Notes: a model not told the origin generated them from the sequence alone. A DNA stretch of 30,942 nt from a virus (IMGVR_UViG_3300020436_000048:1-30942); one strand, 5' to 3'; positions 1-30,942 are shown, numbered from the stretch's first letter. Program-made: numbers and translations.

Positions 1-1467
1 CAAAAACCTTTTATGCTAGAGGATTGGCAAAAAGATCAAATAATAAAACCATTATTTGGTATGGTAGACAAAGAAGGTTTTAGACAATACAGAACTTGTT
101 ATATAGAAATACCGCGTAAGAATGGTAAATCAAATTTATCTGCAGCAATTGCTTTGTATATGCTGTTTGCAGATGGAGAACCAGGAGCAGAAGTTATATC
201 AGCAGCAGCAGATAGAAATCAAGCAAACATAGTTTTTGACATTGCAAAAAAAATGGTATTAAATGACAAAGCTTTGTCTAGTAGAGGAAAGGTATTTCGT
301 AATGCTATTTCTATAGAAGAAAAAGGATCATACTATAAATCTATTTCTTCTGAATCTAACACTGCTCACGGTATGAACATTTCGTGTTGTATTTTTGATG
401 AATTACATGCACAAAAAGACCGTGATCTTTGGGATGTATGTACTACAGCAACTGGTGCAAGAAGACAACCGTTAATAGTTGCTATCACAACTGCTGGTTT
501 TGATAAAAGCAGTATATGTTATGAGGTACATGAGTATGCAAAAAAAGTTAAAGATGGAATTATAAAAGATGAAACTTTTTTACCTATATTATACAGAGCA
601 GATGCAGATGATGATTGGAGAGAAGAAAATGTTTGGAGAAAAGCAAATCCAGGTTATGGAAACATAATTAAAGAAAGTTATTTTTTGCAACAATTTAATA
701 AAGCTAAAAACACTCCATCGTTTCAAAATACATTTAAACGTTTGCATTTAAATATGTGGACTGGATCAGATTCTTTATGGATAGACGATGAAGATTGGAT
801 GGCATGTAATTTATTTCCTATAAAAGAAGAAGAACTAAAAGGAAGAGATTGTTTTGCTGGTTTAGATTTAGCTTCCACAAGGGATATTTCTGCGCTAGTT
901 CTTATATTTCCAAATGAAGATAATACTTTTGAAATTATACCGTATTTTTTTGTACCTGAAGAAAAAGTTTTACAAAGAACAGGCGGAGATGGCGTAGATT
1001 ACAAATCTTGGGTTGATCAAAAATATATAATACAAACAGAAGGAAATGTTGCAGACTATAATTTTATACAAAGTAAATATGTAGAATTGGCTACAAAATT
1101 TAACATTGTTTCATGTTCTTTCGATAGATGGAACTCTTCGCAATTGGTAATTAACTTAATAAATGAAGGCGCAAAGATGAATCCTATAGGTATGGGTTTT
1201 GCTTCACAATCTGCACCTACAAAAGAACTAGAAAAATTGATCTTAGCAAAACAAATTAACCATGGTGGCAATCCAGTTTTAAGATGGATGTTGTCAAATG
1301 TACAAATTAGCGAAGATCCAGCAGGTAATATAAAGGCAAATAAAGGTAAATCTAAGGATAAAATAGATGGAATTGCCGCATTGATCATGGCATTAGCTGA
1401 GTATATGAACACTTTAGAAGGTGATTCAAGTTCAATTTATGAGGATCGTGGATTAATTTTTATATAA
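1..1467 (+). CDS. terL: Terminase large subunit, 5'-truncated by window edge
   Basis: Large terminase: ATPase that drives DNA into the prohead plus the nuclease that cuts concatemers. The first in-window ATG is at 13, but the frame is open to base 1 (QKPF before MLEDWQ). HK97-type terminases carry a KPF-hydrophobic-E-x-WQ segment inside the protein, so this ATG is internal and the true start lies upstream. The Walker A-like motif PRKNGKS falls about 40 residues after that Met, a Walker B-like stretch ending IFDE follows about 90 residues later, and the RNase H-like nuclease domain shows GLDLAS and, near the C-terminus, DKIDGIAAL. 488 residues are in the window; full family members are roughly 550. 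The portal gene follows after an 82-base gap, the classic packaging order. Family assignment is firm; the missing N-terminus is inferred from frame and motif. Confidence 0.95.
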   Translation, partial: QKPFMLEDWQKDQIIKPLFGMVDKEGFRQYRTCYIEIPRKNGKSNLSAAIALYMLFADGEPGAEVISAAADRNQANIVFDIAKKMVLNDKALSSRGKVFRNAISIEEKGSYYKSISSESNTAHGMNISCCIFDELHAQKDRDLWDVCTTATGARRQPLIVAITTAGFDKSSICYEVHEYAKKVKDGIIKDETFLPILYRADADDDWREENVWRKANPGYGNIIKESYFLQQFNKAKNTPSFQNTFKRLHLNMWTGSDSLWIDDEDWMACNLFPIKEEELKGRDCFAGLDLASTRDISALVLIFPNEDNTFEIIPYFFVPEEKVLQRTGGDGVDYKSWVDQKYIIQTEGNVADYNFIQSKYVELATKFNIVSCSFDRWNSSQLVINLINEGAKMNPIGMGFASQSAPTKELEKLILAKQINHGGNPVLRWMLSNVQISEDPAGNIKANKGKSKDKIDGIAALIMALAEYMNTLEGDSSSIYEDRGLIFI

Positions 1468-1499
1468 ATTTTATATAGGGGGTATAATAATTTCTTCCG

Positions 1500-1516
1500 T
1501 TTTTTGTATATTTTTG
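1500..1516 (+). promoter_or_regulatory. Possible promoter upstream of portal gene
   Basis: In the 82-base gap between terL and portal, positions 1509-1516 read TATTTTTG, an exact match to the Bacteroidota -7 consensus TAnnTTTG. The 13-mer TTTTTTGTATATT at 1500-1512 recurs exactly in the gap at 19500-19512. No good TTG -33 element sits at the usual distance, so this is a weak call resting on the -7 match and the shared intergenic 13-mer. Confidence 0.35.
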
Positions 1517-1549
1517 TAAAATGCATGATATTCATGTAATTTTATTTGT

Positions 1550-2752
1550 ATGGGATTATTAGATTTTTTTAGAAAAAAAGAAACAAGAGACAATTACACA
1601 AATCAAAGTGGATTAAATCTATTCCGTAATACAAGTTCTGGAGTAAGAGTAACAGAAGAATCCTCGGTGGGTCTAACAGCCGTATGGGCTGCAGTAAGAC
1701 TATTGTCGGAAACAGTAGCTGCGATGCCGTTAAATTTATATAGAACAGAAAAGGACGGTAGTAAATTTTTAGAACAAGATCACACGTTAAACAAAATCGT
1801 TTCTGTTACTCCTTCTCCTAATTACACTTCTTATATTTGGAGATCTACATTTATGAATCATTTACTATTATGGGGTAATGCGTTTTGCCTTATACATAGA
1901 AATGGAGGCGCTAGAGTCATAGAAATAGAAATGCTACATCCATCTGACGTTAGAGTGGTTAAAAATGAAAACGATGGATTGACATATTATGAAACAAAAA
2001 AAGGAACGTATAATGCAAAAGAGATTTTACATTTTTACGGATTTAGTTTTGATGGATTGGTAGGAAAATCACCAATACAAGCATGTAAGGAAGCTTTAGG
2101 TTTAGGTTTAGCTTCACAAAAATTCGGAGAAAACTTTTTTGGTAGGGGAGCGAATTTATCTGGAGTATTATCACATCCTGGTAGATTAACAGAGGATGCA
2201 GCAAATAGACTAAGAAATTCTTGGTCAGATCGTTTTGGTGGTATTCATAATTCGCATCAAACGGCTATATTAGAAGAGGGGGTAGAATTCAAGCCTATAG
2301 GTATGCCTTTAAATGATGCGCAGTTTATAGAGACGAGGAGATTTAGCGTTGAAGAAGTAGCTAGGATATTTAGAGTACCACCTCACTTAATTGGTGATTT
2401 AACAAGATCAACCTATTCAAACATTGAACAACAATCTTTAGAATTTACAAAATACAGTTTACAACCATATTTAGTTAATATAGAACAAGAGTTAAATAAA
2501 AAACTTTTAACCGAAAGAGAGCAAGGTGTAAATTATTTAAAATTTAAAACAGCAGAATTATTAAGAGCAGATGCTAATTCAAGAGGTGATTATTATAGAA
2601 AAATGTTTGAAGTTGGAGCATTGTCACCAAATGAAATTAGAAAAATGGAAGACATGAATGCTATAGATGATGGTGATAAACATTTTGTACCACTAAATTT
2701 AGGTGATATAAATAAGCAAAATGACAGCGTAGAAGAAGATGGCGACGTATAA
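1550..2752 (+). CDS. Portal protein (HK97 family)
   Basis: Dodecameric portal at the unique capsid vertex through which DNA enters and exits. It is 400 aa, normal for the HK97-type portal family. Recognisable features are the N-terminal GLLDFFRKK start, the segment SVGLTAVWAAVRLLSETVA, the AMPLNLYR motif, and the RRFSVEEVARIFRVPPHLIGD segment near residue 270, which is among the most conserved in the family. The gene sits between terL and the prohead protease, and its 3' end overlaps the protease start by 14 bases, suggesting translational coupling. There is no Shine-Dalgarno; the upstream leader is T/A-rich. Confidence 0.95.
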   Translation: MGLLDFFRKKETRDNYTNQSGLNLFRNTSSGVRVTEESSVGLTAVWAAVRLLSETVAAMPLNLYRTEKDGSKFLEQDHTLNKIVSVTPSPNYTSYIWRSTFMNHLLLWGNAFCLIHRNGGARVIEIEMLHPSDVRVVKNENDGLTYYETKKGTYNAKEILHFYGFSFDGLVGKSPIQACKEALGLGLASQKFGENFFGRGANLSGVLSHPGRLTEDAANRLRNSWSDRFGGIHNSHQTAILEEGVEFKPIGMPLNDAQFIETRRFSVEEVARIFRVPPHLIGDLTRSTYSNIEQQSLEFTKYSLQPYLVNIEQELNKKLLTEREQGVNYLKFKTAELLRADANSRGDYYRKMFEVGALSPNEIRKMEDMNAIDDGDKHFVPLNLGDINKQNDSVEEDGDV

Positions 2753-3857
2753 TGATTATCCTAAGTCTGCAACTAATAATGCAAAAAGAGCCATAAAGTA
2801 TAAAGAAGAAAATGGCTCAAGTTGTGGAACAAGTGTTGGTTGGACTAGAGCGAGACAGCTTGCAAATAGAGAAAAAATTAGTAGATCTACAATTGCAAGA
2901 ATGGCAAGTTTTAAAAGACATCAACAACATAAAGATGTACCGTATGATGAGGGATGTGGAGGTATAATGTGGGATGCATGGGGAGGTACTTCAGGAATAG
3001 AATGGGCTATAAGAAAATTAAAACAAATAGATAAAATGAAAAAAGAAAATAAATCATTGACTGAAAACAGACATATAGATAAAATAGAGGAAAATGACAC
3101 TCATTATATTATCTATTATTTAAAAGACATGGATCAAGTACAAGAGGATGATCATTATGAAGATAATGAAATGGAAGACAAGCAGAATGAGATGGAGGAT
3201 AATATGAAAGAAGAAAACGAGATGGAAGATAATTATAGAAATCTTATAAACAGTAAAGATTTTGAAAGAAGAACCTTTACTTGTAAAATAAACGAAACTA
3301 GAGATGATAATAAAAATTCTAGACAAGTAGTTGGTTATGCAAGTGTTTTTAATAAACTTAGCGAAGATCTTGGTGGGTTTAGAGAGAAAATAGATAGAAA
3401 CGCATTTGACGATGTTATGGAAAACGATGTAAGAGCACTCTTAAACCATGATGCTAATTATATTCTTGCGAGAACTACATCCGGTACACTATCTTTATCG
3501 GTAGATGATAATGGATTAATGTACAAATTTGATGCGCCAGAGACAACTTATGGTGAAGATTTGTTAGTCTCATTAAAAAGAGGTGATATAACACAAAGCA
3601 GTTTTGGTTTTGTAGTAGAGAAAGATGAGTGGAGTAAAGATGAAAATGGAAAAGCGATTAGAACAATTATGAAAGTATCTAGATTGTTAGATGTTTCTCC
3701 AGTTACGTACCCTGCATATCCAGATGCTTCAGTAGGAAAAAGAAATTTTTTACAATATAGAACAGATCTTGAAAAAGAAGAAAACAAAAAACAACAAGAA
3801 GATTTAGTTAGGAGAAATTTATTAGAGTATAAAATTAATTTATTAAAATTACAGTAA
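2739..3857 (+). CDS. Prohead maturation protease with extra N-terminal domain
   Basis: Maturation protease that cleaves the capsid protein delta domain during head assembly. Two parts are visible. Residues about 1-95 form a compact Cys/Trp-rich domain (SSCGTSVGWTRARQLANR, DEGCGGIMWDAWGG) that is not part of the canonical HK97 gp4 protease. An acidic Glu/Asp/Met-rich linker covers about 110-165. The C-terminal half is a U35-type protease: GYASVFN, a candidate catalytic His in ALLNHDANYILAR, and the candidate Ser in TQSSFGF, followed by SPVTYPAYPDA. The N-terminal domain may be a scaffold or separately cleaved portion; its function is unknown. Start at 2739 is the only one that includes this domain and it overlaps the portal gene. 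Confidence 0.9.
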   Translation: MATYNDYPKSATNNAKRAIKYKEENGSSCGTSVGWTRARQLANREKISRSTIARMASFKRHQQHKDVPYDEGCGGIMWDAWGGTSGIEWAIRKLKQIDKMKKENKSLTENRHIDKIEENDTHYIIYYLKDMDQVQEDDHYEDNEMEDKQNEMEDNMKEENEMEDNYRNLINSKDFERRTFTCKINETRDDNKNSRQVVGYASVFNKLSEDLGGFREKIDRNAFDDVMENDVRALLNHDANYILARTTSGTLSLSVDDNGLMYKFDAPETTYGEDLLVSLKRGDITQSSFGFVVEKDEWSKDENGKAIRTIMKVSRLLDVSPVTYPAYPDASVGKRNFLQYRTDLEKEENKKQQEDLVRRNLLEYKINLLKLQ

Positions 3858-3858
3858 A

Positions 3859-5124
3859 ATGAAAAGTATTACACTTAAAGAAGAGAGAGCTTCTCTAGTT
3901 GAAAATATGGAGGCTATCTTGGAAGGTGCTCAGTCAGAAGAACGTGATTTAACTGACGACGAGCAAAAAAGCTGGGAGGGATTTAATGCTGAAATTAAAG
4001 CTGTAGACAAAAAAATTGAAATTGCCGAAAGACAAGAACAATTGAATGCGTCTATCGCTGCTAACATTTCTTCTGCTAAATCTACTACTAGTCCAAAGGA
4101 ATTTAAAAATTATTCCTTTTTAAAAGCTATAAATGAATTCTCAAATGGAAACCTAACTGGTTTAGAAAAAGAGATGGATCAAGAAGCTCGAAACAACAAT
4201 AGTGGTATTGTTGGACTCGGTATACCTACTGGAGTATTTGGTTCTGAGAAAAGAACTACACCTCAAACAGTTGCGAATGCTGATGAGATGATTGCTACAG
4301 AAGTTGGTGATTTTGTTGGAACACTACAAAACATGACAGTATTAGGTGATCTTGCAACATGGATGTACGGACTATCTGGAAACATGAAGTTGCCTGTTTT
4401 ATCAGGAACTACAGCTACATGGGAAGGTGAAAACGATGCAGCTGCTGAAGCGGGTACTGATATTGGTGGTGTTACATTGTCTCCAGAGCGATTGGCTTCA
4501 TACATGGACATTTCTAAAATGTTATTAGTACAAACTAACAACTCAGTTGAAAGAGCGATTAGAGATGACATGTTAAGAGCAATTGCTGCAAAAGTTGAAA
4601 GCGCTGCACTAGGTACTTCTGATGGTACTGCTAACGAACCAACTGGAGTCTTCGGATTATCTGGTACTGGTTCTGTTGCATCTGGAGCTGCTACTTTAGC
4701 AAAAATGATTGAGTTAGAAACTGATGTTGCTGCAAATAATGCAGACTTCGGAAGACTTGCTTATATTACATCTGCAAAAGGTAGAGCTGCATTAAAACAA
4801 ATTTTAGGAAATCCAGTTGCTGGTGATGCTACTGCAGGTTTAGCTGCTGGTATGCCAATCTGGAATGATAACATGATTAATGGTTATCCTGCATTTGCTA
4901 CTAATAACATTCCTGATACTTTTAACACAAATACTGAAGCTGGTGTTTGTTTTGGAAGATGGGATGATTTAGTAATTGCACAATTTGGTAATGCACTAGA
5001 TGTATTAGTAGATCCTTATACGCAAGCTGCTACTGGATCACTTAGAATAATTATAAATTCATATTGGGATACTGCATTTAGACGTGCTGGTTCATTCTCT
5101 ACATGTGAAGGAATTACATTCTAA
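3859..5124 (+). CDS. Major capsid protein (HK97 fold)
   Basis: Forms the icosahedral shell. It is 421 aa, typical for HK97-type capsid proteins that carry an N-terminal delta scaffold. Residues 1-75 are charged and coiled-coil-like (EERASLVENMEAILEGA; EIKAVDKKIEIAERQEQL) and should be the delta domain removed by the protease encoded just upstream. The remainder shows the HK97 capsid pattern: a Gly-rich segment at the presumed mature N-terminus, then GEGDNDAAAEAG-like loop variants, PERLASYMDISKML and AAIAAKVESAALGT-type spine-helix elements, and a C-terminal RIIINSYWDTAFRRAGSF. The gene starts 1 base after the protease stop and is followed by a strong intrinsic terminator, consistent with high expression. 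Confidence 0.93.
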   Translation: MKSITLKEERASLVENMEAILEGAQSEERDLTDDEQKSWEGFNAEIKAVDKKIEIAERQEQLNASIAANISSAKSTTSPKEFKNYSFLKAINEFSNGNLTGLEKEMDQEARNNNSGIVGLGIPTGVFGSEKRTTPQTVANADEMIATEVGDFVGTLQNMTVLGDLATWMYGLSGNMKLPVLSGTTATWEGENDAAAEAGTDIGGVTLSPERLASYMDISKMLLVQTNNSVERAIRDDMLRAIAAKVESAALGTSDGTANEPTGVFGLSGTGSVASGAATLAKMIELETDVAANNADFGRLAYITSAKGRAALKQILGNPVAGDATAGLAAGMPIWNDNMINGYPAFATNNIPDTFNTNTEAGVCFGRWDDLVIAQFGNALDVLVDPYTQAATGSLRIIINSYWDTAFRRAGSFSTCEGITF

Positions 5125-5150
5125 ATAATTTAATTTATTCATTAATAAAG

Positions 5151-5180
5151 GGAGGGGGATAAACCTCCTCCTTTTTTTTT
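5151..5180 (+). terminator. Rho-independent terminator after capsid gene
   Basis: GGAGGGGG at 5151-5158 pairs with CCTCCTCC at 5164-5171 (eight pairs, one G-U) around a five-base loop and is followed by nine T residues. It starts 26 bases after the capsid stop codon and ends only 8 bases before the next start codon. Read-through must therefore feed the connector genes, or a promoter overlaps it. Confidence 0.92.
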
Positions 5181-5188
5181 ATTATAAG

Positions 5189-5860
5189 ATGGCAAGACTA
5201 CAACTATACGATAATCCAAATACTGCGTTGATCACAACTGCTGAGGCTAAAACTCATTTAAGAGTTACGCATTCTGCAGAAGATACATACATAGATTCTT
5301 TAATAATTGCAGCTACTGAGATGGCTGAAAATTATGTTGGTGGTAATTTTATAAACCACAACTACGATTTATTTATGGAAAATTGGAACGATACATACGT
5401 AAGTAATGCTGAGACTGTAAAAGGTTTTTGGCAAAATACTTTAAAAAGTCCCGTTAACTTAAAGTATGGTGGATATTTTAGTAAGTGGACGGGTTTGTAT
5501 CAAATTCTGTTAACTAGAGCACCTTTGCATACTGTTGAGCACATTAAGTATTATGACAAAGATAATGTTTTACAAACTTGGGCAACGAGTGAGTATAATG
5601 TTATGAAATTTCAAAATCAAAAAGGTTTTATAGAAATAGTTAATGGTAAAAGTTTGCCTGATGTTTCAGAGCGCGCTGATGCAGTAAATGTTAGATATTC
5701 ATCTGGATATGGATCTAGTGCTAGTGATGTGCCAGAAGCAATAAGACATGCAGTGTTATTAATCGTAGGATTTTTATATGAAAAAAGAGAAGATACTGTT
5801 AGTAGGCTTCCAAAAGCAAGCGAATATATTTTAGATCCATATAAATTATATAATTACTAA
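5189..5860 (+). CDS. Head-tail connector (gp6-like, QLRG family)
   Basis: First connector ring below the portal. It is 223 aa. The N-terminal half has the family signature: ALITTAEAKTHLRV, then an acidic EDTYIDSLIIAATEMAENYVGG helix; the C-terminal part has PEAIRHAVLLIVGFLYEKRED, the last conserved helix of HK97 gp6/SPP1 gp15-like adaptors. Its place between capsid and head-closure genes fits. The start codon is 8 bases after the terminator T-run with no Shine-Dalgarno. A middle extension (about residues 70-150) makes it longer than minimal 100-aa family members. Confidence 0.85.
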   Translation: MARLQLYDNPNTALITTAEAKTHLRVTHSAEDTYIDSLIIAATEMAENYVGGNFINHNYDLFMENWNDTYVSNAETVKGFWQNTLKSPVNLKYGGYFSKWTGLYQILLTRAPLHTVEHIKYYDKDNVLQTWATSEYNVMKFQNQKGFIEIVNGKSLPDVSERADAVNVRYSSGYGSSASDVPEAIRHAVLLIVGFLYEKREDTVSRLPKASEYILDPYKLYNY

Positions 5861-6228
5861 TGCAAATAGGAGAGTTAATAAAATCAGGAGATTTAGATAC
5901 TCCAATAGAAGTGTATCAGTATACTAATACTCAAAACGATTATGGTGAAATAACGCAAACTAGTTCGTTATTAAAAACTATATGGGCTGCATTAATAACA
6001 ACAGGAACAAAAGGAAATGAAAAAGTACAAGACGAAACTATAGTTGCAACTTCTTTTATTAATTTTTTAGTTAGAGAAGATGATGATTTACAAATGAATT
6101 CTGCTACAGTTAGTCCTGAAGAAAAATTTACAATAAAATACTTAAATAAGTTTTGGAATATATCTAGTATGGAAAGACAAGGAAGGGGAAAAGGAATAAT
6201 AATAAGGTGTTATTTTTACGATAATTAA
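5860..6228 (+). CDS. Head-closure / head-tail joining protein
   Basis: 122 aa, matching the phage head-tail adaptor family (SPP1 gp16 / HK97 gp7 type) that closes the connector and joins the tail. Visible pattern: GDLDTPIEVYQYTNTQNDYGE near the N-terminus, an alternating beta pattern in the middle (IWAALITTG, VREDDDLQM), and the closing KFWNISSMERQGRGKGIIIRC-type segment where family members read wxIxxxxxxgr. Its start overlaps the stop of the previous gene (TAATG). Position and length support the call. Confidence 0.8.
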   Translation: MQIGELIKSGDLDTPIEVYQYTNTQNDYGEITQTSSLLKTIWAALITTGTKGNEKVQDETIVATSFINFLVREDDDLQMNSATVSPEEKFTIKYLNKFWNISSMERQGRGKGIIIRCYFYDN

Positions 6229-6723
6229 ATGGCTAGAACAGGATCATTCGGAGAAACTATTCAAATGAGTCTTGATCAAGATGAGTTAAAAAAGCTTGTA
6301 AGATCATTAGACAGAGTTAGAGATGGATTAAGTAGAGAAAGTAAAGTTGAACAAATTGCTTTTGACGCTATGAAGCCTTTAATGCAGTACGCTAAACAAA
6401 CTGCTCCTGTAAATAAAAACAAAGATTATATACAACCTAAAAGACATTGGAAAGATTATAAACCTGGTGCACTTAAAAGATCTATTGCACGATGGAGATA
6501 TAAAGGTGGTGCATTAGTAGGTGCTAGGTTTGCGCCAAGATCAAAAAATATAGCATCAGATGGTTGGTATGTACATTTTGCTCATGACACTCATCCTGTA
6601 AGAGGTGGAAAACAAACCACAGAATCAACTCCATTTATGGATCATGCAATTCAAGCCATGACAGGTATAACTCATAAATTATTAATAGAAAACACTAAAA
6701 GAATGTTAGATGGTTTATGGTAG
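6229..6723 (+). CDS. HK97 gp10-like neck/tail-completion protein
   Basis: 164 aa. Resembles the HK97-gp10-like family: an N-terminal helix (DELKKLVRSLDRVRDGL), a helix AFDAMKPLMQYAKQTAPV, then PGALKRSIARW and a beta-rich region containing GWYVHFAHDTHPVRGG and PFMDHAIQAM. The SDGWYVHFAHDTH stretch corresponds to the family's Y-A-xx-xE-x-Gt motif region, and PFMDHA to PFLRPA. The gene begins immediately after the previous stop and overlaps the next gene by 7 bases. Role in head-tail joining is inferred from family and order. Confidence 0.8.
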   Translation: MARTGSFGETIQMSLDQDELKKLVRSLDRVRDGLSRESKVEQIAFDAMKPLMQYAKQTAPVNKNKDYIQPKRHWKDYKPGALKRSIARWRYKGGALVGARFAPRSKNIASDGWYVHFAHDTHPVRGGKQTTESTPFMDHAIQAMTGITHKLLIENTKRMLDGLW

Positions 6724-8252
6724 GACAAGCGATAAAATGGTTATTAACTGGATTTGTAAATCAAAACAATCCACAATTTGAGTTAAGAGAATTAATAAAT
6801 GATTCTGTATATCCAAATATAATACCTCAGGATTATAGTTTACCTTCAATAGTTTATTCTATAGAAAAAACAGATCCTAGTTCTATAAAACAAGATAGAG
6901 CAATTGCAAATACTGTAACTTTAGACATAGATATTTTAGACAAATCGTACGCAACTGTAAGTCAAATTACAACGTTATTAATAACACATTTGCATAGATA
7001 CGAAAATAGTTACAATTCTAACGATAGTAACAGTATTGGATATGGAGCAGAAAATGATTCTAGTAATTACTATGGAATGAATGCACCTGCTTCTACTGGT
7101 TTGACACAATATGTTGGTGGTTTACAAATAAAATATCTTTGTTTTGAGGGATTAACAGAAAACTATGAAGACAAATTAAGAATATACAGAAATTCTATAT
7201 CTTTTAAGTTAATGTTTGTAGATGATGCTAGTATAAGAGGCGCTGATGTATTTTTAAAATTTGAAGATCTTAATTTATTAGCTACTAATGTAAATTCTAC
7301 AGATGATCCATTATTTACACAACCTTTAGCTATTGATCAAGGCGTAAATTATTTATTTAGTCCTTCAGTTCATGTTAGTGGTAGTAATAATATAAGTAGT
7401 ACAGATCTAAATGGTGTTTATGATGTTTATTATGACAAAACGTTAACTAGTAATACTAATAGACCTACTATTAAAAAAAGTATAATTAGTCAACCACAAT
7501 ACAATGGTACAAATTATTTATATTTTGATGAAAATAAATTTTTGTCTAGTATAAATGAAACTGAAAAACTAAACAGAAAGTATGGACCTGTAACGTTTTT
7601 TTGTGTGTTTGCAATGCCTGATTCTTATTATGAGTCAAAAAATGCAGCAGTTGTTTTTAAAGATTCTAGTGTAACGACAAAATGTGGTTCAATTTTTGTA
7701 AATACACAATATACTGGATCAGGTGGTCAAGCTGGTCATATATTAACAAGATTCTTAATTTCAGGAGCGGTATTGCAAGATGATGGATCAGGTGGTGACA
7801 AAGAAAGAAGAACTAGTTTTATAGGAGGTATTGTGTCTTGGCCTATATTTGGAATAAATGTAAATTTTACATTTGAGAAGCCAGTTTATTTTGCGGTTAA
7901 TTTTAGAAGAAAAGAAGGACAATTAACTAGAGTAGAGGGTGAGTATGATTTTATAGTTAGTAACTACATGGATGTTTACGGAGATAATAATGATTATAAC
8001 TCTTGGTTTGCTGATGCTTCTAGTACTGGGGGGCCTAATAGTTTTCACGAACATTTTTTTAATTTTGCAACAGTACACAGTGATGTAACTAGTTATACTT
8101 TAGATGATAGTGATTTTGATTTTAACGATAAGTTAGAATTATATGATTTTCAAATTTGGCCTGAATTTTTAACTTTTGGCGAAAGTAAGTATTTACAAGC
8201 AAAAAAACAAATTATTGATAAATACGGATGGTTTAACAAAACTACACAATGA
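6717..8252 (+). CDS. Tail-terminator-like protein with lectin/LamG-like extension (copy 1)
   Basis: 511 aa. Residues about 1-170 look like the DUF3168 tail-completion/terminator fold: VYPNIIPQDYSLPSIVYSIE, a strand VTLDIDILDKSY, a helix TTLLITHLHRY and a last strand ISFKLMFVDD. Ordinary terminators are about 130-150 aa. The remaining 340 residues are beta-rich, Gly/Ser/Asp/Tyr-rich, and end with YDFQIWP followed by KKQIIDKYGWF, the way concanavalin/LamG-type jelly rolls end in phage structural proteins. The extension is inferred to be surface-exposed and possibly glycan-binding. The next gene has the same two-part architecture, so the two are probably paralogues. Domain identity of the extension is tentative. 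Confidence 0.7.
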   Translation: MVGQAIKWLLTGFVNQNNPQFELRELINDSVYPNIIPQDYSLPSIVYSIEKTDPSSIKQDRAIANTVTLDIDILDKSYATVSQITTLLITHLHRYENSYNSNDSNSIGYGAENDSSNYYGMNAPASTGLTQYVGGLQIKYLCFEGLTENYEDKLRIYRNSISFKLMFVDDASIRGADVFLKFEDLNLLATNVNSTDDPLFTQPLAIDQGVNYLFSPSVHVSGSNNISSTDLNGVYDVYYDKTLTSNTNRPTIKKSIISQPQYNGTNYLYFDENKFLSSINETEKLNRKYGPVTFFCVFAMPDSYYESKNAAVVFKDSSVTTKCGSIFVNTQYTGSGGQAGHILTRFLISGAVLQDDGSGGDKERRTSFIGGIVSWPIFGINVNFTFEKPVYFAVNFRRKEGQLTRVEGEYDFIVSNYMDVYGDNNDYNSWFADASSTGGPNSFHEHFFNFATVHSDVTSYTLDDSDFDFNDKLELYDFQIWPEFLTFGESKYLQAKKQIIDKYGWFNKTTQ

Positions 8253-9631
8253 TAGGAAAAGCTATACATACGATTTTAAAAAACATGATCAATGACTTGT
8301 CTTCTGGTAAAGTTTTTCCTACAATAATGCCACAAAACGTTTATCAGACTTTGTCTAGTCCATCGTATCCTGCGATTATATATAATACGTTTACTACGTT
8401 TGAAAAATCAAAAGATGATTTACCTAATATAAAAAAGGTAATGTTAAATGTACAAGTAGTAAGTAATAAATATGAAGATATAAACATAATTGGAAAAAAA
8501 GTAAGAGATGTTTTAGATCAATATATTGATAAATCTACATTTGGTTTAGATAATGTACCAGGTTATATAGACAGCGATGGATATGAGCATAATTTTGTGT
8601 CAAATGTAGATATTAATAAAATTTTTTATACAGGAGAAAGTGATAACTATTTAGATGATTTATTTTTGCATGTTAGATCTATGGATTTTGATTTATATTA
8701 TTATGAAGATATAAATAAATTATCATACGAAACAAATGATGATTCACCTTTATATGCAAATATAAGTTTTAAACAAAGAGAGTTGTTATTTAATAATGAT
8801 ACTACATTTAATCACCCTGGAACTGGAGGAGGTAACTTTGGTTATTTAATACAAAAACTTGGAAAAGCAAAACTAAATAATGTTGAAACAAATAATATAT
8901 ATCAATTCGAAGCGCCTTCTGGTATAGGTTTATGGCCTCGTTGGGATCCTGAAGGTTTTGCTTTATTTGAAAATGCTGAGTCTTTACAAATAGATATAAC
9001 AACTGCTGGTTACGATGTAGGAAATTTTCCAATTGCAAGTGGAGCAATGTTGGTTTATGTTTACAAGCCTACTGAAACAGGACCTGCTAATTATTTAAGT
9101 GGAAAAGGAAGATCTTCTACAGAAAGCAATGTATTAATTTCGCATGATAAAAATGGAAGTGACATTAAAATTAGATTAAATACGTCAGGTAGTTTTTCAA
9201 CAAATTCTAGTGATACAGTAGATTTAGTTAGTACAACTGATTCAGCTAACTACTGGAGCGCTGATTTACATTTTCTATGTGTTTCTATTAGTGGAAATAA
9301 AAATGCGACTGGAGGCACTAAAAATGGAGCTGGATGGTTTGAGTATTTTAACTCTGATTACAATCCTAAGTTAACAACAGGACAAATTTTACAAAATAAC
9401 TCATTTGCTGGTAACACAACAAACTTGAGTCATGATCAAACGTGGGGATCTATAGGTGGTTATAATGTAGCATCAGGTGGTTTTAGAATATATGAAAATT
9501 TAGTATTTATACCAAAGAATAAAAAGACTCACGATAGTGGAGGTTATGATGTTGCACCTTTTCAGCCAACAGATATAATATATAAAACAGTGAAAAATTA
9601 TATATATAACAAATACGAATCATTAAATTAA
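8249..9631 (+). CDS. Tail-terminator-like protein with lectin/LamG-like extension (copy 2)
   Basis: 460 aa, starting in an ATGA overlap with copy 1. The N-terminus (MIGKAIHTILKNM) and a VFPTIMPQN...PSYPAIIYNTF stretch align by eye with the equivalent VYPNIIPQ...LPSIVYSI of copy 1, as do KSMV-like strands and the closing strand MDFDLYYYED. The C-terminal about 290 residues are beta-rich with GSGIGLWPRWDPEG-like and ISGNKNATGGTKNG loops and end in a helix IYNKYESLN, again the LamG-like ending. One copy may close the tail and the other decorate it, or the second may be a neck fibre. Sequence divergence between the copies is high, so the duplication is old. Confidence 0.65.
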   Translation: MIGKAIHTILKNMINDLSSGKVFPTIMPQNVYQTLSSPSYPAIIYNTFTTFEKSKDDLPNIKKVMLNVQVVSNKYEDINIIGKKVRDVLDQYIDKSTFGLDNVPGYIDSDGYEHNFVSNVDINKIFYTGESDNYLDDLFLHVRSMDFDLYYYEDINKLSYETNDDSPLYANISFKQRELLFNNDTTFNHPGTGGGNFGYLIQKLGKAKLNNVETNNIYQFEAPSGIGLWPRWDPEGFALFENAESLQIDITTAGYDVGNFPIASGAMLVYVYKPTETGPANYLSGKGRSSTESNVLISHDKNGSDIKIRLNTSGSFSTNSSDTVDLVSTTDSANYWSADLHFLCVSISGNKNATGGTKNGAGWFEYFNSDYNPKLTTGQILQNNSFAGNTTNLSHDQTWGSIGGYNVASGGFRIYENLVFIPKNKKTHDSGGYDVAPFQPTDIIYKTVKNYIYNKYESLN

Positions 9632-9636
9632 AAACT

Positions 9637-9822
9637 ATGTACAAAGTAACACTAATTAAAGATAGAAATCCAAGAGTAAAAGGTGATCAATACGGACCTA
9701 TAAGCAAAAAAGGTTATATGATATTATTAGAACAAGGTTATATTGATGACGAACATAATTTAGTAAAAGAAAAAAAAGCGACAAAAAAAGTTAAAAAGGA
9801 AGATTTAGAAATAAAAGAGTAA
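9637..9822 (+). CDS. Small basic protein, unknown, tail module
   Basis: 61 aa. Not recognised as a family. The body reads MYKVTLIKDRNPRV...GPISKKGYMILLEQGYID and the last 20 residues are almost entirely Lys/Glu (KEKKATKKVKKEDLEIKE). It lies between the second terminator-like gene and the tail-tube genes, co-directional and closely spaced, so a minor structural or assembly role is likely but not shown. The length, phase and clean stop/start spacing argue it is a real gene. Confidence 0.65.
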   Translation: MYKVTLIKDRNPRVKGDQYGPISKKGYMILLEQGYIDDEHNLVKEKKATKKVKKEDLEIKE

Positions 9823-9842
9823 TAAAAATTAAATTTTAAAAA

Positions 9843-10298
9843 ATGGCTACAATAGTAAATGGAACAAATATGGTAGTATCTATAGATGAAAGTGCTTCTC
9901 CAGGAGCTGGTGGTTTAACTGCTGTCGCTGCTGCAACAAGTTGCACATTGTCATTAACTGTAGATGCTCCAGAAATAACAGATAAAGATTCTGGTGATAG
10001 AAAAGAATTCGCTGGATTAAGTACTAACTGGACTGTAGATGCTGAAGTATTCTATAATGAAGATGGTACTGTTAATCCTGAGACATTATTTCCAGCTGCT
10101 TATGGAGATGCAAACGCTTCACAAAACGGCGAAGCACAATATCCAAGAGTGGTATATGTAAGATTTACAGGGAATAATAACTATTATCAAGGACAAGGTT
10201 ATATAACTTCAATAAGTGCTTCTGGTGGTACAGAGGATGCGGGTACGTATTCTGTAAGTATACAAGGAACAGGTGCATTAACACAAACGATTGTTTAA
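9843..10298 (+). CDS. Major tail tube protein, copy 1
   Basis: 151 aa. Matches the TP901-1-like tail-tube pattern: an N-terminal strand-loop (MVVSIDESASPGAGG), AAATSCTLSLTVDAPEITDKDSG, a conserved central NWTVDAEVFY, and a final YYQGQGYITSISASGGTEDAGTYS-type region ending in SIQGTGALT. Hexameric rings of this protein stack to make the tube around the tape measure. A second copy of the same family follows 18 bases later. Upstream is an A-rich leader without a Shine-Dalgarno. Confidence 0.85.
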   Translation: MATIVNGTNMVVSIDESASPGAGGLTAVAAATSCTLSLTVDAPEITDKDSGDRKEFAGLSTNWTVDAEVFYNEDGTVNPETLFPAAYGDANASQNGEAQYPRVVYVRFTGNNNYYQGQGYITSISASGGTEDAGTYSVSIQGTGALTQTIV

Positions 10299-10316
10299 TA
10301 ATTAAAAAGTAAAAAA

Positions 10317-10760
10317 ATGGCAGTAAAAGTAGTATCGGGCTCTAGCCTGATTATAAAAATAGATGAAAGTAATTCGCCTTCTCCAGGATCTGAAACAGCA
10401 ATCGGTGGTTCTACTAGTGGTACTTTAAGTATTACACAAGAGACTATCGATATAACTAATAAAGAATCTAATGGAAGAAAGCAATTTTTAAATGGTGTAT
10501 CTAGTTGGACTGTTGATTGCGATGCTTTATTTACACAAGGATCAAGTAATGCAGAAACAATAAATCCAGCAACTTTATATACAGCTTTAGACAATGGAAA
10601 TAGAGTACATTTAGAGTTTACTACAACAGACACTACAGCAGGTGCTAATACTTATAGCGGTTATGGTTTTATAACGTCTTTAAGTATGAATGCAGCAGTA
10701 GGTGAGTGGGCAACTTATAGTGTATCTATCCAAGGTGATGGACAATTAACTAAGTCGTAA
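10317..10760 (+). CDS. Major tail tube protein, copy 2 (paralogue)
   Basis: 147 aa. Clearly homologous to the gene just upstream: LIIKIDESNSPSPGSETAIGG, TSGTLSITQETIDITNKES, SSWTVDCDALF, YSGYGFITSLSMNA and the C-terminal YSVSIQGDGQLT all match the first copy in order. The identity is moderate, so this is not a recent duplication. It may form alternate rings, a tip or terminator ring, or an initiator ring. It precedes the assembly chaperone pair, the standard position of the tail-tube gene. Confidence 0.85.
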   Translation: MAVKVVSGSSLIIKIDESNSPSPGSETAIGGSTSGTLSITQETIDITNKESNGRKQFLNGVSSWTVDCDALFTQGSSNAETINPATLYTALDNGNRVHLEFTTTDTTAGANTYSGYGFITSLSMNAAVGEWATYSVSIQGDGQLTKS

Positions 10761-10822
10761 TAGGTGATAACAATAATTTGTTTTAGTTTTTATATATTTA
10801 TAAGAAATTAATAATTATAAAT

Positions 10823-11164
10823 ATGACAAAAATGAAAAAAATACCTATAGGAGGAGAGTTAAGACCATTACATTTTGGCATGACAGCTTTAGCAGAGTGG
10901 TGCGAGTTAACTAATAGCAAACTAAATGATCTAAGTAAACTAGGTGATGAAATGGGATTGCAAGATGCAATTCAACTAATTTACGTAGGACTTAAGCATG
11001 GTGCAAGAATGGAAAACAGAGAATTCAAATACACATACGAAAAAGTAGGTGATTGGATAGATGTAGAAGGCATGCAAGTTTTTACAGAAGCGATGGAAGC
11101 ATTTACAGATCAAATGGCAAAAGTTAGTAACGAAAAAAAGCAGAAGGGGACTCAGAAGAAATAG
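10823..11164 (+). CDS. Tail assembly chaperone, short product (gpG-like)
   Basis: 113 aa, between tail tube and tape measure, the invariant location of tail-assembly chaperones. The fold is predicted helical: GELRPLHFGMTALAEWCELT, a linker KLGDEMGLQDAIQLIYVGLKHGARMEN, and VEGMQVFTEAMEAFTDQMAK. Chaperones of this class coat the tape-measure protein before tube polymerisation. The final residues lie on an A-rich stretch that contains a programmed -1 slip site (see 11134-11174), so a fraction of ribosomes should extend the protein into the next frame. A 62-base gap upstream may hold a promoter, but no clear element is seen. Confidence 0.85.
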   Translation: MTKMKKIPIGGELRPLHFGMTALAEWCELTNSKLNDLSKLGDEMGLQDAIQLIYVGLKHGARMENREFKYTYEKVGDWIDVEGMQVFTEAMEAFTDQMAKVSNEKKQKGTQKK

Positions 11165-11174
11165 CTGAGCCCCT
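11134..11174 (+). promoter_or_regulatory. Programmed -1 ribosomal frameshift signal
   Basis: The heptamer A AAA AAG at 11134-11140 is in the zero frame of the upstream chaperone gene, the classic X XXY YYZ slip site. Four bases later a hairpin starts: AGGGG (11145-11149) pairs with CCCCT (11170-11174) and CTCAG (11151-11155) with CTGAG (11165-11169), with one bulged A at 11150. The nine-base loop contains the zero-frame stop TAG at 11162-11164. After the slip, the -1 frame is open from 11140 through to 11496. Heptamer, spacing and hairpin are all read directly from the sequence. Confidence 0.93.
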
Positions 11175-11496
11175 AACTCTGGAAAGTCTAATGCAGATAG
11201 CGATAGGCTATTTGGATATGGATTTAGATAAGTTTTGGGATATTACGCCAAGGCAATTGCAACTTAAATACGAAGGTAGAAAACAATTTGTTGAAGAACA
11301 ACACCGAGACGCTTGGGAACGAACTAGGTGGCAAACGGCTATACTTATAAATAAAGATAGAAAACGAAAAGATCAAGTAAAGCTTTTTGATTTAGTTAAA
11401 TTTCCATGGGAGTCTAAAAAAGATTCTAAAAAATTAGAAAAAGACAGAAGAAAAGTACAGTATTTAATGGCTAAAGCAAATAAAAAAGATGGCTAA
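11140..11496 (+). CDS. Tail assembly chaperone -1 frameshift extension (gpGT-like)
   Basis: This reading frame is the T part of a G/GT chaperone pair. The fusion keeps 106 residues of the upstream protein and adds 118 more, about 224 aa in total. The extension begins AEGDSEEIAEPLTLESLM and continues YLDMDLDKFWDITPRQLQLKYEGRK, with a strongly basic C-terminus (KKDSKKLEKDRRKVQYLM). A Met at 11191 could suggest an independent start, but the slip site plus an open frame back to 11140 and the conserved gene order favour frameshift expression. The 3' end overlaps the tape-measure start by 8 bases. In lambda-like phages the T domain contacts the tail-tube protein. Confidence 0.88.
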   Translation, partial: AEGDSEEIAEPLTLESLMQIAIGYLDMDLDKFWDITPRQLQLKYEGRKQFVEEQHRDAWERTRWQTAILINKDRKRKDQVKLFDLVKFPWESKKDSKKLEKDRRKVQYLMAKANKKDG

Positions 11497-13924
11497 AGGA
11501 AAAGATTTATCAGTATTTCTAAGACTTAATTCGAAAGCATTTACATCCGCTCTAAAAAGAGTAGAAACAAGATTGGGTAGATTTAGTAAATCTATGCAAC
11601 AAATGGGATCTACTTTAAGCAGGAATGTGTCAATGCCATTAATAGGATTGGGTGCGGCTAGTGTAAAATTAGCGAGTGATTTTCAGTCGTCTATGACTAA
11701 AATTCAAACGTTAGTTGGATTACCCGCTGAACAAGTACAAATTCTATCAGATAGAGTAAAAGATCTATCAGGAACAACAGCAACTGCACCACAAGAATTA
11801 GCAGAAGGTTTATACTTTTTAACTTCAGCAGGATTAGATGCTTCTTCAGCAATGGAGGCATTAGAATCTGTTGCAAAAGGAACAGCAATTGGTTTAGGTG
11901 AACAAGGTGATCTTGCTAAAGTAGCAGCAGCGGCACAAAACGCTTATGGTTCTGAAGTAGTATCTGCTTCTGACGCGTTAGATATGTTTGGCACCATGGT
12001 TCGTACAGGTATGTTCGAATCTGCAGAATTAGCAAATGTATTAGGATCACAATTAGGTTTAGCAGCAAACTTAGGAATTGAAATGGAGGAATTAGGTGCA
12101 ATGATTAGTACCTATACAAGAACAACAGGATCAGCAACTGACGCAACAACTGGTTTGTCTGGAATAATGATGAGCTTTGCAAAAGTTACTCCAAAAGCAG
12201 AAGAAGCTTTAAAAAACGCTACAGCAAGTTTTAAAGAAGGTGGCATGGACGCGAAAGATCTTCGTGAAATGCTTGGTGAAAAAGGTTTACAAGGAACTCT
12301 TTTATTTCTACAAGAACAATTTCAACAATCAGGTATACCATTATCTGAATTTTTTAGTAAATCACAAGCATTAAAAGGAGTATTAGGTGTATTAGGAGAA
12401 CAAACAGGAAGTTATACAGAGATTCTTGATCAAATGGGAGAATCACAAGGGTTTGTTAATGATGCATTTGAAACTACTTCACAGACAGCAGAATTTAAAT
12501 TTAAACAATCAATAGCAGACTTAAAAACCGCAGGTATAGAATTAGGTGAAAGCTTAATGCCAATAGCTACAGGAATTGCAAATGCATTTTCTAAAATGGC
12601 TAGATCATTTAGTGGTATGAGTGAAGAAAGTAGAGAGAAACTTGTAAAATTAGGACTTGCTTTAGTAGCTTTAGGACCTACATTAATTATTATTGGAAAG
12701 ATAGTAAAAATGTTTCAGTTTGTTGTTAAAGTTGTAAGAATTGCAAGAGGAGCGGTTATAGCAGTTAGAACAGCAATGTTGGCAATGAATCCTGTTGGAG
12801 CATTGATAGCAGGTATAGTTGGAATAGTAGCATTGATGATTAAAAACTTTGAAAAAGTAAAACCTAAAATAGTTGATGTGATTAACCTTTTTATTAATCT
12901 ATACAATGAAAGTATAGCCGTAAGGGTAATTATAGAAGGAATAAAGTTTGCATTTAAATCTATATTTAACGCTGCTAAATTTTATGTTGGTCAAATAGCA
13001 AATATATTTTCTGGTTTAGGAAAAGCTTTAGTTGATTTATTAAATTTTAGATCACCAAAAGAATCTTTAAAAGCTATGTGGAATGACATGAAAGCCACTA
13101 CAAAAGATTTTGCTGAAAGCGCTACAAATGATGTTGATCAAATGATGAAAAACATTAAGGGCAAGGAAAAAGTAAAACTTATAACAGACAAAGATATAGA
13201 CAATACACTTGGTAATGTAAAAAACAAAGTAAATGGTTTTTTAAGTGACATGTCGAATGCAATTGGCATAGGTGATATAATAAACACAGATGATACTGGA
13301 GAGGGTGCTGAATTAGATATTGATGGAACAGCAAATATAGAAGATATAACTTTTAATCCTGACAAAGTAGAAGTAGATGAAAATGGAGATCCTGTAGTAA
13401 CTGTTGGCGTAGATGCTAATACAGATAAAATTGACGAAAAATTACAAAACCTACAAGATCAAACACAGTCAGCTTTTAATAGCATGGCAGATTCTCAAAA
13501 AGGTGGATTACAAGAAATGGTTAGTCAAACTAAAAGTGCGGCTAGAGAAATTATAAAAGCAGAAATTGCAAAAGGTACTGCTAAATGGGCAGCAAGTGTT
13601 TTAGGTGGTGTACCTTTTCCAGCAAATGCAATTTTAGCAGCAACGGCTGGAGTTGTAGTAGGTGGAATTTTTAATGCTATAATTCCTCCATTTGCACAAG
13701 GTGGTTTAGTAACAGGGCCAACTTTAGCAATGGTTGGTGAAGGTTCTGGAACAAGTGCAATTAATCCTGAGGTTATAGCACCATTAGACAAATTAAAAGG
13801 AATGATTGCCGGTGGATCAGGAGGAAGGTTACATGGTAGAATATCTGGATCTGATATATTATTAAGTAATGATAGAGGTACTATGAGCCAAGATAGAGTA
13901 TCTGGTTCTGTAACTAATTTTTAA
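11489..13924 (+). CDS. Tail tape measure protein
   Basis: 811 aa, sets tail length and is threaded inside the tube. The N-terminal 370 residues match the TP901-type core: a helical start (FTSALKRVETRLGRFSKSM), then MTKIQTLVGL, LSGTTATAPQELAEGLYFLTSAG-type segment, and SATDATTGLSGIMMSF. Two hydrophobic segments lie near 388-410 and 430-450 (LVALGPTLIIIGKIV; GALIAGIVGIVALMI). The C-terminus is Gly-rich with PFAQGGLVTGPTLAMVGEG and NPEVIAPLDKL, typical of tape measures. By the usual 1.5 angstrom per residue rule this implies a tail of about 120 nm (inference). It overlaps the chaperone extension by 8 bases. Confidence 0.95.
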   Translation: MAKGKDLSVFLRLNSKAFTSALKRVETRLGRFSKSMQQMGSTLSRNVSMPLIGLGAASVKLASDFQSSMTKIQTLVGLPAEQVQILSDRVKDLSGTTATAPQELAEGLYFLTSAGLDASSAMEALESVAKGTAIGLGEQGDLAKVAAAAQNAYGSEVVSASDALDMFGTMVRTGMFESAELANVLGSQLGLAANLGIEMEELGAMISTYTRTTGSATDATTGLSGIMMSFAKVTPKAEEALKNATASFKEGGMDAKDLREMLGEKGLQGTLLFLQEQFQQSGIPLSEFFSKSQALKGVLGVLGEQTGSYTEILDQMGESQGFVNDAFETTSQTAEFKFKQSIADLKTAGIELGESLMPIATGIANAFSKMARSFSGMSEESREKLVKLGLALVALGPTLIIIGKIVKMFQFVVKVVRIARGAVIAVRTAMLAMNPVGALIAGIVGIVALMIKNFEKVKPKIVDVINLFINLYNESIAVRVIIEGIKFAFKSIFNAAKFYVGQIANIFSGLGKALVDLLNFRSPKESLKAMWNDMKATTKDFAESATNDVDQMMKNIKGKEKVKLITDKDIDNTLGNVKNKVNGFLSDMSNAIGIGDIINTDDTGEGAELDIDGTANIEDITFNPDKVEVDENGDPVVTVGVDANTDKIDEKLQNLQDQTQSAFNSMADSQKGGLQEMVSQTKSAAREIIKAEIAKGTAKWAASVLGGVPFPANAILAATAGVVVGGIFNAIIPPFAQGGLVTGPTLAMVGEGSGTSAINPEVIAPLDKLKGMIAGGSGGRLHGRISGSDILLSNDRGTMSQDRVSGSVTNF

Positions 13925-13933
13925 TAAAAAAAA

Positions 13934-16753
13934 ATGGCTTATACAAAATACGAGAGTGAATTTTATAGTGCAAATCCAGCTAGTCCTGACTCTAGGTTTA
14001 AAGTTATGATTCATAAAAAAACTGGATCTGGTTCTACAACTAATTTTAGTTTAGGAAGTGATGGTTTTGTTTTAAAAATGGATGGATCAGATGACACTAT
14101 GTTAGCGCCTATTAAAACAACTTCTTGTGAATTTACATTTGTTATAGAAGTTGGTAACACTGATCAAGAAGCTATAGTTGATGATATTTTATCTGTTGCT
14201 GGAGATAACGAAGGTGAACTTTCTTTAGAAATTCAACGCTATCAAACTGGAGTTGGATATAGAAGATTTTGGATAGGTGTTATTTTAGGTGATTTAGGAG
14301 AACTAGAAGACGCTAGTCCGTATAATTATTTAAGAGTAAAAGCTGTTGATGGATTAGCACAGTTAAAATATAAAATTTTTCCAGAATCTAAAGCAGGTAA
14401 TAGATCTTGTTTGTATTACATAAAAGCAGCATTAATGGAAATAACTACAAGCCAAGATGAATTTGGTTTTTGGACAGCAGGAAGTGCAGAAACAGAAAAT
14501 TTTTTAACACATCAAGCTTTTTATTATAATAAAGCAATGGGTGATATTGATTTAAGTAGTTGGAGAGATGATTTAGATCATGATCCACTGGCTTTAACAA
14601 AAGTTAATAGTTTAGTATTTAAAAATAAAGACGGACAATACTGGAGTTATTATAAAATTTTAGAAAATATAGTATCTGCTTTTCAACTAAGATTAATGAT
14701 GACTCCTATAAGAGATGATTCTCCGTCTAATGGAGGTAGTTTTTATAATGGTAATTGTACTTGGTTATTGCAGTCACCATTAGCGTATCATGGATCATCG
14801 GATAATTCTAATAGAGATGTTACTGGACATAAATTTTTCTTGCATGGAAAACAACTAACTACAGACGATGCTCTTTCTTATGAAGATATATCACATGGAG
14901 TATTTAATCCTAAAACACATTTGGCTGGTGGTAAACAGACATTTGTTCCACCTTTATTATCTTACAAATCAATTTATGATCATAAGAATTTTTTAGCAAT
15001 TTCTATGGGTCCTATAACTATGCAAACTGCATGGGATAATATGACTGCAGTAGGAGCGTCTGTAACAGATGATGCGGATGGTTGGGAAGTTGCTAGAACA
15101 GAAGGAACATTAGCTGCTTTTTACCAATTAACAGGATTCACAGATGAGGAACCTTTAGGCTGGACTGGTAGTGATAATGATAAATCTTGTAACTGTAGAA
15201 TAGTAATAACAGGAAATGCAACAGTACATCCTAAAATGCATGCTTATACGGCATCAGGTGGTTTAGTTGGTTATGATTCTGCTGGAGACTATTTTAACTA
15301 TTATGGTGGTTATGCTTTAGGGAACAGTTGGTATGGTATAGATGACGATGCTTATGTAATGCCTCGACTAGGACTTAGATTAGATACGTTAATTGCAGAT
15401 CCTGATGGAAATATAACGATTGCAGGTGGTGATGGTACTACGTTTAGAAAAGAAGCATTTTGGTTGGGTGATGCAAGATTTGGTATTTTAGCAGGAAGTA
15501 CTCCTTGGGCTAGAAGAGATGAAGGTGTTTATCCTGCTGAAGATTTAAAGTTTTCTGCTGGTGAAGATTTTACATATCCGCAAAATTTATACGGATATAA
15601 TGGTAGTTGGTATGGATCAAGATATTGGCCTAACTTTCCAGATAATACATCATATATTGTTGACGGTGTACAACAATGGGGAACAGATATTGGTTACTCA
15701 CAAATGTATTGGTGGAGAACAGGTTCGCCTCAAGCGACATTGCAAGAACCAACACAACAATATCTTCATGCTTTCTTTTCACCAATATATTTTAAAGCAG
15801 ATGTAACTGCTAGAAATGGCGCTGTAAGTTCTTCATCATGGAATGATTTTGTTTGGCAAGGTGAAGCATCTGATTTTATTCATACAGAAACATTTGTTGT
15901 GACTTCTCCAAAAATACCAATTGGAAAAGCTTTAGGAGATGGAGCAGTTGGTGCAAATTATTTAAGTAGAATAAGTTTATATGGATTAATGCATTGTGAT
16001 GACGCTACAACTCCTGCTGGATCACAACAAAGAGCGGCTTGTAAAAGTTGGGATTATTCTGTTTTAGACACTGGAGGTGCAACTACTGGAGGTTTTGGTT
16101 GTGAAGCTAGGGGAATACAATGGGATTATTATTTATCTGATGTTAGAGTAAATGTAACAGGAATAGATGCAGGAGCAAATAGTTTTGACACTACTATTGC
16201 ATGGTATCAAAATGACAATGGAAGTCCTTCAGAACAATATGTGCAAGAACCAGAAATAGTTATTGGAGATAATCCTCCAGAAGATCCTTTTGCGTGGAAC
16301 GAAAGCTCTGGAACTTTAGGTTTTGGTGGACAATATCCAGGTACATTTAAAATAGTAACAACGGCAAATAGTACAGATCTTCCTGAGGTAGGTCCTGATA
16401 CACAAAATTGGAGAGCGATATGGGAAGTAGGTGCTGCTGTTGCAGGAAGTACATTGCATCAACAAAGAGCAAAAAATGCGATTGCACACTATTACATGAT
16501 CAAGAGAGGTTTGGAGTTAGTTTTTTCAGATAGAACAAGCACAAAAGAAATAGAACAAAAACTTGCATCAGGTGTTTATTATTACGCAACTGGAAATAGA
16601 TGGGGTAAAAATCAAGAGAATGCAAATATAGCATTTCTAATTACAGGTTTTCAATTTGTAGCGGGTACTGGCGCTATAACTGTAAGCTTTGAAGATGCAA
16701 CCACATTTAGTAGATCAAATTTAACAGAATTAACATACGCGACTAATGGCTAA
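13934..16753 (+). CDS. Large tail-tip / baseplate hub-like protein
   Basis: 939 aa, the largest gene in the window, directly after the tape measure. The first 150 residues are beta-rich and resemble distal-tail/hub N-termini (FKVMIHKKTGSGS, CEFTFVIEVGNTDQEAIVDDIL, LGELEDASPYNYLRVKAVDGLAQLKYK). The middle is long, aromatic and Gly/Asp-rich. The C-terminal 100 residues return to a conserved-looking mix (AKNAIAHYYMIKRGLELVF; FLITGFQFVAGTGAITVSFEDAT). I infer a Dit/Tal-type hub fused to a large exposed module; no enzymatic motif is recognised. It overlaps the next gene by 8 bases. Confidence 0.65.
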   Translation: MAYTKYESEFYSANPASPDSRFKVMIHKKTGSGSTTNFSLGSDGFVLKMDGSDDTMLAPIKTTSCEFTFVIEVGNTDQEAIVDDILSVAGDNEGELSLEIQRYQTGVGYRRFWIGVILGDLGELEDASPYNYLRVKAVDGLAQLKYKIFPESKAGNRSCLYYIKAALMEITTSQDEFGFWTAGSAETENFLTHQAFYYNKAMGDIDLSSWRDDLDHDPLALTKVNSLVFKNKDGQYWSYYKILENIVSAFQLRLMMTPIRDDSPSNGGSFYNGNCTWLLQSPLAYHGSSDNSNRDVTGHKFFLHGKQLTTDDALSYEDISHGVFNPKTHLAGGKQTFVPPLLSYKSIYDHKNFLAISMGPITMQTAWDNMTAVGASVTDDADGWEVARTEGTLAAFYQLTGFTDEEPLGWTGSDNDKSCNCRIVITGNATVHPKMHAYTASGGLVGYDSAGDYFNYYGGYALGNSWYGIDDDAYVMPRLGLRLDTLIADPDGNITIAGGDGTTFRKEAFWLGDARFGILAGSTPWARRDEGVYPAEDLKFSAGEDFTYPQNLYGYNGSWYGSRYWPNFPDNTSYIVDGVQQWGTDIGYSQMYWWRTGSPQATLQEPTQQYLHAFFSPIYFKADVTARNGAVSSSSWNDFVWQGEASDFIHTETFVVTSPKIPIGKALGDGAVGANYLSRISLYGLMHCDDATTPAGSQQRAACKSWDYSVLDTGGATTGGFGCEARGIQWDYYLSDVRVNVTGIDAGANSFDTTIAWYQNDNGSPSEQYVQEPEIVIGDNPPEDPFAWNESSGTLGFGGQYPGTFKIVTTANSTDLPEVGPDTQNWRAIWEVGAAVAGSTLHQQRAKNAIAHYYMIKRGLELVFSDRTSTKEIEQKLASGVYYYATGNRWGKNQENANIAFLITGFQFVAGTGAITVSFEDATTFSRSNLTELTYATNG

Positions 16754-17729
16754 ACCATACGGAAAAAATATAGATTTACATAAAAAGGATAATATAAGGC
16801 CTTCTAATAGTCAAATAAGTCCAAGAGAATTGTATAGAATTCAAATGGATAATCAAAAAAATGTTAAAAATAATACGCGTTATAATAATCAAAAAAGTGC
16901 AAATAGACTTCCTAGAGCTGAGGGCCAAACGACAACTCAATATAATGCAAGTAGTAATACAAGTCCTGCTTATAATGATTCATTTGGAACATTCTTAATA
17001 AGAAATTGCATAGCACAAACAAAAAGTAAAATAAGACCAGGAACGCATACGTCTATAGATGTAGCAAATCCTACTGGTCATTTAGGTAATTACTTATTGA
17101 GAAAAGGAGATGCTTTTTATATATATAACAGAAAGACTTTCCAATGTATTCGTTTAGTATGTGATGCGGATCAAACAGATGCAGCTACTTCCATAACTAT
17201 TACAAGTACAGTTTTCACCGTTAATGATAGTTTTATTTCAGGTAGTTATATAATTCCTGATTTTAGACTAATTACAGAGAGAGTATCTAATGCTCCAGAA
17301 TTTAAGCGTTTTGATCTAACTAATTCTGCATATAGGAGTTTAAATACATCACCCTTGACTTTAGTAGCTGGACAATCAGGCACACTAATTATACCTTTAA
17401 ACGTTACTATACTTTTTAATCACGGTGGAACAGGACATGATGAAATGACGGCAGCTGATATGTATGTTGGTTTATATGCTCCATCAATTGGTACAGCTCA
17501 GTATTGGGCTTCAATAGATAGATTTGCATTTAGAAGTAGAGATCCTTTATTATATCAACTTTCTCCTGGTATTTATGGTGCAGGAAGTTCTACTAATTTT
17601 CAATATATAGCTCAAAAAACAAGACTAACGCCTATAGGAAAAGATTTAAAACTATACACAACAGCAAATTTTACAAGTACAGGAAACACAATTACGGTTT
17701 TAATTTATTACAAACAAATAACAATATGA
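16746..17729 (+). CDS. Tail tip / fibre-like structural protein, unknown
   Basis: 327 aa. Not assigned to a family. The first 80 residues are polar, Asn/Gln-rich and probably disordered (RYNNQKSANRLPRAEG). The rest is beta-rich with many Thr/Ser/Gly (GTHTSIDVANPTGHLGNYLLRKGDAFYI is in this region) and ends in a strand-like TITVLIYYKQITI. Position between the hub-like gene and the lysis genes suits a tail-tip protein or receptor-binding protein. No coiled-coil trimerisation motif or collagen-like repeats are seen, so a receptor-binding role is only a guess. Confidence 0.6.
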   Translation: MAKPYGKNIDLHKKDNIRPSNSQISPRELYRIQMDNQKNVKNNTRYNNQKSANRLPRAEGQTTTQYNASSNTSPAYNDSFGTFLIRNCIAQTKSKIRPGTHTSIDVANPTGHLGNYLLRKGDAFYIYNRKTFQCIRLVCDADQTDAATSITITSTVFTVNDSFISGSYIIPDFRLITERVSNAPEFKRFDLTNSAYRSLNTSPLTLVAGQSGTLIIPLNVTILFNHGGTGHDEMTAADMYVGLYAPSIGTAQYWASIDRFAFRSRDPLLYQLSPGIYGAGSSTNFQYIAQKTRLTPIGKDLKLYTTANFTSTGNTITVLIYYKQITI

Positions 17730-17908
17730 TAGAAGATGTGTATAATAGAGCATGTTGTTTTTTAGGTGGAAATTTACTGACTATCAGCTTTGTACCTGTA
17801 GAAACATTATTACATACAATAGTGTTAGGATTTATTGGTGGATTAGTTGGTATGTTATCAAGAGACGTTTATAATTTTATAAAAAAAAGATTTGAGAAAA
17901 ATAAATAA
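17726..17908 (+). CDS. Small single-span membrane protein, lysis module
   Basis: 60 aa. One hydrophobic segment at about residues 28-45 (LLHTIVLGFIGGLVGML) with a GxxGG pattern, followed by a positively charged tail (FIKKRFEKNK), so the C-terminus is likely cytoplasmic. It starts in an ATGA overlap with the tail gene and its 3' end overlaps the amidase start by 17 bases. Candidate holin or pinholin-like accessory, or spanin-related; only the membrane topology and the context support this. Confidence 0.6.
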   Translation: MIEDVYNRACCFLGGNLLTISFVPVETLLHTIVLGFIGGLVGMLSRDVYNFIKKRFEKNK

Positions 17909-18413
17909 AATAATAGTACATTGTTCAGCTACTAGAGAAGGCCATGACGTAGATGCTAAGACAATTAGAGAATGGCATTTAAGAAGAGGTTGGAAAGATA
18001 TTGGTTATCACTATATTGTAAGACTAGATGGAACAATAGAGCCAGGTAGAATGATAAATATATCTGGAGCACATACAAAGGGGTATAATAGCGAATCAAT
18101 AGGTATTTGTTATATTGGCGGAGTAGAAGCAGAAAAGGTTAATAATAAGTGGGTTGCTAAAGATACAAGAACTCAAGCTCAAAAAGATAGTTTACTTATA
18201 TTGATCAAATTATTAAAGCTTATGTACAAAGATGCAACAATTCATGGTCATAGAGAATTTGCAAATAAAGCTTGTCCTAGTTTTGATGCATCTGAAGAAT
18301 ATAAAAATTTAAAATTAAAAAACAATGATGGAATTTATAATAACAAATTGGCTTGTATTATTAATTGCCTTTATGGCATTTTTAAAAGTTATAACAAACC
18401 TAACTCCAACTGA
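17892..18413 (+). CDS. N-acetylmuramoyl-L-alanine amidase (endolysin, T7-lysozyme type)
   Basis: Peptidoglycan amidase that releases progeny. About 135 residues match the Amidase_2/PGRP zinc fold: IIVHCSAT with H10, WHLRRGWKDIGYHYIV, GTIEPGR, GAHTKGYNSESIGIC, then HGHREFANKACPSFD. The three zinc ligands should be H10, H120 and C128, as in T7 lysozyme; Y39 and neighbours match the catalytic Tyr region. The start is TTG: an in-frame stop at 17880-17882 leaves no ATG before the domain. The last about 30 residues are not amidase-like and lie on DNA that also encodes a membrane protein in another frame (18325-18498). No signal peptide is seen, so it needs a holin. Confidence 0.92.
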   Translation: MRKINKIIVHCSATREGHDVDAKTIREWHLRRGWKDIGYHYIVRLDGTIEPGRMINISGAHTKGYNSESIGICYIGGVEAEKVNNKWVAKDTRTQAQKDSLLILIKLLKLMYKDATIHGHREFANKACPSFDASEEYKNLKLKNNDGIYNNKLACIINCLYGIFKSYNKPNSN

Positions 18414-18498
18414 AAAGGATAATAAGATCTTTGGTTGGTTAGACAACATTTTTAACGTGATCATTCCTAATTATAAAAAAGGAGGAGGAACACATTAA
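18325..18498 (+). CDS. Small membrane protein overlapping amidase 3' end (holin-like)
   Basis: 57 aa (ATG ATG start; 56 from the second). A hydrophobic segment at residues about 4-25 (FIITNWLVLLIAFMAFLKV) is followed by TNLTPTEKDNKIFGWLDNIF and a Gly-rich tail. Its first 89 bases overlap the amidase gene in a different frame. The TPTEKDNKI...LDNI pattern is, from memory, common in small Bacteroidota phage membrane proteins. It ends with a TAATG overlap to the next gene. Likely part of the lysis module as holin, antiholin or spanin-like component. Confidence 0.75.
   Translation: MMEFIITNWLVLLIAFMAFLKVITNLTPTEKDNKIFGWLDNIFNVIIPNYKKGGGTH
18481..18489 (+). promoter_or_regulatory. Strong Shine-Dalgarno before holin candidate
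   Basis: GGAGGAGGA lies 8 bases before the ATG at 18498. It is the only long purine match to anti-Shine-Dalgarno placed correctly before a start in this window; nearly all other starts have A/T-rich leaders. It also encodes the Gly-Gly-Gly of the preceding gene, so it may be partly coincidental. Confidence 0.5.
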
Positions 18499-18710
18499 TG
18501 AAAGATATTTTAAAAGGATTAGACATTACGTCTATTTTTAAAGATAAACGATTTGGTGATCTTAAAAGATGGTCAGCAAAAAGAACAATTGGTAGCGTGA
18601 TAGTTGCGTATGCAATTCAAGCTATGAACAACGAAATAACATGGGAGGGTGTAGTTTTGTGTTTTATAGGGGTTTTGCCCTTATGCTTATCAATGTTCGA
18701 ATCTAAATGA
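18498..18710 (+). CDS. Putative holin, two membrane segments
   Basis: 70 aa. A hydrophobic stretch around residues 31-43 (IGSVIVAYAIQAM) and a stronger one at 50-67 (GVVLCFIGVLPLCLSMF) give two potential spans; the N-terminal 28 residues are charged (FKDKRFGDLKRWSAKR). Small size, two spans and position beside the amidase fit a class II-like holin that releases the endolysin. It starts in TAATG overlap with the preceding membrane gene and ends in ATGA overlap with the phosphoesterase gene. No holin family was recognised by sequence, so the call rests on context. Confidence 0.55.
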   Translation: MKDILKGLDITSIFKDKRFGDLKRWSAKRTIGSVIVAYAIQAMNNEITWEGVVLCFIGVLPLCLSMFESK

Positions 18711-19456
18711 AATATAGACCAAGGTTAACAAAAAACGAATTTGATCTTATACAGGAATTTAGGAATAGACCTAACATTCTTGTAATAGGTGATACTCACA
18801 TTCCTTTTAATCATCCAGGATATTTAGATTTTTGTAGATCAGTTCAAGAAAAATATAGATGCAATACCGTTGTGCATATTGGCGATGAATGCGATAATGC
18901 AGCATTGAGCTATCATGAGAAAACACCAGAAGGACATTCTGCAGAGTCTGAAGCGGAGTTAGCTTTAAATGAATTACAAAAATGGTATAAAGCTTTTCCT
19001 GAAGTTAAGGTTTGTGTGGGAAATCATTCGGCATTACCTTATAGACAAGCTACTACAGCAGGAATCCCTAAAAGATTTTTAAAGACTTATGAGGAGGTTT
19101 GGCAAGCACCAAAAGGATGGAAATGGGAATTAGAATGGGTGATCAATGATTGCATATTTACTCATGGTACAGGAACTAATGGACAACAAGCTGCCATAAA
19201 ACGCGCGATATTAAATCAGCAATCAACTATTATAGGACATACACATTCGTTTGGCGGTGTTAATTATATTGCATCTAAAAACAATTTAATCTTCGGGCTA
19301 AATGTAGGTTGTGGAATAGACATAGATGCCTATGCATTTGCATACGGTAGAAACTATCCAAGAAGACCAACTTTAGGTTGTGGTGTAGTATTAGATAAAG
19401 GCCGTTGTGGTCTATTTATTCCTATGGATCTTGGTATAAAATATGTATACAAATAA
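18707..19456 (+). CDS. Calcineurin-like metallophosphoesterase
   Basis: 249 aa. Di-metal phosphoesterase motifs in order: GDTH (D29, H31), GDECDN (D60), GNH (N106, H107), a later FTHG, and GHTH near residue 180. These are the standard ligands and catalytic His of the calcineurin/MPE fold. Substrate unknown; phage members act on nucleotides, 3'-phosphate ends or cyclic nucleotides, and none can be singled out here. It is the last gene before an 88-base promoter-like gap, coupled to the holin candidate by an ATGA overlap. Cyclic-nucleotide signalling evasion is conceivable but unproven. Confidence 0.88.
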   Translation: MKYRPRLTKNEFDLIQEFRNRPNILVIGDTHIPFNHPGYLDFCRSVQEKYRCNTVVHIGDECDNAALSYHEKTPEGHSAESEAELALNELQKWYKAFPEVKVCVGNHSALPYRQATTAGIPKRFLKTYEEVWQAPKGWKWELEWVINDCIFTHGTGTNGQQAAIKRAILNQQSTIIGHTHSFGGVNYIASKNNLIFGLNVGCGIDIDAYAFAYGRNYPRRPTLGCGVVLDKGRCGLFIPMDLGIKYVYK

Positions 19457-19499
19457 AAAAAAAATAAAATTTTTTTAAAAAAATGTATTAGTTGTCAGA

Positions 19500-19515
19500 T
19501 TTTTTGTATATTAGC
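19500..19515 (+). promoter_or_regulatory. Candidate promoter before 19545 gene
   Basis: The 88-base gap is very A/T-rich. TATATTAGC (19507-19515) resembles the Bacteroidota -7 element TAnnTTTG and recurs exactly at 20416-20424 in the next gap. It is embedded in the 13-mer TTTTTTGTATATT (19500-19512), which also occurs before the portal gene. A TTG lies at about 19492, but only about 12 bases upstream, shorter than usual. The gap separates late genes from the next unit, so a promoter is expected here. Confidence 0.4.
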
Positions 19516-19544
19516 TTCATAATAACAATAAAAACTTTAAAATT

Positions 19545-20354
19545 ATGACAACTTTAATCACTGATAGAAATATCAAAATCACGAAATTAGAAATTGAATT
19601 ATTAAACAAAATAGTCAAAGCTATGTACGCAGGTCCTGATGGCGCCGTAACAGACTTTGTATTATGCTCATATAAAAATAAAAAAGCATCACCCTCAACA
19701 TTAAGCAAAACTTATCCGGAGTACGCTAAACTAACTAAATCAGAGCAAGGAGTAATGACATCATTAATAAAAAAGGGTTTAGTAGAAACATATAAATGGA
19801 TATATCATGCAAAATATGATATTACTACAGCAGCTATATATCCTACTATAAAAGGGGTACATGTTTCAATAGATTTTTTCAAACTTGTATTCGGAAACCA
19901 AACAACTGAATTTAGACAGCAATTCGGAGTAGATAACGATTTAGAGTATTTAGATGATTTGAGCAATTGGTTTGCACACTGCAGCCAAGATCTTGATGGA
20001 TTTACATGGACTTTTACACAATTAGATAAATCTATGGACGAAGTTTGTTTAAGTACAAACCCTGATAATGATCCTGAAAAAGATAAATTTGATCAAGATG
20101 TAGAAATACAAATAAATAAAGCTTTTGATGAAGTAGTAGAAGCTGAACAAAAAGATCTTAAAAATCAATCTAAAAGGACTTTCATGTGGAATGAAGAAAC
20201 TGCAATTGAATTCGCTGCTTTTTACGCTAATAAAAACAAATCCGAATTTGGCAAATTTCTTGGAAGTATTATTTGTGAGGGATTAACAAGCAAAAAATCT
20301 AAGATAGAAATCTTTAAAGCTAGATGGAACGATTTTTGTAATTCTAGTAAGTAA
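19545..20354 (+). CDS. Unknown protein, possible winged-helix regulator
   Basis: 269 aa. Not recognised. Residues about 12-85 are helical and read like a winged helix-turn-helix: ITKLEIELLNKIVKAM, then LSKTYPEYAKLTKSEQGVMTSLIKKGLVE, resembling the recognition-helix portion of MarR-type proteins. An acidic middle (NPDNDPEKDKFDQD) separates this from a C-terminal helical part (AIEFAAFYANKNKSEFGKFL). The gene stands alone between two promoter-like gaps and ends before a terminator-like hairpin, so it seems to be its own transcription unit, as expected for an early regulator. DNA binding is inference only. Confidence 0.6.
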   Translation: MTTLITDRNIKITKLEIELLNKIVKAMYAGPDGAVTDFVLCSYKNKKASPSTLSKTYPEYAKLTKSEQGVMTSLIKKGLVETYKWIYHAKYDITTAAIYPTIKGVHVSIDFFKLVFGNQTTEFRQQFGVDNDLEYLDDLSNWFAHCSQDLDGFTWTFTQLDKSMDEVCLSTNPDNDPEKDKFDQDVEIQINKAFDEVVEAEQKDLKNQSKRTFMWNEETAIEFAAFYANKNKSEFGKFLGSIICEGLTSKKSKIEIFKARWNDFCNSSK

Positions 20355-20360
20355 TTTTTT

Positions 20361-20397
20361 AAGGGGCCTTCTATAGGGGTAGGGGGCTCTTTTTTTT
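20361..20397 (+). terminator. Probable intrinsic terminator after 19545 gene
   Basis: AAGGGGCC (20361-20368) can pair with GGCTCTTT downstream with G-U wobbles, enclosing a loop in which CCTT can also pair with AGGG; the structure ends in an uninterrupted T tract (20390-20397). It begins seven bases after the stop codon. The stem is imperfect, so confidence is moderate; the G-rich island in otherwise A/T DNA and the T run are what stand out. Confidence 0.65.
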
Positions 20398-20415
20398 AAT
20401 TACAAAAATTTATTA

Positions 20416-20424
20416 TATATTAGC
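20416..20424 (+). promoter_or_regulatory. Candidate promoter -7 element for the modification operon
   Basis: TATATTAGC, identical to 19507-19515, lies just downstream of the terminator and just upstream of the long operon that runs to at least 25506. A -33 TTG is not evident. Recurrence of the same 9-mer in the only two intergenic gaps of this region is the main support. Confidence 0.4.
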
Positions 20425-20428
20425 AAAC

Positions 20429-20521
20429 ATGATCAAAACCATAAGTCGAGCTCCACTTATTAAAGTAGTGAACCGAGGGCGCAGAGTAAAGATCATAAAA
20501 CAACAAACAAAAATTATTTAG
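20429..20521 (+). CDS. Possible 30-aa basic peptide
   Basis: ATG at 20429 opens a 30-codon frame ending TAG at 20521, two bases before the next gene. The product is very basic, with RGRRVKIIKQQTK near the end, and has no acidic residue. The segment is more GC-rich than its surroundings (CGAGCTCC, CCGAGGGCGC). It begins 5 bases after a promoter-like 9-mer, so if transcribed from there it would be nearly leaderless. It may be a real micro-protein, a leader peptide or chance. Confidence 0.35.
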   Translation: MIKTISRAPLIKVVNRGRRVKIIKQQTKII

Positions 20522-20523
20522 AA

Positions 20524-20805
20524 ATGAGTACAATAACTGCAATTCTGCTTAAAAAGCATCCTATAAAAACCTCTAGACATGGAGGTAAATATATCAGAAC
20601 TATTTGGAATGATATTACAAACAATCAAAAAGTAACATTAGACGTTTACCCTGATCACTGGGCTTCGAAAAGATTTATGAAATATCTAACTCCTCAAACT
20701 ATATTATCGGGATTAGAATTAATAAATATAAAAGGCAAAAAATACATATCGGGATATTCGAAAACAATAACATATATGGGAATAAGACATGAAAAACATA
20801 ATTAA
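20524..20805 (+). CDS. Unknown 93-aa protein, first gene of modification operon
   Basis: 93 aa. No family recognised. Predicted mixed beta/alpha: TITAILLKKHPIKTS, GGKYIRTIWNDITNNQKVTLDVYP, then LELINIKGKKYISGYSKTITYMG; strand-rich with many Lys/Tyr, which would suit a small OB- or SH3-like nucleic-acid-binding fold. Its 3' end overlaps the next gene by 17 bases, so it is translationally linked to the operon. Function unknown. Confidence 0.65.
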   Translation: MSTITAILLKKHPIKTSRHGGKYIRTIWNDITNNQKVTLDVYPDHWASKRFMKYLTPQTILSGLELINIKGKKYISGYSKTITYMGIRHEKHN

Positions 20806-21082
20806 AGAAGCTCACGAAATAATACATGAAAGATCACAGGAAAAAGAAAGATCTTACGGCCCATTTTCAGAGGGAATGTGTAGAGCAGCTAAAATAGCAC
20901 AAGGTATAACTGGAAAAGATTTTACAGCAGAAGATGTATATGCATGCATGATAGCACTAAAACTATCTAGGCATTCGTATAATTATAAAAGAGATAATTT
21001 ATTAGATGCTATTGCATACATTGGCGCTTTAGATGATTTTATTAATAACTATAAAAAAAATAAAAATGGGACAAGTATTTAG
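20789..21082 (+). CDS. DUF6378-like phage protein
   Basis: 97 aa. All-helical, with the pattern ERSYGPFSEGMCRAAKIAQ, then FTAEDVYACMIALKLSRHSYN and DNLLDAIAYIGALDDFI. From memory this is the DUF6378 pattern, a small helical family widespread in phages that resembles half of an all-alpha NTP pyrophosphohydrolase (MazG-like) bundle. No metal-binding ExxE motif of MazG is complete here. It lies in the operon with nucleotide-metabolism genes, so a role in nucleotide handling is plausible. It overlaps its neighbours on both sides by 17 bases. Confidence 0.7.
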   Translation: MKNIIKEAHEIIHERSQEKERSYGPFSEGMCRAAKIAQGITGKDFTAEDVYACMIALKLSRHSYNYKRDNLLDAIAYIGALDDFINNYKKNKNGTSI

Positions 21083-21200
21083 ATTTTGCTGCAGATGTGT
21101 TAGAATGATGCTAATACAAGACGGTAAATGTTTGTGTTGCAAAAAAGATTTTTTAGTAAAAGGAGAAAAAGATAATAATTATAAAACAACAAAAATATGA
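21066..21200 (+). CDS. 44-aa zinc-ribbon protein
   Basis: Frame from ATG 21066 to TGA 21198-21200. The 44-aa product has two CxxC pairs: C8-C11 (CCRC) and C22-C25 (CLCC), 10 residues apart, followed by a Lys-rich tail. That is a minimal zinc-ribbon/rubredoxin-knuckle arrangement. It overlaps the DUF6378-like gene by 17 bases and the next gene by 4 (ATGA), so it is embedded in the operon's translational chain. Possibly a DNA/RNA- or protein-binding accessory to the modification enzymes. Confidence 0.7.
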   Translation: MGQVFRFCCRCVRMMLIQDGKCLCCKKDFLVKGEKDNNYKTTKI

Positions 21201-22189
21201 AAATAGGAATTATTGGGATAGTACAAAATCCCTCAAGGAGATTAACCTCTCACAATGCTGGTTGGACTTATGCATTAAGATCACAACTAAGAAATAAATA
21301 CAATACAGATGTAGATATTTTAACAGAGAAAGATGAATGGAATGACTATGACATTCTATATATTACAGAAGGTGTAAATTATAGACATAATGTTTGGAAT
21401 TTATTTGGTGGTGTTAGTCCTAAGTTAGTTGAAAGGATTAATAAACTTTTAGAATATAAACGTGGTGATCTATATTTTTACGGTGATCAAGCTCCTGATT
21501 ATATGAACTTAGTAAAAAGTAGAAATTTATTGTATTTTGAAGATCTTTTATTTCCTCCAATAAAAGCTGTAACAACAATTGTAGAAACTGATAATATAGT
21601 TATTGGAGATAGTCATGCAATATCTGTATATGAAGACGATTACAATATACAAAGACATGATGGACAAACTTTACATGGTGCTTTACGAAAAGGATTGCAC
21701 ACTTATTTAGATAAAGATAAAGTATATAATAAGGTTAGATTTTACTTTGGTAATATAGACGTAAGACATCATTTATGTAGATTATACCCTGACAAAGATC
21801 GTAGGATTCACGAAATAAAAGTTTTAGTTGGAGACTATCTTTATCAATGTGAAAAATTAATAAAAAATGGCAATTGCAAACAAATTGAAATAGTGTCATT
21901 ATTGCCTATAGAAAATGAAAGTAGAAAAATACCAAAGACTGGTTATTACGATGGCAAACCTTTTTGGGGATCACAAAATGATAGAATAGAAGCAATGACT
22001 ATTTTTAATGTTTACATGCACAAACAGTTGATTCTAAATAAATATATAAGTATAGTTTTGTGGGATAAATTTGAAAGCAGTATTGAATTAAATTTTAAAA
22101 ACATGGAACAAGGTCAAAGTGTACATTTAGCTCCACATAGTTATATGCACAATTTTATTAATGATAAAAAAAACACATTATGGGGATAA
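21197..22189 (+). CDS. SGNH-hydrolase-like two-domain protein, modification cluster
   Basis: 330 aa. Residues 1-130 look Rossmann-like: MKIGIIGIVQNPSRRLTSHN, then DYDILYITEGVNYR and YFYGDQ, reminiscent of GT-B or nucleotide-binding N-domains. From about 131 an SGNH/GDSL-type hydrolase pattern begins: IVIGDSH (S139, block I), a Gly in DGQTLHG (block II), FYFGNIDVR (N186, block III) and, near the end, SVHLAPHSY with H310 (block V; the usual Asp three residues before is not evident). Known SGNH enzymes hydrolyse or transfer acyl groups. It starts in ATGA overlap with the zinc-ribbon gene and overlaps the next gene by 10 bases. I infer a role in adding or trimming a group on a modified base; not shown. 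Confidence 0.6.
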   Translation: MKIGIIGIVQNPSRRLTSHNAGWTYALRSQLRNKYNTDVDILTEKDEWNDYDILYITEGVNYRHNVWNLFGGVSPKLVERINKLLEYKRGDLYFYGDQAPDYMNLVKSRNLLYFEDLLFPPIKAVTTIVETDNIVIGDSHAISVYEDDYNIQRHDGQTLHGALRKGLHTYLDKDKVYNKVRFYFGNIDVRHHLCRLYPDKDRRIHEIKVLVGDYLYQCEKLIKNGNCKQIEIVSLLPIENESRKIPKTGYYDGKPFWGSQNDRIEAMTIFNVYMHKQLILNKYISIVLWDKFESSIELNFKNMEQGQSVHLAPHSYMHNFINDKKNTLWG

Positions 22190-23208
22190 TTATAAATCAA
22201 GATATATTAGAGGCAATAGACGATTATCATGAAAAAAGTCTAAAAATGCAAAATTACCATTTTGATCATAAATTAGATAGTTTGACAAAATATGATGTAG
22301 ATGATGATTTAATTTATAATGTACCTATTTATGACATGTTAGATCGTAGATACGCTGCGTTTAGTAGCTTTTTAGAAGCTATTTATAAAACCTATGATGA
22401 TCCAAAGGGAAATGGAAAATACTTTGCTGAAGGCGCTTTAAATGCGAATCCTAAAACTATGATTTATTTATTTTACTTATTTAGATTATGCGGTTCTGGG
22501 ATTAATTACATTCCTAAAACAACAGACAATCCTTTTGGAACTCATGGATTTGGAAATTTTTGGATTGTAGATTTAGTTAAAGAAGGTGATTATGATCCAC
22601 AAGAATGGATGGATAAATTAAGAGAAATAAATAAACCATTTACTAATAACAAAGGTTATTTATTGCCACAGTTTAGTTATAAAAATCAGACAGGTGGTCA
22701 TTTGAAAAGATTTATTTTAGAAGAAAGTTTATTATTAGTCGACAAATTATATGAATTTTTACGAAAAAATAAACCTGTTCCAATTACACAAGCGGTAGAT
22801 TATATGAATATATATTTAAAAGAGAAAGGATTTAAAAAACAAAATTTCGTATTGTCAGCTACAATGGCTGATGTTGCTGAGTATTATCCTAGTTTAGTTG
22901 ATCCAAATTCTATGATCTATGCTGGAACTAATGCAAAAAAATGTATAAATCTTATATTTAAAAAAGATGGCAATTATCAAACTAATTTACAGTTTGAATC
23001 AGAATGCATACAGTTTTTAGCAGACAGATATAACTCAACACCATATTCTGTAGAAGATTCAAGACTTTGTGACGTAATAAGATACTTTAAAGAATACCAA
23101 TCAGATCATCACATAAAAAAAAATCACGGCATAATTATGAAAAATAATAGTATATTAAAAAGAAAGTGGGGATTAGAAACTTATAAAAAATTCGTATCAT
23201 GTATGTAA
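22180..23208 (+). CDS. aGPT-pyrophosphorylase-like (HhH DNA-glycosylase-fold) protein
   Basis: 342 aa, helical. A core LFYLFRLCGSGINYIP (R102, G105-G107) followed by DNPFGTHGFGNFWIVD resembles, from memory, the RxxGSG...HG pattern of the alpha-glutamyl/putrescinyl-thymine pyrophosphorylase (aGPT-Pplase) families, which derive from the HhH DNA-glycosylase fold and attach amines or amino acids to activated hydroxymethyl-pyrimidines in phage DNA. A C-terminal FVLSATMADVAEYYP, then DPNSMIYAGTNAKKCINLIF, would form the helical DNA-facing half. Neighbours (PLP enzyme, hydroxymethylase) fit that role. The family identity is a pattern impression, not a search result; an unrelated DNA-binding role is possible. 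Confidence 0.5.
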   Translation: MGIIINQDILEAIDDYHEKSLKMQNYHFDHKLDSLTKYDVDDDLIYNVPIYDMLDRRYAAFSSFLEAIYKTYDDPKGNGKYFAEGALNANPKTMIYLFYLFRLCGSGINYIPKTTDNPFGTHGFGNFWIVDLVKEGDYDPQEWMDKLREINKPFTNNKGYLLPQFSYKNQTGGHLKRFILEESLLLVDKLYEFLRKNKPVPITQAVDYMNIYLKEKGFKKQNFVLSATMADVAEYYPSLVDPNSMIYAGTNAKKCINLIFKKDGNYQTNLQFESECIQFLADRYNSTPYSVEDSRLCDVIRYFKEYQSDHHIKKNHGIIMKNNSILKRKWGLETYKKFVSCM

Positions 23209-24101
23209 ATAAACATTGGGGAACAGAAAACAAAGACGATAAAAGTTTAGACTATTATTTAGATCTAACAAAAGATTTTAAAAGTAGTTTTAAACCATTT
23301 GAGGTGATCAAAAGAAAAGGAAGTATTGGAGAACATTATATCATAGACGAATCTAGATCTAACCCAGTAGGCGCAAAAGCTAGGTTTGGTGAGTTTTTAA
23401 TGACAAAGCTAGATGGATATAAAGAAATAGTATACGTACAACCACGTAGAGGTTTTGCAGGTATTAGTTTATCGTATTTATGTGAATTATATAGAAAGAA
23501 TTTAACACTAGTAATGCCATCATCTAAAAAATCTTCAGATCATCAAAGGTTATGCATAGAATATGGAGCAAAACCATTATTTGTAAGAATAGCTGCAATG
23601 CCTAATGCTAATAAATATGCGAAAGAATATGCAGAAAAAAGAGGTGCTTTTTTTATTCCATTAGGATTACAACACGAATATGTAATTGCTGGTGCAGTGA
23701 GATCTATACATGATTATTTTGCTGGTGAAAAACATCCAGAAAGAATGTGGTGTGTAATATCAACAGGTGTTTTGTCAAGATCTTTACAGATTGCTTTGCC
23801 TAAAACTAAATTTTATAATGTTGCAGTATCTAGAAACATACAACAAGGTGAATTAGGTAGAGCAAAATTTTATTCATACCATAAAAGATTTGAGACAGTT
23901 GCTGATTATGTGCCAAAAACTTTTAACTGTGAACCATCTTACGATTCTAAAGGTTATGAATATATGTTAAAATATGGAAAAGAAGGAGATTGGTTTTTTA
24001 ACGTAGCAGGAGAAGCGCCTAAACCAACTTTACAAGCAGAAGAAGTAGACTCTTACAGAGATTGGGGTGATTTTAAAGATTTTAAAGGAACTATTATATG
24101 A
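23199..24101 (+). CDS. PLP-dependent enzyme, fold type II (ACC-deaminase/Trp-synthase-beta-like)
   Basis: 300 aa. The segment SRSNPVGAKARFGEF (K60 as the likely PLP-binding Lys) corresponds to the NPTGSFKxR/GxKxR motif of fold-type II enzymes. It is followed by the usual strand-helix-strand: EIVYVQPRRGFAGISLSYLC (cofactor/substrate loop, but without the common SGNxG), LTLVMPSS...DHQRLCIEYGAKPLFV, IPLGLQHEYVIAGAVRSI and WCVISTGVLSRSLQIA (phosphate-binding position). Length suits the ACC deaminase/D-cysteine desulfhydrase subgroup. In known phage hypermodification pathways PLP enzymes reshape an amino acid attached to the base; a similar role, or supply of an amine, is inferred. Overlaps by 10 and 4 bases show tight coupling to the neighbours. 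Confidence 0.75.
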   Translation: MYVNKHWGTENKDDKSLDYYLDLTKDFKSSFKPFEVIKRKGSIGEHYIIDESRSNPVGAKARFGEFLMTKLDGYKEIVYVQPRRGFAGISLSYLCELYRKNLTLVMPSSKKSSDHQRLCIEYGAKPLFVRIAAMPNANKYAKEYAEKRGAFFIPLGLQHEYVIAGAVRSIHDYFAGEKHPERMWCVISTGVLSRSLQIALPKTKFYNVAVSRNIQQGELGRAKFYSYHKRFETVADYVPKTFNCEPSYDSKGYEYMLKYGKEGDWFFNVAGEAPKPTLQAEEVDSYRDWGDFKDFKGTII

Positions 24102-24769
24102 AAGATTTTTTTGAAAAACATGGTGATTATATAAATGAATTTGACAATGCCAATGAAGCATTTATTTATTGGTATAATGTTATTGACAAACTCGGGTATA
24201 ATTATGCAAACACAAAGGCTTTATTTAATATAGGTTTTTATCTTACAGATCCTACAAAAAATTTAATAACTTGCAAAGAACGTAAATGGAAAAAAGATTA
24301 CGCTGAATTAGAATGGAGATGGTATGAATCAGGAAATAGTTCTGCTGTAGAAATAGCTAAGCATGCTAAAATATGGTATAAATGCATGGATGTACAAGGT
24401 AATGTGAATTCTAATTACGGTTGTCATTGGCAAGAAGGTGATCAACTTGGATATGTTATAAGAGAACTAAAAAAAGATAAAAATTCAAGACGAGCATCTA
24501 TAAGCATTTATAATGCAAAAAAAAGATATAACTGGGAGAATGATACTCCTTGTACTTATGCAATAAATTTTCACATACATGAAGATAAATTAAATATGAG
24601 CGTAATGATGAGATCTAACGATTTGTGGTATGGATTTTGTAATGATCAATACTGCTTTTCTAAATTACTAATGTTAGTAGCTCACGAATTATCATGCGAA
24701 ATAGGAACATATTATCATTTTGTGAATAATATACATTTATATAATAATTTTTTAAACAGAAATATATAA
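24098..24769 (+). CDS. Pyrimidine hydroxymethylase, thymidylate-synthase family (probably dCMP type)
   Basis: 223 aa, slightly shorter than TS. The TS fold is clear: VNSNYGCHW (YGxxW), NSRRASISIYN (phosphate-binding RR), catalytic C152 in TPCTYAINF, RSNDLWYGF, and IHLYNNF. Position D183 (CNDQY) aligns with E. coli TS Asn177, the residue that discriminates dUMP; Asp here is found in T4 dCMP hydroxymethylase and in CMP hydroxymethylases, so 5-hydroxymethyl-dCMP is the predicted product. PCT instead of PCH is also seen in that group. It follows the PLP gene by ATGA overlap and precedes MazG-like and dCMP deaminase genes. dUMP hydroxymethylation cannot be excluded. Confidence 0.82.
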   Translation: MKDFFEKHGDYINEFDNANEAFIYWYNVIDKLGYNYANTKALFNIGFYLTDPTKNLITCKERKWKKDYAELEWRWYESGNSSAVEIAKHAKIWYKCMDVQGNVNSNYGCHWQEGDQLGYVIRELKKDKNSRRASISIYNAKKRYNWENDTPCTYAINFHIHEDKLNMSVMMRSNDLWYGFCNDQYCFSKLLMLVAHELSCEIGTYYHFVNNIHLYNNFLNRNI

Positions 24770-24784
24770 CTAAAAACAAAAACT

Positions 24785-25084
24785 ATGGAATACTTTAAAT
24801 ACACACAAATTAGACAATGGGCAACAGAACGTGGAATCTACGAAAAAGGAGATTCTAAAACTCAATATCTTAAATTGCAAGAAGAATCTGGAGAATTAGC
24901 TGAAGCTATATTAAAAAATAATAAAATAGAAATAAAAGATGCAATTGGTGATATGGTTGTAGTCTTAACTAATTTAGCAGAATTATGCGATCTTAAAATA
25001 GAGGATTGTGTTACTCATGCAATTAATGAAATTACAGATAGAAAAGGTAAGATGATCAATGGAACATTTGTAAAAGATAAATAA
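24785..25084 (+). CDS. MazG-like NTP pyrophosphohydrolase
   Basis: 99 aa. All-alpha NTP-PPase pattern: YLKLQEESGELAEAIL supplies the EExxE metal ligands and DAIGDMVVVLTNLAELC the downstream ExxD-type ligand helix. The family hydrolyses (d)NTPs to monophosphates. In a phage with a modified pyrimidine, such an enzyme can remove the unmodified dNTP or produce the monophosphate substrate for the hydroxymethylase (inference). A 15-base A-rich leader separates it from the previous gene; its stop overlaps the dCMP deaminase start (TAATG). Confidence 0.85.
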   Translation: MEYFKYTQIRQWATERGIYEKGDSKTQYLKLQEESGELAEAILKNNKIEIKDAIGDMVVVLTNLAELCDLKIEDCVTHAINEITDRKGKMINGTFVKDK

Positions 25085-25506
25085 TGGATGTTTTAAAATA
25101 TCATAAAACTTATTTAAAATTAGCAACTGAAATAAGCAAATTATCATATTGTAAAAGAAAAAAAGTTGGAGCGTTAATTGTAAAAAACAACATGATTATT
25201 TCAGATGGTTTTAATGGAACTCCAACAGGTTTTGATAATACTTGCGAAATAGATAACGTAACAAAATGGTATGTATTACATGCAGAGGCAAATGCTATTT
25301 TAAAATGTGCAAAGCATGGTAGATCATGTTTAGGTGCTACGATGTATTTAACTTTGTCACCTTGTAAAGATTGTGCAAAATTAATTTATCAAGCAGGAAT
25401 TGTTAAAATATATTTTTCAGATTATCATTACAATACTGAAGGTTTAGATTTTTTAGATCAAGCAAAAGTACAATATGAACATTTGAATGTTAATAACACT
25501 AAATAA
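25084..25506 (+). CDS. dCMP deaminase
   Basis: 140 aa. Zinc-dependent deoxycytidylate deaminase: HAEANAI with H66 and E68, and SPCKDCAKLI with C94 and C97, the three zinc ligands plus catalytic Glu. The N-terminal KRKKVGALIVKNNMIISDGFNGTPTG is the typical dCMP deaminase start and separates it from cytidine deaminases. Product dUMP feeds thymidylate synthesis or dUMP hydroxymethylation. Translationally coupled to MazG-like gene upstream, it belongs to the same nucleotide module as the hydroxymethylase. Confidence 0.93.
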   Translation: MDVLKYHKTYLKLATEISKLSYCKRKKVGALIVKNNMIISDGFNGTPTGFDNTCEIDNVTKWYVLHAEANAILKCAKHGRSCLGATMYLTLSPCKDCAKLIYQAGIVKIYFSDYHYNTEGLDFLDQAKVQYEHLNVNNTK

Positions 25507-25521
25507 ATAAATTTTTATATT

Positions 25522-25776
25522 ATGACTGACTTTTTTAATTTTAGCGAAAACCAAAACAACAAAAACATGAGCAATTTAGTACGTGAAAACGTTAAAACAA
25601 TTTTAGTAGATGAAATAATTCGACTAAGAGTTTTAAATAATATCAAAGTAGATTTCGAAAAAATAAAGCCAGCAACTTCTATAAGAATGTGGTTATTTCA
25701 ACACAATTTTAGAGAATTAATGGATATGCAAATAGATCTAATTAAAGATCTTAAAGTGTTGGAAGGAAGGGTATAA
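25522..25776 (+). CDS. Unknown 84-aa protein
   Basis: 84 aa; a second start at 25567 (MSNLVREN) would give 69 aa. Helical, with VRENVKTILVDEIIRLRVLNN, then KIKPATSIRMWLFQHNFREL, and a last helix MDMQIDLIKDLKVLEG. No family recognised. A 15-base A/T leader separates it from the dCMP deaminase, so co-transcription is likely. Nothing further can be said. Confidence 0.6.
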   Translation: MTDFFNFSENQNNKNMSNLVRENVKTILVDEIIRLRVLNNIKVDFEKIKPATSIRMWLFQHNFRELMDMQIDLIKDLKVLEGRV

Positions 25777-25797
25777 CAATAAATATATTCAGAATGT

Positions 25798-25805
25798 TAC
25801 ATTTG
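25798..25805 (+). promoter_or_regulatory. Weak -7-like element TACATTTG
   Basis: An exact TAnnTTTG in the 33-base gap before the 25810 gene. It lies only 4 bases before the ATG, which would make the transcript leaderless, and no -33 TTG is at the usual distance. Recorded because few such matches occur between genes. Confidence 0.2.
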
Positions 25806-25809
25806 TAGC

Positions 25810-26145
25810 ATGGATTATTTTGATTTTATACATGATTTAAATAATATATTAGAATTTAATGATATAAAAAATGATCTTGATCATAAAAAGGAAAGAGATA
25901 ACGCCATTAAATTATTATTAAGAACAAAGAAAAATAAAGCTACAATTGTATTAAGTAGTAATGATGTATTGTATATATATAAAAAAGAAGGAATAAATGG
26001 GATTAAAAAACACATTGATAGGAAAGTACATTATCTTTATAGTTCGGATTTTGTATTTCATGTATTGTTTTATCATTACAAAAACGATTGGACAAATTTG
26101 GAAAAAATTATAATTAGATATGACAAAAAGAGGAAAAAAAATTAG
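25810..26145 (+). CDS. Unknown 111-aa protein
   Basis: 111 aa, Lys/Asp/Ile/Tyr-rich and highly charged (pI likely basic at the C-terminus, KKRKKN). Predicted helical with a short beta hairpin (KATIVLSSNDVLYIY). No family is recognised. The 3' end overlaps the next gene by 26 bases. Position before the annealing/replication genes suggests an early accessory protein. Confidence 0.55.
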   Translation: MDYFDFIHDLNNILEFNDIKNDLDHKKERDNAIKLLLRTKKNKATIVLSSNDVLYIYKKEGINGIKKHIDRKVHYLYSSDFVFHVLFYHYKNDWTNLEKIIIRYDKKRKKN

Positions 26146-26455
26146 TATAACAAAAGAAATTAGAGATTCTGTTATATATACTTTAGATATATTATTTGAA
26201 AGTTTAGACTTAGATCAAAAAAAAGTTATACTTAGAGAAATAGGATTAAGTAAAAATGATATAGAAAAAATAGACGAGTCTGGATTAAAAACAAGATATG
26301 TTAGAGATTTTATGACTGAATTTGATAAACAGACTGTCGGTAAAGATCTTCGAACTGCTAGACTAACAGATAAATATGTTAAAGCAAACGAATTAATATC
26401 AGATAAAAATAATAAATTATATAAAACAAAAATTAAAAATTATAAAGATGAATAG
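26120..26455 (+). CDS. Unknown 111-aa protein, helical
   Basis: 111 aa. Helices ITKEIRDSVIYTLDILFESLDLDQKKVILREIG and NDIEKIDESGLKTRYVRDFM are followed by a Lys-rich tail (DKNNKLYKTKIKNYKDE). The LSKNDIEKI segment could be a helix-turn-helix, but this is not convincing. Starts inside the previous gene and ends with 8 bases overlap to the annealing-like gene, so it belongs to the same operon. Confidence 0.55.
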   Translation: MTKRGKKISITKEIRDSVIYTLDILFESLDLDQKKVILREIGLSKNDIEKIDESGLKTRYVRDFMTEFDKQTVGKDLRTARLTDKYVKANELISDKNNKLYKTKIKNYKDE

Positions 26456-26858
26456 AGAAACCTTAAAAGAAATATACGAAAAATACAATTTAAATAAAGA
26501 CGATATATTTACATTGACTTTTGGAAATGCAAAAAAGCATATTATAACACGACCTGGAATTGAAAAAATACAAGCACAACTTGGTATACAAGTAAATTTT
26601 AAAATAGAAAAAATATCTGAAGATTTTAAACATGTTATTATTTTGGCTCATGGTGTAATTATGAAAACAAATAACGAGGGCAAATTAGTACCAGACAAAA
26701 TGTGTCAAAGTTTTGGAGAAGTATCACCAAGAAATAGTTCAAATTCTTATCCTGTTGCAATGGCAGAAAAAAGAGCTTTGGGTCGAGTTGTTATTAAATT
26801 AGCAAATTTATTTGGTATATTCAGTGAAGATGAGGCTGAAGAATTTAAAAAACAATAA
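26448..26858 (+). CDS. Putative ssDNA annealing/recombination protein
   Basis: 136 aa. A beta-rich centre (VNFKIEKISEDFKHVIILAHGVIM) is followed by MCQSFGEVSPRNSSNSYPVAMAEKRALGRVVIKLANLFG and an acidic tail (SEDEAEEFKK). The order of strands followed by a basic helix AxxKRAxxR resembles the core of phage single-strand annealing proteins (Rad52/ERF-like) and other phage recombination proteins seen in Bacteroidota phages. It lies among SSB-like and DnaA-like genes, which fits a recombination/replication role. The assignment is by pattern only. Confidence 0.45.
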   Translation: MNRETLKEIYEKYNLNKDDIFTLTFGNAKKHIITRPGIEKIQAQLGIQVNFKIEKISEDFKHVIILAHGVIMKTNNEGKLVPDKMCQSFGEVSPRNSSNSYPVAMAEKRALGRVVIKLANLFGIFSEDEAEEFKKQ

Positions 26859-26859
26859 A

Positions 26860-27156
26860 ATGAATATAAATAAGAAATATCCTATAGATGAGGATAAAAG
26901 AATAAGAGATTGGGTTATCCATGGAAAAGGTAATTATAATTCTGTTGTTGTAGATAGTAATACAGGACGAGAATTTACAGACATAGAATATGGATACGGA
27001 CAAATTAATTTTAAAGGATCTAAAGATAAACTAATGGATCTTTTATTAGAATTATTTAGAGACGAAAGAGATTTTAAAGTTATTGATTATTTTGAAAAGA
27101 ATTCTGAAGAGCATAAAATGTTTATGTATGGGCCAGATTATACTTTTGAAAAATGA
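26860..27156 (+). CDS. Unknown 98-aa protein
   Basis: I choose ATG 26860, two bases after the preceding stop codon; longer forms would extend 48 bases into the upstream gene with a sequence not resembling a protein start. The 98-aa product begins MNINKKYPIDEDKRIRDWV, has a beta segment SVVVDSNTGREFTDIEYGYGQINF, and ends in helices KLMDLLLELFRDERDFKVID and a short acidic tail. No family recognised. It overlaps the DnaA-like gene by 4 bases (ATGA). Confidence 0.65.
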   Translation: MNINKKYPIDEDKRIRDWVIHGKGNYNSVVVDSNTGREFTDIEYGYGQINFKGSKDKLMDLLLELFRDERDFKVIDYFEKNSEEHKMFMYGPDYTFEK

Positions 27157-27593
27157 AAATTATAGAAAGACTTGTTAGAATAGCTTGCCATTATAATAAA
27201 ATTAAATTTGCTGAATTTTTTAGAGATTATAAACATGCAAGAGTTACAGATTGCAAGTCGATGGTTTTTTATTATGTAAATAAAGTAATGCACATATCTG
27301 CATTTGAAATAAGTGAGTTAATTAATAGAGATGAAGATTATGTTTTAAAACACATAGAGCGTCATGATCAAGAATACACAATTATAAATCACTACAAAAA
27401 AACTTATGAGAACATTGTTACACAATATGAAAACTGGCAAAATTCTAATTTAGATCTAGCATATAGTATTACAAAAACACAATATGATACTAAAACAGAA
27501 ATAAAATACGAAATGATTTTAACTGAAAACAATAGACTTAAGCATGAAATTGATATATTAAAATTAAAATTAAACAAGAAAAATTATGTATAA
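27153..27593 (+). CDS. DnaA domain IV-like HTH protein with coiled coil
   Basis: 146 aa. Residues about 28-70 (HARVTDCKSMVFYYVNKVM, then ISAFEISELINRDEDYVLKHIE) follow the DnaA C-terminal pattern: basic/Asp start, YL helix, S-xx-EI-xx-LINRD turn and V-x-H-x-I recognition helix. The AAA+ domain of DnaA is absent. The last 60 residues form a long helix or coiled coil (ENNRLKHEIDILKLKLNK). Phages often carry such domain IV homologues, which may recognise DnaA-box-like origin sites or compete with host DnaA (inference). It sits between replication/recombination genes. Confidence 0.65.
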   Translation: MKIIERLVRIACHYNKIKFAEFFRDYKHARVTDCKSMVFYYVNKVMHISAFEISELINRDEDYVLKHIERHDQEYTIINHYKKTYENIVTQYENWQNSNLDLAYSITKTQYDTKTEIKYEMILTENNRLKHEIDILKLKLNKKNYV

Positions 27594-27972
27594 AATAAGA
27601 GGAACAATAATAGACAAAAGAAAAGAAGAATTTACAGGAAAAAATGGTGAAAATTATGAAAAAATGTATGTAACAATTGAGGAACATGATACTGGATTTA
27701 GTCATAAATATCAATTTGAAATTTTTGGAGAAGCTAAAATAAATTTATTAAAAGATAAAATAAAATTAGATAGAATTGCTAAAATAGAGTTTTATATAAA
27801 AGCAAATGAATGGAAAGATAAATTTTTTAATACATTAAATATAAAAGATATATTTTTAGAAGATGATCTAAGTGCATATAATGAAAAAAAACCAGATGTG
27901 ATTAAACAAATAGATGATCATTTAGAAAAATTTAACAAAGACAAAGAAGAACGTGAAAAATTACCCTTTTAA
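27586..27972 (+). CDS. SSB-like OB-fold protein (DUF3127-like)
   Basis: 128 aa. The beta pattern YKIRGTIIDKRKEEFTG, YEKMYVTIEE, HKYQFEIFGEAKINLL, IAKIEFYIKANEWKDKFFNTLNIKDI fits the DUF3127 OB-fold group, common in Bacteroidota phages as single-strand binding proteins. The flexible charged tail ends LPF, echoing the SSB C-terminal tip D-x-[IL]-P-F used to recruit partner proteins. I infer that it coats ssDNA during replication or recombination. It overlaps the DnaA-like gene by 8 bases and is followed 2 bases later by the PP-loop gene. Confidence 0.72.
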   Translation: MYKIRGTIIDKRKEEFTGKNGENYEKMYVTIEEHDTGFSHKYQFEIFGEAKINLLKDKIKLDRIAKIEFYIKANEWKDKFFNTLNIKDIFLEDDLSAYNEKKPDVIKQIDDHLEKFNKDKEEREKLPF

Positions 27973-27974
27973 TT

Positions 27975-28868
27975 ATGATTTCAGTAAATAGTATTAGCGG
28001 TGGTCAAACATCAGCATACATAGCAACAAAATATCCTTCTGATTATAATGTTTTTTCTTTAGTAAGAATTGAAGGAAAAAGAACTATAAAAGATAAGAAA
28101 GTTATTCAATACATAGAAGATAGAATACAAAAACCATTTATTGCAACTGCAGAAGATGATATTATTATTAGAACAATGATAGATCTAGAACAGTATATCG
28201 GTAAAAAGATACATTGGGTTAGTGGTGATACATTTGATGAGCATTTAAGATATAATAATGGCAATGTTCCTAATTTAATGAGGCGAACTTGTACAATTAA
28301 TTTAAAATTAAAACCAATGTTTGAATGGTGGCAAAAAACTATTAATGAAGTAGTAGAAATGAGAATTGGATTTAGAGCAAATGAGTTAGGAAGAAAAGCA
28401 GGTCAAGATAAAAGATTAAATAAAGATGGATATTTAGAATTTAAACATGTAATTGGAAAACATGAATCAGGTAGAAATAAATGGGGTACAACTGCTTGGC
28501 AAAAACCAAGATACCCTTTGATAGAAGATAATATATTAAAAGATACTATACAAAAATTTTGGTCTGATAAACCTGTAAAATTTGCACCAATAAATAACTG
28601 TGTTGGATGTTTTCATCAAAATATACCTTTATTAAGAAAAAGATTTGATTGGTTCCCTGAAAAAATGGATTGGTTTATTTCTAAAGAAGGTAATAAAAAC
28701 ATAATTAAAAAAACAGAAAAAAATAAAGGAAATACTAACAGATGGAGAGCAGGAATTGATGAATTATATTATACTGATGTAAAAAAGATGTTTAGACAAA
28801 ACTCATTATTTGATGAATTAACAGACAAGGATTTTACAGAATGTGATTCAGGTTATTGCGGATTATAA
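27975..28868 (+). CDS. PP-loop enzyme, PAPS-reductase-like family
   Basis: 297 aa. The N-terminal SISGGQTSAY (residues 6-15) is an SGGxTSxY PP-loop for ATP/nucleotide binding. Further family-like features: RRTCTINLKLKP (C106), CVGCFHQN (C209, C212) and a C-terminal ECDSGYCG (C290, C295). Such phage proteins are annotated as phosphoadenosine phosphosulfate reductase-like; the scattered Cys could bind an Fe-S cluster as in DndC-type enzymes. Its substrate is unknown: sulfur transfer to DNA, tRNA or a nucleotide is possible, as is a non-sulfur adenylation. Position in the replication module is common for this group. Confidence 0.8.
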   Translation: MISVNSISGGQTSAYIATKYPSDYNVFSLVRIEGKRTIKDKKVIQYIEDRIQKPFIATAEDDIIIRTMIDLEQYIGKKIHWVSGDTFDEHLRYNNGNVPNLMRRTCTINLKLKPMFEWWQKTINEVVEMRIGFRANELGRKAGQDKRLNKDGYLEFKHVIGKHESGRNKWGTTAWQKPRYPLIEDNILKDTIQKFWSDKPVKFAPINNCVGCFHQNIPLLRKRFDWFPEKMDWFISKEGNKNIIKKTEKNKGNTNRWRAGIDELYYTDVKKMFRQNSLFDELTDKDFTECDSGYCGL

Positions 28869-28887
28869 ATTATTAAACAACAAAAAA

Positions 28888-29679
28888 ATGGCAAAATTTA
28901 GACAATTACATACTAGCTTTTGGAATGATCCATTAGTTTTAGATCTTACACCAGAACAAAAATACTTTTATATTTATTTATTAACTAATCCAAAAGTTTT
29001 ACAATGTGGAATTTATGAAATAAGTATAAGACAAATTTCTTATGAAACAGGTTATGATCAAAATGCTGTTTTATCACTTTTAGCACATTTTGAAAGTATA
29101 AATAAAATAAAGCATAGTAAAAAAACAAATGAGATTGCAATAATAAATTTTTTAAAGTATAATTATAGTAATTCACCAACAGTTAAAAAGTGTATAGAAA
29201 AAGATTTTGAATCTGTTAAAAATAAAGATCTTATATCGTATGTACACTGTATAGATACACTAAATATAGAGTATACTAGTAATAATAAGAATAATAATAA
29301 CAATAATAATAAGAATTCAAATAAGAATATAGAAATAAGAATTGCAGATTTTTACAAATCTGTTTCATCCTATATAGAATTTAAAGAAATTTATAAAGAG
29401 TTTTTTGAGTATTGGTCTGAAACTAATCCAAGTAGAACAAAAATGAAATGGGAATTAGAAAAAACATGGGATCTAAAAAAGAGACTACATAGATGGGCAA
29501 ATAACAATTCTAAATTTTCTAATAATAAAGATAAAATGCCAAATTTTTACGATAAAGCTTATGCTTTAAGAATTGGACAAGATCAATCACAGCAAAAAAA
29601 ATATAGAGAACATTTAGTGAGTTTAGGATACGAAATGAAAATGGGATATGCTGGTGAAGCTACTTGGGTAAAAAAATGA
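28888..29679 (+). CDS. Replication initiator-like, DnaD/replisome-organiser type
   Basis: ATG 28888 (MAKFRQLHTSFWNDPLV) is preferred: it begins at the conserved motif and lies 17 bases after the preceding stop; a longer form would overlap the PP-loop gene. The 263-aa protein has an N-terminal winged helix (HTSFWNDP, LTPEQKYFYIYLLTNPK, ISIRQISYETGYDQNAVLSLLAHF) as in phage replisome organisers and DnaD N-domains, then an Asn-rich linker (about residues 132-147) encoded by an AAT repeat, and a C-terminal helical domain (FFEYWSE, KWELEKTWDLKKRLHRWANN). The FEYWSE...K.RWELEKTW block is typical of such proteins' C-termini. It probably binds the origin and recruits the helicase loader. Confidence 0.72.
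   Translation: MAKFRQLHTSFWNDPLVLDLTPEQKYFYIYLLTNPKVLQCGIYEISIRQISYETGYDQNAVLSLLAHFESINKIKHSKKTNEIAIINFLKYNYSNSPTVKKCIEKDFESVKNKDLISYVHCIDTLNIEYTSNNKNNNNNNNKNSNKNIEIRIADFYKSVSSYIEFKEIYKEFFEYWSETNPSRTKMKWELEKTWDLKKRLHRWANNNSKFSNNKDKMPNFYDKAYALRIGQDQSQQKKYREHLVSLGYEMKMGYAGEATWVKK
29281..29330 (+). repeat. AAT-type microsatellite inside initiator gene
   Basis: AAT/AAG/AAC triplets in tandem (AATAATAAGAATAATAATAA... pattern) encode a run of Asn with interspersed Lys/Ser. It forms the linker between the two domains of the initiator-like protein; triplet slippage would change linker length in frame. Confidence 0.85.
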
Positions 29680-29948
29680 AAAAATACATAAAAAATTATT
29701 TGCTTTTTTTTGATTATGATGAATGTGATTTTATTAAGTGCGAAATGTGTAATGCAAGAGCAGTAGATATACATCATTTAGTAGCAAGAGGAATTGGAGG
29801 TACAAAATGTGATAATATAAATGAAGTACCTAATCTAATTGCATTGTGCAGAAGTTGTCATATAAAAGCTGAAAATAATAAAGAATTTAACAAACAATGT
29901 AAGATAACACATTTAAAAAACATGATCATAAAGTATGAAACAGAATAA
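29676..29948 (+). CDS. HNH-type zinc nuclease-like protein
   Basis: 90 aa from ATG 29676 (a TTG 12 bases upstream is less likely; the chosen ATG overlaps the previous stop as ATGA). HNH features: CEMC, then DIHHLVARGIGGTKCDN with the H-H pair, NLIALCRSCHIKAENN. The four Cys (CEMC and CRSC) hold a structural zinc, and DIHH provides the catalytic His. Phages carry such proteins as packaging-associated nickases or homing-like endonucleases. A second HNH gene is at 30567, the one more likely to serve packaging. Confidence 0.85.
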   Translation: MKKYIKNYLLFFDYDECDFIKCEMCNARAVDIHHLVARGIGGTKCDNINEVPNLIALCRSCHIKAENNKEFNKQCKITHLKNMIIKYETE

Positions 29949-30090
29949 AAAAAATATAAACAGTACAAATTATTCAGATTATTTATATAATGGTGACAAT
30001 TCTTATAATTATAATTTTGTTGAAGAGTTATCTGAAGAAGAGAAAAAAGTAGTGAAGAAATTATTAATAAAGATCTTGGCCAGGCTATAA
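29935..30090 (+). CDS. Unknown 51-aa protein
   Basis: ATG 29935 to TAA 30088-30090, overlapping the HNH gene by 14 bases. The N-terminal half is Asn/Tyr-rich (NGDNSYNYN), the C-terminal half a charged helix (ELSEEEKKVVKKLLIKILARL) that could be amphipathic. No family recognised. Coding status rests on co-direction, overlap and A-rich codon use similar to neighbours. Confidence 0.5.
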   Translation: MKQNKKNINSTNYSDYLYNGDNSYNYNFVEELSEEEKKVVKKLLIKILARL

Positions 30091-30149
30091 TAGTATTAAA
30101 ACATTTATTATTATATTACAACTTCCTTTCTTAAGGTTTTTGTTGTTGT

Positions 30150-30189
30150 GCAAGGGTCTATTAGTGGTTCGCTACTCTTAGGCCTTTGC
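30150..30189 (+). ncRNA. Strong 40-base RNA hairpin in intergenic gap
   Basis: Between genes at 30091-30200 the + strand folds into an 11-pair outer stem: 30150-30160 (GCAAGGGTCTA) with 30179-30189 (TAGGCCTTTGC), two G-U pairs. An inner 5-pair stem joins 30162-30166 (TAGTG) with 30170-30174 (CGCTA) with a GTT loop; one T and CTCT are unpaired between them. No T-run follows on either strand, so it is not a normal terminator. It could be a processing site, leader structure for the 30201 gene, or small RNA. Whether it is a separate transcript is unknown. Confidence 0.5.
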
Positions 30190-30200
30190 TATTTAAAAAG

Positions 30201-30350
30201 ATGCGTATGAATATAGATAAATATAGAGAATACTTAGATTGTATAAGTGAGTGTTGTGGAGCACCTGCAAACAGTGATTGGATGATATGCTCTGACTGTA
30301 AAGAACATTGTGGTATAATATATGAAAAAGATTTAGATAATGAAGAATAA
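30201..30350 (+). CDS. 49-aa zinc-ribbon protein
   Basis: ATG 30201 (alternative in-frame ATG 30207) to TAA 30348-30350. Sequence shows two Cys pairs: CISECCGAP (C14, C18/C19) and MICSDCKEHCG (C30, C33, C37), a small zinc-ribbon of the kind often found in phage genomes. It begins 11 bases after the hairpin and overlaps the next gene by 11 bases. Function unknown; nucleic-acid or protein contact is the usual guess. Confidence 0.72.
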   Translation: MRMNIDKYREYLDCISECCGAPANSDWMICSDCKEHCGIIYEKDLDNEE

Positions 30351-30567
30351 GATAGATAATAAAGATCTTTTAGGTATAGCATGTGATAATGTGTTTAAGA
30401 CAGAATATAGTACAAAGATAACAATACCTGTTAAGAATGATGTGTTGTTATTATTTAAGGATATAAAGAAACAATTTAATGAGTTAGGTATTAAATTAAA
30501 TAATGCCAAACTGTTTGAGCTTATGGTGATAGAGATGTACAACAGTAATAAAGAACAATATCAGTGA
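30340..30567 (+). CDS. Small ribbon-helix-helix-like protein
   Basis: 75 aa. TKITIPVKNDVLLLFKDIKKQFNELG followed by LNNAKLFELMVIEMYNS has the strand-helix-helix order of ribbon-helix-helix DNA-binding proteins (KITI strand, then two helices), although the fit is only by pattern. It overlaps the genes on both sides. Lysine codon use here favours AAG (7 of 12 by my count), unlike most upstream genes, which use almost only AAA. It precedes the packaging-type HNH gene. Confidence 0.55.
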   Translation: MKNKIDNKDLLGIACDNVFKTEYSTKITIPVKNDVLLLFKDIKKQFNELGIKLNNAKLFELMVIEMYNSNKEQYQ

Positions 30568-30902
30568 TGCCACATATACCGACACATACTAATTATAAAT
30601 GGATACGAACTATTAAGAAGAAGAGTTATAGTGATCCTGTATATGCTAAGCTGTATAACAGTAAGATGTGGAGGAGATTAAGATTAAAGTATATACAATA
30701 TAATCCTTTATGTATTACATGTAAGAGTAATAACATTATTAAGGAAGGTGAAGTTGTTGATCATATCAAACCAATAATAGAAGGAGGTTCATTTGAAGAG
30801 TGGTCTAATCTACAGACTCTATGTAAGTCTTGCCACGCAAAAAAGACAGGCACAGAAACAAGTCTACGTAATAAGAAAAAAATAAAAAAAAGCACTAGAT
30901 AG
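30567..30902 (+). CDS. HNH endonuclease, packaging-associated
   Basis: 111 aa from ATG 30567 (TGATG overlap; a GTG at 30564 would add one residue). HNH motifs: KMWRRLRLKYIQYNPLC, CITC, VVDHIKPIIEGG with catalytic H, WSNLQTLCKSCHAKKT. This is the family that sits just upstream of terS in HK97-like phages and assists terminase cutting. The window ends 40 bases later, so terS is expected beyond the right edge and terL at the left edge continues the order. AAG-rich lysine codons set it apart from most other genes. Confidence 0.9.
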   Translation: MPHIPTHTNYKWIRTIKKKSYSDPVYAKLYNSKMWRRLRLKYIQYNPLCITCKSNNIIKEGEVVDHIKPIIEGGSFEEWSNLQTLCKSCHAKKTGTETSLRNKKKIKKSTR

Positions 30903-30942
30903 GGTATGCACACTAAATCATAAAAGAACATAGTCAGTACAA

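Follow-up and report, generated by a model that had tools for sequence, protein, structure and literature searches.

The amino acid hypermodifications of phage DNA that have been described begin from 5-hydroxymethyluracil and a kinase. In the thymidine hypermodification cluster of Pseudomonas phage M6, we take gp51 to be the amino acid:DNA transferase, gp52 the PLP enzyme, gp53 a radical-SAM-like protein and gp58 the thymidylate synthase (TS) homologue. The M6 pathway includes a PLP-dependent decarboxylation. Cytosine serves as the handle in the 5-hydroxymethylcytosine pathway of T4, and in phages such a handle is also decorated further, by a 5-hydroxymethylcytosine O-carbamoyltransferase (PMC8670742) and by the CmoX/CmoY carboxymethylcytosine-glycine systems. 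No prior description of the cassette reported here was found in the literature searched, in which coverage of key papers on thymidine hypermodification is incomplete, and no paper among the matches listed ties an SGNH protein or inositol to phage DNA modification.

The window analysed, 30942 bases long, makes up an entire IMG/VR virus record and represents a fragment of a tailed phage, with genes for the terminase, portal, head protease, major head protein and tape measure. The initial annotation had proposed that a block of co-directional, overlapping genes at 20524–25506 is an operon for hypermodification of a DNA base. This proposal is now well supported by the conservation of the cassette, the membership of its PLP enzyme in the M6 gp52 family, the predicted fold of a helical protein and the absence of the known kinase family, and the cassette is most likely one for cytosine. 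All of the reading frames named in the block were found at their assigned positions on the + strand. However, the gene list lacked a micro-ORF (21066–21200, +) of 44 codons, which has a cysteine-rich CxxC...CxxC translation and a counterpart in the related viral contig L010. It bridges the DUF6378 and SGNH genes, overlapping the SGNH start by 4 bases, and when it is counted the successive gaps between genes are -17, -17, -4, -10, -10, -4, +15 and -1 bases.

The first gene of the block (20524–20805, +), which overlaps the next by 17 bases, encodes a 93 aa protein with no assigned function and has homologues in viral contigs L010 and L087. It is followed by a conserved member of the cassette, a 97 aa DUF6378 protein (20789–21082, +; Pfam, 2.8e-12) that possibly acts on the nucleotide pool. 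Beyond the micro-ORF are the genes for the SGNH protein (21197–22189, +), an all-helical protein (22180–23208, +), a fold-type II PLP enzyme (23199–24101, +) and a TS-family enzyme of the dCMP hydroxymethylase type (24098–24769, +; Pfam, 5.4e-28). The last two genes encode a MazG-type nucleotide pyrophosphohydrolase (24785–25084, +; Pfam MazG, 1.3e-07; PHROG 1992, 1.5e-36) and a dCMP deaminase (25084–25506, +; Pfam, 1.2e-23). The Pfam matches agree with the earlier naming of a pyrimidine hydroxymethylase, MazG and dCMP deaminase.

The block has in common with the M6 pathway a TS homologue, a dCMP deaminase, a PLP enzyme from one and the same family and a helical protein that resembles a transferase. 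However, in the window the TS homologue is of the dCMP type, an SGNH protein is added, no kinase and no radical SAM match are found, and the transferase is matched by fold only. With the T4 pathway, the block shares a dCMP-type TS homologue (gp42 in T4), a nucleotide pyrophosphohydrolase (the gp56 dCTPase in T4) and a dCMP deaminase, but it lacks a glucosyltransferase and has the SGNH protein, the helical protein and the PLP enzyme instead. The transfer enzymes of the carbamoyltransferase and CmoX/CmoY systems (the latter using an ATP-dependent ligase) are unrelated to those of the window. The 5-hmdU DNA kinase family, PF18748, was not detected in any of 40 records (the window and 39 related records, mostly fragments but several >100 kb), while the M6 control was positive; the initial annotation had remarked that no P-loop kinase is visible. 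Since most of the records are fragments, an unrelated kinase could be encoded elsewhere in these genomes. The radical SAM family PF04055 had no match in the window, in a search where the match of M6 itself was weak and recovered below the cut-off.

An alignment of the SGNH protein with relatives from Aeromonas and Tenacibaculum phages retrieved 289 relatives in viral contigs, and 80 contigs, picked by the SGNH protein alone, were retained. Co-encoded families were counted using a clean SGNH profile, which leaves out the helical-domain protein L072 13358. DUF6378 was present in 78 of the 80 contigs, the family of the helical protein in 74, the PLP enzyme in 69, the TS homologue in 59 and MazG in 50, and 69 contigs had the SGNH protein, helical protein and PLP enzyme together. 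The order DUF6378, SGNH, helical protein, PLP enzyme, TS, MazG is almost invariant. Searching with the helical family found at least 589 relatives in IMG/VR, and among 73 further loci from this search the PLP enzyme was present in 71 and the trio in 65; the dCMP deaminase, found in 26, is an optional member. Because the two sets of loci overlap and contigs may share kinship, these counts are not independent. The co-occurrence in other phages, which the initial annotation had listed as a check, is far beyond chance. Genome contigs gave no informative host: of four MAG contigs, two or more have replication genes like those of phages.

The all-helical protein was modelled by AlphaFold2 with a pLDDT of 90.3. 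In BFVD, the model matched an entry named 'Amino acid:DNA transferase' (A0A6J5L8T5; E 4e-14, TM 0.74), a second entry with this name matched with an E value of 7e-4, and proteins with the helical domain of 5-hmdU kinases matched more weakly. The best match in the PDB, an 8-oxoguanine DNA glycosylase, was weak (probability 0.75), and the solved amino acid:DNA transferases 8z2m and 25qc were not among the best 50 PDB fold matches. The protein has no Pfam match, and sequence profiles of its family do not reach PF18724 or PF18723 with significance; neither was matched when distant members, including the fusion in L059, were searched against Pfam. Comparisons with profiles of M6 gp51, gp55 and helical domains were not significant, the scores being no better than those for unrelated families. 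Direct searches of viral contigs and phages with the protein itself found nothing, and its relatives were reached only via the SGNH profile. As sequence profiles fail while BFVD models match, the protein is placed by its predicted fold, in which it resembles amino acid:DNA transferases. The label 'aGPT-pyrophosphorylase-like' given to it previously is consistent with the fold only and finds no counterpart in the PF18724 and PF18723 profiles. We propose that it may be a base-flipping transferase. T4 nrdC.11, considered as a possible relative, is an RlaP nucleotidyltransferase-like protein and was ruled out.

For the SGNH protein, previously described only as SGNH-like, structure prediction indicated a true SGNH-hydrolase fold (AlphaFold2 pLDDT 91.9), with Foldseek matches to PAF acetylhydrolase and sialate O-acetylesterases at a probability of 1.0. 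It has no Pfam match and its only family matches are to unnamed phage families (PHROG 13881, 2.1e-47). G137, D138, S139, H140, N186 and D188 are present in all 226 relatives aligned and H310 in 224, with the remaining two gapped at this position, so that the catalytic Ser, Asn and His of the SGNH hydrolase superfamily are accounted for. The Asp three residues ahead of the catalytic His is not conserved, position 307 being Q, G, K, E or R. In four contigs (L010, L038, L040 and L059) the SGNH protein is fused to homologues of the helical protein, and in Aeromonas phage 44RR it is fused to a PF18723-like helical domain. M6 has the kinase gp54 and the helical protein gp55 where other phages have these SGNH fusions. 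Because of the fusions to helical partners, the gp54 and gp55 arrangement in M6 and the absence of PF18748, we propose that the SGNH protein may replace the 5-hmdU kinase and have the 5-hydroxymethyl group as its target. SGNH enzymes usually hydrolyse or transfer acyl groups, and we know of no case in which such an enzyme activates a DNA base.

The same SGNH family is found in a second type of cassette. Searches using the helical domains of L072 and 44RR as queries recovered 80 loci, all of which include an inositol-phosphate synthase (PF01658, confirmed in two loci). An SGNH protein was detected in 77 of these with the clean profile, a small protein labelled HAD-like in 72 (three of these proteins were run against Pfam and matched nothing) and an FkbM methyltransferase in 68, while the PLP enzyme was found in none of the 80. 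TS homologues in this sister cassette have the same Asp at residue 177 as that of the window (see below).

The PLP enzyme matches PALP at 2.2e-07 with 30.9 bits, which is under the Pfam cut-off of 35. It also matches PHROG 7093 (1.4e-24), of which M6 gp52 is a member, and a profile-profile comparison of its family with M6 gp52 gave P = 8e-7. All 32 sequences aligned share K60, the lysine that binds PLP. The initial annotation counted a fold-type II PLP enzyme among the unusual parts of the block, but M6 gp52 is also a fold-type II enzyme, and this component is therefore not an oddity. We propose that the enzyme tailors an amino acid substituent, for example by decarboxylation. Among its relatives, those in Erythrobacter and Microcystis phages have DNA methyltransferases adjoining or fused to them.

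Alignment of the TS homologues showed Asp at the position of Asn177 in Escherichia coli thymidylate synthase, both in the window and in all 59 cassette relatives. C146, R166 and D177 are invariant in the 59 and identical in T4 gp42, and the window protein shares these residues of the T4-type dCMP hydroxymethylase. Asp is also found at residue 177 in gp42 of 44RR and phiAS4, whereas Asn, as in dUMP-specific enzymes, is found in M6 gp58 and ordinary TS and in neither the window nor the 59 relatives. Residue 177 is reported to be a switch in specificity from dUMP to dCMP and to track contigs with modified cytosine (PMC8670742). The initial annotation had left the choice between cytosine and thymine open; since residue 177 is Asp, as in the T4 dCMP hydroxymethylase, the modified base is most likely cytosine, as judged from sequence.

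From these components we infer a pathway which, on balance, is probably the one encoded: hypermodification of cytosine by the SGNH and helical proteins acting as a pair, with tailoring by the PLP enzyme. The TS homologue would convert dCMP to 5-hydroxymethyl-dCMP, while MazG, perhaps together with the DUF6378 protein, would remove dCTP, MazG thereby supplying dCMP. 5-Hydroxymethylcytosine would then be incorporated into phage DNA, where the helical protein may bind and flip the base, with the SGNH protein as its partner on the flipped-out base. Together they would convert the 5-hydroxymethyl group to an amino acid adduct, and for the activation the SGNH protein would stand in for the 5-hmdU DNA kinase. 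Tailoring of the amino acid on the base would fall to the PLP enzyme, with decarboxylation as the simplest reaction, and would leave an amine-bearing cytosine that may resist host nucleases.

A broader reading, which falls short of being probable, is offered tentatively. It would have a modular, kinase-free system in which the SGNH and base-flipping helical proteins replace the cytosine 5-hydroxymethyl group and interchangeable suppliers set the substituent, namely a PLP-tailored amino acid in the window and inositol in the sister cassette. If this is true, the SGNH fold has a new catalytic role and two DNA bases await description.

An activating role for the SGNH protein can be set against an unlikely alternative, that it is a capping or editing enzyme which adds acyl groups to the substituent or removes them, while the helical protein attaches the amino acid alone with no activation. 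The nearest SGNH folds are indeed acetyl-ester hydrolases, and a kinase may be dispensable, as the cytosine ring can help displacement at the 5-methylene carbon. An O-carbamoyltransferase acting on 5-hydroxymethylcytosine is also known (PMC8670742). However, the SGNH protein is nearly as universal as the helical protein (as the 65 of 73 loci with the trio show) and is fused to it, as would be expected of a central step in the pathway more than of a cap added late. That one SGNH family serves both inositol-type and PLP-type cassettes argues in the same direction.

The hydroxymethyl handle itself would be different if the TS homologue made 5-methyl-dCMP or 5-hydroxy-dCMP, which is quite improbable. 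An Asn-to-Asp TS does yield 5-methyl-dCMP (PMC8670742), and Mosigvirus phages (the RB69 group) are reported to have a TS-family 5-hydroxy-dCMP synthase (PMC13390438), which RB69 ORF048c is likely to be from its annotation. Against this, the window protein retains E58, W80, Y94 and the T4-like MRSND..xG..ND motif, as in T4 gp42, and ORF048c is without them; addition of a substituent in the M6 style also requires a hydroxymethyl handle.

It is very improbable that the SGNH, helical and PLP proteins serve to produce a small molecule or to alter a glycan of the surface, and adjoin the nucleotide genes by chance. The metabolism of glycans and amino acids often involves SGNH and PLP enzymes, and the SGNH gene of phiAS4 is close to one for UDP-galactopyranose mutase, but the dCMP-type TS and MazG are tightly linked to the others in dozens of contigs, the helical protein has a predicted fold like that of DNA-base enzymes, and the PLP enzyme belongs to the gp52 family. 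Least probable of all is thymidine hypermodification as in M6, with the TS homologue making 5-hydroxymethyl-dUMP, for though the PLP enzyme is common to M6 and a dCMP deaminase would feed dUMP, residue 177 is Asp throughout the 59 relatives versus Asn in M6 gp58, and the 5-hmdU kinase is missing from the 40 records.

Cytosine hypermodification through the SGNH and helical pair would represent a branch of these pathways that starts from cytosine and has an SGNH enzyme instead of the kinase; given the number of relatives of the helical protein, the cassette is common among phages from the environment. Confirmation would establish a new way in which viral DNA is chemically armoured, with DNA bases, base-editing enzymes and counter-defence chemistry that are also new. 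ORF233c of Aeromonas phage 44RR2.8t belongs to the same SGNH family and is found in a phage with gene 42, but it differs from the window in having a PF18723-type helical domain, an adjoining sodium:solute symporter and no adjacent PLP enzyme. No glucosyltransferase genes are known in 44RR2.8t (PMC2993671). As this phage has been isolated and has the SGNH-helical fusion together with gene 42, its cytosine substituent is directly testable.

A second conserved cassette was found in the related loci L094-L173 (for example, at 10001-14392 in L072), and its members are DUF6378, an SGNH protein, an inositol-phosphate synthase, a HAD-like protein, an FkbM methyltransferase and a PF18723-type helical domain. 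This gene set suggests a DNA modification derived from inositol. In Aeromonas phage 44RR2.8t (L005, 3366-7346), an SGNH-helical-domain fusion gene is immediately preceded by a sodium:solute symporter gene and, as inositol-phosphate synthase is absent from this phage, the symporter might import the substituent. In Aeromonas phage phiAS4 (L007, 775-4047), a UDP-galactopyranose mutase is encoded in the vicinity of the SGNH gene, as is a protein that has no Pfam match and may be a glycosyltransferase. This locus is possibly a variant of the sugar type.

An additional protein (cluster c43) related to the 22180 family was found in L084-L089, L319 and L321, where it lies between the 22180-family protein and the PLP enzyme. 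These two relatives perhaps constitute a two-subunit arrangement resembling gp51 and gp55 of Pseudomonas phage M6. L321, a MAG contig with phage-like genes, also includes an SGNH gene followed directly by a C5-cytosine DNA methylase gene (12227-13426).

PLP enzymes like that of the window are fused to, or adjoin, N6/N4 DNA methyltransferases in Erythrobacter and Microcystis phages (L006, 2326-4764; L003, 8375-10693). Downstream of the window's cassette, a PAPS-reductase-like protein is encoded at 27975-28868, and in Erythrobacter phage R6L a relative of it is encoded close to the gene for the PLP enzyme. Phage-encoded GroEL, GroES and dUTPase-like genes adjoin a subset of the cassettes (L262-L302).
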